This document shows positions 1 to 64,000 of a DNA stretch of 64,000 bases, one piece after another; position 1 is the first letter of the stretch; every line of letters starts with the position of its first letter. The DNA is from Acinetobacter baumannii. GTDB lineage: Bacteria > Pseudomonadota > Gammaproteobacteria > Pseudomonadales > Moraxellaceae. A program made the translations under genes and the position numbers. Below the pieces are notes generated by a model. It was not told where the DNA came from and ran no database searches. It saw nothing but the letters and a program-made list of their open reading frames with translations. The DNA is taken from NCBI RefSeq assembly GCF_016508585.1, contig NZ_JADVOP010000010.1, forward strand, positions 1-64,000, given 5' to 3'.

Positions 1-181
1 GTCTTATCTTAGTCAATAGTTATTTTTCAAAAAAAATATAAAATTTTTTTTGCTTAATATGCCAACAAATAGCACTTGCATTTTTTTAATTGTATTGTTA
101 AAACTCAATTCATGGTTTTTCTTGCCCAATAACTTTGATAAACTCCAAAATGAAATTGGGGAAATATATTAATTACTACAA

Positions 182-1066
182 ATGAAAAAATTAATTACAG
201 GTTCTATGCTGTCGGTTTTAGGATGTATGAGTATTTTCTCATTCACATCTCAAACATTTGCAGGTCAAATTTACTTCTATAGAGATCAAAACGGTACCAC
301 TTTACTCACCAACCGAAAAAACAATGACAGCGCTTTACAAAAAATTAAAGTGACCTATTACAAAGACAGTAACATTCACAGTTATAGCAATTGGGGAAGT
401 TCTGAGTCCTCAGTTCTGCCCAGTTACAGCAAAAGCCGTAATGCATTTGATAGCATTATTCGCCAAGCTGCTCAAACACATGGTGTATCCGAAGGTTTAA
501 TCAAAGCGGTAATGCATACTGAATCAGGATTTAATTCAAATGCACGTTCCCCTGTTGGCGCTCAAGGTTTGATGCAGCTCATGCCTGCAACTGCGCGTCG
601 CTTCAACGTATCTAACTCATTTGACCCCCAACAGAATATTTTTGCTGGGGCGAAGTATCTGAGCTGGTTATTGAAAAGATTCAATGGAAACACCAACTTG
701 GCTTTAGCTGCATACAATGCAGGAGAAGGTAATGTCGACAAATATGGCGGCATTCCTCCGTTTCGCGAAACACAAGACTATGTCAAACGTGTCACCAGCC
801 GTTTAAACAATCTGTATGCCGGCGGTCTGAACTTATCAACCAACAGCAATGTCAGCACTGGGCAAATGATTGCTCAATCTAATTCAAATGATTTAAGTAA
901 CAATGAACCTGCACCAACGATCAACAATGCTTCGAGCATTCAACCTGTAAAGTATAGTAGTCGCCCAATTATTATTGCTTCAGATGGGACTTATACCGAT
1001 GCACCTGCCGGATCTTATTCAACAGCCCATGCCAGTGCAACTGCAAGAATCACAATAGGCAATTAA
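182..1066 (+). CDS. Lytic transglycosylase, SLT domain, exported
   Basis: The product is 294 aa with an N-terminal signal peptide ending near the Ala of FAGQ (residues 27-28). The SLT (soluble lytic transglycosylase-like) domain covers roughly residues 90-205. It carries the catalytic Glu in the HTESGF motif (Glu114), the GLMQLMPATA motif and AAYNAGEGNV. The family cleaves the glycan strands of peptidoglycan in the periplasm, leaving 1,6-anhydro-MurNAc ends. The region before SLT (about residues 29-85) looks like the DUF4124-type segment found in such proteins, and the Ser/Asn-rich C-terminal tail of about 80 residues has no clear fold. It is a single-gene unit with a possible terminator about 200 bp downstream. 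The exact biological role is not evident. Confidence 0.9.
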   Translation: MKKLITGSMLSVLGCMSIFSFTSQTFAGQIYFYRDQNGTTLLTNRKNNDSALQKIKVTYYKDSNIHSYSNWGSSESSVLPSYSKSRNAFDSIIRQAAQTHGVSEGLIKAVMHTESGFNSNARSPVGAQGLMQLMPATARRFNVSNSFDPQQNIFAGAKYLSWLLKRFNGNTNLALAAYNAGEGNVDKYGGIPPFRETQDYVKRVTSRLNNLYAGGLNLSTNSNVSTGQMIAQSNSNDLSNNEPAPTINNASSIQPVKYSSRPIIIASDGTYTDAPAGSYSTAHASATARITIGN

Positions 1067-1268
1067 ATTGTTTAAGCCAAGGCTTTTTCATGATCTATAT
1101 GTGAGAATAACATTGAGTAAAATTTAAGACTTAAATGTATAAATCAAGTCACTCAAATGAACAATTACATTTTCTAAACAAATCATTGAAAGTTATTGTG
1201 ATTTCTCCTATATAGAGAATTTATTTTTATCTGACTCAATTTTTTAGATAAATTTCTGATTGACTATC

Positions 1269-1311
1269 CCTATACCTGAATTTTTTTAATTTTTCAGCGT
1301 ATAGGTTTTTT
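1269..1311 (+). terminator. Possible Rho-independent terminator after the transglycosylase
   Basis: An imperfect inverted repeat (CCTATACCTGAA ... TTCAGCGTATAGG) encloses an AT-rich loop and is followed directly by seven T. It lies about 200 bp beyond the stop codon, far for a terminator, so the call is moderate. Confidence 0.5.
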
Positions 1312-1347
1312 CAATGATTCTTGAATTTTAATCTCCTAAACCTCATA

Positions 1348-1375
1348 TTGAAATTCATGATTTATTCCCATAAAT
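1348..1375 (+). promoter_or_regulatory. Candidate sigma-32 (heat-shock) promoter of htpX
   Basis: TTGAAA at 1348-1353 is followed after 13 bp by TCCCATAA (1366-1373). This resembles the sigma-32 consensus TTGAAA / CCCCATNT with its usual 13-15 bp spacing. The start codon is about 35 bp downstream. htpX is a heat-shock gene in Escherichia coli, which fits. It is inferred from sequence only. Confidence 0.5.
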
Positions 1376-1409
1376 CGTATTATCGATTATTTATAAGAGG
1401 ACTCTCTCC

Positions 1410-2315
1410 ATGATGCGGATTGGTTTGTTTTTGCTAACCAACCTCGCGGTACTGGTTGTAGCTGGCATTATCCTATCATTATTAGGTGTTGGTAGTTACC
1501 ACGGCGCTGGCGGTCTTAAATTAGGCAACCTGATGGTCATCTGTTTGGTCTTTGGTATGGTGGGATCTTTAATTTCCCTCTTTATGTCAAAGTGGATGGC
1601 ACTGAAAACAACAGGCACTGAATTAATTGATCCGAATGCTCCTCGTAACCAAGCAGAAGTTTGGTTATTACAAGAGGTTGCCCAACTTTCTCAACGTGCT
1701 GGTATTAAAATGCCAGATGTTGGTATTTTCCCATCTTATCAATCCAATGCTTTTGCCACAGGTTGGAATAAAAACGATGCATTAGTATCGGTTTCAACAG
1801 GCCTGCTCGAACGCATGAACAAAGATGAATTACGTGCTGTACTTGCACACGAGATTGGTCACGTTGCCAATGGTGACATGGTCACATTGTCTCTGATTCA
1901 AGGTGTAGTCAACGCCTTTGTCATGTTCTTTGCACGTGTGGTAGGTGACTTTATTGACCGTAACGTATTTGGTCGTGAAGATGGTGAAGCACCCGGCTTG
2001 GCATATTTTGCGATTACCATTGTGCTTGATATCGTCTTTGGTATATTGGCCTCTGCAATTGTCATGTGGTTCTCTCGCTACCGTGAATACCGTGCTGATG
2101 AAGCAGGTGCTCAGCTTGCGGGTAAAGAAGCCATGATTTCAGCATTATTACGTTTACAAGCTGAATCTGAGATGCCAGACCAAATGCCAAAAGAAATGAA
2201 AGCATTTGCGATTGCGGAAGGTAAGGAACAAGGCTTTAGTTTGGCCGCTTTATTCCAAACCCACCCAAGTATCGAGCAACGTGTTGCAGCTTTACGTCAA
2301 TTAAATCTGCCTTAA
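1410..2315 (+). CDS. htpX: Protease HtpX, inner-membrane zinc metalloprotease
   Basis: The product is 301 aa and matches the M48B family. Two N-terminal membrane segments (about residues 4-24 and 38-58) precede the zinc-binding HEIGH motif (about residue 147). Two further hydrophobic segments and the third zinc-ligand region EYRADEAGA follow. HtpX degrades misfolded membrane proteins together with FtsH. Length is normal for the family. An AGAGG-type ribosome site precedes the ATG; a second ATG follows immediately. The upstream heat-shock-like promoter agrees with its role. It is transcribed alone and ends at a very strong hairpin. Confidence 0.97.
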
Positions 2316-2350
2316 ACACACGATTGCGTGAATTTACTTTATTCATTTCT

Positions 2351-2397
2351 TTCAGAAACAACAAAGCCTCCTGATTGGAGGCTTTGTTGTTTCTGAA
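2351..2397. terminator. Very strong hairpin between htpX and the convergent VOC gene
   Basis: A perfect 21-bp inverted repeat (2351-2371 and 2377-2397) surrounds a 5-base loop TGATT. The GC-rich core GCCTCC/GGAGGC is followed by TTTGTTGTTT within the stem. It lies between convergent genes and probably terminates htpX, perhaps both directions. Confidence 0.85.
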
Positions 2398-2499
2398 GCA
2401 TCCAAAATGGAATACAGCAGTCGATTATAGCTACAGGCTTTTTGAGAGCTTAATTCAATAATACGCCGTGAACTAAAATTCGAACTTAACTAAAAAATA

Positions 2500-2853
2500 C
2501 TAGGCCAATTGAATACAGCGAATAAGACTGCCATTTGGATCAATGACACAGAACATATCAATTTCTTCTAAATATTCGATCTCTGTCATTCTCGCATCCG
2601 GATGTTGCGTCCAATCCAAAGCTTGCCAAAAATGAAATAGATCCGTTAAAACATGTGTTCTTAAGCAGGCACTAAACCATGAGGCCTTAGGATCCAATTG
2701 TGGATGATGAAAGAACTCTAAAATTAGACTGTCTTTGGTTAAAATCATCCATTGATCTGATTGATAATCACATTGGAAACCTAAAAATGCATAAAATTTA
2801 CGTGTCTGATCAAAATTTATTGCAGGAAGATTTGCCGAAATATAATCTTGCAT
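2500..2853 (-). CDS. VOC-superfamily protein, bleomycin-resistance-like
   Basis: This 117-aa protein has the layout of a bleomycin-resistance/glyoxalase-fold monomer. It starts SANLPAINFDQTRKFYAFLGF and ends with the usual FCVIDPNGSLIRC strand. These small proteins dimerise and either bind drugs such as bleomycin or act as metal-dependent enzymes. Here no clear full set of metal ligands is visible, so a binding role is as likely as an enzymatic one. The gene stands alone between htpX (convergent) and the DUF4112 gene (same strand, 54 bp upstream). Resistance is not shown by sequence alone. Confidence 0.75.
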   Translation of the reverse strand: MQDYISANLPAINFDQTRKFYAFLGFQCDYQSDQWMILTKDSLILEFFHHPQLDPKASWFSACLRTHVLTDLFHFWQALDWTQHPDARMTEIEYLEEIDMFCVIDPNGSLIRCIQLA

Positions 2854-2907
2854 GATGACCTCTGTCTTCGCTTCTACTCATTTTTAAAATCAACTCAAGC
2901 AGCGCTG

Positions 2908-3489
2908 TTAAGTTTTATAGTTCTGATACCAATCCCACAACATATTTACACCCAGCCACATTGCAATTGCAATTAAAACCAACACCAGCAAACCTAGAAT
3001 GTCGGGAATATGAATCCAGATCCATGCCACAACTGGATTGCGCCAAAAAGCGGAATGCTGCTGCTTTTGCTCTAATTTTTCATGCAAAAATGGATGAACA
3101 ACATGATCATCCGTATAGATCTGATACTCTGCCTGAATATGATCATGTACAATATCTAAAGCCTTACGACTGGGGCGTATAAAAATGTCAAATAATGTTC
3201 CAGCAATTGGAATACACCCGACAATACCATCCAGGATCGCCAACTTTAATACGCCATTTAATTTGGCTTGTGGCACACCAATCTGCTTGGCTTTGTATAC
3301 GGCATAACAAGTCAAAATAAAACCTGCGACATCTCCTGCTACCGGAATCGTGCTTAACGCAGCATCAGCACCTACTCCTTGTTTGGTAAATGGTATCCGC
3401 ACCACTGAATCCATCATATTGGCAAATTTCGCCAGATCACGTTCCAGTTTAATGACTTCTTGAGTAGATAATTTTTTTTCTGTACTCAT
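2908..3489 (-). CDS. DUF4112-domain membrane protein
   Basis: The product is 193 aa. Residues about 14-120 match the DUF4112 pattern: MMDSVVRIPFT, then DAALSTIPVAGDVAGF, then LAILDGIVGCIPIAGTLFD. The two Gly/Pro-rich IP..G(D) motifs are typical of this family of unknown function. A strong hydrophobic segment near residues 160-182 should anchor the C-terminus in the membrane. It is transcribed in the same direction as the VOC gene 54 bp downstream and may share its transcript. No biochemical function can be given. Confidence 0.8.
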   Translation of the reverse strand: MSTEKKLSTQEVIKLERDLAKFANMMDSVVRIPFTKQGVGADAALSTIPVAGDVAGFILTCYAVYKAKQIGVPQAKLNGVLKLAILDGIVGCIPIAGTLFDIFIRPSRKALDIVHDHIQAEYQIYTDDHVVHPFLHEKLEQKQQHSAFWRNPVVAWIWIHIPDILGLLVLVLIAIAMWLGVNMLWDWYQNYKT

Positions 3490-3593
3490 AAAGATGGTTG
3501 TCTTCTCACAAGATTAAGTAAATTCATCATAGCCAATCCATCCTTAGGATTGTGTATATTTTTGATATACAGCGATATATCACAACAAACAAT

Positions 3594-3634
3594 AAAAAAG
3601 GCGACCACTAAAAACTCTGTATAGGTCGCCTTTT
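3594..3634 (-). terminator. Terminator after the L,D-transpeptidase gene
   Basis: Inverted repeat AAAAGGCGACC ... GGTCGCCTTTT. Read on the minus strand it ends in a T-run, 15 bp beyond the transpeptidase stop codon. Confidence 0.85.
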
Positions 3635-3649
3635 AGAAAGTACGAATAT

Positions 3650-4681
3650 CTAATCTAAAAATTTTACCACAGTGCCAGGTTGTACTTTTCGACCAAGATC
3701 ATTGGCATCCCAGTTGGTAAGACGAATACATCCATGAGAAGCGGTTTTGGAAATTAATGATGGATTTGGCGTACCATGAATTCCAAAGCTCGGTTTACTC
3801 AATGCAATCCACATATTGCCAACAGGTCCATTAGGTCCTGGTGGCAAGGCTAATTTCTGGCGATTGCTGCCTTGTACAAAGTTTTTCGGGTTATAGCCAT
3901 AAACAGGATTAGGCGCAACTTTGACGACTTTATGGGTGCCTTTTGGAGACGGTGTACCAGACCCGCCAATCGTCGCAGGAAAAGATGCAATCATTTGATT
4001 TGAATGATTATACAAATAAAGTTGACGTGCAGGTTTATGTGCAATAATCAATGCCACATCTTGTGGTAAGTCGTTGCGGACAATTGGAACATTGATGGTT
4101 TCACCCACTTTCTTGAAATTGGCATGTGGATTAATCTGCTTTAAGAAATCCTCATCAATATGGAATTTCTCACCCAGCATTTCACTTACACGAGTATAGT
4201 AAAGTCCCGGCATTTTGGCTTGTAAGGCATAGTTGCGTGGTATTGATTTCGCATAGGGACCTTTCAGATCTTGAGCTGTGATTTGATAAGTACCGAATGC
4301 GGAAGTTGTTTGGTTTTTTAATAAACTGTCCCAAGTTGCCTTATCCAGCTCTCCACTGATCGGTAATCCTTTAATTTGCTGATATGCAGCAATGGCTTTT
4401 AAAAAATTTTTACCACTTTTACCATCAATCGGACCTGGTGAGGCATGCAGATTGTTTAACATCACTTGTGCACGTGCATAGGCAGGAAACTGCCCTCGCC
4501 CTAGGTGGGTTGACCAAGTGGCATTGTTGATACTATTTAATGACCAATCTTGTTTTGAATCCGTTTTAATGACGTCTTGGTTTTTTTCGCTTTTCACATT
4601 TTGTTTGGCAAATGTTTGGCTTTGGATACTTAAACCCGTCAGACAGACGATACAGATAAGACTTGGCAGAAACTTGCCCAT
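3650..4681 (-). CDS. L,D-transpeptidase (YkuD) with peptidoglycan-binding domain
   Basis: The product is 343 aa with a signal peptide (residues 1-25). A PG_binding_1-type domain lies at about residues 70-123 (GPIDGKSGKNFLKAIAAYQ). A LysM-like stretch follows at about 160-200. The YkuD catalytic domain occupies the C-terminal third with HGTPNPSLIS and SHGCIRLTN, holding the catalytic His and Cys. The family makes 3-3 cross-links in peptidoglycan or attaches proteins or D-amino acids to it. Acinetobacter has an enzyme named LdtJ with this type of activity; whether this is its orthologue cannot be decided here. It is a monocistronic unit divergent from pyrC. Confidence 0.9.
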   Translation of the reverse strand: MGKFLPSLICIVCLTGLSIQSQTFAKQNVKSEKNQDVIKTDSKQDWSLNSINNATWSTHLGRGQFPAYARAQVMLNNLHASPGPIDGKSGKNFLKAIAAYQQIKGLPISGELDKATWDSLLKNQTTSAFGTYQITAQDLKGPYAKSIPRNYALQAKMPGLYYTRVSEMLGEKFHIDEDFLKQINPHANFKKVGETINVPIVRNDLPQDVALIIAHKPARQLYLYNHSNQMIASFPATIGGSGTPSPKGTHKVVKVAPNPVYGYNPKNFVQGSNRQKLALPPGPNGPVGNMWIALSKPSFGIHGTPNPSLISKTASHGCIRLTNWDANDLGRKVQPGTVVKFLD

Positions 4682-5198
4682 ATAAAACTCGCTACCTACT
4701 CAATTTTATAATTCATTTCCTTAATAAACCATGCAATATCAAATACATGAAGAATATTAATTGAACACCCTAAAATTCATTTTAATAAAGCTTATTGATC
4801 ATTTTCACATCGAAAATTTAGAACTTATTTTATAAAGTCAACCTGATATTCATTAACTCTGTTCAAATAATGTGTATTATCAGTTTAGCTTTGTATGACT
4901 TCATTATCGTTTTTTAAACAAAATATGCAATAGCACCTGCTGACTATTTCGGTTTTATATGCCTTATTTGAAAAAGAATTAAAATTAAGCAATTGAAAGA
5001 TATCACAATGTTTTAAAGTGCAATTTCATCTCACTAGAGTTAGCATTTTATCATGACAAGTCTATGACCAAAGTGTGCAAAATATAGACTTTAGATTTGT
5101 TTTTAATCATTTAATTTGAATTATTGATTAGAAATAGCTGTTATCATTTTAAACTGTTATAGATTATCATCTCATTTATTTTTTAAGTCAGAATTGCC
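4682..5198. other. 517-bp divergent intergenic region, no gene seen
   Basis: This very AT-rich region separates the divergent L,D-transpeptidase and pyrC genes, so it must hold both promoters. I see no convincing consensus promoter, repeat or open frame with coding character. Confidence 0.5.
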
Positions 5199-6233
5199 TT
5201 GAATACGATCACATTGCTTCAGCCCGATGATTGGCATGCCCACCTCCGTGATGGTCTTGCTTTAAAGCGTACAGTTCCAGATCTCGCCAAACAATTTGCC
5301 CGCGCGATTTGTATGCCTAATTTGGTTCCACCTGTAAAAACTGTAGATGAAGCCAATGCCTATCGTGATCGTATTATGGCGCATGTACCAGCAGATCTGG
5401 ATTTTGACCCGCGTATGGTCTTGTATTTTACCGATCATACTTCACCAGATGAAGTACGTAAAATTAAAGAGTCTCAACATGTCAATGCCATTAAGCTTTA
5501 CCCGGCTGGTGCAACCACCAACTCGGATAATGGTGTAAGTGATATTCGTAAAGTCTACGCGGTGATTGAGCAACTTGAAGAACATCAAGTTCCTTTACTA
5601 TTACATGGTGAAGTGACTCATCATCATGTGGATATTTTTGATCGTGAAAAACGCTTTTTAGATGAGGTGCTTTCGCCCTTATTAAAGCAGTTTCCAAAAT
5701 TAAAATTAGTTCTAGAACATATTACCACCAGTGAAGCAGCGCATTTTGTACTCGAACAAGACCGTAATGTTGCTGCAACCATCACTCCCCAGCACTTATT
5801 ATTTAACCGTAATGACATGTTGGTGGGTGGTGTAAAACCTCACTTCTATTGCTTACCGATTTTAAAACGTCAAACACATCAACAGACTTTACTAGAAGTC
5901 GCAACCAGTGGAAATCCCAAGTTTTTCTTGGGTACAGACAGTGCACCACACTCTAAAAATGCCAAAGAGAATGCATGCGGCTGTGCGGGCTGTTACAGTG
6001 CTCCAACTGCAATCGAACTGTATGCACAAGCATTTGACCAAGTGAACAAAATCGAACGTCTTGAAGGTTTTGCCAGCATCTTTGGAGCGGACTTCTATGG
6101 TTTGCCTCGCAATACAAATACGATTACTCTTGTCAAAGAAGAACAGGTAATCCCTGAAAGTTTAGATTATTTGGATGGTGAACAGATTATTCCACTTTAT
6201 GCTGGAAAAGCCATCCAATGGAGAAAGGTGTGA
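5199..6233 (+). CDS. pyrC: Dihydroorotase, PyrC
   Basis: The product is 344 aa, the usual length of the class II bacterial enzyme. It closes carbamoyl aspartate to dihydroorotate in pyrimidine synthesis. Visible metal-site motifs are WHAHLRDG near the N-terminus, the carboxylated-lysine region [29 protein letters not shown] and GTDSAPH. The start is a TTG codon: [16 protein letters not shown] begins exactly where family members begin, and no ATG lies near. The gene overlaps rnt by 16 bp, so the two are probably translated from one message. Confidence 0.97.
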
Positions 6234-6877
6234 CAACTGAAACATTACCTGTGATTGGACAACGATTTCGTGGCTTTTTACCCGTCGTTGTTGATGTAGA
6301 AACAGCAGGTTTTAATGCAGATACTGATGCGTTGCTGGAAATAGCATGCATCCCGATTGTGTATGATGCCGAAGGCAAATTTGTTCCTGGCGAAGCGCAT
6401 CATGCACATATCAACCCCTTCGAAGGGGCAAATTTAGATCGTCGTTCATTGGATTTTATTGGCATTGATCCATTCAATCCGATGCGTATGGCGATGGCTG
6501 AAGATGAGAAAACGGCACTCAAACGCATTTTTAAAGCAGTGAATGAAGTGCGTCGCCAACAAAATTGTACACATGCCGTCTTGGTTGGACACAATGCGCA
6601 TTTTGATTTAGGTTTTTTAAAAGCAGCAATTGCCCGTACCGGAACAAAAAATCAAAATCCATTTCATAGCTTTTCAGTATTTGATACGGTCACACTCAGT
6701 GCAGTGATGTTTGGACAAACTGTCTTGGCAAAATCATGCATTCAAGCTGGAATTGAATTTGATGGTCGAGAAGCACATTCAGCATTGTACGATACACAAA
6801 AGACCGCCGAACTGTTCTGCTATATTTTGAACAAACTCGCCCCTCACTTACTTGACACTTTGATGGCGGATCAATAA
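6218..6877 (+). CDS. rnt: Ribonuclease T
   Basis: The product is 219 aa. It is a DEDD-family 3'-5' exoribonuclease that trims tRNA CCA ends and other stable RNA 3' ends. The four acidic residues and the His are visible: [10 protein letters not shown] (Asp, Glu), [12 protein letters not shown] (Asp), and [14 protein letters not shown] (His, Asp). The ATG lies inside the end of pyrC; a GTG four codons further in is an alternative. The first tRNA-Glu gene begins only 20 bp after the stop, so read-through from the pyrC-rnt transcript into that tRNA is likely. Confidence 0.96.
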
Positions 6878-6897
6878 GATAGCGCCATCTTCTAAAC

Positions 6898-6973
6898 GAC
6901 CCTATCGTCTAGAGGCCTAGGACATCGCCCTTTCACGGCGGTAACCGGGGTTCGAATCCCCGTAGGGTCGCCA
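6898..6973 (+). tRNA. tRNA-Glu (TTC), copy 1
   Basis: This 76-nt cloverleaf has anticodon TTC in the loop CTTTCAC, acceptor stem GACCCTA/TAGGGTC and encoded CCA. It is identical to the copies at 8899, 11901 and 12019. It starts 20 bp after rnt and has no consensus promoter directly in front. Confidence 0.97.
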
Positions 6974-7122
6974 TATTTTCTCTTCTTATGCAACACCATT
7001 ACTTAATTCTGAGTAATTCCAATTTATTTTCTTATACTTTACGCGTAGTTATTTCATTTTATTTTGTGAATTTTCACATTTTAATCTAAAATATTGATTT
7101 AGCATTCTCAGTTACATCAAAT

Positions 7123-8550
7123 ATGCAATCTCCCGATCAATCGAATCAGCACATCAATGCTGATGGACAGTCTTTTGTCTTAAAAAGATCCATGACCAAA
7201 CGACACCTAATTATGTTGTCTTTAGGTGGTGCTATCGGCACAGGTTTATTTTTAAGCTCAGGTGAAGTCATCGCCCAAGCAGGGCCGATTGGTGCTGTGA
7301 TTTCCTATATCATTGGTGGCTTGATCGCTTATATGGTCATGCTTTGTCTGGGTGAATTGGCTGTGAATCAACCCGTTACTGGATCTTTTGGTGCATTTGC
7401 TGCCAAAAACATTGGTCCTGGTACAGGCTATATGGTCTCATGGATGTATTGGCTGGGTTGGTCTGCAACATTAGGTACGGAGTTTACAGCCGCTGCGATG
7501 CTGATGCAGGAATGGTTTCCAGCCACCTCGATCTGGCTATGGACCCTAATCTTCATTATCGCGGTACTGATCTCCAACCTCACTTCAACCCGTTTTTTTG
7601 CAGAGTCTGAATTCTGGTTATCTTTCGTCAAGGTGGCAACCGTTCTGGTCTTCATTCTTTTAGGCTTGGCGGCGATATTCGGTTTAATTCCATTTCATGG
7701 CTATGAGTCTGCACCTTTATTCAGTCACTTGACCTCACACGGCTGGCTGCCCAATGGACTATTTCCTATCTTTGCAACCATGCTGATTGTTAACTTTGCA
7801 TTTAATGGTACAGAAATGATCGGGATCGCAGCGGGAGAAACCGAAAATCCAGAAAAAAATGTACCGAAAGCAATTCATGCTGCCGTGTGGCGCTTGATGA
7901 TTTTCTTTGTCGGCACCATTATAGTGATCAGTTCACTGTTGCCCTATCAAGATGCTGGACTTGCTATACATGGAGAAGGTATCAGCAACAGTCCATTTGT
8001 GTCGGTATTTAATTTAATCGGTATTCCTTATGCAGAAGACATCATGCGTTTCGTGATTATCACGGCATTATTGTCTACAGCAAACTCAGGGCTTTACGCT
8101 GCTTCTCGTATGATGTGGGCACTCTCAGTTCAAAAACAATTACCGCGTATTTTTTCTAAACTGACTAAATCAGGAACACCTGTGATTGCAATTTTGGTCA
8201 CCATGATCGGAGGCTTACCCGGATTATTATCAGAACAGTTCGGTGCAGATGTAATTTTCAAAAATTTATTGGGTGTCGCTGCATTTACCATGGTCATCGT
8301 ATGGATAAGCATTTGCTGGAGTCAGTTTAATTTCCGTCGTAAATGGCTCGCAAGCGGCAAAACTTTGACGGATTTAAAATTTAAGACACCTTGGTATCCA
8401 CTTGTTCCAGTCTTGGGTTTCATCACCTGTACCGCAACAGGCTTAAGCATGGCAGCTGATCCTGAAATGCTTTCAGGCTTTATTGGCTGTTTATTATTTA
8501 TGGCATTCTGTTATGCGACCTATTATGGTGTGTACCATCAGAAAAAATAA
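7123..8550 (+). CDS. Amino-acid permease, AAT family (paralogue 1)
   Basis: The product is 475 aa with about 12 membrane segments. The N-terminal signature LGGAIGTGLFLSSGEVIAQAGP and LCLGELAV identify the amino acid-polyamine-organocation (APC) superfamily, AAT family. By eye it is nearest to the RocE/LysP/MmuP group, so the substrate could be a basic amino acid or S-methylmethionine; this is not proven. The cytoplasmic E-x-P loop reads GETENPEKNVPKAI. It is strikingly similar along its whole length to the permease at 9309-10739. Each permease sits between tRNA-Glu copies, which points to segmental duplication. Confidence 0.9.
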   Translation: MQSPDQSNQHINADGQSFVLKRSMTKRHLIMLSLGGAIGTGLFLSSGEVIAQAGPIGAVISYIIGGLIAYMVMLCLGELAVNQPVTGSFGAFAAKNIGPGTGYMVSWMYWLGWSATLGTEFTAAAMLMQEWFPATSIWLWTLIFIIAVLISNLTSTRFFAESEFWLSFVKVATVLVFILLGLAAIFGLIPFHGYESAPLFSHLTSHGWLPNGLFPIFATMLIVNFAFNGTEMIGIAAGETENPEKNVPKAIHAAVWRLMIFFVGTIIVISSLLPYQDAGLAIHGEGISNSPFVSVFNLIGIPYAEDIMRFVIITALLSTANSGLYAASRMMWALSVQKQLPRIFSKLTKSGTPVIAILVTMIGGLPGLLSEQFGADVIFKNLLGVAAFTMVIVWISICWSQFNFRRKWLASGKTLTDLKFKTPWYPLVPVLGFITCTATGLSMAADPEMLSGFIGCLLFMAFCYATYYGVYHQKK

Positions 8551-8898
8551 TACATTCAGAAGCTTCTCAGGCACCAGCTGTTCAATGTGTGCTTGAGATC
8601 AAGCTAAGTGCCATTCATTATTTTATGATATAAATAAAGTTAATCAATCATGGATGAATCAAACCCATGTTCAATAAATCCCCCATATAAAGCCTGCCGA
8701 CATACCTTAAATTTTAATCTACAGCACACTCCCAATTACATTTGGTTTTAATCACCAAAGCGAATCTCATACAGTATTGATTAAATGATATGCTTAAAAA
8801 CCGGTAATTGTCGATTGATTCATCAGTTAGCATATTTTTGCATAAATCTGTTTTGACAAAGGCGCGGTTTATTATTAATATACGCATCACCTCACAAC
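8551..8898. other. 348-bp intergenic region with tRNA promoter
   Basis: Apart from the consensus promoter at 8853-8881 I see no gene or repeat here. A short GCTTGAGATCAAGC palindrome lies near the 5' end and has no T-run. Confidence 0.5.
8853..8881 (+). promoter_or_regulatory. Sigma-70 promoter of tRNA-Glu copy 2
   Basis: TTGACA (8853-8858), a 17-bp spacer and TAATAT (8876-8881) lie 17 bp in front of the tRNA. The match to consensus is near perfect, as expected for a stable RNA gene. Confidence 0.85.
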
Positions 8899-8974
8899 GA
8901 CCCTATCGTCTAGAGGCCTAGGACATCGCCCTTTCACGGCGGTAACCGGGGTTCGAATCCCCGTAGGGTCGCCA
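8899..8974 (+). tRNA. tRNA-Glu (TTC), copy 2
   Basis: This 76-nt gene is identical in sequence to copy 1, with encoded CCA. It has its own consensus promoter and a terminator 42 bp downstream, so it is an independent transcription unit. Confidence 0.97.
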
Positions 8975-9015
8975 TATTCGAGTCGATTTCTTAATTGAAA
9001 CTTCTCATAAAAAAG

Positions 9016-9042
9016 CCTGAGCAATAAGACTCAGGTTTTTTT
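9016..9042 (+). terminator. Terminator of tRNA-Glu copy 2
   Basis: CCTGAG ... CTCAGG hairpin followed by seven T. Its sequence is clearly related to the terminator after tRNA-Glu copy 4 at 12131. Confidence 0.85.
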
Positions 9043-9308
9043 ATATCCCAGTATTTTAAGCGGTCAAAAACACAGCAATAACATGGCGATGCTTTTTAGC
9101 ATTTTGCTGAACAATTGAGCTTTTCTATATGAAACTCATATAGGCTAAATTAAACATAAGAAATTGATTTAATATAAAAATTAAAAAAAATAAAAAATAG
9201 TGGAAATTTATATTATGGATTATTGCCGATTAAAACCACTCAGTCATTGCACTATTTCGCAATTGGACTAAAATAGCGCGCTTCTTGTTTTATTTCCATT
9301 TGAAGCTT

Positions 9309-10739
9309 ATGCCGTCATCACCAATTCAAAATGATGCTCAAGTATCATCTAATTCCTCACCACTCAAACGAGCAATGAGTACTCGTCACCTGGTGATGAT
9401 TTCGCTTGGTGGTGCAATTGGTACAGGGCTTTTTTTGGGATCCGGTGAAGTGATTTCACAAACAGGTCCAATTGGCGCCATCCTCTCTTATATTCTGGGC
9501 GGTGTAATTGCATATATGGTCATGCTTTGCTTAGGCGAACTTGCTGTACATATGCCAGAATCGGGTTCCTTTGGTACTTATGCCCAACGATATATCGGTC
9601 CAGGTACAGGCTATACTGTCACATGGTTATATTGGCTTACTTGGTCAGCAACTTTAGGTACAGAATTCACCGCAGCCGCTTTATTGATGCAAGAATGGTT
9701 TCCACACATCTCGATGTGGTTATGGACAATTATTTTTGCAGCAATTGTATTTGGATTGAATATGAGTTCAACCAAATGGTTTGCTGAATCTGAGTTCTGG
9801 CTGTCATTGGTCAAAGTGATTACCGTCATTGCATTCATTCTTTTTGGTCTACTGGCGATCTTTGGTATTCTCAATTATCAAGGGCATCATGAAGCCCCGC
9901 TGTTCAGTAATTTAACGGCTGAAGGCTGGTTTCCTCAAGGCTTATTTCCTATTTTCACGACCATGTTAATCGTCAACTTTGCCTTTTCTGGCACTGAGTT
10001 GATTGGTGTTGCCGCAGGTGAAACTGAAGATCCGGCCAAAAATGTTCCTAAAGCCATCAATACTGCGATCTGGCGCTTGTTGATTTTCTTTGTCGGCACC
10101 ATCATTGTAATCAGCGCATTATTACCACATCAAATGGCAGGTTTACACGCTGAAGGAGTAAGCAGCAGCCCTTTCGTTACTGTATTTGATCATATCGGTA
10201 TTCCTTATGCTGAGGACATCATTCGCTTTGTAATCATTACTGCATTGCTGTCTGCAGCGAATTCAGGACTATTTGCCGCCTCACGAATGATGTGGTCACT
10301 GTCAGCAAAAAAACAACTTCCTGCAATATTCTCAAGAGTCAATGCGCGTGGTATTCCTTATATTGCAGTGATTGTAACGATGTTTGGTGCGTTACCAGGC
10401 TTACTTTCAGAACAATTTGCACCTGAAACTATTTTTAAAAATCTATTGGGTGTGGCTGCTTTCACCATGGTTGTGGTGTGGATGAGCATTTGTCTGAGCC
10501 AATTTAATTTTAGACGTCAATGGTATAAACAGGGTCACAGTAAAGCTGAGTTAGGTTTTGCCGCACCTTTGTTTCCGATCGTACCGATTTTGGGTTTTGT
10601 ATTCTGCTTAATTACCTGTATTAGTATGGTGTTTGATCCTGAAATGGTGGTTGGTTTTATCTGCTGTTTAATCTTTATCGCCATTTGTTACATCAGCTAT
10701 GCATTCTTATATAAATCTCAGCATGATTCGCAGTCTTAA
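9309..10739 (+). CDS. Amino-acid permease, AAT family (paralogue 2)
   Basis: The product is 476 aa from the ATG at 9309; an in-frame TTG 24 bp upstream would add eight residues that have no counterpart in paralogue 1, so ATG is preferred. It has about 12 membrane segments and the AAT signatures LGGAIGTGLFLGSGEVIS, LCLGELAVHMP and AAGETEDPAKNVPKAI. It is very similar to the product at 7123-8550, with long shared blocks such as IRFVIITALLS, so both arose by duplication. The substrate is not known; a basic amino acid or S-methylmethionine is plausible from family resemblance. A hairpin terminator follows at 10766. Confidence 0.9.
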   Translation: MPSSPIQNDAQVSSNSSPLKRAMSTRHLVMISLGGAIGTGLFLGSGEVISQTGPIGAILSYILGGVIAYMVMLCLGELAVHMPESGSFGTYAQRYIGPGTGYTVTWLYWLTWSATLGTEFTAAALLMQEWFPHISMWLWTIIFAAIVFGLNMSSTKWFAESEFWLSLVKVITVIAFILFGLLAIFGILNYQGHHEAPLFSNLTAEGWFPQGLFPIFTTMLIVNFAFSGTELIGVAAGETEDPAKNVPKAINTAIWRLLIFFVGTIIVISALLPHQMAGLHAEGVSSSPFVTVFDHIGIPYAEDIIRFVIITALLSAANSGLFAASRMMWSLSAKKQLPAIFSRVNARGIPYIAVIVTMFGALPGLLSEQFAPETIFKNLLGVAAFTMVVVWMSICLSQFNFRRQWYKQGHSKAELGFAAPLFPIVPILGFVFCLITCISMVFDPEMVVGFICCLIFIAICYISYAFLYKSQHDSQS

Positions 10740-10765
10740 ATAAAATACTGCCAGTATTTCAAATC

Positions 10766-10793
10766 AAAAGTGTGGCAATTGCTACACTTTTTG
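10766..10793 (+). terminator. Terminator of permease paralogue 2
   Basis: AAAAGTGT ... ACACTTTTT hairpin with inner GC..GC pairing and loop AATT, about 27 bp after the stop codon. Confidence 0.75.
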
Positions 10794-10868
10794 TACATTT
10801 AGAGATAGTCAAAAAAGCTTTAAGCTCGTAAATTAAATTTATAAATCTTGTGTTTGATCGCAGCAGCA

Positions 10869-11753
10869 ATGAAAATTATTTTTATTCATGGCATGAATCA
10901 ACAAAATTATAATGCTGATAATTTAAAACAACATTGGCTTGATATTTTTCAACAGGGTATCAACGAACTTAAACTTGTTATTTCTGTCAGCGATCTTGAT
11001 ATCAGTCTGCCCTTTTATGGAGATTTGATCACCAAACATCAACTCAGTAATCGCTTTGATCTGGATGCTTTCCTGCCTAAGTCATGGGTCAATCTGCATT
11101 TTCATAAACACAGTGCGAGCACAGCGCCCACCGCCCCCAATACAATGCAGAGCATTCCAGTTTTACCTTACTTTATGCCCGAGCATGAGCTAAAACTGTC
11201 AAAACGGCTGTATTTAGTTTCTCAGCTCTTCAAAGACAAAGCATTAAAAGAATTTTCAGTAATTTTAAATAACTTTCCCAAACTGCATGAAAGTCTAATC
11301 CATAAGTTTTTGATCGAAACCTATTTATACTTGGCCAATCCTCAATTTATGGATGAAGTCCATCAACGAATTTTAGCAAGCTTAGAAGCAGATCAGACAC
11401 ATCTCATCGTTGCACATTCCCTAGGGACCGTGATTGCGTATAACCTTTTACAGCAACTCTCCCCACGATATAAAATCCAACGCTTCATTACGTTGGGCTC
11501 TCCCTTGGCATTTAAAGTCATTCAGTCCAGACTGACACCCCCGATTCAAAGCCCCGCTTGCTTAAATGGAGATTGGCATAATTTTTACTCTCCAGATGAC
11601 TTCCTCACGGCTTTTCCCTTGGTCAATGCACCATTTGACTTTCAGCCTGCCATTTTAAATACGTCTATTTCAACTTTTATCCATTCTCCCCACCAGATTG
11701 CCGGCTATTTACAGCATCCTGCCGTGATTAAGAATATAGTAGACGCACTTTAA
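10869..11753 (+). CDS. Alpha/beta-hydrolase fold protein
   Basis: The product is 294 aa from the ATG at 10869; an upstream in-frame TTG (10848) is less likely because the fold begins MKIIFIHGMNQQ. The HGMNQQ oxyanion-type loop and the nucleophile elbow AHSLGT (about residues 180-185) mark an alpha/beta hydrolase, probably with lipase/esterase-like chemistry. FITLGSPLAF is a typical following strand, and SPDDFLTAFPLVNAP carries a possible acidic residue. No signal peptide is seen, so it should be cytoplasmic. The substrate is unknown. It lies between permease paralogue 2 and tRNA-Glu copies 3 and 4. Confidence 0.8.
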   Translation: MKIIFIHGMNQQNYNADNLKQHWLDIFQQGINELKLVISVSDLDISLPFYGDLITKHQLSNRFDLDAFLPKSWVNLHFHKHSASTAPTAPNTMQSIPVLPYFMPEHELKLSKRLYLVSQLFKDKALKEFSVILNNFPKLHESLIHKFLIETYLYLANPQFMDEVHQRILASLEADQTHLIVAHSLGTVIAYNLLQQLSPRYKIQRFITLGSPLAFKVIQSRLTPPIQSPACLNGDWHNFYSPDDFLTAFPLVNAPFDFQPAILNTSISTFIHSPHQIAGYLQHPAVIKNIVDAL

Positions 11754-11854
11754 ATATCATCAGCACAATTCAATGGATAGTTTTGCTCTTTTTGTGTTAT
11801 TGCTTTGTTTTTATACATATAAATCAAGTTTTCAATTTTATTGCAGAAAAAGGT

Positions 11855-11883
11855 TTGACACATCCCTGTATTCACCCTAATAT
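11855..11883 (+). promoter_or_regulatory. Sigma-70 promoter of tRNA-Glu copies 3 and 4
   Basis: TTGACA (11855-11860), 17-bp spacer and TAATAT (11878-11883). The following bases TACGC also match those after the promoter at 8853, supporting common descent. Confidence 0.85.
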
Positions 11884-11900
11884 ACGCCCACCTCTGAAAC

Positions 11901-11976
11901 GACCCTATCGTCTAGAGGCCTAGGACATCGCCCTTTCACGGCGGTAACCGGGGTTCGAATCCCCGTAGGGTCGCCA
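11901..11976 (+). tRNA. tRNA-Glu (TTC), copy 3
   Basis: 76-nt gene identical to the other three tRNA-Glu copies, with encoded CCA. It is probably co-transcribed with copy 4, which begins 42 bp downstream. Confidence 0.97.
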
Positions 11977-12018
11977 TTAATACTATGGTTTTGTTTCAAG
12001 TGTTTGCCTCAATTTATT

Positions 12019-12094
12019 GACCCTATCGTCTAGAGGCCTAGGACATCGCCCTTTCACGGCGGTAACCGGGGTTCGAATCCCCGTAGGGTCGCCA
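12019..12094 (+). tRNA. tRNA-Glu (TTC), copy 4
   Basis: 76-nt gene identical to the other copies. It has no promoter of its own in the 42-bp gap after copy 3, and a terminator follows at 12131. Confidence 0.97.
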
Positions 12095-12130
12095 CATTCG
12101 GGATTGTTTTTTCATAAAACGTCTCACAAA

Positions 12131-12165
12131 AAAACCTGAGCATCATGACTCAGGTTTTTTGTTTT
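12131..12165 (+). terminator. Terminator of the tRNA-Glu pair
   Basis: AAAACCTGAG ... CTCAGGTTTTTT hairpin, homologous to the one after tRNA-Glu copy 2. Confidence 0.85.
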
Positions 12166-12205
12166 CTGGCTGTTTAAATATCTTTATTTTGCCATCCTTG
12201 AAATC

Positions 12206-12605
12206 TTATCGTACATCGATCAATTGCTCTGAATTAAAGCATATACTGGATGCGATCACCATGTCATTCAATGGAATATGCTGACCATATCTTTGTTTCA
12301 TTAGCGCTTTGACACTTGGATGACCAAGATCAAAACTGGATAGTTTGTCCAAGAGTGCCACTTCTATTGCTAAAGCTTTTTTATACGTTTTACAAACCCA
12401 CTCTGAACAATAAACCGCATTGTCTGACCATTTTTCACCACAATCATCCCCATATGACTGTATGGTGACTGTGTGGCTCGCTGAATCACAAGGCTTTGGG
12501 TTGGTTTAGAGCTATGAAGATAATATCTCCTGTTTGATAAGTCGCGGCATAACCAAAAATGGGAGAAAATAATATCAATAAAACGCTCAATAGATTTAAG
12601 AACAT
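12206..12605 (-). pseudogene. Broken YiiX-type permuted papain-like hydrolase gene
   Basis: Three pieces in three different minus-strand frames line up with one YiiX/C92-type protein. Piece one (from the ATG at 12605) gives a signal peptide and YQTGDIIF. A frameshift near 12518 leads to piece two, KPTQSLVIQRATQ and SPYSHMGMIVVKNGQ, which includes the family's His motif. Piece two stops near 12370. Piece three gives SSFDLGHPSVKALMKQRYG and QHIPLNDMVIAS and ends at a stop at 12206. The middle of the protein, which in YiiX carries the catalytic Cys (YCSE-type motif), is missing. The gene is therefore both frameshifted and internally deleted, and cannot make an active enzyme. Confidence 0.75.
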
Positions 12606-12678
12606 CTTTTTCAATATTATTTTTAAGCATTGTGTGGTGAATTTAACAGAGATCGACAGGTTTACAAAATCGAGAATC

Positions 12679-12714
12679 AAACAAGGCAAAATAAATGCTT
12701 ATTTTGCCTTGTTT
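12679..12714 (-). terminator. Terminator of the solute-binding protein gene
   Basis: Perfect 16-bp inverted repeat (12679-12694 / 12699-12714) with a 4-base loop, about 55 bp past the stop codon of the minus-strand gene. Confidence 0.75.
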
Positions 12715-12768
12715 CAATCTTTTCTTTAACAACGGTTTTATTTCTGTGTATGAATAATGCTGGCTGCC

Positions 12769-14025
12769 TTATTCATCATTCAATGCACATTCAAAACTAC
12801 TCGGTGTTTGTCCACAGCGCACTTTTTTCAAGATCTTCATCATCGCAGGATCGTAAAAGCCTTCTTTGGTCATCTGAATACGTGCTTCACGCATAATCTT
12901 GATATAGCCAGGCTTGTCTGCTTCACGGATATCAAACCAATATTTATCCGGTACTTCTCTTTCAATTTTATCAACAAACTCAAATGCAGGACTGAGTTGT
13001 TTGGAAATCATTTCTCGCGCGATGGGTCCCATTCCTGCGGGGAATTTATTACGATGCATGATCAATGTTCCTGTCACTTGAATGAGCGGAAACTTGATAA
13101 TACCGCCAACCACATTGCCATTTTTATCCGTCATGCCCTTTTTCAACTCTAAAGGCTTAAACAACAATGCAGGACCAGCCATAATATCGACTTCTTTATT
13201 ATTAAACTTGCCACCCACCGTTAATAAGTCAACAGATACTGGTTGAGCACCTACATTTTGGACAAGCTTTTTCTGCGTTCCATCAAAATTCATGACAGCA
13301 ACTTTTTTACCTGCTGCCTTAGATAAAGTATCAATACGACGGTCATTGACCATGATGTAAGCAGCACCCAATGGCACAATCCCTACCACTTCATAATCGC
13401 GGTTGACCATTTTTGCATCATACTCTGGACGTGCAAGTAACTGAATCACGGTAGTCAATTGCTTGTAATTTTGGACAGCGCCAATGGCATCGATACTGCC
13501 AACAAATGGGTTGAATTGACGCGCTCGTATATTACTGATACCTGCCCCATCACAGCGTTTACTGCGAAAATCTTCAGTTAAGACACGCTCATCGGTATAG
13601 ACACGTAAGTTAATGTCTGTAGATGCTGTTTTCTTAAGTTTTGGATAATTTAAGTCAATATGCATCGACAGTTTGGTTGGGCGTGTAATTTTCATATCCA
13701 CACCGAATTCTTTGGCAATTTGAGTAATGCGTGGCAGTTCACTGATATAACTGGTGGCTTGTTCAAAAGCCTCACTATTCGCCCCATCGGGTGAAAATAC
13801 ACAGAGTGTGACGGTTTTAGGGATTTGTTGCCAAACTTTAGGATCATTCATCAACGTTTTAATTTTATTTTTTGAATGTGCTGAAAGTTCCAGATTTAAT
13901 TTAGGTGCCACAGCTGGCGCAGCATAAGTCATCACAGACAAACTACTGGTCAATGCAAATAGAGTTGCCTTCATCCATGCCCGTAACAGCATTCTACGAT
14001 GTGTATTCAGATTATCCTGCATCAC
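12769..14025 (-). CDS. Putative periplasmic solute-binding protein, ligand unknown
   Basis: The product is 418 aa with a signal peptide (hydrophobic core about residues 19-35, cleavage near AAPAVAP). The body has the look of an extracytoplasmic solute receptor: VTLCVFSPDGANSEAFEQA opens a first lobe, and AAYIMVNDRRI and VAVMNFDGTQKK fit the second lobe. I recall a family annotated as DUF6091/putative solute-binding protein in Acinetobacter; this is recollection, not a search. No membrane transporter subunits lie nearby, so if it is a transport receptor it is an orphan; a stress or regulatory role is equally possible. The gene stands alone with a strong terminator. Confidence 0.7.
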   Translation of the reverse strand: MMQDNLNTHRRMLLRAWMKATLFALTSSLSVMTYAAPAVAPKLNLELSAHSKNKIKTLMNDPKVWQQIPKTVTLCVFSPDGANSEAFEQATSYISELPRITQIAKEFGVDMKITRPTKLSMHIDLNYPKLKKTASTDINLRVYTDERVLTEDFRSKRCDGAGISNIRARQFNPFVGSIDAIGAVQNYKQLTTVIQLLARPEYDAKMVNRDYEVVGIVPLGAAYIMVNDRRIDTLSKAAGKKVAVMNFDGTQKKLVQNVGAQPVSVDLLTVGGKFNNKEVDIMAGPALLFKPLELKKGMTDKNGNVVGGIIKFPLIQVTGTLIMHRNKFPAGMGPIAREMISKQLSPAFEFVDKIEREVPDKYWFDIREADKPGYIKIMREARIQMTKEGFYDPAMMKILKKVRCGQTPSSFECALNDE

Positions 14026-14730
14026 TTTGTCCTATTTATATTCTTGTTGATCCATCATCACTCACGTGAATTCCTATTCAGCCTAATAGAAGTCTGAAAC
14101 TTTGCAATTGACTGTGTAAAATCCAACATTTGTCAAAAAAGATAGTTTATTGATCCCTGTCTAAATGATTATTTTAAGTTGATGTTTATCAGATAATTAG
14201 CAGGATTAGACCGATTTGTCCATTTATCGAAAAACTTTATAGGAGTTCAAGTATCTCCTCATCAAGAGTTGGTCATAATCCACAATATCAGTCTTAAACA
14301 CAAAATACGACAATCCATTACTCTGAGTTCGATAAAAATCCTTGATGAAATAGGATACTCGGAAACGTCATTCGCCACTGTACGAGGCAGAACTATTTTA
14401 TCAGGTATTGTTTCTGCGACTGATTAAATGTATTGCTGGTGGTTGACAAGTTTTGCAGTGAGCAGCGATGTCGCTGTGCAGGATGGTTACCCTTCTGGAG
14501 CTTTACTTCTCATCCCAAAACAAAAGTATGGCTAGCCGCAGGCAGATCCAAAAATTGGATGAAAACTCAGCAAGACTCTGCTGAGACTTATTGTTTTTCA
14601 ATAAGCTAAAGGTAGAGTTGCCTCGAACTCACATTATTAATCTCAGATCAATCGAAACTGTAAATTTATCAATTATGTTGCGATCCACTTCATTGTATAC
14701 TGTTTATAGTTTGGAACTAAACTTGAAAGC
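14026..14730. other. 705-bp intergenic region containing a structured RNA candidate
   Basis: No coding frame is apparent. The left part (to about 14320) holds the upstream region of the solute-binding gene. The right part (about 14325-14630) is rich in inverted repeats and is listed separately as a candidate 6S RNA. Confidence 0.5.
14383..14625 (+). ncRNA. Structured RNA upstream of 5-FCL gene, candidate 6S RNA
   Basis: In gammaproteobacteria the 6S RNA gene lies directly upstream of ygfA (5-formyl-THF cyclo-ligase), and this region sits there. Visible pairings include a closing stem GAGGCA (14385) / TGCCTC (14619), an inner GTTTTG / CAAAAC, and hairpins AGCGATGTCGCT, CTCAGCA..TGCTGAG and CTTATTG..CAATAAG. 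An outer GAGTTCGA / TCGAACTC pair could extend the RNA to about 14325-14630. The implied length (about 240-300 nt) exceeds the usual 180-190 nt of 6S, so ends and identity are uncertain. Confidence 0.4.
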
Positions 14731-15327
14731 ATGAATCAAAATTCACAACTGCGCAAAATCATCAGTCAGCAACGACGCAAGTTGAATTCACAGCAGCAAA
14801 AAATGATCGAGTTGCGGTGCTTGAAGCAATGTTTAAAGCATCCGAAATTTTTAAACGCGCAGAAAATCGGACTGTATTTAGATGCCTTTGGAGAAGTTAA
14901 AACCAAACGTCTGATTGAATATTGCTTGACTCAGGGTAAAAAGGTTTATTTACCCATGATCTGCAATATGAATAACCACCTGGTTTGGGTAAGAATTTCC
15001 TACCAGCAATATCAAAATAAACGTTTTTCATTGCATCGGCTGGGCATGCTAGAACCCATGGCAAGCCGTGGGAAGCATGTTTCTACACTGGATATTGTGA
15101 TTATGCCGCTATTGGCATGTGATATAAAAGGAACACGAATGGGAATGGGAGGTGGTTTTTATGATCGAACACTTGCTTCCGCTTTTCAACATCCGCATCG
15201 ATTAGGTTTGGCTCATGATTTTCAGTATCTACACACCGAATTAGAAAGAAATCCGTGGGATCAACCCCTCGATAGCCTGATCACACCCACAAAAACATAC
15301 TTTTTTAAACGCCAAATAGGTCAATAA
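14731..15327 (+). CDS. 5-formyltetrahydrofolate cyclo-ligase
   Basis: The product is 198 aa, typical for this enzyme (ygfA/fau in Escherichia coli), which converts 5-formyl-THF to 5,10-methenyl-THF using ATP. Visible motifs are the N-terminal RKIISQQRRKL substrate region, IGLYLDAFGEV, and the glycine-rich GTRMGMGGGFYDRTL ATP-binding motif. The LVWVRIS and LGMLEP strands follow the family pattern. Its position behind the structured RNA matches the conserved ssrS-ygfA order. Confidence 0.93.
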   Translation: MNQNSQLRKIISQQRRKLNSQQQKMIELRCLKQCLKHPKFLNAQKIGLYLDAFGEVKTKRLIEYCLTQGKKVYLPMICNMNNHLVWVRISYQQYQNKRFSLHRLGMLEPMASRGKHVSTLDIVIMPLLACDIKGTRMGMGGGFYDRTLASAFQHPHRLGLAHDFQYLHTELERNPWDQPLDSLITPTKTYFFKRQIGQ

Positions 15328-15462
15328 ATTCCTCCAGGCTTGATTGCAAATCAGATACTTGCGATTTTTTAATTTTTTTATTAAGTAAAGCCCTTGTAAT
15401 TTTTGAAATACACATCACTATAAAAAACATGGCAACACCGTTGTCACTCATTAGGAGTGCCC

Positions 15463-17892
15463 ATGTCTGAAATTATTATGAATCAAGAAAACTTAGAGCC
15501 ACAGGTTCCAAGTGTATTACCGCTGTTAGCGTTGCGTGACGTGGTGGTTTATCCACACATGCAAATTGCGCTATTTGTGGGTCGTGAAAAATCGATCAAT
15601 GCAGTTGATGTGGCTCGTAACAGTGACAATTTAGTATTTGTAGTTGCGCAAAAAGATTCGCTTACAGAAGAAATTGATCACGACAACCTATATCAATATG
15701 GTACTGTCGCTAAGATTGTACAAGTTGTAAACCATGAAAATGATGAAAACTGCATCAAAGTGCTCATTGAAGGTTTACACCGTTCTAAGCTGGTTGAGAT
15801 CATCGACAATGATGAATATTTATCGGCAGAACATGCGTTAAGTCCAATGACTGTATCGACAGACAAAGCTACACAAGCAACACGTGTAGATGAATTACGT
15901 GCGCTGTTTTCACAATATGCAGAAGCAAAATTACGTAATGCACGCGAGTTGATTGCAGCTGCCAACAAGATTGATGATTTACTGCAATTATTGTTCTTTG
16001 TTGCAACGCGTGTGCCTTTGAATATTGATGTTAAACAAAAATTCCTAGAACACGACGAATTTGAAGCACATTTACAAGAACTCATGACCTATTTGTTGCA
16101 ACAATCAGAAGAGCAACAAATTGAACAGACATTGCATGATTCTGTAAAACGTCAAATGGAAAAGAACCAACGTGAATACTTCCTCAATGAAAAGATGAAG
16201 GTCATTCAACGTGAACTTTCTGATATGAATGGCGGTGCAGAAGATGATGTTGCTGAAATAGAAAAACGTTTGGCAGAAGCTGATTTACCAGAACACGTCC
16301 GTAAAAAAGCTGAAAATGAATTCCGCAAGTTGAAAGCAATGCAACCGGCTTCAAGTGAAGCGGCTGTGGTACGTAACTATATCGAAGCGATCCTAGATAC
16401 GCCTTGGAATAAAGCCAGTAAAGTTAGCATTAACTTGGCAAAAGCTCAGGAAATCTTGGACACTGACCATTATGGTTTAGATGAAGTCAAAGAACGTATT
16501 GTTGAATACCTTGCCGTTCAGTCACGCGTGAAAAAACTTCGTGGTCCAATTCTGTGCTTGGTTGGTCCTCCTGGGGTAGGTAAAACTTCTCTGGGTGAAT
16601 CCATAGCGAAAGCTACTGGTCGTGAATTCGTTCGTATGGCACTGGGTGGTGTACGTGATGAAGCAGAAATTCGTGGTCACCGTCGTACTTATATCGGTGC
16701 GATGCCAGGTAAAATCGTGCAGTCTTTAACCAAAGTCGGTGTGAAGAATCCATTGTTCTTGCTCGATGAAATTGACAAAATGGCACAAGATTATCGTGGT
16801 GATCCGGCGTCTGCATTACTTGAAGTACTTGATCCATCACAGAACAGCAAATTTAATGATCATTATCTTGATCTTGACTTAGATTTGTCAGAAGTGATGT
16901 TCATCTGTACGGCCAACAGCATGAATATTCCAGAAGCGTTATTAGACCGTATGGAAGTGATTCGTTTACCTGGCTATACCGAAGACGAAAAAGTGAACAT
17001 TGCAGACCGTTATCTTGTTCCTAAAGCAATTAAGAACAATGGATTACGTGCTAAAGAACTGACTGTTCATGAAGAAGCGATTCGAGACATCGTGCGTCGT
17101 TATACACGTGAAGCTGGTGTACGTAGCCTAGAACGTGAAGTTTCAAAAATTGCGCGTAAAGTGGTCAAAGAGTCGGTAAGCAAGAAAGCCAAAAACTTGC
17201 ATATCGATGTCACCGCTGAAAACTTACCTGAATATTTAGGTGTACATAAGTTTGATTACGGCATGGCTGAAGAAGAAGCGCAAGTGGGTCGTGTCAATGG
17301 CTTGGCTTGGACATCTGTTGGTGGTGAGTTGTTAACCATTGAGGTTGCGGCAGTCAAAGGTAAAGGCAAATTCATTACTACCGGTTCACTCGGGGACGTA
17401 ATGAAAGAGTCGATTACAGCAGCAATGACTGTGGTTCGTACGCGTGCAGATGAATTAGGCATTGAAGCTTCTCGTTTTGAAGAGACCGATGTACACGTTC
17501 ACTTGCCTGAAGGTGCAACACCGAAAGATGGACCTTCAGCAGGTTTAGCTTTAACGACTGCTTTGGTTTCAGCATTTACAGGCATTGCAATTCGTCCTGA
17601 TATTGCCATGACGGGTGAAACCAGTCTGGGGGGTCGTGCAATGCGTATTGGTGGCTTGAAAGAGAAACTTTTAGCGGCACATCGTGGTGGTGTTAAACTG
17701 GTGTTTATCCCACAGGAAAACGTACGTGACTTGGCTGAAATTCCTCAAAATGTGAAAGATGGTTTAGAAATTAAAGCTGTGAAAAGTATCGATGAGATTC
17801 TTCCACTTGCTTTGGTTGAACAACCTACACCATTGGTCAAAGCACCGATTGTAAAAACAGTTGATGAAGGTAAAAAAGCTGCGCGTCATTAA
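15463..17892 (+). CDS. lon: ATP-dependent protease Lon
   Basis: The product is 809 aa from the ATG at 15463, which is preceded by TAGGAG; a GTG two codons upstream lies inside that ribosome site and is unlikely. Domains in order are the N-terminal substrate-binding domain (LLALRDVVVYPHM, about residues 15-205), a coiled-coil linker, the AAA+ module with Walker A GPPGVGKTSL and Walker B FLLDEIDK, and the C-terminal protease with the catalytic Ser in PKDGPSAGLAL and Lys in GGLKEKLLAAHRGG. Lon degrades misfolded and regulatory proteins in the cytoplasm. It is a single-gene unit with a strong terminator. I did not find a convincing heat-shock promoter upstream. Confidence 0.98.
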   Translation: MSEIIMNQENLEPQVPSVLPLLALRDVVVYPHMQIALFVGREKSINAVDVARNSDNLVFVVAQKDSLTEEIDHDNLYQYGTVAKIVQVVNHENDENCIKVLIEGLHRSKLVEIIDNDEYLSAEHALSPMTVSTDKATQATRVDELRALFSQYAEAKLRNARELIAAANKIDDLLQLLFFVATRVPLNIDVKQKFLEHDEFEAHLQELMTYLLQQSEEQQIEQTLHDSVKRQMEKNQREYFLNEKMKVIQRELSDMNGGAEDDVAEIEKRLAEADLPEHVRKKAENEFRKLKAMQPASSEAAVVRNYIEAILDTPWNKASKVSINLAKAQEILDTDHYGLDEVKERIVEYLAVQSRVKKLRGPILCLVGPPGVGKTSLGESIAKATGREFVRMALGGVRDEAEIRGHRRTYIGAMPGKIVQSLTKVGVKNPLFLLDEIDKMAQDYRGDPASALLEVLDPSQNSKFNDHYLDLDLDLSEVMFICTANSMNIPEALLDRMEVIRLPGYTEDEKVNIADRYLVPKAIKNNGLRAKELTVHEEAIRDIVRRYTREAGVRSLEREVSKIARKVVKESVSKKAKNLHIDVTAENLPEYLGVHKFDYGMAEEEAQVGRVNGLAWTSVGGELLTIEVAAVKGKGKFITTGSLGDVMKESITAAMTVVRTRADELGIEASRFEETDVHVHLPEGATPKDGPSAGLALTTALVSAFTGIAIRPDIAMTGETSLGGRAMRIGGLKEKLLAAHRGGVKLVFIPQENVRDLAEIPQNVKDGLEIKAVKSIDEILPLALVEQPTPLVKAPIVKTVDEGKKAARH

Positions 17893-17920
17893 TCTTGGCG
17901 CTGCAACAATTCAGAAAAGA

Positions 17921-17943
17921 GAATGCTTCGGCATTCTTTTTTT
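17921..17943 (+). terminator. Terminator of lon
   Basis: GAATGC-TTCG-GCATTC hairpin with a stable TTCG tetraloop and a T-run, about 30 bp past the stop codon. Confidence 0.95.
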
Positions 17944-18127
17944 GTTTAGCGATCAGTAAAAACAAACCTGCTTACAAAATACAGCTGTACAACATTTAAG
18001 TTTGTCATAAGCTAATCACAATAAAGTCTAAAAATAATATTTGCTGGCTGAGCTCGATTGTATCGACCCAAGCAAACTGCCAACGAATGGTTTAATACAT
18101 ATAACAGTAAAACAAAAGGACACCATC

Positions 18128-18505
18128 ATGCCAAATCCAGTCTGTTGGTTTGAAATCTATGTTGATGATATGCAACGAGCCAAATTATTTTATCAAACGG
18201 TATTGGGAACAGAGCTCAGTTTATTGAGCGATCCGACTGATGCAAATACCCAAATGTGGACTTTTCCATCCGACATGAACCAGTATGGCTCAGCAGGAAC
18301 ATTGGTCAAAATGCAAGGTGTGCGTGCAGGCGGAAACAGTACGATTATCTATTTCAGTAGTGAAGATTGTGCGATTGAAGAAGCGCGTGTTGTAGCCGCG
18401 GGAGGACAAATTCACCAAGCAAAAATGTCGATCGAACCGCATGGGCATATCGTTTTAGCTATAGATACTGAAGGTAATATATTCGGAATTCATTCAATGA
18501 GTTAA
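18128..18505 (+). CDS. VOC-family (glyoxalase-like) protein
   Basis: The product is 125 aa from the ATG at 18128, preceded by AAAGGA at good spacing; a longer frame opening at 18041 has no ribosome site. The sequence follows the vicinal-oxygen-chelate pattern: PVCWFEIYVDDMQRAKLFY, then a mixed sheet, then GHIVLAIDTEGNIFGIHS. The group is often annotated as glyoxalase/bleomycin-resistance or as a PhnB-like protein. No substrate can be named. It stands alone between lon and a convergent unknown gene. Confidence 0.85.
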   Translation: MPNPVCWFEIYVDDMQRAKLFYQTVLGTELSLLSDPTDANTQMWTFPSDMNQYGSAGTLVKMQGVRAGGNSTIIYFSSEDCAIEEARVVAAGGQIHQAKMSIEPHGHIVLAIDTEGNIFGIHSMS

Positions 18506-18652
18506 CTGAGCAGTTTCAGAACGTTGAAACTTTTAGAATTTACATTTATATTGATTGAAAAACAACCAATCATCCTCATATATACATTAAGCAAATATGT
18601 GTGCTGTAGTGTGGTTACTTAATGTTGGTTTGGTCTCCAGACGAATCAACAT

Positions 18653-18687
18653 TAAAACACAGTCCTACCCATTTCGGACTGTGTTTT
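18653..18687. terminator. Terminator between convergent genes
   Basis: AAAACACAGTCC ... GGACTGTGTTTTTTT hairpin with A-run and T-run on opposite sides, suited to stop transcription from both flanking genes. Confidence 0.9.
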
Positions 18688-18712
18688 TTTATGGATCACT
18701 GTTTTGATTAAT

Positions 18713-19141
18713 TTATTGACGGTTTTGCTTCCATTGCTGGTATTTCTGACGGATTACCGCAGCTATTAAATCGTAATTTTCCCAACTGTCTTCTACAGCA
18801 TAGGTTTCAGTCAAGCCTTTTGAATACACCAAAGTTGCATCATAATCTTTAAAATATTGCTGACTTTCATAATAGGCTTGTGTGAATTTAAAGCCTTCAT
18901 CATTCAAATCTTCTTCCCAGAATTTTTCATCACACATAGCTGTCAAAAATTGCAACCCCGTCATTTGACGCGTACGTACTTGTTCTAGTTCGGTTTGACT
19001 TTCTTCTTGGTGGAATTCATCCTCTAAATGATGATTAATGATCCATGCCATATACATGCCAATATGTGTACCGCCATTTTTGTAGGGAAATCCAGCTTGC
19101 TCTGCGGATTCAGCATGCCAATCTATCCGATCTATTGCCAT
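18713..19141 (-). CDS. Conserved protein of unknown function
   Basis: This 142-aa, acidic, soluble-looking protein begins MAIDRIDWHAESAEQAGFP and contains the motif GGTHIGMYMAWIINH. It is rich in Trp, Tyr, Glu and Asp and has no signal peptide or membrane segment. I recall a domain of unknown function (DUF7832-like) with the THIGMYLAW pattern that is common among bacterial accessory and immunity-like proteins, but I cannot verify it. It lies downstream of dapF on the same strand with a terminator between them, so it is probably transcribed separately. Confidence 0.7.
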   Translation of the reverse strand: MAIDRIDWHAESAEQAGFPYKNGGTHIGMYMAWIINHHLEDEFHQEESQTELEQVRTRQMTGLQFLTAMCDEKFWEEDLNDEGFKFTQAYYESQQYFKDYDATLVYSKGLTETYAVEDSWENYDLIAAVIRQKYQQWKQNRQ

Positions 19142-19231
19142 TTCTTATTTTCCTGTTGATTGTGATTATTTGCTTTAAATTTTAATAAATATCATTACTT
19201 TTGTGATTGGTCAAAAATCAAACGATTCAAT

Positions 19232-19258
19232 TTAAAAGCCCTGACATCAATTCAGGGC
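19232..19258 (-). terminator. Terminator of the lptM-lysA-dapF operon
   Basis: GCCCTGA ... TCAGGGC hairpin followed on the minus strand by TTTT, about 10 bp past the dapF stop codon. Confidence 0.85.
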
Positions 19259-19268
19259 TAAGGGCAAA

Positions 19269-20117
19269 TCATGAACTTTGAAAATAACGTAAATCCAAAC
19301 GACCTTCATAAACAGTAGCCGTTGGACCAGTCATCCAAACGACATCGCCTTCTTTCCATTCAATTTGCAATTTACCACCTGCCAACTCAATTTCCACATT
19401 GTTGGCGAGCAAACCACGACGCATACCTGACACAGCTGCTGCACATGCACCCGTACCACATGCCATGGTTTCCCCCACACCGCGTTCAAAGACTCGTAAA
19501 CGTGCATGTTTCTCATCAATAATTTGCATAAAACCGGCATTGACACGTTGTGGAAAACGTTCATGTGATTCAACTTGTGGACCAATATGTGCAACATCTG
19601 CCGTTAAAACATCTGTAACGATGGTCACGGCATGTGGATTGCCCATATTGACCACATCGATGGTCAATGACTGCTCATCTGCTAGAGCGATGTCATACAA
19701 GGCATCCGGCTCTTCAGCAATAAATGGAATCTCTTGAGGTAAAAATTTCGGATAGCCCATATTGACTCGAACCCAGCCATTTTCACCCAATTCCGGTTCA
19801 ACAATGCCGGCACTGGTCTGCACTTTAAAACGTTTTTTATTGGTCAATTGACGTTCATAAACAAAACGCGCAAAGCAACGCACGCCATTACCACATTGCT
19901 CAACTTCAGAACCGTCCGCATTAAAAATACGGTATTTAAAGTCAACATTGGGAAAATCTGGTGGTTCAACAATGAGAAGTTGATCAAAGCCAATGCCAAA
20001 ATGACGGTCAGCCAAACGGCGGATCGTCACCGCATCAAAGAAGGCACGTTGGCTAATCAAATCAACCACCATGAAGTCATTGCCCAGACCATGCATTTTG
20101 GTAAATTCTAATAACAT
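19269..20117 (-). CDS. dapF: Diaminopimelate epimerase
   Basis: The product is 282 aa. It interconverts LL- and meso-diaminopimelate for lysine and peptidoglycan synthesis. The two catalytic cysteines are in [11 protein letters not shown] and [13 protein letters not shown]; the N-terminal [11 protein letters not shown] and MGNPHAV motifs are also present. It starts 14 bp after the lysA stop codon, so lysA and dapF are co-transcribed. The order lptM-lysA-dapF resembles lppL-lysA-dapF of Pseudomonas. Confidence 0.97.
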
Positions 20118-20131
20118 CTAAAAATTACTCC

Positions 20132-21376
20132 TTAAGGCAACAAGCGTTCATTTTCCCAAAGTGATTCAATGCTTTCTCGTTTACGAATCACATAAGATTG
20201 CTCACCATCCACCATCACTTCAGCAGCTCGACCTCGGCTGTTGTAGTTTGAACTCATCACAAAACCGTATGCACCAGCACCTAAAACAGCAAGATGATCA
20301 TTTTCTTTAAGCGCAAGTTTACGTTCTTTACCTAAGAAATCACCTGTTTCACAAATCGCACCAACAATATCCCAAGTTTTGCTTTCAACATCTTTGCGCG
20401 GCTTAACTGGCTGAATATCCATCCAAGCCTGATACAAGGATGGACGAATTAAATCGTTCATTGCTGCATCAATGATTGCAAAATTACGGTGCTGGGTGGG
20501 TTTGAGTAAATCCACTTTGGTCAATAATACACCGGCATTTGCTGAAATACTCCGCCCTGGTTCCATATATACTTTTAAACCCAGTTTTTCTAGTGCTGGG
20601 CGCATAGATTCAGCGTACTCAACCACACTTGGCGGTGTTTCATCTTTATAAGTGACCCCTAACCCTCCCCCAATATCAATATGCTTTAAATCAATCCCCT
20701 GCGCTTTCAGCTGTTCAATCATCATCATAATACGATCAAGCGCATCCACAAAAGGCTGAGTTTCAGTCAATTGTGAACCAATGTGACAATCGATTCCAAC
20801 CACATCTAAATTTGGCAATGACGCTGCATATTGATAGGTTTCAAAAACCACATCAGAAGGAATACCGAATTTATTTTCTTTCAAACCGGTTGAAATATAA
20901 GGATGGGTTTTAGCATCAACATCTGGATTGACCCGTAAAGAAATCGGTGCTTTTTGACCTAAACGTGCAGCAACATTTTGGATACGGTCAAGTTCAGCAT
21001 GGGACTCCACATTGAAACAGGCAATGCCCACTTCCAATGCTTTTTGTATATCTTGTTCTTGTTTGCCCAAACCAGAAAACACAATCTTTGATGGATCACC
21101 ACCTGCCGCAAGTACACGTGCAAGTTCCCCTCCTGTGACAATATCAAAACCGCAACCCAGTTTTGCCAATACATTCAATACTGCCAGATTAGAGTTAGAC
21201 TTCACCGCAAAACAAATTTGATGATCGATAAAGCTGAAGGCTTGATCCATATCTAAATAATGCTTTTCAAATGTCGCTTTTGAATAGACATAAAGTGGTG
21301 TGCCATATTGCATAGCAAGCTGATCTAAAGAACATTGCTCTGCATGCAATACCCCATCAATGCGGGAAAAACTCAT
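20132..21376 (-). CDS. lysA: Diaminopimelate decarboxylase
   Basis: The product is 414 aa. It is a fold-type III PLP enzyme that makes lysine from meso-diaminopimelate. The PLP lysine is in CFAVKSNSNLAVL; GCGFDIVTGGEL, HIGSQLTE, the phosphate-binding GGGLGVTY, EPGRSI and CETGDFLG are all present. Length is normal. It lies between lptM (33 bp upstream) and dapF (14 bp downstream) on the same strand, forming an operon that links lysine and cell-wall precursor supply. Confidence 0.97.
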   Translation of the reverse strand: MSFSRIDGVLHAEQCSLDQLAMQYGTPLYVYSKATFEKHYLDMDQAFSFIDHQICFAVKSNSNLAVLNVLAKLGCGFDIVTGGELARVLAAGGDPSKIVFSGLGKQEQDIQKALEVGIACFNVESHAELDRIQNVAARLGQKAPISLRVNPDVDAKTHPYISTGLKENKFGIPSDVVFETYQYAASLPNLDVVGIDCHIGSQLTETQPFVDALDRIMMMIEQLKAQGIDLKHIDIGGGLGVTYKDETPPSVVEYAESMRPALEKLGLKVYMEPGRSISANAGVLLTKVDLLKPTQHRNFAIIDAAMNDLIRPSLYQAWMDIQPVKPRKDVESKTWDIVGAICETGDFLGKERKLALKENDHLAVLGAGAYGFVMSSNYNSRGRAAEVMVDGEQSYVIRKRESIESLWENERLLP

Positions 21377-21409
21377 GAATGTATCCTTTCAATGAAAGTT
21401 TAAATAGGT

Positions 21410-21640
21410 TTAGTTTGAAGTCACTTGTGATGCTGGGGCTGACTGATCTGCGGGTACAGCCTGATCCACTGTTTTTTTCTCAGCTTGAACAGTGGTGTTG
21501 TCATGCTTTGAATACAACAAGTATTTGGCGCGTTTGTCTGAGTCGGGACTATTGGCTAACTGTAAATTACCAGATTGACCACAGCCGACTAAAACGGCCG
21601 CACTTAAAACTAAACCGATGCTACAAATTGCTAAACGCAT
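21410..21640 (-). CDS. lptM: LptM-type small lipoprotein
   Basis: The product is 76 aa from the ATG at 21640; a longer frame from 21658 would put charged residues before the signal. The lipobox is LVGC and the mature protein begins CGQSGNLQLA, close to the CGQKGPLYLP start of LptM/YifL/LppL. In Escherichia coli LptM helps the LptD-LptE lipopolysaccharide translocon mature. The remainder is a low-complexity Ala/Gln/Asp tail. Its position just before lysA-dapF is the same as lppL in Pseudomonas, which strengthens the call. Confidence 0.8.
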   Translation of the reverse strand: MRLAICSIGLVLSAAVLVGCGQSGNLQLANSPDSDKRAKYLLYSKHDNTTVQAEKKTVDQAVPADQSAPASQVTSN

Positions 21641-21730
21641 CTGCTCACCTATTTCCAAAATTTTTGTCAGTATACCTTGATTCTAAAATATAGACCAAAA
21701 TAACAAGCGCTCAAGCTTAAATTGAGAATA

Positions 21731-21760
21731 AAAAAAACGCCAGTCTATTACTGGCGTTTT
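21731..21760 (-). terminator. Terminator of cycA
   Basis: AACGCCAG ... CTGGCGTT hairpin with a long T-run on the minus strand, about 30 bp after the cycA stop codon. Confidence 0.9.
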
Positions 21761-21786
21761 CTTATGAGTATCATTGAAATAGCTAA

Positions 21787-23190
21787 TTACTGTTTTTTCT
21801 TATAGAAACAGAAATAGCCAATCGCAAGGATAATCAACCAAATCGGGCTGACCATCAAGGATTTCAGGGTATCTGGCTCTAATGCAAGGATACCGATCGT
21901 TCCAATAAAGAAAATGATGACGACATAACAAGTAAATGGTCCGCCTGGCAATTTAAATACGGATTTTGCATGCAGTTCCGGACGGGTCTTGTAATACACC
22001 AAATAACTCCACAAGATAATGATCCATACCAGAATGAATAAAATCGTTGAAAGTGTGGTTGCTAAAGTAAAGGCTTCTACAGTATTCGGGACAAAGTACT
22101 GTAATGCAGCACCTCCCAATAAACACACACCAGAGAAATATAAAGCATTGGCTGGAACCGCACGGCGATTAAGTAAGCCGAATGCCTTAGGCCCCTGATC
22201 TTCACGAGAAAGTCCAAACAACATACGACTGGTCGAAAACACCCCACTGTTCATTGAAGACATTACTGAAGACAATACCACCAAGTTCATGATAATTGCC
22301 GCTGCTGCAATACCCGCTTGGCTGAATAGGTTTACAAATGGGCTGACTTTAGGATCGATTTGATCCCAAGGCGTTACTGACATCACGATTACTAAAGCCA
22401 AAACGTAGAAGAAAATAATACGGATTGGGATTGAGTTGACAGCTTTAGGTAAGTTCTTTTCAGGATCCTTGGTCTCTGCTGCTGTTGTACCGACAAGTTC
22501 TACTCCGACAAAGGCAAAGATTGCGATCTGAAAACCTGCCAGAAAGCCTTCAAAACCTTTGGGGAACATCCCTCCGTGATCCCATAAATGGGTAAAGGAC
22601 GCAACTTGACCTGTAGCAGCTGAAGTAAAGCCTGTGAAAATCATCCAAAGTCCTACTAAAATCAGCACAACAATGGCAATGATCTTGATCAAAGCAAACC
22701 AGAATTCAAGCTCACCAAATAATTTTACAGTGACGAGGTTCAAGCCCAGAATAAAGAAAATGGCAGCAACACTAATCATCGCGCCTTCGGTTGGCGTAAA
22801 CGCCACACCATTATTAAAGAACTGCAAATAGTAGATGATCGCAGATAAATCAGCGATCCCTATGGTGATCCAACACAGCCAATAAGTCCATCCCACAAAA
22901 TAACCAGCCCAAGGACCAATTAAATCTGTTGAAAAGTCAATAAAAGACTTGTACTGCAAGTTTGAAAGTAGCAATTCCCCCAGTGCACGCATGACGAAAA
23001 ACACCATCAAACCAATGATCATGTAGATAAATAATATCGAAGGTCCTGCAAGACTGATTGTCTTCCCTGACCCCATAAATAATCCTGTCCCAATCGCACC
23101 GCCAATTGCAATTAATTGAAGATGGCGATTTGATAAACTTCTAGATAGTTCACCTGTTTCCGCAGAAGAACTGAGGTTTTCATTTGACAT
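21787..23190 (-). CDS. cycA: D-serine/D-alanine/glycine transporter, CycA type
   Basis: The product is 467 aa with about 12 membrane segments. AAT-family motifs are LIAIGGAIGTGLFMGSGK and the CycA-characteristic ALGELLLSNLQYKSF followed by DLIGPWAGYFVGWTYW. The family imports glycine, D-alanine and D-serine by proton symport. It is more distant from the two permeases at 7-10.7 kb than they are from each other, so it is not part of that duplication. It is flanked by its own terminator and faces away from radA. Substrate assignment rests on by-eye similarity to Escherichia coli CycA. Confidence 0.88.
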   Translation of the reverse strand: MSNENLSSSAETGELSRSLSNRHLQLIAIGGAIGTGLFMGSGKTISLAGPSILFIYMIIGLMVFFVMRALGELLLSNLQYKSFIDFSTDLIGPWAGYFVGWTYWLCWITIGIADLSAIIYYLQFFNNGVAFTPTEGAMISVAAIFFILGLNLVTVKLFGELEFWFALIKIIAIVVLILVGLWMIFTGFTSAATGQVASFTHLWDHGGMFPKGFEGFLAGFQIAIFAFVGVELVGTTAAETKDPEKNLPKAVNSIPIRIIFFYVLALVIVMSVTPWDQIDPKVSPFVNLFSQAGIAAAAIIMNLVVLSSVMSSMNSGVFSTSRMLFGLSREDQGPKAFGLLNRRAVPANALYFSGVCLLGGAALQYFVPNTVEAFTLATTLSTILFILVWIIILWSYLVYYKTRPELHAKSVFKLPGGPFTCYVVIIFFIGTIGILALEPDTLKSLMVSPIWLIILAIGYFCFYKKKQ

Positions 23191-23470
23191 TGTTATATTC
23201 TTCTCTCAGATTTCGTTTTACAAAAGTAGCTTAAAACAAAAAAAATAAAAAAGCCTTTTTCAATGGATACGCCTAATTATCTAGGATTTTCCACCTTTTA
23301 GCTTATTAAATAGCCAAGTGACTATTCCTTACCTTTCTTATTTTTACCGTTCCTTCATTTTGCAGTTTACGTGCCAAAATTGTTTTTGGCGAGATGTTGT
23401 GCAAAAAATTGTATTTTAAAGGCGCTATTGGTACATTCATCAAATTATTGAAAAGGTATATGCACTCAAA

Positions 23471-24859
23471 ATGGGCAAAGTCAAAACTGTTTATCGTTGT
23501 GAACAATGTGGTACGGACCATCCAAAATGGGCAGGTCAATGTTCAGACTGTGGTGAATGGAATTCTCTGACTGAAGTCCGTATTGAACCTGTGGTGTCAC
23601 ATCGAGCGAAACCTATGGGTGGTGGATATGCCGGACAAGCAGCCAATGTAACACTGTTAAATCAAATCACCGTTTCCAATGAAACGCGTTTAGGCACAGG
23701 AATTGGAGAGTTCGATCGGGTACTTGGCGGTGGTTTGGTTACTGGTTCGGTTGTATTGATCGGAGGCGATCCAGGCATCGGTAAGTCAACCATTCTTTTA
23801 CAAACTGCAACACATATGGCAGCTGCGAATAGCTCTGCACTTTATGTCACAGGCGAAGAATCACTTTCTCAAGTTGCCTTACGTGCCAACCGTCTTGATT
23901 TGGCCACAGATAAATTACAGGTTATGGCTGAAACCTGTGTTGAACGAATTTGTGATACCTTGGCACAATTGCGTCCTGCAGTTGCGATTCTCGATTCAAT
24001 CCAGACGCTATATACCGAAACCTTGCAGTCTGCGCCCGGTGGAGTATCACAAATTCGTGAGTCGGCAGCGCTGTTAACGCGATTTGCAAAAAATAGTGGT
24101 ACTGCTTTATTCATTGTTGGTCATGTTACCAAAGAAGGTTCACTTGCCGGACCGCGAGTTCTTGAACATATGGTCGATTGTGTTTTGTATTTCGAAGGAC
24201 AGTCAGACTCTCGCTATAGAATGATTCGCGCAGTAAAAAACCGTTTTGGTGCAGTCAACGAACTTGGCGTATTTGGCATGACTGATAAGGGTTTAAAAGA
24301 AGTCGCAAATCCATCTGCTATTTTTCTAAGCCGCTATGATGAAGCCATTCCCGGTTCAGTTGTGATGATCAGTCGTGAAGGGACCCGCCCCTTACTGGTT
24401 GAAGTTCAGGCGCTGGTTGATGATGCCCATGGGCAGCCGCGCCGTGTAGCACTCGGTTTAGAACAAAACCGTCTAAACATGTTGCTTGCAGTGATGCACA
24501 GACATGGTGGTGTACAGACTTCCGGACAAGACGTATACGTGAATGTGGTCGGTGGATTAAAGATTACAGAAACAGGTTCTGACTTGGCAGTTCTATTGGC
24601 TTGCGCATCCAGTTTACGCTCCAAAGCTCTACCTCAGCAACTGGCGGTGTTTGGTGAGGTCGGTCTATCTGGAGAAATACGCCCTGTTCCCAATGGACAG
24701 GAACGTCTCAAAGAAGCCATCAAACACGGTTTCAAATACATTATTGTTCCTAGAGGCAATGCTCCGCAAAAGCCAATTGCGGGTGTACAAGTGATTGCTG
24801 TTGCTCGCTTACATGAGGCGCTCACTGAGACAATGCAACTGAGCGACGAAGTAGCTTAA
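23471..24859 (+). CDS. radA: DNA repair protein RadA
   Basis: The product is 462 aa. It has the N-terminal four-Cys zinc finger (YRCEQCGTDHPKWAGQC, then CGEW), a RecA-like ATPase with Walker A GGDPGIGKSTI, the RadA-specific KNRFG motif, and a C-terminal Lon-protease-like domain lacking the catalytic Ser. RadA is a DnaB-type helicase acting in branch migration during recombinational repair and natural transformation; the latter is common in this genus. It is divergent from cycA. Confidence 0.97.
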   Translation: MGKVKTVYRCEQCGTDHPKWAGQCSDCGEWNSLTEVRIEPVVSHRAKPMGGGYAGQAANVTLLNQITVSNETRLGTGIGEFDRVLGGGLVTGSVVLIGGDPGIGKSTILLQTATHMAAANSSALYVTGEESLSQVALRANRLDLATDKLQVMAETCVERICDTLAQLRPAVAILDSIQTLYTETLQSAPGGVSQIRESAALLTRFAKNSGTALFIVGHVTKEGSLAGPRVLEHMVDCVLYFEGQSDSRYRMIRAVKNRFGAVNELGVFGMTDKGLKEVANPSAIFLSRYDEAIPGSVVMISREGTRPLLVEVQALVDDAHGQPRRVALGLEQNRLNMLLAVMHRHGGVQTSGQDVYVNVVGGLKITETGSDLAVLLACASSLRSKALPQQLAVFGEVGLSGEIRPVPNGQERLKEAIKHGFKYIIVPRGNAPQKPIAGVQVIAVARLHEALTETMQLSDEVA

Positions 24860-25254
24860 TCGCAAAACTCAAGCATGCTTTCATTTCTAAAACATTTCTG
24901 ATTCAGAAGAGTGCTGCTTTTGCTTTACAGCCTAAACAGCACAATTGAATGAGGCTAAATGAGAATTTTTGAGAGTAAATGCTTATTTTTTTGCGTTAGA
25001 ATTATACAATTCCGCAAATATGATAAAACTACTCTAAATTCAGACTTTTCAATTATTTAAATAAATTAGCTCCATGATTATTTTGATCACCTTCGCCATC
25101 CATATATTCGTTATGATTATGTGAATATATACGCAAATAAATGTCAAAAACATTGAAATTCTCTGTAAAAGACTGCATAAATACAGTTATGAAAAGTAAA
25201 ACATCAGGTAGTTACTTTTCATACCCATAAACATATTTTAAATAGGTACATTCA
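24860..25254. other. 395-bp intergenic region, no gene seen
   Basis: This AT-rich stretch between radA and the Tim44-like gene must contain the latter's promoter. I see no clear radA terminator, repeat or small gene. Confidence 0.5.
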
Positions 25255-26250
25255 ATGGAAGTTCGACAGCGCGGCTTGATCGCAGGTATTTTAATGGCAA
25301 CTTTGGCTGTTGCACCGCTCGCTGAAGCAAAACGCGCCGGTGGTGGTAAAAGCCATGGCATGAGCCGTTCTTCGAGTTCAAGTCAGTCTTATTCTCAACC
25401 TCGACAAGTTACGCCTGCTCAACAACCAATGCCAGCTCAAGCAGGTCAGCAAAAGTCCGGCTCTGGTGTCGGTAAAATGGTGGCTGCTGGTGTGGCTGGT
25501 GCGGCTGTAGGTGCAATCGCTGCAAATGCAATGGCTGACAATCATAATGGCAATTCACAAGCGCAGACCAATGATGCTGAATTAGCGAAACAACAAGCGG
25601 CTCAGCAAGAAGAGAAAAAAGGCGGAATCCCAAGTTGGATTTGGTTAATTTTAATCGCGGGTGCTGCATTCTTCTTGTTCCGTAAATTCGGCGCTAAAAA
25701 AAAATTAGCGGGCAATAACCCTTATGCACCAAATACATCAGGTCCTACATCTGCACCATTTGGTCAAAACAGCACCGCACGTAATTCAGACAATACCAAT
25801 ATTTTTGGTCAATCTGTAAATGGTGGTGCTGCTCCACAAGCGCCTTTTGGTTCAGCATCAATGCAAAGTGGCAATCAGCTTCCAGATGGGACTGAACCTG
25901 CGGCGTTCTTACGTGTGGCACGCCAACGTTTTAACCATATTCAATCCATGAACTCTGTCAGTAACATTGCAGAAATTCAACGCTATTTAACGCCTGATCT
26001 TTATCAGTCCATGTATAACGACATCATGGCAAACCAGGATCAGGATGTTGCTGAGTTTTCGAACTTGAATGCATTGGTGGTCGATAGTGCAACTGAAAAT
26101 GGTCAATATGTGGTGAGTGTTCGTTTTACGGGTACAGTAAGTGAAGATTTAAATAGCTTACCTGCACCATTCTCAGAAGTATGGCATTTTGTTAAACCTG
26201 CGGGTTCTAGCCAAGATTGGTTAGTAGCAGGCATTCAGCAAGAAAGCTAA
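25255..26250 (+). CDS. Tim44-like domain membrane protein
   Basis: The product is 331 aa. A signal-like N-terminus (GLIAGILMATLAVAPLAEA) is followed by a Gly/Ser/Gln-rich segment and a glycine-alanine hydrophobic stretch (about residues 75-98). A membrane helix follows (WIWLILIAGAAFFLF, about residues 125-142). After another low-complexity linker, the last 120 residues (from about AAFLRVARQRFNHIQ) form a Tim44-like domain ending SSQDWLVAGIQ. Bacterial Tim44-like proteins are membrane-anchored with unknown roles. It is a single-gene unit with a clear terminator. Confidence 0.85.
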   Translation: MEVRQRGLIAGILMATLAVAPLAEAKRAGGGKSHGMSRSSSSSQSYSQPRQVTPAQQPMPAQAGQQKSGSGVGKMVAAGVAGAAVGAIAANAMADNHNGNSQAQTNDAELAKQQAAQQEEKKGGIPSWIWLILIAGAAFFLFRKFGAKKKLAGNNPYAPNTSGPTSAPFGQNSTARNSDNTNIFGQSVNGGAAPQAPFGSASMQSGNQLPDGTEPAAFLRVARQRFNHIQSMNSVSNIAEIQRYLTPDLYQSMYNDIMANQDQDVAEFSNLNALVVDSATENGQYVVSVRFTGTVSEDLNSLPAPFSEVWHFVKPAGSSQDWLVAGIQQES

Positions 26251-26273
26251 TCTAATAAGATCTTTATGCCTAT

Positions 26274-26304
26274 CAAAAACCAGTGCTTAGACGCTGGTTT
26301 TTGT
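26274..26304 (+). terminator. Terminator of the Tim44-like gene
   Basis: AAAAACCAG ... CTGGTTTTT hairpin about 25 bp after the stop codon. Confidence 0.85.
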
Positions 26305-26629
26305 TTATTTTAATCCAACACAAAAGCCATCCAAACCCATGATGCAGTGATCTATGTTATCCCTTTCATATCGAAAGATCGGGATAATTAAAGGCTTTGA
26401 ACAATTCGCCTAGGTTTGCAACCATGTGTTTTTTAGGCGATTCTAGGCTCAAATACCAAATTTAGTCATTCTAAATGATGAGAAACACTGTTTCACAAGG
26501 GAACCACGAAGCTGCCCCAAGCCACTGACACAGCAAACCATTTATGAAATGCCCGCAGCCCCCTAAATTGCTTTTAGACGTTGAATGATATATTTATGTT
26601 TTAAATATCCCTGCAAATAGAGTAGAACA
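26305..26629. other. 325-bp gap before the EF-hand gene
   Basis: The notable element is an imperfect hairpin at 26358-26389 with outer arms TTATCCC/GGGATAA and inner CTTTC/GAAAG and no T-run. No coding frame or RNA family is recognised. Confidence 0.4.
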
Positions 26630-26977
26630 GTGAATAAGATAATCTATGCGACACTCATCAGTCTCAGTACATTGAGCGCTTCAAGCTTCGGCTGTGAACC
26701 TGCTTCCATGGATTGGGAGGGATTTTATAAAACTTATGATTTAAATAAAAATAATGCTTTTGAACTGAATGAATTTTTAAAGGTTACAGACTTTGCGCCA
26801 TACCCTTGGCCAGATGACCGACAGTTTCAAGGTAAAGATAAAAATCTTAAATTATTTAAATATCTAGACGAAAATAAAGACGGTAAAATCACAGAAGATG
26901 AATTGGTCAAAGTTTATACTTTATTCCCAAACCCTTGTGCCGATTGGCCGCATAAGCCCAAATGGAAATTTTGGTAA
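26630..26977 (+). CDS. Secreted EF-hand protein
   Basis: The product is 115 aa from a GTG start. A signal peptide (residues 1-20, up to SSFGC) precedes two EF-hand calcium loops: DLNKNNAFELNEF with Asp1, Asn3, Asn5 and Glu12, and the near-canonical DENKDGKITEDEL. A Cys pair (near the mature N-terminus and in NPCADW) could form a disulfide in the periplasm. Calcium binding is probable from the motifs; the target or role is unknown. The gene stands alone. Confidence 0.75.
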   Translation: MNKIIYATLISLSTLSASSFGCEPASMDWEGFYKTYDLNKNNAFELNEFLKVTDFAPYPWPDDRQFQGKDKNLKLFKYLDENKDGKITEDELVKVYTLFPNPCADWPHKPKWKFW

Positions 26978-27071
26978 AAACTTAACTGGGAGGAGACAGG
27001 CCAGAGATTTTAAATAAATGATGAAGATCATTTCTGTTGCTCTTGCTCTGTTTAGATGCTATTGAAAATAT

Positions 27072-27097
27072 AAAAAAGCCCTGAAATATCAGGGCTT
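27072..27097 (-). terminator. Terminator of the DegS-type protease gene
   Basis: GCCCTGA ... TCAGGGC hairpin with a six-base T-run on the minus strand. Confidence 0.9.
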
Positions 27098-27109
27098 CCA
27101 TACATAAGA

Positions 27110-28285
27110 TTAACGTTTTGGTAGCGGAATAAATTGGGAGTCATTATTCAGGACTTTTCGTTCTCCCACTTTAACAGTTAAATTCACTTTTTGGTCACCA
27201 CGTACAACTTCAACCTGAATCTCAGTATTTGGCGCTTGCAACGCAACATAATTAATCAAATGCGAAGTTGAGGTAATATCTTCATTGTTGACTTTAACAA
27301 TACGGTCACCAACTTTGATTCCTGCTTCTGCCGCAGGACCTCTTTTCAATACATCTGCCACAACAACACCAGGCTGACGAGGTTGCAACACGTCTTCTTG
27401 GGTTGGTGGAACTAAACTGATGCCCATCCAGCCACGAATTACTCGACCATCTTTTAAAATCGAATTGAGTATTTGCTGGCAAATTTTTGCAGGGATTGCG
27501 AAACCGATTCCTAAAGACCCACCTGACTGTGAGAAAATTGCAGTATTGACCCCAATCAAATTCCCAGCAACATCAATCAATGCCCCTCCAGAATTACCTG
27601 GATTAATCGCTGCATCTGTTTGAATAAAATCTTCATAAGTATTGATCCCGAGATCAGAACGTCCTGTTGCAGAGATAATCCCTTGAGTTACAGTTTGCCC
27701 TACTCCAAATGGATTACCGATTGCCAAGACCACATCACCCACTTCATTGCCACTCAATTTAAACGGCAAGACGGGTAAATCTTTTAAACCAATTTTGATG
27801 ACGGCCAAATCTGTATCTGGGTCAGTTCCTATTACAGTTGCTTCTGCACGGCGTCCGTCTTGCAGGGCAACCACAATTTGATCAGCCTGTGCAATAACAT
27901 GGTTGTTGGTCAGAATATATCCATCTGGGCGGACGATCACCCCAGAGCCCAAGCTATTTTCATTCTGGTTTTGATTCTGTTCAGGAATCTGATTACCAAA
28001 AAACTCTCGAAATGCAGGATCATTAAGCAATGGATGATTTTGTTTTACTTTTTGAGTAGTAAAAATATTGACCACAGCAGGCGCTGCAACTTTGACAGCC
28101 GCGCTGTACGAAACCACCCCACCTGTTCTAGAGGTATTGACCAACGGCTCTACTTTCTCCGCTGGCATTTTTACACCATCTGCTGCAATCGGTGCTTTGG
28201 GTTGCTGAAGTTTCTGCCATACGACAAAACAAATAATTACCAGTATTAGTAAAACCCAAGGGAGCCAAGTAAATGAACGCCGCAC
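27110..28285 (-). CDS. Periplasmic trypsin-like serine protease, DegS/AlgW type
   Basis: The product is 391 aa. One N-terminal membrane anchor (about residues 7-24) and a single PDZ domain (about residues 290-370, GVVVADVLKRGPAAEAGIKVGD) distinguish it from two-PDZ DegP. The catalytic triad is visible in TNNHVIAQ (His), TDTDLAVIKI-type strand GTDPDTDLAVIKI (Asp) and NPGNSGGALID (Ser). DegS-type proteases sense misfolded outer-membrane proteins and start cleavage of an anti-sigma factor; whether this organism uses that route is not shown here. It is transcribed alone. Confidence 0.9.
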   Translation of the reverse strand: MRRSFTWLPWVLLILVIICFVVWQKLQQPKAPIAADGVKMPAEKVEPLVNTSRTGGVVSYSAAVKVAAPAVVNIFTTQKVKQNHPLLNDPAFREFFGNQIPEQNQNQNENSLGSGVIVRPDGYILTNNHVIAQADQIVVALQDGRRAEATVIGTDPDTDLAVIKIGLKDLPVLPFKLSGNEVGDVVLAIGNPFGVGQTVTQGIISATGRSDLGINTYEDFIQTDAAINPGNSGGALIDVAGNLIGVNTAIFSQSGGSLGIGFAIPAKICQQILNSILKDGRVIRGWMGISLVPPTQEDVLQPRQPGVVVADVLKRGPAAEAGIKVGDRIVKVNNEDITSTSHLINYVALQAPNTEIQVEVVRGDQKVNLTVKVGERKVLNNDSQFIPLPKR

Positions 28286-28457
28286 GTTTTTATTCCTCTA
28301 AGAATTTTTTAATTCGTTGATGCAAAAGCAATTTGTATATTGTAAAGCAATTCAATAAAGAAACATAAAAAATACAAAGAGTTTTGTTCAGCTTTAGTTA
28401 CAGTTTAAAATGTGTTTTGATATCCTCCAATTAATGTAATTTCATAAAAGGTGATTC

Positions 28458-29216
28458 ATGGCTTTACTTAAAGATATTATTCTGTGGTGTGATCAAACCT
28501 TAAAATCACATGAATTTAAAGACTATTCGCCTAACGGGTTACAAATTGAAGGAAAATCTGAAGTAAAGAAAATTCTTTGTGCAGTGACAGCTTCACAAGA
28601 TGCGATTGATGCAGCCATTGAAAAAAAAGCAGACCTGTTATTGGTCCATCATGGATATTTCTGGAAAGGCGAGCCTTACCCAATTACGGGAATGCGTGGT
28701 AAACGCATCAAGCGTTTAATTCAAAATGACATTTCTCTTGTCGGCTATCATTTGCCCTTAGACTCGCATCCAACACTCGGTAATAATGCCATGATTGCTC
28801 AAATATTGGACTTGGAAAATATTGAAGCTTTGGATCCTTATGAACGTCATCCGATTGGCAATATCGGTTATTTAAAAAAAGCTCTTTCTCCTGAAGATTT
28901 TAAACAATTGCTGACTGAAAAATTAGGTTTCGAGACCATTCATTTGAATGCAGAAAAATCACGGATTCAAAAAGTAGGCTTCTGTACAGGTGGAGCACAG
29001 GATTATATTGTTAAAGCAGCAGCGATGGACTGTGACGCCTATATTTCAGGGGAAGTCAGCGAACGTACTTTTTATGAAGCCAAAGAACTAAATGTGCACT
29101 ATTATGCCTGCGGTCATCATGCTACTGAACGCTATGGCGTACAAGAATTAGCCAAAGCAATTGCGGCACAGTTCAAGATTGAGTCTGAATACCATGAGTT
29201 GAATAATCCGATTTAA
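28458..29216 (+). CDS. Nif3-like dinuclear metal-centre protein (YbgI type)
   Basis: The product is 252 aa, matching the short Nif3/YbgI/DUF34 form. Metal-ligand motifs are LLLVHHGYFWKG, HLPLDSH and the C-terminal GHHATERYGVQ. The family forms hexamers with a two-metal site; GTP cyclohydrolase-like or other hydrolase activity has been suggested but the role is not settled. It is divergent from the DegS-type protease gene and upstream of sodB but separated by about 210 bp. Confidence 0.92.
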   Translation: MALLKDIILWCDQTLKSHEFKDYSPNGLQIEGKSEVKKILCAVTASQDAIDAAIEKKADLLLVHHGYFWKGEPYPITGMRGKRIKRLIQNDISLVGYHLPLDSHPTLGNNAMIAQILDLENIEALDPYERHPIGNIGYLKKALSPEDFKQLLTEKLGFETIHLNAEKSRIQKVGFCTGGAQDYIVKAAAMDCDAYISGEVSERTFYEAKELNVHYYACGHHATERYGVQELAKAIAAQFKIESEYHELNNPI

Positions 29217-29425
29217 TCTCGATAAAAGTATCAGCTCATTATCTTTAAAAATGACTTGATACTTTTTCAAGAAAATCTTCACTGGATTTCTTGATTGTCT
29301 ATATACGTATTAAATCGAAATAAATTGTGTATTGTTATTTAACATCATGCCCTATTGCGCGAAGAATCTATTACAATAAAGCCACTTAAATGTTAAAACC
29401 CAGCTCAATGCAAGGAATTTAAAAC

Positions 29426-30052
29426 ATGACAACCATTACTTTACCTGCTCTACCATACGGCTACGAAGATCTTGCGCCACACATCAGCAAAGAAACTTTA
29501 GAATACCATCACGATAAGCACCACAATACCTATGTTGTAAACTTAAACAACTTAATCAAGGGTACTGATCTTGAAGGTAAAACTTTAGAAGAGATCATTG
29601 TTGCTGTTGCTGGCGATGCATCTAAGGCAGGTGTATTCAACAACGCTGCTCAAGTTTGGAATCATACTTTCTACTGGAACTGTATGGCTAAAAACGGTGG
29701 CGGTAAAGCAACAGGTGCTTTGGCAGCTAAAATTGATGAAGCTTTCGGTTCTTACGAAAAATTTGCTGAAGAGTTTGCTGCTGCTGCAACAACTCAATTC
29801 GGTTCAGGCTGGGCATGGCTTGTTGCTGACAAAGTAAACGGTGAGCTTTCTATTCTTAAAACTTCAAATGCAGATACTCCACTTGCTCATGGCAAAGTTG
29901 CGGTATTAACAATCGATGTTTGGGAACACGCTTATTACATCGACTTCCGTAATGCTCGCCCAAAATACATTTCAACTTTCCTAGAAAGCTTAGTGAACTG
30001 GGACTATGCAAACGCTAAATATGCAGGTCAAGCTGCGGGTGTTGAAAAATAA
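29426..30052 (+). CDS. sodB: Superoxide dismutase, iron type
   Basis: The product is 208 aa and matches the Fe/Mn SOD family. Metal ligands are the His in KETLEYHHDKHHNTYV, the His in QVWNHTFYWNCM, and Asp and His in DVWEHAYYIDFRN. The NHTFYWNCMAKNGGG segment favours the iron type. The enzyme removes superoxide in the cytoplasm. An AAGGAATTTAAAAC-type ribosome site precedes the ATG, and a strong terminator follows the stop. Confidence 0.97.
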   Translation: MTTITLPALPYGYEDLAPHISKETLEYHHDKHHNTYVVNLNNLIKGTDLEGKTLEEIIVAVAGDASKAGVFNNAAQVWNHTFYWNCMAKNGGGKATGALAAKIDEAFGSYEKFAEEFAAAATTQFGSGWAWLVADKVNGELSILKTSNADTPLAHGKVAVLTIDVWEHAYYIDFRNARPKYISTFLESLVNWDYANAKYAGQAAGVEK

Positions 30053-30078
30053 GATTGAATAATTTTATTTTGTCAAAG

Positions 30079-30105
30079 AGCCATTCTGATTAGAATGGCT
30101 TTTTT
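30079..30105 (+). terminator. Terminator of sodB
   Basis: AGCCATTC ... GAATGGCTTTTTT hairpin, 27 bp after the stop codon and abutting the next open frame. Confidence 0.9.
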
Positions 30106-30771
30106 ATGTCATTCTATTTTTATCATTTCATGATTGATACTACATATACAATAAAAGCAGATCCAATAAAAATCATTGCGGGCTTTGTCATTCTGACTGC
30201 GCTACAGATTCCTTGCTATCTTTATATCGCAGCTTCAGACTACATCACCTTTACTTTTATTTTCGTACTGTTGTTTTGGCTGTTTATTTTGTTATTCGAA
30301 CTGATTTCAATCTATCTACTGATTAAATATGGACGTCCGCAGCTATGTTTTCACAGCGATTTTTGCCAAATTCAAATGGCTGCAATCAACATCAAAGTAG
30401 ATTATGAAAAAATTTCCACATTGAGCCTGCGTAAAAGACAGCAAGAACATCGTGGTTTTTCCTATGGAATGTGTTACGAAATTGAATTAACCATGTGCAA
30501 TCAAATCATGCAGCAACATGTTTTTAGAAAAAAGCCCTATCCTGTCAAAAACTTATTCATATCTTCCAACTTGCTTTTCAGAAGTACCCAAATCCTAGAA
30601 ATTGCGATTATTTTTAGTGCTTTAGTCCGAAAGAAAGCTTCCAAGCGGATTGAAAGTATTCTACAGCTACAACGCTGTCCCCAAGCATATGAAGGGTTAA
30701 TTTCTGAAAAAGATTTAGAAAACTTTAAAAATAATCAATATATATACAAATTATTTAAATTCGGACAATAA
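30106..30771 (+). CDS. Membrane protein of unknown function, possible PH-like domain
   Basis: The frame encodes 221 aa; an ATG at 30130 (MIDTTYTIKADP) is an equally good start, since 30106 lies directly on the sodB terminator T-run and has no ribosome site. Two membrane helices (about residues 25-45 and 48-75) are followed by a soluble part that begins RPQLCFHSDFCQIQM, reminiscent of small bacterial PH-like domains. No function can be named. It ends just before the tRNA-Asn cluster. Confidence 0.6.
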   Translation: MSFYFYHFMIDTTYTIKADPIKIIAGFVILTALQIPCYLYIAASDYITFTFIFVLLFWLFILLFELISIYLLIKYGRPQLCFHSDFCQIQMAAINIKVDYEKISTLSLRKRQQEHRGFSYGMCYEIELTMCNQIMQQHVFRKKPYPVKNLFISSNLLFRSTQILEIAIIFSALVRKKASKRIESILQLQRCPQAYEGLISEKDLENFKNNQYIYKLFKFGQ

Positions 30772-30805
30772 AAAAACATTTAGGGTATTTTTGGCATAAT
30801 TTCAC

Positions 30806-30834
30806 TTGACCACTTTGGCTTTCATCCATAAAAT
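30806..30834 (+). promoter_or_regulatory. Sigma-70 promoter of tRNA-Asn copies 1 and 2
   Basis: TTGACC (30806-30811), 17-bp spacer and TAAAAT (30829-30834), with a GC-rich GCGC discriminator directly after, typical of stringently controlled stable RNA promoters. Confidence 0.85.
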
Positions 30835-30845
30835 GCGCATCAGAT

Positions 30846-30921
30846 TCTCCAATAGCTCAGTCGGTAGAGCGACGGACTGTTAATCCGCAGGTCCCTGGTT
30901 CGAGCCCAGGTTGGAGAGCCA
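30846..30921 (+). tRNA. tRNA-Asn (GTT), copy 1
   Basis: 76-nt cloverleaf with anticodon GTT (CTGTTAA loop), acceptor stem TCTCCAA/TTGGAGA and encoded CCA. Identical to copy 3 at 31338. Confidence 0.97.
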
Positions 30922-30926
30922 TCTAT

Positions 30927-31002
30927 TCTTCCATAGCTCAGTCGGTAGAGCGACGGACTGTTAATCCGCAGGTCCCTGGTTCGAGCCCAGGTGGAAGAGC
31001 CA
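30927..31002 (+). tRNA. tRNA-Asn (GTT), copy 2, variant acceptor stem
   Basis: 76-nt gene 5 bp after copy 1, with the same body but acceptor stem TCTTCCA/TGGAAGA. The two pairs that differ from copies 1 and 3 (C4-G69 to T-A; A6-T67 to C-G) are fully compensated, so the cloverleaf is intact. Confidence 0.96.
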
Positions 31003-31008
31003 GATTCT

Positions 31009-31041
31009 AAAAAGCCCACTCATGATGAAGTGGGCTTTTTT
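31009..31041 (+). terminator. Terminator of tRNA-Asn copies 1 and 2
   Basis: AAAAGCCCACT ... AGTGGGCTTTTTT hairpin just after copy 2; related to the terminator after copy 3. Confidence 0.9.
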
Positions 31042-31297
31042 ATGGTTAAAATTTAACAGTATTGCAAAGACAAACCGTACAATCAATTAAATGAAAATCA
31101 GTACTGGCTGAATAGATTGCCAGTAGAGCTAGGTCATTTGAATGATGATTGAGTTGATCTAAGGTTTAAGTTAAACACTGACTCTGGTGAAGCCGAATAC
31201 TCCTTTTAAACAAATCTATGAATTTCTTTATTTTTATTCAAAATGATCAATTATTTAGCAAACAATACTTTTTTATGGTGAATTTAACAATTTTTCC

Positions 31298-31326
31298 TTG
31301 ACCCATCAGCATTTCCTCCCTAAAAT
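31298..31326 (+). promoter_or_regulatory. Sigma-70 promoter of tRNA-Asn copy 3
   Basis: TTGACC (31298-31303), 17-bp spacer and TAAAAT (31321-31326) followed by GCG; nearly the same layout as the promoter at 30806. Confidence 0.85.
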
Positions 31327-31337
31327 GCGTTCCAGAT

Positions 31338-31413
31338 TCTCCAATAGCTCAGTCGGTAGAGCGACGGACTGTTAATCCGCAGGTCCCTGGTTCGAGCCCA
31401 GGTTGGAGAGCCA
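31338..31413 (+). tRNA. tRNA-Asn (GTT), copy 3
   Basis: 76-nt gene identical to copy 1, with encoded CCA. It has its own promoter and terminator. Confidence 0.97.
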
Positions 31414-31420
31414 AATTCTG

Positions 31421-31451
31421 AAAACCCACTCAATTATGAGTGGGTTTTTTC
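31421..31451 (+). terminator. Terminator of tRNA-Asn copy 3
   Basis: AAAACCCACTC ... GAGTGGGTTTTTT hairpin directly after the tRNA. Confidence 0.9.
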
Positions 31452-31476
31452 TTGCCTATCAGATACTGTTTTATTT

Positions 31477-31926
31477 ATGTCGCTGAATTCCCATCAGGCT
31501 TTATTTTTATTTATCGGCTGTATCGCAACAATCGCTTTGCTGATTGCATGTTTTGGCCGTTATCTATTTCAACGCCAACATTACTATGCAAAACGTGTAA
31601 TTACACCATTTGAACAGAAAATGTTTTTCCGCTTGAATGAGACTTTTCCTCAACACCACGTGCTGGCACAAGTTGCTTTCAGTGCCTTAATTGACTCTGA
31701 TCAATTCAAGTTACGTTCCAAGTTCAATCGTAAAGTCACTGACTTTGTTCTGCTCAGTCCACAACTCGAAGTGATTGCAATTATTGAACTCGATGATCCC
31801 AGTCATATCGGTAAAGAACATATCGATGCACAACGAGATGCCATGCTGATACAGGCGGGTTATCAGGTATTTCGCTATACAGATATCCCCAGCAGCCGAG
31901 AACTCCGAAAAGATATTGCCCATTAA
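31477..31926 (+). CDS. DUF2726 protein with membrane anchor
   Basis: The product is 149 aa. One hydrophobic helix (about residues 9-30) anchors a DUF2726 domain. The domain runs from TPFEQKMFFRLNETFPQ through KVTDFVLLSPQLEVIAIIELDDPSH to the end. The Asp in KVTDFVL and the acidic pair in IIELDD resemble the D...ExK-like core of nuclease-fold proteins, and DUF2726 is generally placed near that superfamily; activity is not known. It begins 25 bp after the tRNA-Asn terminator and is convergent with mgtE. Confidence 0.8.
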   Translation: MSLNSHQALFLFIGCIATIALLIACFGRYLFQRQHYYAKRVITPFEQKMFFRLNETFPQHHVLAQVAFSALIDSDQFKLRSKFNRKVTDFVLLSPQLEVIAIIELDDPSHIGKEHIDAQRDAMLIQAGYQVFRYTDIPSSRELRKDIAH

Positions 31927-31942
31927 GTTGATCACACAGCAC

Positions 31943-33292
31943 TTATAAAATAATCGAGGCGATACACAGATAAACAATTACACCGGTTGCATCACAGATT
32001 GACGTCACCAATGGGGCCGATGCACTTGCTGGATCTAGCCTTAAACGGTTCAAGATGAACGGTAGGCTCATACCAATAAGACAGCCCATCAATACAATGC
32101 CCATCATACTGAGTGCGAGGACCAAAGCAACCATTGCATCACCTCTAAAATAGCCGAGTATGGAAACTGCTATTGCCATCGTCCCACCAAGACATAAGCC
32201 AACCAAACTCTCCCGTCCAATCAGATATAGCCAATCTTTTAAATGGACATCCCCAGTTGCCAAAGCACGTACCATCAAAGTTGCAGATTGAGAGCCAGCA
32301 TTCCCTCCACTTCCCACAAGCAAAGGCAAAAAGAACACCAATACAATATTCTTAGCAATGATGTCTTCAAAATGCGCGATACCAAAACCTGACAATAAGC
32401 TGCCAAATACCAAGATGACCAACCAGAATACACGTTTCTTATACAGATAATGAATGGGCGCCGTTTTAATGCTCATTTTGGGCGAAGACGTGACTGCACT
32501 GGATTTTAAAAAGTCTTCTGTCGCCTCTTCAGTCGCAATATCCATTGCATCATCATAGGTCACAATCCCCACTAAACGTTGTTGCTGATCTACAATAGGG
32601 AGGGCAATAAAATCGTAATAATGTAATTTTTCCGCAATACTTTCCTGATCTTCGTTGACATCTCCTACAATTAAATCAGTACGCATCACTTCAGTCATAT
32701 TTTGATGGGGATCAGCCAAAATCATTTCACGTAAAGAAGCGACACCCAATAATCTATTATGCGGATCTACAACATAGATGAGATAAACTGTTTCACGATT
32801 TTTAGCACTTTTTCTGATGTGTTCAATCGCTTGGGTAATATTCAGATCTGGTGGCACTGCCACATAGTCTGAACTCATGATTGCCCCAGCAGATTCTTCT
32901 GGATATTTGGCTAAATGTTGAATTTGCTGTTGGATTTCAGGACTAAGTTCAGTATAGATAGACTGTTGTAATGAATACGGCAAATATTTAAATAAATCTG
33001 TCTGGTCATCTGAATGCATCTGCGAAAGAACTTGAATCAGGTTCTGCTTTGGCAAATGCTCTGCGATTTTAAGCTGTTGGTCTAATGAGAGGAACTCAAG
33101 AATATAGGCAGCATTGGGCAGATGCTCAACCAAGGTCACCTGTTCACTTAATGACAGATCACCCAACAGCTTTGCTATATCAGCATCATTAATTTGATCA
33201 AAATATTGTTCTATCAATTCAAATTGGTGGTTTTGAATGGCTTTTTCTATTTTTGAAATTAATTCTAAAGAAAACTGCATAAGAAAGTCCAA
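31943..33292 (-). CDS. mgtE: Magnesium transporter MgtE
   Basis: The product is 449 aa. An N-terminal helical domain (about residues 10-130), two CBS domains (about 135-255) and five C-terminal membrane segments give the full MgtE architecture. PLLVGSGGNAGSQSATLMVRAL is the characteristic pore motif. MgtE is a gated Mg2+ channel; the N and CBS domains sense cytoplasmic Mg2+. It stands alone, convergent with the DUF2726 gene. Confidence 0.96.
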   Translation of the reverse strand: MDFLMQFSLELISKIEKAIQNHQFELIEQYFDQINDADIAKLLGDLSLSEQVTLVEHLPNAAYILEFLSLDQQLKIAEHLPKQNLIQVLSQMHSDDQTDLFKYLPYSLQQSIYTELSPEIQQQIQHLAKYPEESAGAIMSSDYVAVPPDLNITQAIEHIRKSAKNRETVYLIYVVDPHNRLLGVASLREMILADPHQNMTEVMRTDLIVGDVNEDQESIAEKLHYYDFIALPIVDQQQRLVGIVTYDDAMDIATEEATEDFLKSSAVTSSPKMSIKTAPIHYLYKKRVFWLVILVFGSLLSGFGIAHFEDIIAKNIVLVFFLPLLVGSGGNAGSQSATLMVRALATGDVHLKDWLYLIGRESLVGLCLGGTMAIAVSILGYFRGDAMVALVLALSMMGIVLMGCLIGMSLPFILNRLRLDPASASAPLVTSICDATGVIVYLCIASIIL

Positions 33293-33526
33293 AGTTGATC
33301 ACGCTTTGGCACAAATACTGGACTGTAATGCTAGGAAAATAAAGCGCTTTTTTGTTGTTAAAATGAGGGGTTCAATCCAGAAGAATAGCTTCTGAATACA
33401 GCCCGTCAGCTAAATTTGAGTGGGTATGCAGGCAAGGTTCAAATCACCTGTACACTTTCCACACAACAATGCCTTACAGCATCACATCATCAAAGGCTGT
33501 GAAAATTTAAAAGCCGATACCTTGAA

Positions 33527-36500
33527 TCATTCAGAAGTCACTTTGGGTTTAAAAATCGTTCGGATCAGCACATACATGAATGGGATAAACAGCAACACCA
33601 AAATGGTTCCAAAAATCACCCCGCCCAATACACTTACACCAATTTCTTGGCGACTTGCAGCACCTGCACCAAAAGCAAGTACCAAAGGAATGACCCCAGC
33701 ACCGAATGCCAATGAGGTCATCAAAATTGGACGTAAGCGCAATCCGGCACCTTCCAGTGCAGCTGCAATCGCTGTTTTCCCTTTTTCTTGTGCCAAAGCT
33801 GCAAATTCGACAATGAGAATGGCATTCTTGCACGACAAACCAATAGTCGTCAGCAAAGCAATTTGAAAATAAATATCATTGGGAAATCCTGCGAATTGAC
33901 TAAACAGAATATTTCCTCCAATGCCTAGAGGAATTGCAGCAATCACAGCTGTGGGGATCGACCAGCTTTCATATAATGCAGCCAAACATAGAAAAATGAA
34001 TCCAATAGAGACTAAATACAGTAACCATGCTTGACTGCTAGATTTCTGTTCTTCAAAGGATAATCCACTCCAGGCAACATCAATCCCCTGTTGCTGACCA
34101 ATCAACTTCTGAATATCACTCATTGCCTGACCAGAACTGGTATGAGCCGCAGTATTGGCTTCCATTTGCAAGGCGGTATACCCCTGGAAACGGTTGACGA
34201 CATCAGGCCCTCCTTCCCAAGCAATGGTCGAGAAATTACTGAATGGAATCATTTGGTTCTGTGCATTACGAACGCTCCACACCTCTAAGTCTTCCGGTTT
34301 GGAGCGGAACTCAGCATCACCCTGCATCATGACACGTTTAATACGCCCACGATCAATAAAATCATTTACATAAGAACCACCCCATGCCGCAGACAAGGTG
34401 CTATTAATTGCTGTTTGACTTAAACCATTTGCCAATGCCAGTTTTTGATCAATATGAATTTTTAATTTAGATTTGTCAGGATTGGACTTCTTATCTAAAT
34501 TTTCAAAGGTTAGAAATTGTTTGGCCTGGTTTTGTAAAATACCAAATTGTTGCTCAAGATATTTACGCCCTTGACCATTCACATCCTGAATCCAAAACTC
34601 TAAGCTATCACTGTCTCCCAAACCATTCACAGAAGCTGGTAAACTTACGGTAATGCGAGCATTTGGGTTCTTGTTAAAATACTTTACGGCACGCTCACGA
34701 ATGGCTTGTGCAGAATTTTCCGAACCGGAACGATTATCCCAATGTTTGAGCGCAATGAAACCTGTGCCAAGATTTTGTCCAGTACCAGAGAAGTTACGAC
34801 CATAACGAATCAGTACAATATCGACATTCTGCTTTTCTTTTTCCAAAAAATATTTGCGTATACTTTCGCCAACCACCTGACTACTTGACATAGGTGCGCC
34901 ATCTGCTAAACGGAACTGTACACTGAGCATTCCCTGATCTTCGCTTGGAATAAAACTGGTGGGTAAAGCACGATAGAAAAGTGCAAAAACCACAGTCAAG
35001 CCAAAAAACAATGTCAAAATCACCCATTTAAAATTCAAGGTTTTCTGAATCAGTTGAGTATAACGCTGCTTGAGATGATCGAGTTGGCGATTAAACCAAG
35101 TCGCCCAACGCATAGGTTGGGGATTAGGTTTTAGGATAATTGCACATAATGCGGGTGTAAGGATCAGCGCAACCAACAATGACAATGCCATTGCTGAAAC
35201 CAAGGTGATAGAAAACTGACGGTAAATTACACCAGTAGACCCAGTAAAAAATGCCATTGGAATAAATACAGCAGTCAATACGACTGTGATCCCAATCAAA
35301 GCACCTGTCATTTCTTGCATCGATTCAATAGAGGCTTGCTTTGCAGTCAAGCCCTGTTCATGCATCAAGCGCTCAACATTCTCAACAACAACAATTGCAT
35401 CATCCACCAACAACCCAATAGCCAAAACCAAGGCAAACAAGGTAAGTGTATTGATACTCATCCCCAGTGCAAACAGTACCGCAAACGTCCCTAAAATAAC
35501 GATCGGTACAGTGATGGTTGGAATAAGTGTCGCACGCCAACTTTGTAGAAAAATAAACATCACCAAAACAACCAAAACGATCGCTTCAAACAATGTTTTA
35601 ACCACTTCTTTTATCGATTCTTGAACGAACGGCGTGTTGTCTCGTGGATAAACAATCTTGTAGCCTTGTGGAAGTTTTTCAGAAATCTTGGCTAATTCGG
35701 CTTTAATCAATGCTGATGTAGCCAAGGCATTGGCACCCGAAGATAAAGAGATCCCCATCCCCGATGATGGATAACCGTTGATGGTATTAAAAGACTGATA
35801 ATTTTCTGCGCCCAATTCAACGCGTGCGACATCTTTTAAATATACATAACTTCCATCTGTATTGGATTTAACAATAATATTTTTAAATTCGTCAACCGTT
35901 CTTAAGCGTGAGCCTGCCGTCACTTTTGCATTTAAATATTGATCAGAAGCTACGGGTAAATCGCCAACACCACCAGCAGCAACTTGAGTATTTTGCACTT
36001 CAATAGCACTACGAATATCACTTGGCATCAACTGATATTGACGTAATAGATTCGGGTTCAACCAGATTCGCATTGCGTATTGCGAACCAAATACATCCAC
36101 CTCGCCAACGCCTTCGATTCGAGATAATTCCTGCTCTATATGTGCAGAGAGATAATCTCCAAGCTCAATATTGTTACTTTTACCTGTTTCATCATACAAA
36201 CCTACCACCATGAATGTATCGCCCAGTGATTTGTTCACTGTTACGCCTTGACGTTGCACATCATCTGGCAATCTGTTGAGTACCCCGTTGATACTGTTTT
36301 GTACTTGAACCTGAGCAGTGTCCGGATCAGTACCATTTTCAAAGCTAATACTGATTCGTGCACGTCCAGATGAGTCACTGCTTGAGCTGAAATATAGAAG
36401 GTGATCAATACCTTTAATCTGTTGCTCTAAAACCTGAGTAACACTTTCTTCAACAGTCTCAGCATCTGCACCAGTATATGTAGTGGAAATTGTAATGCGC

Positions 36501-36625
36501 GGCGGAGCAATATCCGGATAGCGTTCAATCGGTAAATTGACGACCGAAAAAATACCTAAAGCCATAACGATAATCGCAAGGACACAGGCAAAAATAGGAC
36601 GTTGAATAAAAAATTTAGAGAGCAT
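33527..36625 (-). CDS. RND efflux pump, inner-membrane permease (HAE1 family)
   Basis: The product is 1032 aa, normal for the family. N-terminus MLSKFFIQRPIFACVLAII, the paired proton-relay Asp residues in LLVDDAIVVVENV (TM4) and the Lys in GLSCKNAILIVEFA (TM10) are all present. Two large periplasmic loops are in place. It should form a trimer exporting drugs or other hydrophobic compounds by proton antiport. It does not look like AdeB or AdeJ by eye. No periplasmic adaptor or outer-membrane channel gene lies next to it, so partner proteins must be encoded elsewhere. Substrates are unknown. Confidence 0.95.
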   Translation of the reverse strand: MLSKFFIQRPIFACVLAIIVMALGIFSVVNLPIERYPDIAPPRITISTTYTGADAETVEESVTQVLEQQIKGIDHLLYFSSSSDSSGRARISISFENGTDPDTAQVQVQNSINGVLNRLPDDVQRQGVTVNKSLGDTFMVVGLYDETGKSNNIELGDYLSAHIEQELSRIEGVGEVDVFGSQYAMRIWLNPNLLRQYQLMPSDIRSAIEVQNTQVAAGGVGDLPVASDQYLNAKVTAGSRLRTVDEFKNIIVKSNTDGSYVYLKDVARVELGAENYQSFNTINGYPSSGMGISLSSGANALATSALIKAELAKISEKLPQGYKIVYPRDNTPFVQESIKEVVKTLFEAIVLVVLVMFIFLQSWRATLIPTITVPIVILGTFAVLFALGMSINTLTLFALVLAIGLLVDDAIVVVENVERLMHEQGLTAKQASIESMQEMTGALIGITVVLTAVFIPMAFFTGSTGVIYRQFSITLVSAMALSLLVALILTPALCAIILKPNPQPMRWATWFNRQLDHLKQRYTQLIQKTLNFKWVILTLFFGLTVVFALFYRALPTSFIPSEDQGMLSVQFRLADGAPMSSSQVVGESIRKYFLEKEKQNVDIVLIRYGRNFSGTGQNLGTGFIALKHWDNRSGSENSAQAIRERAVKYFNKNPNARITVSLPASVNGLGDSDSLEFWIQDVNGQGRKYLEQQFGILQNQAKQFLTFENLDKKSNPDKSKLKIHIDQKLALANGLSQTAINSTLSAAWGGSYVNDFIDRGRIKRVMMQGDAEFRSKPEDLEVWSVRNAQNQMIPFSNFSTIAWEGGPDVVNRFQGYTALQMEANTAAHTSSGQAMSDIQKLIGQQQGIDVAWSGLSFEEQKSSSQAWLLYLVSIGFIFLCLAALYESWSIPTAVIAAIPLGIGGNILFSQFAGFPNDIYFQIALLTTIGLSCKNAILIVEFAALAQEKGKTAIAAALEGAGLRLRPILMTSLAFGAGVIPLVLAFGAGAASRQEIGVSVLGGVIFGTILVLLFIPFMYVLIRTIFKPKVTSE

Positions 36626-36897
36626 CAGATTTGCTTCTGTGTCAAATGATTGAGATTAATGTTGAGTTAACCATTAAATTCCGCTTATGTTGATATTCTG
36701 TGACTTGGATCGAAAACTCAAGAAAAAATAACAGAAATCCGAATGATCAAGCTGAATATGGAGAAACTGTGGAGATTACTGAATCTTATACAATTCATCC
36801 TGATAAATAAGTCGCTCATTCATCTTGTGATGTCATCACAATGTCAATTTAACCGCATAGACTAGCATTGATTTCAACACAATAATTTGAGTGAAAT

Positions 36898-38043
36898 ATG
36901 AATAAAAAAGTATGGCTCATCAGCACTAGCGTATTATTTTTAACTGCATGTAATGATGATAAAATAAATATCGTGACAACGCCTGAATATAAAGAACCCA
37001 AGATTATTATTGTTGGGCATCGCGGAGCCAGTGCTTTGCGTCCAGAACATACACTGGAAAGCTATCAAAAAGCCATAGATGATGGCGCTGATTTTATTGA
37101 ACCGGATCTGGTCTCTACCAAAGACGGTGTTTTGGTCGCACGTCATGAAAATGAAATTGGTGGCACCACCAATGTGGGTACCCTTTCTCAATTTACAGAC
37201 CGTAAGACAACCAAAATCATCGATGGGATATCTTTAACAGGTTGGTTTACTGAAGATTTCACTTCGAACGAACTCAAGTTGATTAAGGCACGCGAACGAA
37301 TTCCTGCATTACGCCCAAACAACACGCAGTATAATGATCAATTCAATATCCCCACCCTTGAACAGATTATCGAACTGGCAGAACAAAATTATAAAAAAAC
37401 TGGAAAAATTATTGGCTTATACATTGAAACCAAGCATCCCACATATTTTCAATCGTTGAGGTTAGGCATGGAAGATCCTTTGCTTAAAACTTTGGCAAAG
37501 TATCAATACACGCGCGAAATCGCACCTATTTATCTACAGTCTTTCGAAGTCAATAATTTAAAATATTTCAAAGAACAGCTTACACTTCATAAAAGTTTAA
37601 AGAATGCCAAAATTATTCAACTCTATGATGACAAAAAAGCAAGCCCAGCAGATTACGTTGTGCAAGGTATTAAAACAACTTATGGTGATATGGCAACAGC
37701 ACAAGGTTTAAAAACAGTTGCAACCTATGCTGATGGCGTAGGTCCATGGAAACCTTATATCTTTAATGAAAGCTATACTGCCCCGTCTTCTTTTGTTGCA
37801 GATGCACATGCTGTCAATTTAAAAGTGCACCCTTATACTTTCCGACCTGAAAACAATTTTTTGGCAGCTAATTTAAAATGTAGTACAGCTGAACAAGATG
37901 CTGCGAGACGTTGTGAAACGGGTGCCAACAAAGAGTATGAGATGTATTTTAAAGCAGGTGTCGATGGACTGTTTACAGATGATCCTGGTCTAGGACGCAA
38001 AGCTTTAGATGCTTATTGGAAAAACAACCCACCTGTAAAATAA
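36898..38043 (+). CDS. Glycerophosphodiester phosphodiesterase, lipoprotein
   Basis: The product is 381 aa. A lipobox (LFLTAC, Cys about residue 18) predicts a lipid-anchored periplasmic protein. The GDPD TIM-barrel motifs follow: GHRGASALRPEHTLESY, then DFIEPDLVSTKDGVLVARHEN, and the C-terminal GVDGLFTDDPGLG. It resembles GlpQ, which releases glycerol-3-phosphate from deacylated phospholipids. The product could feed GlpD, encoded 9 kb away. It is divergent from the RND gene, with a terminator downstream. Confidence 0.93.
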   Translation: MNKKVWLISTSVLFLTACNDDKINIVTTPEYKEPKIIIVGHRGASALRPEHTLESYQKAIDDGADFIEPDLVSTKDGVLVARHENEIGGTTNVGTLSQFTDRKTTKIIDGISLTGWFTEDFTSNELKLIKARERIPALRPNNTQYNDQFNIPTLEQIIELAEQNYKKTGKIIGLYIETKHPTYFQSLRLGMEDPLLKTLAKYQYTREIAPIYLQSFEVNNLKYFKEQLTLHKSLKNAKIIQLYDDKKASPADYVVQGIKTTYGDMATAQGLKTVATYADGVGPWKPYIFNESYTAPSSFVADAHAVNLKVHPYTFRPENNFLAANLKCSTAEQDAARRCETGANKEYEMYFKAGVDGLFTDDPGLGRKALDAYWKNNPPVK

Positions 38044-38061
38044 CGCTTTAAAATATCGATA

Positions 38062-38100
38062 AAATAAAGCAATCGTGTAGATCGTTTGCTTTATTTTTTT
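38062..38100 (+). terminator. Terminator of the GDPD gene
   Basis: AAATAAAGCAA ... TTGCTTTATTTTTTT hairpin, about 20 bp after the stop codon. Confidence 0.85.
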
Positions 38101-38184
38101 CTAAATGGAGCGTTTTCGCTTAAATTTAATCCCCATTTAAGTTTAAAATAATACACTTGTTCAAAAATATAGCAGTTTGGTTTT

Positions 38185-38559
38185 ATGAGTAATTATTCTC
38201 CATTTAAAGGTACCACAGGGTTTAAACGCATTCTTAATGCAACGGGTTATTCTTTGGCAGGTTTTAAAGCAGCCTATCAAAATGAAGCTGCTTTTCGACA
38301 AATTGTCTGGATTAATTTGATTCTAATTCCAATCACTTTTTTTATTGATGTTTCTTCAGTTGAACAAGCTTTGATGATCGGTGTCTGTTTACTTGCCATC
38401 ATTGTTGAATTATTTAATTCAGCATTAGAAGCTGTGGTTGATCGCGTTTCTTTAGAACGCCATCCTCTTTCCAAGAATGCCAAAGACATGGGCAGTGCCG
38501 CTCAATTTGTTGCTCAATCGATTATTTTCTTTACATGGATAATTATTCTTTTTAAGTAG
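38185..38559 (+). CDS. dgkA: Diacylglycerol kinase
   Basis: The product is 124 aa, with three membrane helices and the DgkA signature ELFNSALEAVVDRV plus the N-terminal NEAAFRQ motif. It phosphorylates diacylglycerol, recycling the by-product of membrane-derived glucan or lipid A modification. Length and topology are normal. It is a single-gene unit. Confidence 0.96.
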   Translation: MSNYSPFKGTTGFKRILNATGYSLAGFKAAYQNEAAFRQIVWINLILIPITFFIDVSSVEQALMIGVCLLAIIVELFNSALEAVVDRVSLERHPLSKNAKDMGSAAQFVAQSIIFFTWIIILFK

Positions 38560-38948
38560 ATTTAAATCTATTTAGAGTTTCTGTTGAATATTTAGATGAG
38601 CTAAAATACGCTTTAAATAAGATTATTCATTTTGGCTATATGAATTGAGCTGCTGTTCTATCTTTTTAATTATTTAAGCTTTATCTATCTGCAAGTGACA
38701 AGGACGTTATTCCTCGATAACATCGACCAGAATTTAATTTTTCAGTAAATAAAAAATACTCAGAGTCTGAACTTAAGTTTCAATCAAATAATTCCAGCCA
38801 AATGCTAAATATAAAATTTAAAAAATCCAGCCTGTTTTCAACAGACTCATGAATCAGTTGCTGAAGATGTGAATCAATTTAGAACCGATTTAAATCGATG
38901 GATATCATTACCTTTAGTTGTTTTGATGGAGAAGGAATAACTATCTAA
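38560..38948. other. 389-bp AT-rich gap, no intact gene
   Basis: No coding frame, tRNA or repeat is recognised. It leads into the broken protease gene at 38949, so it may hold that gene's degraded 5' end and promoter. Confidence 0.4.
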
Positions 38949-39262
38949 ATAAAAAATGGAAATGTGAAGCACAAGATGAATATTGATACAGGATCCACCT
39001 TATCCTTATTCTGGAAAAAAGATTAAAATCAAAATATTCTGAAATTTCATGCAAAACAGTGATGAATAAAATAGACGATAAAAATTACGATGCAATTCAA
39101 ATAATGATCAATGGAGCCGAGAATAAATTAGCGATTAATGCTGTAGTGGTTGATGGCGATTTTAAGCATATGGATGTAGAAGGCGTAATTGCTAACAATT
39201 TTATTCAAAAACATAAAATCCTCATTGATTTCCCACACCATACATTATTTATTGAACCGTAA
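38949..39262 (+). pseudogene. Frameshifted retropepsin-like aspartic protease gene
   Basis: One frame (about 38949-39026) encodes NGNVKHKMNIDTGSTLSLFW, which holds the catalytic D-T-G-S motif of retropepsin-like proteases preceded by the usual strand. It ends in a stop at 39024. A second frame continues with LKSKYSEISCKTVMNKIDD, then a 67-residue tail containing VEGVIANNFIQKHKILIDF, the typical G-(L/V)-(L/I)-G/N-x-(D/N)-F-L end of the domain. The two halves together make one aspartyl-protease-like domain interrupted by a frameshift. The N-terminus upstream of the motif is not recognisable. Confidence 0.65.
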
Positions 39263-39358
39263 TTTTTGCATATTATTGGCTCAAAATAATCCGGCTTGAT
39301 ATCCAGCAAATACTTCATACAACCCGCTTAATTGATCTGGTTGAATCAATCAGTCCAA

Positions 39359-39390
39359 TAAAAATCCCCGCACAATGGCGGGGATTTTTT
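39359..39390 (-). terminator. Terminator of groES-groEL
   Basis: AAAATCCCCGC ... GCGGGGATTTTTT hairpin about 25 bp beyond the groEL stop codon. Confidence 0.95.
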
Positions 39391-39411
39391 ATGATCTGAG
39401 ATCAGAATGAC

Positions 39412-41064
<1,653 letters not shown>

Positions 41065-41148
41065 TTATTCTTTAACCATCTAATTTAAAAGTTGATTAGG
41101 TATATTGTTTTTTACTTCATCAGAAACAACACACCGTCTCGGTCTGAA

Positions 41149-41439
41149 TTAACCTTCAAGTACCGCTAAAATGTCAGATTCTTTCATAATTAAAAGTTCT
41201 TCGCCGCCTACTTTTACAGTTGTACCTGCATAAGTACCGAACAATACTTTATCACCAACTTTAACGTCTAATGCACGCACACCATTGTCAGTGATTTGAC
41301 CATTTCCTACAGCAATGATTTCACCTTGTGCCGGTTTTTCAGCTGCAGAACCTGGAAGTAAAATACCGCCAGCAGTTTTTGTTTCCTCTTCAACACGACG
41401 AATAACTACGCGATCATGTAATGGACGAATGTTGCTCAT
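41149..41439 (-). CDS. groES: Co-chaperonin GroES
   Basis: The product is 96 aa from the ATG at 41439 ([15 protein letters not shown]), with GGAG six to seven bases upstream; the longer frame from 41457 adds six non-conserved residues. The mobile loop [16 protein letters not shown] and the C-terminal [14 protein letters not shown] strand are present. It caps GroEL. First gene of the groESL operon. Confidence 0.98.
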
Positions 41440-41534
41440 ATAAAACTCCATAGACATCGTCTAAATGTCATTGATTACTCAGGGAAGATGACTTCTTATT
41501 CCTAGGTCATCGACAAAATATTTGTATGTCACAT

Positions 41535-41565
41535 TTGTGGGGATGGAAATAAACGCTTCAAGGGG
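41535..41565 (-). promoter_or_regulatory. Sigma-32 (heat-shock) promoter of groESL
   Basis: Read on the minus strand, CCCCTTGAA (41565-41557) is followed after 14 bp by CCCCACAA (41542-41535). This is very close to the sigma-32 consensus CTTGAA / CCCCAT with 13-15 bp spacing. It lies about 95 bp before the groES start codon. Confidence 0.8.
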
Positions 41566-41646
41566 AAAATTAAAAAAAATTTATTTAATTTGTATTTTTT
41601 TTATTCGTTCAATTCAAATTGGCAAAAGAATCCACTGATTTTCTCA

Positions 41647-42402
41647 TTATTGCGCAATAAATTCTTGTAATTGTTCATCAAAAAAATAATGTTGAAATGT
41701 ACCATTTTCATGAATCACATTAAAACTATTGGGGATTTTTTTATGCAATCGTCGAGAAAGTGCAGTACCTGCATGAACTTCATAGACGGGATGAGATAGA
41801 TTTAAATTAAATGCTTGGTTTAAATCATAGACAGCAACAAGATGTAAATGACCGTGCAATAAGGCATAGAGCTGATGCTGTCCCCATTCTTTAATCGCAA
41901 ATTGCCCTAATGCAGGACAATCTTTTAAATGATGATCTTCATTCGAAGTATAAAACGGTTGATGACTGACAATAATTTTTAATTTATTGTCAGGTGCATC
42001 CGTCAACAATTGATTAACGCTCTCTATCTGTTCGAATGAAATATGACCACGCGTATGATAGCGACGTCGAATACTGTTCATGCCAATTAAATAAAAATGT
42101 TTGGTTAACAATGTCCGTTCTAAACTGCCAAAAAATAATTGATACAGACCAAAAGGTCGAAGCGCCCTGTTCCACAGATGATAGAGTGGAATATCATGAT
42201 TACCAGGCACCACAAAATAAGGAGTTTTGAGAGATTCTAAAAATTGCTTGCAGGCATAGAATTCTTTGAATTTGGCACGTTGGGTCAGATCACCACTCAC
42301 GACTACGACTTCAGGTTGATGTTCTGTACAAAACCGCTGAATTGCCTGTATACACGCTGGACGCTCCGTCCCAAAATGCAGATCAGATAGATGTAGCAGC
42401 AT
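41647..42402 (-). CDS. Calcineurin-type metallophosphoesterase
   Basis: The product is 251 aa with the full dimetal motif set: LLHLSDLHFG, VVVSGDLTQRAKF, VVPGNHDIPLYH, SHQPFY and LLHGHLH. The enzyme should hydrolyse phosphodiesters or monoesters; the substrate is unknown (the nearest named relative by layout is the cyclic-nucleotide phosphodiesterase-like group). It overlaps the lipid-kinase-like gene by 20 bp, so the two are probably translated from one message. Together they suggest phospholipid or nucleotide turnover, an inference only. Confidence 0.9.
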   Translation of the reverse strand: MLLHLSDLHFGTERPACIQAIQRFCTEHQPEVVVVSGDLTQRAKFKEFYACKQFLESLKTPYFVVPGNHDIPLYHLWNRALRPFGLYQLFFGSLERTLLTKHFYLIGMNSIRRRYHTRGHISFEQIESVNQLLTDAPDNKLKIIVSHQPFYTSNEDHHLKDCPALGQFAIKEWGQHQLYALLHGHLHLVAVYDLNQAFNLNLSHPVYEVHAGTALSRRLHKKIPNSFNVIHENGTFQHYFFDEQLQEFIAQ

Positions 42403-43324
42403 GCACAGGCACCATGATATTCAAAGCATTTTTTTCAACATGTAAATTCAAAGGAGTATCCATTGACACAATTTCTCCATCAATCGCAACTGTCAGTTTA
42501 GGCTTTTTCGAATACACAACCACTTTTTCGGCACCAAAGCTATACACATCTGATGCCTTTTCTAGTTTCCCTCGGATGGTCTGAAATAGTGTTTTAAATA
42601 AGGTGGCTTTATCCCCTTTTGCAATCACTACTCCTGCGATTTCACCGACTTCAGCACATTTTGAAATTCGTAAGTTTAGTTCTTTGAGTTGTAGTTGGTT
42701 ATTTCCAAAAAAGATCAAAGGTGATTTGACTGGATATTTTTGTCCATCCACTTCAATTTCGAGTTTAAGCTCTTTGCGATCTCGAATCAGCACATCCAAG
42801 CCCGAGGTATATGCATTTAAAGCAAACCGTCCAAAACGCCGATTGTAAGCCTCTCGTTTCTTGATAAATAGAGGATATAATCCCAAACTGGCATTATTTA
42901 AATAAATCTGGTCATTGATACATGCGATGTGTGATGCACGTGGTTCTCCTGTAGCAATCACATGAGCCGCATCAAGCAGATTTAATGGAATATTCAAAGC
43001 ACGTGCCACATAATTAAACGTACCTAACGGCAAAATGCCCATCGGAATATGTTGATGAAGCATTTGCGAGGCAACGGCATTCAACGTACCATCACCACCT
43101 GCGGCAACAATGACGCCAAGTTGTGAATATTGTGCGTGACGTTGATAGATTTTTTTCATTAACGTCTGAATGTCAACTTCAGCACTGATATCGAAAACTT
43201 GTATTTCAAAACCATGTGTAGTCCAAATGGTCATGAGTTTTTCGTACACCTCATCTTTGTGATTTGCATGAAAACCTGATTTTTCATTGTAAATCATCGA
43301 AAGAGGCTTTAAATCTGTATCCAT
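42383..43324 (-). CDS. Diacylglycerol-kinase-catalytic-domain protein (YegS/BmrU-type)
   Basis: The product is 313 aa. The DAGK catalytic motif VIVAAGGDGTLNAVASQM, then MGILPLGTFNYVAR and NNASLGLYPL, place it in the YegS/DgkB/sphingosine-kinase-like superfamily. These soluble enzymes phosphorylate lipids such as diacylglycerol or phosphatidylglycerol. It differs from the membrane enzyme DgkA encoded 4 kb away. It is the first gene of a two-gene unit with the metallophosphoesterase. Confidence 0.9.
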   Translation of the reverse strand: MDTDLKPLSMIYNEKSGFHANHKDEVYEKLMTIWTTHGFEIQVFDISAEVDIQTLMKKIYQRHAQYSQLGVIVAAGGDGTLNAVASQMLHQHIPMGILPLGTFNYVARALNIPLNLLDAAHVIATGEPRASHIACINDQIYLNNASLGLYPLFIKKREAYNRRFGRFALNAYTSGLDVLIRDRKELKLEIEVDGQKYPVKSPLIFFGNNQLQLKELNLRISKCAEVGEIAGVVIAKGDKATLFKTLFQTIRGKLEKASDVYSFGAEKVVVYSKKPKLTVAIDGEIVSMDTPLNLHVEKNALNIMVPVHAATSI

Positions 43325-43731
43325 AAGTTTGATTATTGTGAAGTATTTGCTCTAATTTCGTCGATTTTCTAAGCAAATAAAAGCACCTTTATGTAAAATT
43401 TGAATTATACCCATTTATTAAATCAATAATAATTTTTACCAGCTTCATATTTTCAAGTTATTGTTAATTATTATTATTTATAATAAAAATATTACTCATT
43501 GTCTTATTAAATAGTGTTAAATATCAACCAATAATTCAGCTTAAGCACTAAAAATCAACCACTTAAATCATTCCTTTGGTTAAGCATCTTTTAAGCCTTT
43601 AGTCTTATTTTTTTTATGAATATATGTTTTAATACGTCCACTTTTTTTCTTACTTAAATTTGAATGTTGTATCCCTTCATTCAGATTATTATTTGTACAC
43701 AAAATTGTACATATTTTAGATAGGCCTCACC
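43325..43731. other. 407-bp AT-rich upstream region of pckG
   Basis: No gene is seen. The region contains long A/T runs around 43440-43500 and two TGTACA palindromes at 43693 and 43705, listed separately. It separates the divergent lipid-kinase and pckG genes, so both promoters lie here. Confidence 0.5.
43693..43710. promoter_or_regulatory. Paired TGTACA palindromes before pckG
   Basis: TGTACA at 43693-43698 and again at 43705-43710, spaced 12 bp start to start and 22 bp before the pckG ATG. Such a pair could bind a dimeric regulator or simply be leader sequence; no known operator is matched. Confidence 0.3.
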
Positions 43732-45564
43732 ATGACCCAAGTGAACGCACCAGAATTCGTTCGTCATCCTAAGCTCATTGCCTGGGTTGAAGAAATTGCT
43801 AAATTGACTAAACCTGCAAAAATTGAATGGTGTGACGGAAGCGAAGAAGAGAATCAACGTTATATCGACTTGATGATCGCTAACGGCACTATGCAAGCAT
43901 TGAACCAAGAAAAACATCCTGGTTCTTATTTAGCGAATTCTGATCCGTCTGACGTAGCTCGTGTTGAAGGTCGTACATTCATCTGTTCTGAAAAACAAGA
44001 AGATGCTGGTGCGACTAACAATTGGGAAGCTCCTGCTGAAATGCGTGCTCGTCTTAACGGTTTGTTTGATGGCGCAATGAAAGGCCGCACAATGTATGTG
44101 GTTCCATTTTCAATGGGTCCATTAGGTTCTCACATTGCACACATCGGTATTGAAATTACTGATTCACCTTATGTTGCTGTAAGTATGCGTAAAATGGCTC
44201 GTATGGGTAAAGCTGTTTATGACGTACTTGGCACAGATGGTGATTTTATTCCTTGCGTACATACAGTTGGTGCGCCACTTGCTGAAGGTCAAAAAGATGT
44301 TGCTTGGCCTTGCAACCCTGAAAAATACATCGTGCATTATCCAGAAACGCGTGAAATCTGGTCTTATGGTTCAGGTTACGGCGGTAATGCATTGTTAGGT
44401 AAAAAATGTCTTGCTTTACGTATTGCCTCTTCAATGGGTCGCCAACAAGGTTGGTTAGCTGAACATATGCTGATCCTTGGTGTGACAAATCCACGAGGTG
44501 AAAAACATTACATCGCAGCTGCATTCCCTTCTGCATGTGGTAAAACCAACTTTGCAATGCTGATCCCGCCTGCAGGTTATGAAGGTTGGAAAATTGAGAC
44601 TGTGGGTGACGATATTGCTTGGATCAAACCTGGTGAAGATGGTCGTTTGTACGCAATTAACCCTGAAGCTGGTTTCTTTGGTGTAGCACCAGGTACAAAT
44701 ACCAAAACCAATCCAAACTGTATGGCAACACTTCACAAAGATGTGATTTATACCAACGTTGCAGTTACCGACAATGGCGAAGTTTGGTGGGAAGGCTTAA
44801 CAAAAGAAGCACCTGCAAACCTAACCAACTGGAAAGGTCAACCACATGTTGCTGGTGAAAAAGCAGCTCATCCAAACGCACGTTTCACTGTAGCAGCAGG
44901 TCAATGCCCTTCTATTGATGCAGATTGGGAAAATCCAGCTGGTGTGCCAATCTCTGCATTCATTTTCGGTGGACGTCGTGCGGATACAGTACCTTTAATT
45001 TCAGAAGCATTCGACTGGGTAGATGGTGTTTATAAAGCAGCAACTATGGGTTCTGAAACAACTGCTGCTGCAGTAGGTCAACAAGGTGTTGTTCGTCGTG
45101 ATCCATTTGCTATGTTGCCATTTGCTGGTTACAACATGGCTGATTACTTTGCGCACTGGTTAGAACTTGGTGAAGAAGTTGGTGCCAAAGCAAAAGCTGC
45201 CGGCAACAAATTACCAGGTATTTACAACGTAAACTGGTTCCGTCGTGATGCTGAAGGCAACTTTGTATGGCCTGGTTTTGGTCAAAACATGCGCGTGCTT
45301 GAGTGGATCATTGACCGTTGTGAAGGTCGTGCTGATGCAGTTGAAACACCAATCGGCTTAGTACCAACATTTGAGCAGTTGAACTGGACGGGTTCTGACT
45401 TTACTAAAGAGCAATTTGATCTTGTAACCTCTCAAGATAAAGATCAATGGATCAAAGAAATTGAAAGTCATACTGAATTGTTTAACAAGTTGGGTGACCG
45501 TTTACCTGCAGCATTAAAAAATCGTCAAAACGAGCTTTTAGAGGCTGTAAAAAAATCAGCTTAA
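43732..45564 (+). CDS. pckG: Phosphoenolpyruvate carboxykinase (GTP)
   Basis: The product is 610 aa, the length of the GTP-dependent class. The P-loop [13 protein letters not shown], the GTP-class cysteine in that loop, [11 protein letters not shown] and the C-terminal [15 protein letters not shown] are present. It converts oxaloacetate to phosphoenolpyruvate, the entry step to gluconeogenesis from organic acids, important in a bacterium that grows mainly on such acids. It is a single-gene unit with strong codon regularity and a clear terminator. Confidence 0.98.
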
Positions 45565-45583
45565 TTTAAAAGTCTAGCTGCTG

Positions 45584-45610
45584 AAAAGACCGCTCCAGAG
45601 CGGTCTTTTT
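45584..45610 (+). terminator. Terminator of pckG
   Basis: AAAAGACCGCT-CCAG-AGCGGTCTTTTT hairpin, 20 bp after the stop codon. Confidence 0.95.
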
Positions 45611-45757
45611 ATATTTGAAAATTCTGTTTTTTACCTGCATTATCTCGGTTTTATTACAATATTGTAATAAAACTACAAATGGTTATTATTTTCATATACA
45701 AAATCCATATTTTCTCTATAATTCAAAAATTCCTTTCTTTATTTTTTATTCGTTCCC

Positions 45758-46636
45758 ATGATTGAAAATATTATTTATACAGCGAAAGTCATTCGAACTA
45801 AATTTGTCTCTGACAAGAAATACCTTACAAAAAGATTTATCAATAAATTAGGTTACACACCCGACTTTAACCAACCAGAAAGTTTTAATGAAAAAGTCAC
45901 AGCACGCATGATCTATGAAAGAGCACCCTTACATACCAAATTGGCTGACAAGTTGGCAGTGAGAGAAATTATTTCAGACAAAATTTGTTGTTCACATTTT
46001 GTGCCACTGCTTGGTGTCTACAAATGCTTCAGCGAAATTGAGTTTAGTAAACTTCCCTCTAAATTTGTTTTAAAATGCAATCATGATAGCGGTAGCGCAA
46101 TCGTATGCCACGATAAAAGTCAATTTGATGTAAAAAAAGCAGAATTGAAATTAAAGCATCATTTAAAACAAAATATGTATTTTAAAAAAAGAGAGTGGCA
46201 TTATAAAAATATTACACCTATGATTTTGGCGGAAGCATTTGTAGAATTATGGACAGATCCGAATAGCCAGTTAACGATCACAACCAGCCGGGTACATTGT
46301 TTCGAAGGTCAGCCCAGATATATAGAAGTTGACGTTCAAGATGGTCAAGGTATTGATTATTCAAATATTTATGATACTGCCTGGGTACTTCAGCCTTTTA
46401 CTGTTGACTTAAAGAATAATAGTCCCGTAGCTTTGGATCAACCCAAAAGTTTAAGCAAAATGCTTCAGCTTTCTCAAGACCTTTGTTTTAAACATGGTTA
46501 TAGTCGTATCGACTTTTTATTGGCGGGAGATGATGTGTTTTTCAGTGAAATCACTTTAACACCCAATGCAGGCCGCATGGTTATTACACCAAGTGAATGG
46601 GATTTTAAACTGGGTTCTCTATGGCGAAGCTATTAA
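45758..46636 (+). CDS. TupA-like ATP-grasp protein
   Basis: The product is 292 aa and fits the TupA-like ATP-grasp family: an N-terminal KLGYTPDFNQPESFNEKV, then KFVLKCNHDSGSAIVC (nucleotide-binding region) and SEITLTPNAGRM at the C-terminus with metal-binding Glu and Asn. Named after an enzyme of teichuronopeptide synthesis, members usually lie in capsule or exopolysaccharide clusters and likely ligate amino acids to sugars or peptides. Here it stands alone, with no glycosyltransferases nearby. The low-GC, Lys-rich composition may hint at acquisition, but that is weak evidence. Confidence 0.8.
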   Translation: MIENIIYTAKVIRTKFVSDKKYLTKRFINKLGYTPDFNQPESFNEKVTARMIYERAPLHTKLADKLAVREIISDKICCSHFVPLLGVYKCFSEIEFSKLPSKFVLKCNHDSGSAIVCHDKSQFDVKKAELKLKHHLKQNMYFKKREWHYKNITPMILAEAFVELWTDPNSQLTITTSRVHCFEGQPRYIEVDVQDGQGIDYSNIYDTAWVLQPFTVDLKNNSPVALDQPKSLSKMLQLSQDLCFKHGYSRIDFLLAGDDVFFSEITLTPNAGRMVITPSEWDFKLGSLWRSY

Positions 46637-46694
46637 TTTGACATTTTCAATGGGATTACAGACACTCGACGATTCAAAATATTCATTAAAAGCC

Positions 46695-46738
46695 CAATCA
46701 ACAAATCCAATGAACTGCAATCTTTGATTTGTTGATTG
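46695..46738. repeat. 13-bp inverted repeat between convergent genes
   Basis: CAATCAACAAATC (46695-46707) and its exact reverse complement (46726-46738) flank an 18-base loop. It lies between the ATP-grasp gene and the 3' end of glpD. It lacks a T-run, so it may work with Rho, as a 3' stabiliser, or not at all. Confidence 0.6.
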
Positions 46739-46799
46739 TGAAAGCTATTTAAACAACTTAGAGTTCAAGATTGCATCATCCATTATCCGACATCTTTTA

Positions 46800-48329
46800 T
46801 TATGCGACCTCTTTTTGCAATCGACGTTCATGCAACTCAAGCAAGTAAGCATCTAAAAGATCAACTTGATCCTGTTTAAACTCAAGGTACAGCTTGCTGC
46901 GGCGACACAATATATCCTGACTGGTGATTGCCCATTCCTGATCAACCAAATAGTCCACCTCTTGCGCATAAAGTCCGTGCCCGAAACTTTGACCAAGCTC
47001 ATGTACTGAGCTGGAATAATTTAAAAATTTCCATACATACGTCCCATAAGCGTGTGCCCAACGACTTGCTGTGTGTAAGTCAATACCTTTGATTTTTGTC
47101 TGGATCTCCGATATTAAATCCTCTACAGAAACCAAATTTTCAGCCCCCGGTAATAAAGCATCTGCCGTCCAAGGTTGCCCCATTGTGGTGAAAAACTTTT
47201 TCAACTGCTCCAGTGCTGATTCAGCAAGCTTTCGGTAAGTCGTCAACTTCCCCCCAAAAACAGACAATAAAGGCGCTTCGGCTGAATGTTGTTGAGACAC
47301 TGCTAAAGTATAATCACGTGTAATCGCTGCAGGATTATCAGATTCATCATCGCATAAGGGGCGTACACCTGAAAAAGTGCTAACAATGTCATTTCGAACG
47401 AGTTGTATCTTAAAATGATCATTGGATACTTTTAAAAGATACTCAATTTCTTGTTGGGTTATTTCAACTTGATTAGGATCACCGTGATATTCTCGATCTG
47501 TCGTCCCAATCATGGTGTATTGGTTTAAATAAGGGATGGCAAACACGATTCTCTGATCATCATTTTGCATGATATAGGCTTTATCACCTTCATAAATTTT
47601 TGGCACAATAATGTGACTGCCTTGAACCAAACGAATCCCATAAGGTGATTTTAATTTCAAATCCTGTTGAATAAATTGCGCAACCCATGGTCCAGCTGCA
47701 TTGACCAATACTCTGGCTTGAACTTGATATATCCCCTGCTCATTTTCAAGCTGCACTGCCCATACAGCATTTTCACGTTGCGCAGCAATACAACGTGTTT
47801 GAGTAACAATCTTTGCGCCCTTTTCTCTTGCCTGTATTGCATTAAGAATCACTAAACGAGAATCATCGACAGCACAATCGGAATATTCAAAACCGCGAGT
47901 AATATCTTTATTTAATGGGCTGGTCTCTGGGTTGAATTGAACCAAATTTGATCCTGCCAATTTTTCCCGTTTCCCCAAATGATCATAAAAAAATAAACCC
48001 GTACGAATCAACCAAGCAGGTCTAAGATGCGGTTGATGGGGCATGATAAAGCGCATCGGACGAATAATATGGGGGGCTTTCGCAAGTAAAACTTCACGCT
48101 CTGCCAAAGCCTCGCGAACCAAACGAAATTCTTTATGTTCTAAATAACGTAAACCACCATGAATCAATTTACTACTGGCAGATGAGGTATGGCTTGCTAA
48201 ATCATCTTTTTCACAAAGCAATACTGATAAACCACGCCCCACTGTATCATTGGCAATCCCGATACCATTAATTCCACCTCCAATCACCACGATGTCATAA
48301 CAAGTTTGCGGTTCATTCATTTGCATCAT
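46800..48329 (-). CDS. glpD: Aerobic glycerol-3-phosphate dehydrogenase
   Basis: The product is 509 aa. The FAD-binding motif VIGGGINGIGIANDTVGRG, the SSASSKLIHGGLRYLEH motif, and GTTDREYHGDP and FGGKLTTYRKLAE are typical of GlpD. It oxidises glycerol-3-phosphate to dihydroxyacetone phosphate and passes electrons to quinone at the inner membrane. The first of two ATG codons has AAGGTGG at ideal spacing. A candidate GlpR operator lies just upstream, and glpR is the next gene, so GlpR probably represses it. Confidence 0.97.
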   Translation of the reverse strand: MMQMNEPQTCYDIVVIGGGINGIGIANDTVGRGLSVLLCEKDDLASHTSSASSKLIHGGLRYLEHKEFRLVREALAEREVLLAKAPHIIRPMRFIMPHQPHLRPAWLIRTGLFFYDHLGKREKLAGSNLVQFNPETSPLNKDITRGFEYSDCAVDDSRLVILNAIQAREKGAKIVTQTRCIAAQRENAVWAVQLENEQGIYQVQARVLVNAAGPWVAQFIQQDLKLKSPYGIRLVQGSHIIVPKIYEGDKAYIMQNDDQRIVFAIPYLNQYTMIGTTDREYHGDPNQVEITQQEIEYLLKVSNDHFKIQLVRNDIVSTFSGVRPLCDDESDNPAAITRDYTLAVSQQHSAEAPLLSVFGGKLTTYRKLAESALEQLKKFFTTMGQPWTADALLPGAENLVSVEDLISEIQTKIKGIDLHTASRWAHAYGTYVWKFLNYSSSVHELGQSFGHGLYAQEVDYLVDQEWAITSQDILCRRSKLYLEFKQDQVDLLDAYLLELHERRLQKEVA

Positions 48330-48360
48330 AACACCACCTTTTGATTGAAGAGTATCAATA

Positions 48361-48380
48361 TATTTTCGTTTATTTTCATT
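48361..48380 (-). promoter_or_regulatory. Candidate GlpR operator of glpD
   Basis: TATTTTCGTTTATTTTCATT matches the Escherichia coli GlpR consensus (WATKTTCGWTAWCGAAMATW) at 15 of 20 positions; the left half is perfect. It lies about 30 bp before the glpD start. The right half-site is weak, so it is a candidate. Confidence 0.5.
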
Positions 48381-48468
48381 TAAGAAAAATAATAGATAGT
48401 TTTTTGATCAATGTCTATCAAAAAATGTGCAATTTTAAATGAATTGTGTTTTATGAGTCGATTGAGTT

Positions 48469-49224
48469 CTATGCCACAATCAAGTTCACTTCTGCCGCAT
48501 GGATTTGTTGGAGATAAGGTTCATCCGGTTGCAAGTTGGTAAAAAGACGGTCAATTTCTCGAAGATGTCCCATGCGCATCATTGCATGACGACCAAATTT
48601 ACTGTCATCTGCGGCTAAAAAAATCTGTCGCGCCCCTGCAATAATTTCCTGAGAGACTGAAACTTCCTGAAAATCAAAATCTAACAATGTACCTTCTGCA
48701 TCGATTCCACTGATCCCGATCACAGCATAATCGACTTTGAATTGTTTAAAAAATTCAGATGTCGCTTGCCCAATGACCCCGCCATCAGAACGAACTTTGC
48801 CACTGGCAATCAGCACTTCAAAATCTTCTTTTACACTTAGAATTTTGGCAACATTTAAGTTATTGGTGATAACTTTAAGCCCGCAATGTTGCAATAAAGA
48901 GACAGCTATTGCTTCTGTGGTTGTACCGATATTAATAAATAAAGATGCGTGATCAGGAACAGCTTTTGCGACAGCTACTGCAATCCGTTGTTTTGCCTCA
49001 GCGTTATGACTCATACGTGTACTGTACTCAGTATTGTTCACACTCGAGTCGATCGCTGCACCACCGTGGTAACGTCGCAATAATCCTGCATCAGCCATTT
49101 GGTTAATATCTCGGCGTACAGTTTGTGGTGTTACTGAAAATATCTGCGCAATTTCTTCAATACTGATATATCCCCGTTGTTTAACCAGTTCCAAAATTTG
49201 CTGTTGTCGAATCATGAAGTTCAT
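48469..49224 (-). CDS. glpR: DeoR-family regulator GlpR
   Basis: The product is 251 aa from the ATG at 49224, which has AAGG nine bases upstream; a longer frame from 49263 runs through a GlpR-like operator and is not used. The N-terminal helix-turn-helix reads [24 protein letters not shown] and [11 protein letters not shown]; the C-terminal part is the sugar-phosphate-sensing DeoRC domain. It resembles GlpR of Escherichia coli, which represses glycerol-3-phosphate genes. Position next to glpD and the upstream operator support the name. Confidence 0.9.
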
Positions 49225-49244
49225 ACATATAAACCTTATTGTTT

Positions 49245-49264
49245 TATTTTCGAAAATGAACATT
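49245..49264. promoter_or_regulatory. GlpR operator before glpR
   Basis: TATTTTCGAAAATGAACATT matches the Escherichia coli GlpR consensus at 18 of 20 positions. It lies 21 bp upstream of the glpR ATG, suggesting that GlpR controls its own gene and possibly the divergent transporter. Confidence 0.65.
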
Positions 49265-49680
49265 TAAATACATAAATAACATAAATTCTTGCTGCTCTCC
49301 TAGCTTTGGTTAGTCATTTTGAATATTTATCGTATTTTTAATTTGTGTACTTTTCACACATTTGATTCATCGGAACACAACACTTTGTCTGTATTCAAAA
49401 TGTACTCTCAGCAAACAATATAAAATTAAATAATTGTTTTAAAAAAATTATTCCTTATTTTAGTCATTCTTAAATAATTACTGAGCCTGAATATAAAAAA
49501 AGCATACGACCAAAGTCTAATAAGGGCATTCTTCATTCTTGCGTATAACGAGCTGTGTAATGATTTGTATCTCTCCGCAGTACTGATTGAAATTCTCTCT
49601 TCTTGATTTTTCTGTTTATATTTTCACCCCAAATGAAAATTAAACAGGCCATGTTTTGCATATTCTTTTGGAGAATTGCC
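49265..49680. other. 416-bp divergent region between glpR and the transporter
   Basis: AT-rich, with no coding signal except an in-frame extension of the transporter from a weak TTG at 49603. A short inverted repeat GTGT..ACAC at about 49345-49360 is the only structure seen. Confidence 0.45.
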
Positions 49681-51000
49681 TTGTCCAATTCATCACCTCA
49701 GGTTGCTCCCTCGCCACTTGATAGAAAAACTCGTTTCAAATCCATACTTGGTGGCTCAGCCGGTAACTTAGTTGAATGGTATGACTGGTATGTCTACGCC
49801 GCATTTACCCTCTACTTTGCACCAGTGTTCTTTCCGGAAGGTAATGAAACAGTCAAGCTTCTCCAAGCTGCTGCTGTTTTTGCTTTAGGTTTTTTAATGC
49901 GCCCGATTGGCGCTTGGATTATGGGAATTTATGCCGATCGTAAAGGGCGTAAAGCCGGTTTAACACTTTCTGTATCTTTGATGTGTGTCGGATCTTTAAT
50001 TATCGCTTGTGCGCCATCATATGATTCTGTCGGTATGCTTGCTCCAGCACTCTTACTTTTCGCTCGCTTATTACAAGGTTTGAGTGTGGGTGGTGAATAT
50101 GGTTCAAGTGCAACCTATTTAACTGAAATGGCAGGAAAGAACCATCGTGGCTTCTTTTCAAGCTTCCAATATGTGACCCTGATTTCAGGACAGTTGTTGG
50201 CACTTTGCGTATTGATCATTTTACAGCATACACTTGCAGAAGAAGCATTACATGCATGGGGATGGCGTATTCCATTCTTTATCGGTGCATTGTTGGCCAT
50301 TGTTGTATTCTGGATTCGCCGCGGCTTAGTTGAAACAGAATCTGCTAAAAAAGCCCAAGAACATGCCAAAAATGGTGGTGAAAAATCAGGAGCGTTTGCT
50401 TTATTCACCAAGTACCCTAAACAGGCATTTACGGTAATTATGCTGACTGCCGGTGGAACCTTGGCCTTCAATACATTTACCACCTATTTGCAAAAATATT
50501 TGGTCAATACCTCTGGTTTTGAAAAAACCACAGCCACAGAAATTACCACTGCGGCGATTTTTGTCTTCATGTTGATTCAACCTGCTGTGGGTGCACTTTC
50601 AGATAAAATTGGTCGTAAACCGATTATGATCACTTTCGGTGTTTTGGGTGTTTTATTCACTATTCCCATTTTCAATGGATTGGGCTCGACCACCGATCCT
50701 AAAACTGCATTTTTCTTATGTATGAGCGGTATGGTGATTGTGACTGGCTATACAGCGATTAATGCCGTGGTTAAAGCGGAACTGTTTCCTCCCCACATTC
50801 GCGCTCTGGGCGTTGCTCTACCTTATGCCTTAGCCAATACCGTATTTGGTGGTACTGCTGAATTAGTTGCATTAAGTTTTAAAAACGCTGGGCATGAGAA
50901 CTATTTCTTCTACTACATCACCTTTATGATTGGTTTATCACTCATTACTTACATCTTTATGAAAGATACCAAGAAACATAGTTTGATTACAGATGACTGA
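49681..51000 (+). CDS. MFS transporter, MHS family (alpha-ketoglutarate permease-like)
   Basis: The product is 440 aa from a TTG at 49681, which has GGAG seven bases upstream; an open frame from 49603 adds residues that lack a ribosome site and look hydrophobic but unrelated. Twelve membrane segments and the MHS signatures GNLVEWYDWYVYAAF, YADRKGRKAGL, QGLSVGGEYGSSATYL and SDKIGRKP are visible. By eye it is closest to KgtP, which imports 2-oxoglutarate with protons. The substrate is thus probably a dicarboxylate or related organic acid, but glycerol-phosphate uptake cannot be excluded from context. Confidence 0.85.
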   Translation: MSNSSPQVAPSPLDRKTRFKSILGGSAGNLVEWYDWYVYAAFTLYFAPVFFPEGNETVKLLQAAAVFALGFLMRPIGAWIMGIYADRKGRKAGLTLSVSLMCVGSLIIACAPSYDSVGMLAPALLLFARLLQGLSVGGEYGSSATYLTEMAGKNHRGFFSSFQYVTLISGQLLALCVLIILQHTLAEEALHAWGWRIPFFIGALLAIVVFWIRRGLVETESAKKAQEHAKNGGEKSGAFALFTKYPKQAFTVIMLTAGGTLAFNTFTTYLQKYLVNTSGFEKTTATEITTAAIFVFMLIQPAVGALSDKIGRKPIMITFGVLGVLFTIPIFNGLGSTTDPKTAFFLCMSGMVIVTGYTAINAVVKAELFPPHIRALGVALPYALANTVFGGTAELVALSFKNAGHENYFFYYITFMIGLSLITYIFMKDTKKHSLITDD

Positions 51001-51030
51001 TCTCCCCTCATATCATGTGATAGTTTGATT

Positions 51031-51069
51031 AAAAACAGCTTTTTTATTCCAATAAAAAAGCTGTTTTAT
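51031..51069 (+). terminator. Terminator of the MHS transporter gene
   Basis: AAAACAGCTTTTTTATT ... AATAAAAAAGCTGTTTT, a 17-bp near-perfect hairpin about 30 bp after the stop codon. Confidence 0.85.
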
Positions 51070-51147
51070 TTGAACAATTCAATCATCGAGAAAATCACAA
51101 AGCTATGGCATACTAAAAATAATTCAAAAAAGCTGGGACTTTAAAAG

Positions 51148-51573
51148 ATGAAAATAATCACTTGTATAGGTTTAGGGTTAATGGCTTTAGCTTTGGCAGC
51201 ATGCCAAACCACGCCACGTCAATATAATGGAGTGACAGGCTACCAAATCGAAAGCAAGTCAAGCAATAGTGCAACATTGGCATATACGCTTTCTGGGCGC
51301 GCTGATCGTGATTTGGATGCCAGTAAATTACAACGTGCATGTCAAAAAGTCTTAGGTGCAAATAAAACCTATAAAATTTCTGTTCTCAGTATCAATGAAA
51401 TCATCAATCCACAAACTGCACAAAATCAAGCAGGTGTTCAACTCGGACATAGTCGAACTTCTTTTGGACTTTCCAATACCCCGAATTTAAACAACAGTGA
51501 AGATTATGCAACTCGACAAGCGCTTGAAACTCGTCCGAGTACATTGCATGTTGTACGTTATACCTGCTCTTAA
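51148..51573 (+). CDS. Small lipoprotein of unknown function
   Basis: The product is 141 aa. The signal peptide ends in LALAACQ, a clear lipobox (Cys about residue 19). The mature part has a short beta-rich region, a conserved-looking ACQKVLGANKTYKISVLS segment, and a C-terminal Cys that could pair with the first Cys of ACQKV. No family is recognised. It is a single-gene unit, convergent with the methyltransferase gene, with which it shares a terminator hairpin. Confidence 0.7.
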   Translation: MKIITCIGLGLMALALAACQTTPRQYNGVTGYQIESKSSNSATLAYTLSGRADRDLDASKLQRACQKVLGANKTYKISVLSINEIINPQTAQNQAGVQLGHSRTSFGLSNTPNLNNSEDYATRQALETRPSTLHVVRYTCS

Positions 51574-51600
51574 TGTAGCTGAATTTATATGCGCTTGAAA

Positions 51601-51622
51601 TAAGACGCTTTATAGCGTCTTA
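51601..51622. terminator. Terminator overlapping the methyltransferase 3' end
   Basis: TAAGACGCT-TTAT-AGCGTCTTA hairpin between convergent genes. The methyltransferase stop codon (51610-51612) lies inside the loop, so the hairpin is partly coding. Confidence 0.7.
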
Positions 51623-52278
51623 TAAAAACTCACGTTTCTAAATTCTTTAGCTTCATCCAGATCTGGCCATGTGGTCGCACTGCGCTCATCTAGTTTTTGA
51701 TAATGTGAATGACTAAAGTTTTTTACCCGACTGTCAGCTACCCAGACTTCAGGAGCAAACTTTAAGAATTCATCCAAGAAAAAACGATTACACTGATCAT
51801 ATAAAACATCTGCAGCCAATAAAACATCGACTTGCTCTGCTTGATATAGATCCTCTAAATATTCAAGCTCAACATCATTCAGTGCAGCATTTTCACGGCA
51901 AGCATTCAGACTTACTGAGTCAATGTCACAACAAATCACACGTTTTGCTCCCGCCAACTTTGCTGCAATCGCAACAACTCCTGATCCAGCGCCAAAATCA
52001 AGCACGACTTTATCTTTTACATGATGGGGTTCAGCCAGTAACCATTGCGCCATCGCCAGACCAGATGCCCAGCAAAAGATCCAATAAGGTGTGTCATTCC
52101 AAATACGACGAATCACTTCATCGTCCAAACGGTCTGTTGGGAAAATAGGTGGAATCAGCCACAATGAAATGGGTGTATCAGGCAACTGTTGAGCAAGTAG
52201 TTCACATTGGGGAATAATCTCATGCAAAGCATCAAGTAAATGTTGTGGAGCTTTGGGAAATTGTAAGGTGCAACTCAT
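51610..52278 (-). CDS. SAM-dependent methyltransferase, ETFB-KMT-like
   Basis: The product is 222 aa. Motif I VVLDFGAGSGVVAIAAKLAGA, followed by VICCDIDSVSLNACRENAALN and VDVLLAADVLYD, defines a class I Rossmann methyltransferase. The pattern resembles protein-lysine methyltransferases of the PrmA / ETFB-KMT group, which act on Lys side chains. No substrate can be assigned. It ends within a terminator hairpin. The upstream folD gene is on the same strand but separated by about 255 bp. Confidence 0.85.
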   Translation of the reverse strand: MSCTLQFPKAPQHLLDALHEIIPQCELLAQQLPDTPISLWLIPPIFPTDRLDDEVIRRIWNDTPYWIFCWASGLAMAQWLLAEPHHVKDKVVLDFGAGSGVVAIAAKLAGAKRVICCDIDSVSLNACRENAALNDVELEYLEDLYQAEQVDVLLAADVLYDQCNRFFLDEFLKFAPEVWVADSRVKNFSHSHYQKLDERSATTWPDLDEAKEFRNVSFYKTL

Positions 52279-52533
52279 AGATATTTAACCGAGATGATTA
52301 TTTTGATCATTCAGAAATACAGTTGAATCCTCACTGCCACATGTATTTCAACAATTTACTACTATTTCGAATCATTTAATCATCCATATAACGCTGACGC
52401 AATGATCAAATATTGTTATTCATGATTGCCATACATGGCTTTCATTAAAGCAGCTTTTACCGAAACAAAAGCTGCTGAGACCCAAACCCTACATCTCTGA
52501 AAAACAAAGCAGGGTTTTGACATTCATGTGCTA

Positions 52534-53382
52534 TTAAGCTAAAGCTTTTTCTGCGGCTTCAACTGTTTGACGAATCAATGTGGTAATGGTCATTGGACCT
52601 ACGCCGCCCGGAACAGGCGTATATGCTGAAGCAATTTCCTCAATTCCCACCAATTGAATGTCACCCACACCACCACCCTCGCGAGGATGGAAACCAGCAT
52701 CAACCACGACAGCACCTGGTTTGATCCAATCTTTTTGAATCAGCTCCGCTTTACCTACTGCACCCACCACTATGTCCGCCTGTTGAATCAATTCAGCAAG
52801 GTTTTGCGTACGAGAATGACAGATTGTCACTGTAGCATTGGCTTGAAGCAACATCATTGCCATCGGTTTTCCTAAAATTGCCGAACGTCCGACAACGACA
52901 GCATGCTTACCGGCAATCTCAATGTTATTTTCTTTAAGCATGGTCATAATGCCTGCGGGAGTTGCAGAACCATATGCAGTCTCACCCATTGCCATGCGTC
53001 CAAAACCAAGACAGGTAACGCCATCGACGTCTTTTTCTAAAGCAATCGCATCAAAACAAGCACGTTCGTCAATTTGTTCAGGCACAGGATGCTGTAGCAA
53101 AATGCCATGTACATCAGGATTGGCATTTAATTTTTCGATTTCAGCCAATAATTGTTCAGTCGTGGTTTCTTTGCCTAATTCAACTTTTAAAGAATCCATA
53201 CCTACACGACGACATGCATTTCCCTTCATACGGACATAGGTCGCAGATGCGCCATCATCACCCACTAAAATAGTCGCTAAAATTGGGGTACGACCTGTTT
53301 TTGCTTTTAAAGCTTCAACACGAGTCAACAAGTCTGCTTCAATTTGTTTCGCTAATGCGCGACCATCCAATACCAATGCCAC
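52534..53382 (-). CDS. folD: Methylenetetrahydrofolate dehydrogenase/cyclohydrolase, FolD
   Basis: The product is 282 aa. Motifs are [17 protein letters not shown] (catalytic Lys/Tyr region), [11 protein letters not shown], the NADP-binding GRSAILGKP and [11 protein letters not shown]. It interconverts 5,10-methylene-THF and 10-formyl-THF in one-carbon metabolism; the 5-formyl-THF cyclo-ligase at 14.7 kb feeds the same pool. It is a single-gene unit. Two inverted repeats downstream (about 52447-52517) may terminate it, but neither has a clear T-run. Confidence 0.97.
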
Positions 53383-53489
53383 GGCACATCTCCAAAGTAG
53401 ATATGAATCAATTTTGCAAATAATACATGATTATTTAGACAATTTTCTTTCGTATGCTGAATTTATGTGCATATGCATGAAATATAGTA

Positions 53490-53517
53490 TTGTTTTTTTT
53501 TCAAAGATTGCTAATAT
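53490..53517 (+). promoter_or_regulatory. Promoter of the tRNA-Cys/tRNA-Leu pair
   Basis: TTGTTT (53490-53495), 16-bp spacer and TAATAT (53512-53517), 17 bp before tRNA-Cys. The -35 element is weaker than those of the other tRNA promoters in the window. Confidence 0.6.
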
Positions 53518-53534
53518 GTGCATCACCAAGACAT

Positions 53535-53608
53535 GGCGGGGTGGCAGAGTGGTCATGCAGCGGACTGCAACTCCGTGTACGCCGGTTCGATTCCGACCTC
53601 CGCCTCCA
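53535..53608 (+). tRNA. tRNA-Cys (GCA)
   Basis: 74-nt cloverleaf with anticodon GCA (ACTGCAACT), acceptor GGCGGGG with its partner CCTCCGCC-type strand, and encoded CCA. It is followed after 10 bp by tRNA-Leu, clearly the same transcript. Confidence 0.96.
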
Positions 53609-53618
53609 ATCTTGTAAA

Positions 53619-53704
53619 GCCCGAGTGGTGAAATCGGTAGACACAGGGGATTTAAAATCCCCCGCCCACAAAGCGTGCCAGTTCGAGTCTGGCCTCGGGC
53701 ACCA
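53619..53704 (+). tRNA. tRNA-Leu (TAA), copy 1
   Basis: 86-nt class II tRNA with a long variable arm, anticodon TAA (loop TTTAAAA) and encoded CCA. Identical to the copy at 56601. Confidence 0.97.
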
Positions 53705-53726
53705 TTTTAATCAACATTAAAATGGT
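53701..53726 (+). repeat. Trailer hairpin including the tRNA-Leu CCA end, copy 1
   Basis: ACCATTTTAAT (53701-53711, beginning with the tRNA's own ACCA) pairs with ATTAAAATGGT (53716-53726) around a 4-base loop. A second hairpin with T-run at 53739 is the terminator. Confidence 0.8.
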
Positions 53727-53738
53727 GTAATAAAAAAT

Positions 53739-53760
53739 CCAGCGACAAGCTGGTTTTTTT
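53739..53760 (+). terminator. Terminator of the tRNA-Cys/tRNA-Leu transcript
   Basis: CCAGC-GACAA-GCTGG hairpin followed by seven T. The same element with small changes follows the second tRNA-Leu. Confidence 0.9.
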
Positions 53761-53828
53761 ATGTCTAAAATTTTATATTAGCTTTTTATGTTATTCTCTA
53801 AATTGCAGTTTAAATAAGTGAAGCCTAT

Positions 53829-54560
53829 ATGATTCAAAACAAGCAAGTTTCCTTCTATTTAAATCAGTTACAACAACAATATCCAAAAGCATTTAAATAC
53901 AATTTTTTATTTTATAGCCAACTTAAAACCAAAGGGCTTTTAGATGAAGCGAAGGAATTTATTCCTTGGATTTTATCAATTATGATTTTTTGCAGTATTT
54001 ACTTCAGCTTAGGTCATTTTATTGCTGTTCATTTTACGCAATTTGATACTTTTCAAGCCAATGCCATAGCAGCCTTGGCGATTATGTTGTTTTTTATGTT
54101 GATTGTTCCCATTATTATCAATCAAATCAAACACAGCTCCACTCATCTATATTATCAACTCAGCAATACCCCATTTAAACTTGCTGCATTGATTATTCTA
54201 CAAGCGCTAAATCTATATTTTATTGAAAGTACACTTTTACAAGGCTTGCTATTTTTCTTTGCGATGAGTTTTGGTTTTGTGAAATTCTACAAAGAAAATC
54301 TTTTTCGAGACAGCACCAAAGACACTGAGTTTTATCAATTACAACAAATTCGCAGAACCTGCTTTTGGGCCTACAAACAAGCCAAAAAAGCCAGATTCAA
54401 AATGAAGTTTTACCCTAAAAGTTCTGATCAGTATAAACTTCAACAGCAGCAACTCACGCAATACTTAGAATTACATTTACAGTTATTAAAGTATGAAAAT
54501 GAAATGTGCAAAACATATAAATATGAAGATTTAGATGCCTATATGGACAGCATGATGTGA
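53829..54560 (+). CDS. Membrane protein of unknown function
   Basis: The product is 243 aa. After a soluble N-terminus of about 40 residues come three or four membrane helices (about residues 45-68, 76-98 and 112-150). A Lys/Gln-rich C-terminal tail rich in charged residues and likely coiled follows (QQIRRTCFWAYKQAKKARF). I do not recognise a family. It lies between two identical tRNA-Leu genes, together with phoD, and is convergent with phoD. Confidence 0.65.
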   Translation: MIQNKQVSFYLNQLQQQYPKAFKYNFLFYSQLKTKGLLDEAKEFIPWILSIMIFCSIYFSLGHFIAVHFTQFDTFQANAIAALAIMLFFMLIVPIIINQIKHSSTHLYYQLSNTPFKLAALIILQALNLYFIESTLLQGLLFFFAMSFGFVKFYKENLFRDSTKDTEFYQLQQIRRTCFWAYKQAKKARFKMKFYPKSSDQYKLQQQQLTQYLELHLQLLKYENEMCKTYKYEDLDAYMDSMM

Positions 54561-54573
54561 TCTCTTTTTCAAT

Positions 54574-54604
54574 AAAACCGAGCCCATGAATAAACTCGGT
54601 TTTA
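54574..54604. terminator. Terminator between the membrane gene and phoD
   Basis: AAAACCGAG ... CTCGGTTTT hairpin between convergent genes, with T-runs on either strand. Confidence 0.8.
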
Positions 54605-54615
54605 TACTTAAAAAA

Positions 54616-56382
54616 TTAAGCACTTTTTTGAATGGTCTTTACATCAATCAAATTATTATTCAACACCAGTTGATGTCCACGACTAGCATCCACAGTATAT
54701 GCATTTTCTTTAATGGTACTCACAAAAATCCAATCTGCTTGAACTTGTTGAGCGTTAAAACTCACCTTTAAATAACCACGCTGATTTAAGTTGGTATAGT
54801 TCAATTCATCAATCAGTGTGGTAAATGCCATTTCAAATTGCTGCAACTGTGCTAAAGGAATGCTGAGATACTTTTCCATTCCCGGTGAAGACACAGAACT
54901 GGTTGCCAATTCAACACCAACGAAATCGCCTGTTTGGGTATGTAAGTCCGCAGACCAAGCATTATGCGTATCACCAGCCAACACAACAACCTTCTTATTC
55001 AGAGCTTTGAGCGTTCCATATAAAATTTCACGTTCAGCATAATAGCCATCCCAAGCATCAAGGTTATAGGGTGCTACCGTCGTCACCCGTGCTTTTTCAG
55101 TTGCTGTTAAAGTTGGATCACCTTTTTGCATGCGTACTTTCAATGCAACTAACTCGGTAATCTGCTGATTCATTTTCACCAATGTCTCCGTTGTGACATT
55201 ACCACTGGTAATTGCAGCCAATGAAAGCAATAATTCAGCTGGAATCAACATTTTTGCCATTAACACTTGTTGTCCCAACACATTCCATGTCGCTGTAGAT
55301 TGTGCCAGTTTCTTCTGTAACCAGTCTCGTTGTGTATAACCCATCAGAGTACGCGAGGTACTGGTCAAATCTGCCTGAAACTTAGCAATATCCAGTCCAG
55401 AAGCCGTCATATAATCCGCATAATCCAGTTGCTTATCACGAGCCAGAATACGTGTATCCAACATCGTCAATTGCACCAATGAACCGAAGTCAAACTGTCG
55501 ATAAATATTCAAATGATCTTTTTCACTGACTGGTCGAATCGGCATCCACTCAAAATACGCTTGTAATGCCGCTAATTTACGGTCAGAAAAACTCCCTTCA
55601 TTGGGTTGGTGATTTTCAGCACCCTCTTTCCACGCATCATTGGCTAATTCATGGTCATCCCAAATCACAATAAAGGGATGACGTGCATGCGCGGCTTGCA
55701 AATCAACGTCTTTATGATAAAGCGCATAACGCTTACGATAATCATCCAGCTTGATGATTTCTTTGTCATTGTCCGCAGGAAGTGTACGTCCTAGTTTAGC
55801 CGCATCTTCAGTTGCATAGCCATCTTTGCCATATTCATAAATATAATCACCAAGATGAATAATTGCATCGACATCTTGTTTTGCCATTTCTCGATAAACA
55901 TAGAAATAACCTGCTGGATAATTTGAACATGAGCATACAGCAAATTGAACCGCACTGGTTGTTTCCGGTAATGTTTTGGTACGACCAACAGATGAAATCA
56001 CCGAACCGAATTTAAAACGATAGTAATAAGTTTGCCCCGACTTTAACTTATCTGCATCGACTTTAACCGTAAAATCTTGGGCTTGAGTGGTCTGTACTTT
56101 GCCAGTGTTGATGATTTGTGCAAATTTATCATCTGTCGCAATCTCCCAAACAACTTCTATACGCAAGGTGGTATCTTGGGGAGTCACACGCGTCCATAAA
56201 ATCACACGATCCTTGAGTGGATCACCACTCGCTACTCCATGTAAAAATTCAACTTTAGTGGTTGGCGTTGTTGAATCATTGTTGTCGCTCCCACAGGCGG
56301 TCAAAGAAACTGGTATGGATAGTGCCCCAAAACTGGCTAATGACTTTTGAATAAGTTCACGGCGTGAAATTGAGCTTGGCAT
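54616..56382 (-). CDS. phoD: Alkaline phosphatase D family protein, Tat-exported
   Basis: The product is 588 aa. The N-terminus SRRELIQKSLASFGAL is a twin-arginine signal and ends in the possible lipobox SLTACGS, so it may be a Tat-exported lipoprotein. A fibronectin-like PhoD N-domain is followed by the metallophosphatase motifs HLGDYIYEYGKDG, IWDDHELANDAW and VVLAGDTHNAWSADL. PhoD enzymes are Ca/Fe-dependent phosphodiesterase/phosphatases in the envelope. The protein is a normal length for the family. Confidence 0.9.
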   Translation of the reverse strand: MPSSISRRELIQKSLASFGALSIPVSLTACGSDNNDSTTPTTKVEFLHGVASGDPLKDRVILWTRVTPQDTTLRIEVVWEIATDDKFAQIINTGKVQTTQAQDFTVKVDADKLKSGQTYYYRFKFGSVISSVGRTKTLPETTSAVQFAVCSCSNYPAGYFYVYREMAKQDVDAIIHLGDYIYEYGKDGYATEDAAKLGRTLPADNDKEIIKLDDYRKRYALYHKDVDLQAAHARHPFIVIWDDHELANDAWKEGAENHQPNEGSFSDRKLAALQAYFEWMPIRPVSEKDHLNIYRQFDFGSLVQLTMLDTRILARDKQLDYADYMTASGLDIAKFQADLTSTSRTLMGYTQRDWLQKKLAQSTATWNVLGQQVLMAKMLIPAELLLSLAAITSGNVTTETLVKMNQQITELVALKVRMQKGDPTLTATEKARVTTVAPYNLDAWDGYYAEREILYGTLKALNKKVVVLAGDTHNAWSADLHTQTGDFVGVELATSSVSSPGMEKYLSIPLAQLQQFEMAFTTLIDELNYTNLNQRGYLKVSFNAQQVQADWIFVSTIKENAYTVDASRGHQLVLNNNLIDVKTIQKSA

Positions 56383-56562
56383 TGAAATGGATTTCCTCTA
56401 AGTTTTTTTATCCAATCAATTTAGAGCCTGAATATTGCGTTTTCATCTCAGAATGATGAACAGATCATGACAAAAAGTAGCTGTTCTGTTGGGTAGAATG
56501 CTTCATTTTCAAACATAAACATCTGAATTGCTTGAAAAGAAAGCAATTCGTATTAAATACGC

Positions 56563-56591
56563 TTGCCAAGAGAAAAACACTCCTTTATTAT
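56563..56591 (+). promoter_or_regulatory. Promoter of tRNA-Leu copy 2
   Basis: TTGCCA (56563-56568), 17-bp spacer, TATTAT (56586-56591), then GGCGC, nine bases before the tRNA. Confidence 0.75.
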
Positions 56592-56600
56592 GGCGCACAT

Positions 56601-56686
56601 GCCCGAGTGGTGAAATCGGTAGACACAGGGGATTTAAAATCCCCCGCCCACAAAGCGTGCCAGTTCGAGTCTGGCCTCGGGCACCA
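56601..56686 (+). tRNA. tRNA-Leu (TAA), copy 2
   Basis: 86-nt gene identical to copy 1 at 53619, same strand, with encoded CCA. It has its own promoter and is not linked to another tRNA. Confidence 0.97.
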
Positions 56687-56710
56687 TTTTAATATGTTTT
56701 AAAATGGTGC
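56681..56710 (+). repeat. Trailer hairpin including the tRNA-Leu CCA end, copy 2
   Basis: GCACCATTTTAA (56681-56692) pairs perfectly with TTAAAATGGTGC (56699-56710). The loop differs from copy 1 but the arms are kept. Confidence 0.8.
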
Positions 56711-56721
56711 AATTAAAGAAT

Positions 56722-56743
56722 CCAGCGATTGCTGGTTTTTTTT
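56722..56743 (+). terminator. Terminator of tRNA-Leu copy 2
   Basis: CCAGC-GATT-GCTGG hairpin followed by a nine-base T-run; homologous to the terminator at 53739. Confidence 0.9.
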
Positions 56744-56904
56744 CGCCTAAAATTTAATGTCTCCTAATTATTCATTGTTAAATATTCAACATTGACACTT
56801 ATTGCAAAATTTAAGAGCATACCTTTTTCTGGTTCCCACATACTTTAATATTTATAATGTGGATAATTTTCAATATTCTTATAAACTTAATTTAACCAAA
56901 TCTT

Positions 56905-57861
56905 ATGAAAGAAATTCCAAATCAGGCTAAAACCGTTGCCCCAATATTTCCTCGTCTGTTCGCCTTTATCGTTGATTGTTTGATCGTCAGTGTTGCTTGT
57001 CTCGTGGTGGGCAAAATACTTTATCCATATTTTGAAAATTCAGCTTTTATTTTCCAATGTATCGGTACGCTCCTTTGCCTGTTTTATTTCGCAGCTTTCA
57101 ATAGCACTATTGGTGAAGGCAAAACCATCGGAAAAATACTCTGTAAAATTCGTGTAAAAGATTTTACAGGCAGTTCAATTTCACCCATTCATTCCTTCAT
57201 TCGATCCAGCATTTTCATTATTCCATTTTGTTTTATTGGTTATCTACAAAATTTTTCAAATCAGACACTTATACTGATTTTAATTATTTTCCTATTCCAA
57301 AGTATTGTTTTTGCATGTTTCTACTTGGCAATTTTTAACGGAAACAGCCAACAGTCACTTCATGATTTGTTGACTCATACACAGATACTTAGAAATACGC
57401 AAACCAATATGTCTCAGCAGCCAATTTGGAAAGCACATTACTACATCCTATCGTTGATTACCGTAATCATTCTTTCAATCAATATCTGGCATTATGTTCA
57501 AAATCAATATTTATCAACATCTGATTTTTCTTTAATCTCTGAAGATATTAAAAATGTTCAGATTGAAAATCACTATACGGCAATCGGCGAAGCAGAATCA
57601 GCCAATCAAGTTCTCATTTTAACAGTCAGCCAACCCGCTTATCTTTATCATGTTGATGCTGCTAAAACATTAGTTCAAACACTTCAACAAGACAGCAATA
57701 TTTTAACTCAATATAAAATCAATCAAGTGCAATTTAATTTTTCCTACCAATTCGGTTTGGCAAAACTATCAAAAGCAACAATTTATGATTATAAAAGGAC
57801 GGCTACAACGGCTCAGCTAACCCATATAGGGGAAAATACATCTGTTAAAATTGGTTTTTAA
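56905..57861 (+). CDS. RDD-family membrane protein
   Basis: The product is 318 aa. The N-terminal half is an RDD domain with three or four membrane helices: FPRLFAFIVDCLIVSVACLVVG contains the Arg and Asp residues, and GEGKTIGKILCKIRVKD follows the second helix. A further helix at about residues 175-195 is followed by a soluble region of about 120 residues that probably faces the periplasm. RDD proteins are often transport-related, some acting in ion exchange; the role here is unknown. The gene stands alone. Confidence 0.8.
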   Translation: MKEIPNQAKTVAPIFPRLFAFIVDCLIVSVACLVVGKILYPYFENSAFIFQCIGTLLCLFYFAAFNSTIGEGKTIGKILCKIRVKDFTGSSISPIHSFIRSSIFIIPFCFIGYLQNFSNQTLILILIIFLFQSIVFACFYLAIFNGNSQQSLHDLLTHTQILRNTQTNMSQQPIWKAHYYILSLITVIILSINIWHYVQNQYLSTSDFSLISEDIKNVQIENHYTAIGEAESANQVLILTVSQPAYLYHVDAAKTLVQTLQQDSNILTQYKINQVQFNFSYQFGLAKLSKATIYDYKRTATTAQLTHIGENTSVKIGF

Positions 57862-57903
57862 AAAACAGCATATCAATGTTTTTTAAGATGCATATTTGAA
57901 AGA

Positions 57904-57936
57904 TAAAAAAAGACCACGTTTTTGGAAACGTGGTCT
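57904..57936 (-). terminator. Terminator of tRNA-Met
   Basis: AGACCACGTTT-TTGG-AAACGTGGTCT hairpin with a T-run on the minus strand, 8 bp after the tRNA. It may also stop the converging RDD gene. Confidence 0.9.
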
Positions 57937-57943
57937 ATAAAAA

Positions 57944-58020
57944 TGGTGGCTATGACGGGACTTGAACCTGTGACCCCCGCATTATGAGTGCGGTGCTCTA
58001 ACCAACTGAGCTACATAGCC
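57944..58020 (-). tRNA. tRNA-Met (CAT), elongator type
   Basis: 77-nt cloverleaf with anticodon CAT, acceptor GGCTATG/CATAGCC and encoded CCA. The first base pair G-C (not the C-A mismatch of initiators) marks it as elongator; modification of C34 to read Ile codons is unlikely given the Met-like body but is not excluded. Confidence 0.92.
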
Positions 58021-58035
58021 TAAAACTGTGCGCGC

Positions 58036-58064
58036 ATTATCTGCTGTAACTCACGTTACGTCAA
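58036..58064 (-). promoter_or_regulatory. Sigma-70 promoter of tRNA-Met
   Basis: On the minus strand TTGACG (58064-58059), 17-bp spacer, GATAAT (58041-58036), followed by GCGCGC, a GC-rich discriminator typical of growth-rate-controlled tRNA promoters. Confidence 0.8.
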
Positions 58065-58088
58065 GCAATAATTGCAATAAAATTCATT

Positions 58089-58462
<374 letters not shown>

Positions 58463-58482
58463 GGGGCGTATGCTAACAAATT

Positions 58483-58752
58483 TTACTGGGAATTGCTTGC
58501 GCTTTTTTGAGCAATTAAACTTTTATACTTTTCCATCAAGTCATCTTGGCTTTCCAAATGATTCAGATCACGTGGAATACAATCTACTGGACAAAAAAGT
58601 GCACACTGCGGCTCATCAAAATGCCCCACACATTCTGTACATAGGTTTGGATGAATTTCATAAATTTCCTCCCCCATAAAAATGGCTTCATTCGGGCATA
58701 CCGGTTCACATACATCACAATTGATGCATTCATCAGTGATTATTAAAGACAC
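58483..58752 (-). CDS. YfhL-type ferredoxin, 2[4Fe-4S]
   Basis: The product is 89 aa from a GTG at 58752 (VSLIITDECINC), preceded by AAGG at 8 bases. A longer frame from 58824 runs back into coaD and is not used. The two cluster motifs are CINCDVCEPVCP and CTECVGHFDEPQCALFCPVDC, the second with the longer spacing typical of YfhL/Pseudomonas Fdx. It acts as an electron carrier, essential in some relatives. It directly follows coaD, an order shared by Pseudomonas and relatives. Confidence 0.93.
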   Translation of the reverse strand: MSLIITDECINCDVCEPVCPNEAIFMGEEIYEIHPNLCTECVGHFDEPQCALFCPVDCIPRDLNHLESQDDLMEKYKSLIAQKSASNSQ

Positions 58753-58753
58753 A

Positions 58754-59281
<528 letters not shown>

Positions 59282-59405
59282 TTAACAAAAACTTAAATCT
59301 TAGCGAATAACCTCTGCACATTTAGCCTTTGCTTTAATTGTGAAATGACTTCACCTGAAGCCGAGTTTGAGGCAGAATAAGGCTATTCTTGGAATTATTT
59401 GTATT

Positions 59406-59882
59406 ATGTCGAAAAATATTGTCGTTAAAAAAAATAATGGCGGGACGATTGCACAAAATAAACGTGCGCGTCACGATTATTTTATTGAAGAAAAATTTGA
59501 AGCTGGGCTTTCGTTGCAAGGCTGGGAAGTCAAGTCATTGCGTGCTGGACGCATGACCATTACAGAAAGCTATATTACCTTTAAAAATAATGAAGCATTT
59601 CTTTTTGGCGCTCAGATTCAACCATTACTTTCAGCATCGACTCATGTTGTGCCTGAAGCGACGCGCACTCGTAAATTACTTCTTTCACGCCGTGAGTTAG
59701 AAAAGCTCATGGGTGCAGTAAATCAAAAAGGTTATACCTGTGTACCTTTGGCTTGTTATTGGAAAGGTCATTTAGCAAAACTTGAAATTGCTTTGGTAAA
59801 AGGTAAACAGTTGCATGACAAACGTGCCACTGAAAAAGACCGTGACTGGCAACGTGACAAAGCACGTATTATGCACAAATAA
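59406..59882 (+). CDS. smpB: SsrA-binding protein SmpB
   Basis: The product is 158 aa from the ATG at 59406 ([13 protein letters not shown]); an upstream frame start at 59367 is non-conserved. The OB-fold motifs [31 protein letters not shown] and the basic C-terminal tail [17 protein letters not shown] are diagnostic. SmpB brings tmRNA to stalled ribosomes. No tmRNA gene is seen in this window. It is divergent from coaD, with a strong terminator. Confidence 0.97.
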
Positions 59883-59883
59883 T

Positions 59884-59911
59884 AAAAAACCTCCTGAGTG
59901 GAGGTTTTTTA
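59884..59911 (+). terminator. Terminator of smpB
   Basis: AAAAAACCTCC-TGAGT-GGAGGTTTTTT hairpin directly after the stop codon; also suited to stop the convergent minus-strand gene. Confidence 0.95.
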
Positions 59912-59932
59912 TTAATCCTATCGTAATGATGT

Positions 59933-61249
59933 TTAACAGAATTTTAATGAACCATAGCAGTTAGGCGCGAAATCCTGGTTTTTAAGCTGTAAATCTTGCA
60001 ATGGAAAATTGACTGATGTATTCGGTAAATTAATATTACCGATTTCTAATGAGCTGCCCAATAAACAATCTAAAGCTTGGCAGGATGGTACAGCTGTCGT
60101 CGCCAATGCATTACTTAATGGACCAACGACTTGCTTAAGTACATCATTAGTAATATCGATTCCTTTAGAAGGAGTGACATTTCCAATATCAACAGCATCT
60201 TCAAATGCCATCCACCAACCTCTCTGAGCAGTCACCTCAGCATTTGGCCACCATACATTCTGACTTTGCAATGATAAAGAAAAAGGATTATTTAAAGGAA
60301 TCTTATGGATATAGCCCAAACTTTCACTGATCGTTAAGTTTGCTGTTAATCCTGTAATATCACCGTTGACCTGTTTCTCTAAATTTAATGTTCCCAACAA
60401 AGGAATTTGTACACCCGCTTTTAATCGACCACCGAAGTTTAAACGGTCAATATAAGCTTTGCCCGTCAAGTTCACACTACTTTGTCGCATCCCATTAATT
60501 GTTGCTGAGTCAACTTGAATGGGTGCTGTAGTACTTTGCAAAGTTAAATTATAATCTGTTGAAGATAAGGGCAATCGCCCACAAAAAAATAGCACGCAAA
60601 CATCTACATTTCCGGTAATTGGCATTTGAGTATCTGTATAACTCATGCCTCGACTATTTGTATAACCTAAACCGGTGGTCGCTTTTGTCTTTAAAAATCC
60701 ACTGAGTGAATTAATACCATTAGGTGTTTCAGAGTTTTCCGTGCCCGCAGTCAACATTCCCAAAACTTTTTCAGCACTGAGACGTAAACCCACGACTTCT
60801 CGAGTAGATGCAGCTTCAGGATTCTTGATCGCAAACTCTAAAAAGGGATTGGTTAATTTTGCACTTGAAGCCACTCTTCCTTCTCGGGTATCTGCCAGAC
60901 CTGAAAGACTCAGATTATCAATATCAATATCGCATCCGCCAGCACCATTGGCACCGCCACATCCTAGTTGTAATTTTTTTATGTTGGCATTGAGTTCTAG
61001 TTCTGCTTCAAGTCCAAGTTTATAAAATCCTACGCCCTGCCCTTGCATTTTGTTGGCAGCATCGTTTGGAGCAATATACCCCAGACTCATCAATGCTTGA
61101 CCTTGAACCTTTGAAAGTTCTGTATCATTTAACTCAACCAGACCTTGTGACTGAGAAAAATTTGCAAAACCATAAGTTGAAACGAATAATCCACTAAAAA
61201 TTAAAACCATCCTACTGATTTCAATTACCTTTTTCACAACAATATCCAT
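59933..61249 (-). CDS. FilA-like exported protein, paralogue A
   Basis: The product is 438 aa. A signal-like hydrophobic segment (about residues 12-28) precedes the motif LVELNDTELSKVQGQALMSLGYIAPND. A Cys-bearing stretch LQLGCGGANGAGGCDIDID follows at about residues 95-113. A long low-charge, beta-strand-like body carries motifs NSLSGF, ATINGMRQ and RGWWMAFE, and the C-terminus is NCYGSLKFC. The same landmarks occur in paralogue B (61672-63249). By memory the pattern resembles FilA proteins of Acinetobacter, which lie with pilus-related fil genes; this needs a search. It is probably surface- or periplasm-associated. Confidence 0.65.
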   Translation of the reverse strand: MDIVVKKVIEISRMVLIFSGLFVSTYGFANFSQSQGLVELNDTELSKVQGQALMSLGYIAPNDAANKMQGQGVGFYKLGLEAELELNANIKKLQLGCGGANGAGGCDIDIDNLSLSGLADTREGRVASSAKLTNPFLEFAIKNPEAASTREVVGLRLSAEKVLGMLTAGTENSETPNGINSLSGFLKTKATTGLGYTNSRGMSYTDTQMPITGNVDVCVLFFCGRLPLSSTDYNLTLQSTTAPIQVDSATINGMRQSSVNLTGKAYIDRLNFGGRLKAGVQIPLLGTLNLEKQVNGDITGLTANLTISESLGYIHKIPLNNPFSLSLQSQNVWWPNAEVTAQRGWWMAFEDAVDIGNVTPSKGIDITNDVLKQVVGPLSNALATTAVPSCQALDCLLGSSLEIGNINLPNTSVNFPLQDLQLKNQDFAPNCYGSLKFC

Positions 61250-61671
61250 ATCACCTGCTCAGATTTTTATTATTGGTCAAAAATATAGGAAAACCAGCAG
61301 TAACAGAATAGCCCATTGGGACAAATAGGCTGTCTCATTTGATAATGTTAATTTTCATTTAAATGAGCGCATGATTTTTAAGAGTTTTTATGTAAATTAT
61401 TTTTGTTTAGTTATGTAATCACATTAAATTATCATGCAGCATGCAACAAAAAAGTTGATGTATTTGTCAACAAAATTTCTGAAAATTTATACGTTGTTTA
61501 GGGATGCATGAATCTAACCAGATTATTAATTTTATAAAATAAATTTGACGCTCTAAATCATATTGAGAGTTGAGTAAGAACCTTTATTTTGAGTCGATAT
61601 GATATGAATAATTCTTCTTGAAAATTGTAAAAAAAAGAAAACCTTAAAAAGCAGATTTTCTTTATAAACAT
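61250..61671. other. 422-bp gap between the FilA-like genes
   Basis: AT-rich and without a gene. The part just upstream of paralogue A contains GGGACAAATAGGCTGTCTC, loosely resembled by GCGACAAATTAGCTAGCATGTC upstream of paralogue B, a possible shared control site. Confidence 0.4.
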
Positions 61672-63249
61672 TTAGCAGAATTTCAACTTCCCATAACAAT
61701 TAGAAATGACTTCCTGATTCCCTAAACGCTGGTTTTGCAATTTAAAATATATTGGATTCTGCATGGTAGCCGAATTCAAATCAGCCACAACTTTAGATGT
61801 TAAGGGGTTATTTAACAATAAACTAATTACTTGAAGTAAATTACTTGCTGTTGCTTGCGGTTTATTAACATAGTTGGGGGTTAGTGTTTCAGTCACTCGA
61901 TCGGCGACCTGTCCTAGAATATTATCATCTAAAATGATTTGATTCGTTACATTCAAATGCCCCAGTTCAATTGGTTTCGCAAAGGACATCCACCAGCCTG
62001 GTTGCGCGACATCTGTATTTTTACTCATGAATGCCAAATTACTTTTTGAAGTATCTGAGGGATCTAAATATGCGCCAGGCCACAACAATGCCATTTGTTG
62101 TAATGATAAATATCCACCCGTACCTTCTAATGGAATGTTATGAAACATACTCAGTGACTGCTCAAAATCAATTTTCATATTCAAGTTATTAATGGCAGAG
62201 TCTTTTCCCATTTTAAATCTTGCCTGTGGTTTGAGTAATGTAATCAAATTACATCCTCGACCGCTTACCCCCCTACAATTCAGATCGACTTCCAATAGAT
62301 CACTGTTAAATAAAGCGGGGTTAAATTGTCCCGCGGAATCAGCTGCAATCGGAATTTTATCAATCTTTGTCAAAATATTATTCACTACAGCTACTTTTTG
62401 TCTTGAACCGTTAATTGTGAATGCAGGTAAAACGAAATCAGTAGAAACTGATGGCACAGTAATTCCAGTTGAAGCTGAAGAAAATGGTTTACTCACAAAG
62501 TTAATATCCGTATTAGCTACAGCACAATCGTTAATTATTCCAACACACAGTCTTGCAACACCACCTAACTGCTGGTTTTGAGTTAAACCGAATTTAGTTT
62601 GTGCGGTACTTGCTGTGCCTGTAGTTTGGGCGATTCGCATAAAACCACTCAGACTTTGTATCCCATCCGTTGTCGATGGTGACTGATTGTTTGCCAGACC
62701 TGCTGTAAGTAATGCACTGATTTGTTCTGCACTAAATCGAATTCCTTTTACTTCACGTGTTGAAGCCGAATTTGGATTGCTGATTGCAAGCTCCATGAAT
62801 GGATTAATTAATTTAGCACTGGTTGATGCACGTCCTTTGCTGTATACGGGCACACCATTTAAATCGTAAAAATCCGGTAAGCCACTGAGCGCTAGATTTT
62901 TAATGTCGATATCACAAGCTCCGCCACCTTTAGAGCCACCACAGCCAAGCTGAAGGTTTCTAATATTGGCATTGAGTTCCAACTCTGCTTCCACACCTAA
63001 TTTATAGAATCCAATATTATTTGAGGTTACATTCCGCATTGGATTTGCCGAATCTCTAGGTGCTAGATACGATAGACTCATCAACGCCTGACCTTTAACC
63101 TCAGACAGCTCTGTATCATCTAACTGAATCAAACTACTCACTTTTTCATCATTCGCAAAACAACTGACTGACAAAAAAAATACTGTTGACGCTAAGACCA
63201 CCATTGCAGTTTTAATTGTTTTTCTATTACAGATATCCATATCATCCAC
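61672..63249 (-). CDS. FilA-like exported protein, paralogue B
   Basis: The product is 525 aa and shares the plan of paralogue A: signal-like segment (about residues 14-31), LIQLDDTELSEVKGQALMSLSYLAP, LQLGCGG with a second Cys in ACDIDIKN, ASTREVKGIRF, IQSLSGFM, PGWWMSFAKPI and the C-terminal NCYGKLKFC. It has about 90 extra residues, including an inserted part with more Cys (CVGIINDCA, CRGVSGRGC). The high Asn/Ser/Thr/Gly content suggests a long beta-rich surface protein. Function unknown; a FilA-type role is inferred from recollection only. Confidence 0.65.
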   Translation of the reverse strand: MDDMDICNRKTIKTAMVVLASTVFFLSVSCFANDEKVSSLIQLDDTELSEVKGQALMSLSYLAPRDSANPMRNVTSNNIGFYKLGVEAELELNANIRNLQLGCGGSKGGGACDIDIKNLALSGLPDFYDLNGVPVYSKGRASTSAKLINPFMELAISNPNSASTREVKGIRFSAEQISALLTAGLANNQSPSTTDGIQSLSGFMRIAQTTGTASTAQTKFGLTQNQQLGGVARLCVGIINDCAVANTDINFVSKPFSSASTGITVPSVSTDFVLPAFTINGSRQKVAVVNNILTKIDKIPIAADSAGQFNPALFNSDLLEVDLNCRGVSGRGCNLITLLKPQARFKMGKDSAINNLNMKIDFEQSLSMFHNIPLEGTGGYLSLQQMALLWPGAYLDPSDTSKSNLAFMSKNTDVAQPGWWMSFAKPIELGHLNVTNQIILDDNILGQVADRVTETLTPNYVNKPQATASNLLQVISLLLNNPLTSKVVADLNSATMQNPIYFKLQNQRLGNQEVISNCYGKLKFC

Positions 63250-63381
63250 GCATACTTTTTATTTTCAAAAAACATAGCGCAATGTGATACGGGAAAATTC
63301 GCTTACTGCGACAAATTAGCTAGCATGTCACGACAATGAATGATTCATTTGAACAACACATGTGAGGCGATGTTATATAAA

Positions 63382-63948
63382 TCAGTCTTTATTATGTGAA
63401 GTGATTTTATTTAACAACAATGCAAGATACTCACCAAACCACAATGCAGTTTGTAAGTCACCCGATGGCGGTGTCATATCGACTGGTGCATTGTCGGATT
63501 GTGTCATTAAACCCAAATAGCCTGCCATACGATTTAAGTCCGTTGGCTTAATTCCTGTCGGCATTAAAGGTAAACCTGACCATAACATGCCGTGTTGCAT
63601 CGCAAAGATATTAATCTGTTGCAGTACAGACAGTTTGTCTCCACTTAAACCACCTGAATTGGTAAATGCAGCAGCAAGTTTGCCTTGCCAATCACGATTT
63701 TTCCAACGCTTGGAAGTGGAATCCATAAACATTTTAAATGGACCTGTCACACTGCCCATATATGTTGGTGAACCAAAAACAATCGCGTCTGCTCGGTCTA
63801 GAATATCCCAATCAATATGTTCAATATCCATTTTATGGACAGTCAATCCAACCTTTTCTATGCCTTGCGCAATATAGCTCGCAACTTTGGCAGTATGACC
63901 AAACGGGCTGTGGTAAACGATCGCGATAGATTTGGTAGATAAAGACAT
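63382..63948 (-). CDS. NAD(P)H-dependent FMN reductase, flavodoxin-like fold
   Basis: The product is 188 aa from the ATG at 63948; a TTG at 63963 would add five residues. The FMN phosphate loop YHSPFGHTAKVA, the GSPTYMGSVTGPFKMFMD motif and AAFTNSGGLSGDKL follow the WrbA/flavodoxin pattern. It probably reduces quinones or similar substrates with NAD(P)H. The gene is upstream of and in the same direction as the FilA-like genes but separated by about 130 bp. It runs to 15-50 bp of the window edge without truncation. Confidence 0.88.
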   Translation of the reverse strand: MSLSTKSIAIVYHSPFGHTAKVASYIAQGIEKVGLTVHKMDIEHIDWDILDRADAIVFGSPTYMGSVTGPFKMFMDSTSKRWKNRDWQGKLAAAFTNSGGLSGDKLSVLQQINIFAMQHGMLWSGLPLMPTGIKPTDLNRMAGYLGLMTQSDNAPVDMTPPSGDLQTALWFGEYLALLLNKITSHNKD

Positions 63949-64000
63949 ATCAATTGAAAACAAACAAATTTAGTCAAGTTTAACATCAATTCATTTTTAA

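What the first reader, a model, noticed from the sequence alone, without database searches (positions are those of the whole stretch)
6898..12165. Four identical tRNA-Glu genes interleaved with duplicated amino-acid permeases
Four tRNA-Glu(TTC) genes read base-for-base the same. The order is tRNA, permease 1, tRNA, permease 2, hydrolase, tRNA, tRNA. The permeases are close paralogues, the promoters of copies 2 and 3 share -35, spacing, -10 and TACGC downstream, and the terminators after copies 2 and 4 are homologous. This looks like segmental duplication mediated by tRNA recombination. Identity of all four copies implies ongoing gene conversion, and the locus could expand or contract between strains. 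Linkage of glutamate tRNA and an amino-acid importer may be accidental.
Basis: partly seen in the sequence, partly recalled or inferred. Interest (0 to 1): 0.6.

Follow-up and report, generated by a model that had tools for sequence, protein, structure and literature searches.

The report
Self-correcting tRNA-Glu gene array in Acinetobacter
Four identical glutamate-tRNA genes sit between unrelated genes in an Acinetobacter chromosome, and comparing relatives shows that the copies overwrite one another so that a change in one spreads to its neighbours, a known kind of gene-copy correction caught part-way here.

Summary
Four identical tRNA-Glu(TTC) genes lie in the order rnt-T1-permease1-T2-permease2-hydrolase-T3-T4.

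Eighty related rnt loci support concerted evolution. Copies switch a compensatory acceptor pair, U2:A71 to A2:U71. Of 58 loci with two or more copies, 45 are uniform for the scored pairs (36 U, 9 A). The 13 mixed loci form one clade, where A2:U71 appears to be spreading copy by copy. Near-sisters L052 and L053 differ within T1 only at positions 2 and 71, with T1's own flanks kept. The tRNA-Ala-linked copy is U2:A71 in all 104 of 149 genomes where it was found.

Crossover inside the tRNA also occurs, apparently rarely: two loci (L058, L073) have T1's upstream side joined to a T2-type downstream side, the slot between being lost. The permeases are one ancient duplication (66% aa, silent sites saturated). 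A tRNA crossover could have made it, but that cannot now be shown. They resemble S-methylmethionine permease, so the link with glutamate looks accidental.

Verdict: a good example of a known process, at a GluRS identity pair.

The parts
6898..6973 (+). tRNA-Glu(TTC) copy T1, acceptor pair A2:U71
8899..8974 (+). tRNA-Glu(TTC) copy T2, identical
11901..11976 (+). tRNA-Glu(TTC) copy T3, identical
12019..12094 (+). tRNA-Glu(TTC) copy T4, identical, no own promoter seen
6852..6880 (+). T1 promoter TTGACA-17-TAAGAT overlapping the 3' end of rnt; exact in 66 of 67 loci with T1
8853..8881 (+). T2 promoter TTGACA-17-TAATAT
11855..11883 (+). T3 promoter TTGACA-17-TAATAT
9010..9041 (+). terminator-like hairpin after T2
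   Evidence: the scan lists the stem on the - strand only
12129..12160 (+). terminator-like hairpin after T4, 86% like the one after T2 over 44 nt
7123..8550 (+). permease 1 (AA_permease; best NCBIfam S-methylmethionine permease, below cut-off)
9309..10739 (+). permease 2 (same family; searched as 9312-10739)
10869..11753 (+). alpha/beta-hydrolase-like protein (weak, below Pfam cut-off)
6218..6877 (+). rnt, RNase T; left anchor of the array
5199..6233 (+). pyrC, dihydroorotase; left anchor

Best explanation
This is a dispersed tRNA-Glu gene array under concerted evolution. T1, T2 and T3 are separate promoter-driven units and T4 probably rides behind T3. The copies exchange sequence mostly by short non-crossover gene conversion (presumably RecA-dependent), with tracts of about the tRNA length, so a new variant in one copy spreads to others while each copy keeps its own flanks. 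Now and then a crossover inside the tRNA deletes the genes between two copies. The copy beside gltX takes no part. Tandem copies at the T3/T4 end also expand and contract. The two permeases come from one ancient duplication that may have been an unequal crossover between tRNAs. Shown: identity, promoter-like sites, variant distribution, near-sister difference, chimeric T1/T2 flanks in two loci, copy-number and slot variation. Inferred: the enzymes, the direction of conversion, and the origin of the permease duplication.
For: There are 257 tRNA-Glu genes in 81 loci (80 fetched plus the window): 182 U2:A71, 65 A2:U71, 7 U2:A71 with C6:G67, and 3 single copies with another difference or cut short. 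Nine of 10 rnt-linked copies from other genera carry U2:A71 and the tenth C2:G71, so A2:U71 is derived. Of 58 loci with two or more copies, 45 are uniform for these pairs (36 U, 9 A) and 13 mixed; the 13 are one clade, SH-aLRT 98. Scored copy by copy, T1, T2, T3 and last copy need 5, 4, 3 and 3 changes of the two-base pair (67, 55, 55, 53 loci); array state (uniform U, uniform A, mixed) needs 3. In the mixed clade the last copy is A2:U71 in 13 of 13, T2 in 12, T1 in 2, T3 in 2. L052 and L053 differ within T1 only at 2 and 71, with both flanks orthologous. The tRNA-Ala-linked copy is U2:A71 in 85 + 19 = 104 of 149 genomes, A2:U71 in 0; 21 of the 30 genomes with exact A2:U71 copies are among the 104. 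A motif downstream of T2 in 46 of 53 loci and of T1 in 0 of 43 follows the rnt-side tRNA in L058 and L073.
Against: Conversion is inferred from between-species data; no within-species polymorphism was seen. L023 has U2:A71 inside an otherwise A2:U71 clade, at an insecure place next to a long branch (quick tree of one region). Transfer of a short tract from another species could mimic conversion. L053 also lost one A just upstream of T1; this fits T2 as donor, but L048 has the same flank with U2:A71. Beside gltX was verified only in the window's genome; 45 of 149 genomes matched neither pattern, among them 9 of the 30 with A2:U71 copies, though each of these 9 has exactly one further match that is not of the exact A2:U71 type. 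In some genomes A2:U71 copies lie tens of kb or over 1 Mb apart (G063, G122; G050), so distance alone does not explain why one copy is spared, unless rearrangement came after homogenisation. The motif was chosen after seeing L058 and L073, and the window itself lacks it.
Confidence: 0.85

Rival explanations
1. Segmental duplication by unequal crossover between tRNA-Glu copies made the whole array, permeases included, and crossovers between tRNAs are the main force that reshapes it.
For: T-perm-T-perm-T is what such a crossover would leave. 81 perm rows form one clade, SH-aLRT 100, against the outside relatives, and perm1 (23 rows) is one clade. In 2 of 6 loci with T1 and perm2 but no T2 (L058, L073) the rnt-side tRNA has the T2-type downstream motif at +44 and +60, where T2 has it at +34 to +65 and T1 never (0 of 43): the product of a crossover inside the tRNA. 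Tandem tRNA expansion in L062 against L055 with two identical 25-nt spacers.
Against: At identical A/G/P/T/V residues only 40 of 120 third positions of perm1 and perm2 agree, and flanks do not align. The other 4 of those 6 loci lack the motif. Of 30 close pairs flagged as different in the slot, 5 have unbroken homology, 23 have both boundaries and 2 only the left: homology ends 12 to 2928 bp after T1 and resumes 84 to 459 bp before T2. Four pairs end 12 to 19 bp after T1, too near to exclude a junction at its edge by distance, but their flanks read like T1's, not T2's (by eye). 16 of 45 loci with T1 and T2 have no ORF of 80 aa between them.
Confidence: 0.35
2. The copies are identical simply because tRNA-Glu is under strong purifying selection; no exchange is needed.
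For: The tRNA is highly conserved: 254 of 257 copies fall in three types.
Against: The 2:71 pair is free to be U:A or A:U between species, yet agrees within arrays in 45 of 58 loci; copies scored separately need 15 double changes.
Confidence: 0.1
3. The array is a tRNA-targeted integration hotspot, and the extra copies are att-type duplications left by genomic islands.
For: Several loci have unrelated neighbours after T1 or perm2, and some genomes have copies tens of kb apart.
Against: All repeats are full-length genes, T1-T3 with promoter-like sites, not 3' fragments. No integrase family was hit by the seven window proteins scanned; relatives were not scanned for integrases. Neighbours of L013, L021, L058 and L073 read as ordinary chromosomal genes such as purB, alr, purF and pyrD, named by recall from the translations.
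Confidence: 0.05

Closest known systems
Concerted evolution of tRNA gene families (general; PMC4981973 and PMC5745555, starts of abstracts seen in the listing)
   Same: Paralogous tRNA copies within a genome are kept alike.
   Different: Here several copies are separated by protein genes and keep separate promoters, the marker is a compensatory acceptor pair, and an unlinked copy is left out. Those papers concern eukaryotes or general method, as far as the listing shows.
tRNA gene copy-number growth by large duplications in Pseudomonas fluorescens SBW25 (PMC7661048; abstract, outline and one passage seen)
   Same: tRNA gene number changes by duplication of existing genes.
   Different: There 45-290 kb duplications; here about 100-nt tandem units and dispersed single copies.
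E. coli glutamate tRNA identity set (PMC9976931; passages seen, section 16 among them)
   Same: U2-A71 is listed there as a weak GluRS determinant; this is the pair that changes here.
   Different: In the window's clade the array copies carry A2:U71.
S-methylmethionine permease family (NCBIfam NF008484)
   Same: Best NCBIfam match of both permeases.
   Different: 561 and 615 bits are below the cut-off of 716.

Membership tests
Concerted evolution by gene conversion | Copies more alike within a genome than expected from independent descent | tested here: met
   45 of 58 loci uniform for the scored pairs; 15 changes copy by copy against 3 for array state
Concerted evolution by gene conversion | A variant moves between copies with flanks retained | tested here: met
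   L052/L053 T1; mixed clade
Concerted evolution by gene conversion | Dependence on homologous recombination | not testable with these tools
   needs a recA mutant
tRNA-mediated segmental duplication | Duplicated block includes flanking sequence beyond the gene | tested here: not met
   permease flanks do not align; they may have diverged too far
tRNA-mediated segmental duplication | Crossover junction inside a tRNA copy | tested here: inconclusive
   two deletion products, L058 and L073, among 6 loci without T2; no duplication product found, and 23 close pairs with both boundaries break outside T2 and at least 16 bp after T1
tRNA-mediated segmental duplication | Paralogues share one origin | tested here: met
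   81 rows one clade, SH-aLRT 100, quick tree with long-branch warnings
tRNA-targeted genomic island | Integrase beside a tRNA and a partial 3' att repeat | tested here: not met
   full-length copies with promoter-like sites; no integrase family among the seven window proteins scanned; relatives not scanned
S-methylmethionine permease (NF008484) | Score above the curated cut-off | tested here: not met
   561 and 615 against 716

The most novel reading that the evidence does not exclude
Two pools of tRNA-Glu are kept apart by selection. The array copies are free to switch as a group to A2:U71, an alteration of a GluRS identity pair, even where they lie far apart, while the copy behind the tRNA-Ala (and, where checked, behind gltX itself) is held at the ancestral U2:A71 in every genome where it was found, so the synthetase gene carries its own reference tRNA outside the conversion zone.
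Probability: 0.1. Interest if true: 0.65.

Novelty: new member of a known kind. Interest (0 to 1): 0.42.

Why it matters
Exchange between tRNA genes is usually invisible because the copies are identical in all species. Here a two-base compensatory switch acts as a natural marker, with one clade caught part-way, so the rate, direction and reach of conversion between 76-bp repeats could be measured in a genus with a tractable, naturally competent laboratory strain (recalled). The marked pair is also a known weak determinant for the charging enzyme.

Tried and rejected
L010, L013, L021 and L082, which also lack T2, do not show the motif; L010's flank starts like T1's (by eye). TonB-receptor swaps (L028 against L031-L033) looked at first like tRNA-bounded cassette exchange, but the breakpoints are 411-731 bp after T1 and 459 bp before T2, within or at the end of the receptor gene. 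The doubled receptor in L018 and L020 is two different receptors (37-38% identity), not a recent duplication. T2 as donor of the L053 conversion is suggestive only. Literature searches: in the titles and abstract starts listed I saw none on this Acinetobacter locus or on conversion among bacterial tRNA-Glu genes; several concern rRNA, eukaryotic tRNA or endosymbionts (for example PMC4479817, not read), and the library is partial.
Full report
Observation. Around them lie pyrC and rnt (NCBIfam dihydroorotase and ribonuclease T above cut-off), two AA_permease proteins and a weak alpha/beta-hydrolase match below cut-off. Promoter-like sites TTGACA-17-TAAGAT (T1) and TTGACA-17-TAATAT (T2, T3) precede the first three copies. 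The promoter count of the region is not above chance (17 found, mean 15.5 in shuffles), so the support comes from position and conservation: the T1 site, overlapping the 3' end of rnt, is exact in 66 of 67 loci that have T1. T4 follows T3 after 42 nt with no such site. The hairpins after T2 and T4 are alike. A. guillouiae L006 also has one after T2, while none is seen in the 100 nt after T2 in L007, L008 or L051. A fifth copy in the genome lies behind gltX (TIGR00464, 390 bits, cut-off 290; the part of the gene held in L005) and tRNA-Ala(GGC) and differs at pair 2:71.

Comparative set. One genome-contig scan with RNase T gave the best 80 of 413 related places. With the window this makes 81 loci; 2 (L016, L026) hold no tRNA-Glu. 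The recurring order is rnt-T1-[slot]-T2-perm2-[0-2 hydrolases]-T3-T4(-T5). T1, T2 and perm2 are all found in 43 loci, T1 and perm2 without T2 in 6, T2 and perm2 without T1 in 10, T1 without perm2 in 18, neither in 4 (some loci are cut by contig or fetch ends). In the 72 loci with at least 9 kb held downstream of rnt, the number of tRNA-Glu genes was 0 in 1, 1 in 16, 2 in 2, 3 in 6, 4 in 32, 5 in 13 and 6 in 2; counts are lower bounds where the array runs past the held DNA. Two records named A. towneri, L055 and L062, have 4 and 6 copies, and two spacers in L062 are identical 25-mers. In several loci without T1 the sequence after rnt shows a hairpin; in L018, L020 and L065 it still has ends like the tRNA acceptor stem (by eye). 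rnt-tRNA-Glu linkage is older than the genus: of 52 matches outside the genus, loci were given for the best 23 (L141-L163), and 10 of these have tRNA-Glu downstream of rnt within the held 1.5 kb.

Concerted evolution. The 257 copies fall almost entirely into three types that differ by compensatory pairs: 182 U2:A71, 65 A2:U71 (the window's type) and 7 U2:A71 with C6:G67. Three single copies have another difference or are cut (in L041, L083, L059). Of the 10 rnt-linked copies from other genera nine are U2:A71 and one C2:G71, so A2:U71 is derived. On a pyrC-rnt tree (quick search, SH-aLRT only), A2:U71 fills three separate parts: L083-L085, the guillouiae clade with the window (except L023; L016 has no copy), and a 13-member clade with mixed arrays. 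Of 58 loci with two or more copies, 45 are uniform for these pairs and 13 mixed. Scored separately, T1, T2, T3 and the last copy need 5, 4, 3 and 3 changes of the two-base pair; array state coded as uniform U, uniform A or mixed needs 3. In the mixed clade the last copy is A2:U71 in 13 of 13, T2 in 12 of 13, T1 and T3 in 2 of 13 each, which reads as stepwise spread from T4 to T2 and then outward (inference). The closest test is L052 against L053, about 97% alike over the first 600 nt of rnt: within T1 only positions 2 and 71 differ, rnt and the downstream side are orthologous, and one A is missing from the run 2-4 nt upstream. That is what a short conversion tract leaves.

Reach of conversion. 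Of 149 genus genomes (the window's included), 85 plus 19 others have a tRNA-Glu shortly behind a CCACCA end, all U2:A71; none has A2:U71 there (for spacers of 5-35, for both pairs and spacers of 36-66). Thirty genomes carry exact A2:U71 copies (these rank first, so the cut list is complete for them); 21 of the 30 are among the 104. The other nine matched neither pattern, but each has exactly one further match that is not of the exact A2:U71 type. gltX itself was verified beside this copy only in the window's genome. Against a purely local process, A2:U71 copies lie tens of kb apart in G063 and G122 and over 1 Mb apart in G050; whether rearrangement came later is not known. U2-A71 is described as a weak identity determinant for E. 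coli GluRS (PMC9976931, passage in section 16).

Crossover inside the tRNA. A motif that looks like the perm2 promoter (TTGCA, 15-22 nt, TANAAT) lies within 140 nt downstream of T2 in 46 of 53 loci (at +34 to +65) and of T1 in 0 of 43. In L058 and L073, two of the 6 loci with T1 and perm2 but no T2, it lies at +44 and +60 behind the tRNA that follows rnt. Such a chimera, T1 on the left and T2 on the right, is what a crossover inside the tRNA leaves when the slot between is deleted. The motif was chosen after these loci had been seen, and seven T2 flanks, the window's among them, lack it.

Permeases and slots. perm1 and perm2 are 66% identical; third codon positions are 42% identical, and 40 of 120 at identical A/G/P/T/V residues. 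Both have the same best relative outside the genus among the genomes sampled (G184, 54% and 58%; 115 genomes of the order, 274 of the class). 81 perm rows form one clade with SH-aLRT 100, perm1 alone 100; whether perm2 is a clade is unresolved and long branches are flagged. So the duplication is real but ancient. Of 45 loci with T1 and T2 (anchored on perm2 or, in L052 and L053, the hydrolase), 16 have no ORF of 80 aa between them (L040 has a perm1 remnant), and the rest hold perm1, a TonB-receptor-like gene or combinations. Of 30 close pairs flagged as different there, which share members and are not independent, 5 have unbroken homology; in 23 homology ends 16 to 2928 bp after T1 and resumes 84 to 459 bp before T2; in 2 (L052-L056, L053-L056) it ends 12 bp after T1 and the right boundary was not measured. 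So most recent slot changes seen here did not use the tRNAs, although two did by the flank test. The permeases' best NCBIfam match is S-methylmethionine permease, below cut-off; nothing ties them to glutamate.

Verdict. Gene conversion is supported strongly and copy-number change is supported. Crossover between tRNAs is supported as an occasional cause of slot loss, and remains only possible for the ancient permease duplication. The process is known in general; the natural marker and the part-way clade make this a useful case.

Noticed in passing
L028 10916-13411, L031 7874-10399 and 26 other rows: A TonB-receptor-like gene (Pfam Plug in the three scanned) lies between T1 and T2 in 18 of 45 loci that have both, and near rnt in others; its sequence is very variable, 32-95% identical. 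A. lwoffii records L028 and L031, 99.6% alike in pyrC-rnt, carry receptors 43% alike.
   Followed up: partly
window 12221-12551 (-): A YiiX-like gene, intact as a 204-aa frame in L006, matches here in three frames with an internal stop, so it is probably a broken gene.
   Followed up: partly
window 30846-31413: Three tRNA-Asn genes; copies 1 and 3 are identical, copy 2 differs in acceptor-stem positions.
   Followed up: no
window 53619-53704 and 56601-56686: Two identical tRNA-Leu(TAA) genes about 2.9 kb apart, another dispersed identical pair.
   Followed up: no
L018, L020, L065 just after rnt: Where T1 is absent, a hairpin with tRNA-Glu acceptor-stem ends remains, possibly a decayed tRNA kept as an RNA end signal (by eye).
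   Followed up: no
L009, L012, L013, L015, L021, L058, L073 downstream of T1 or perm2: The array is cut short and joined to different chromosomal genes, suggesting larger rearrangements with an end in this locus.
   Followed up: partly
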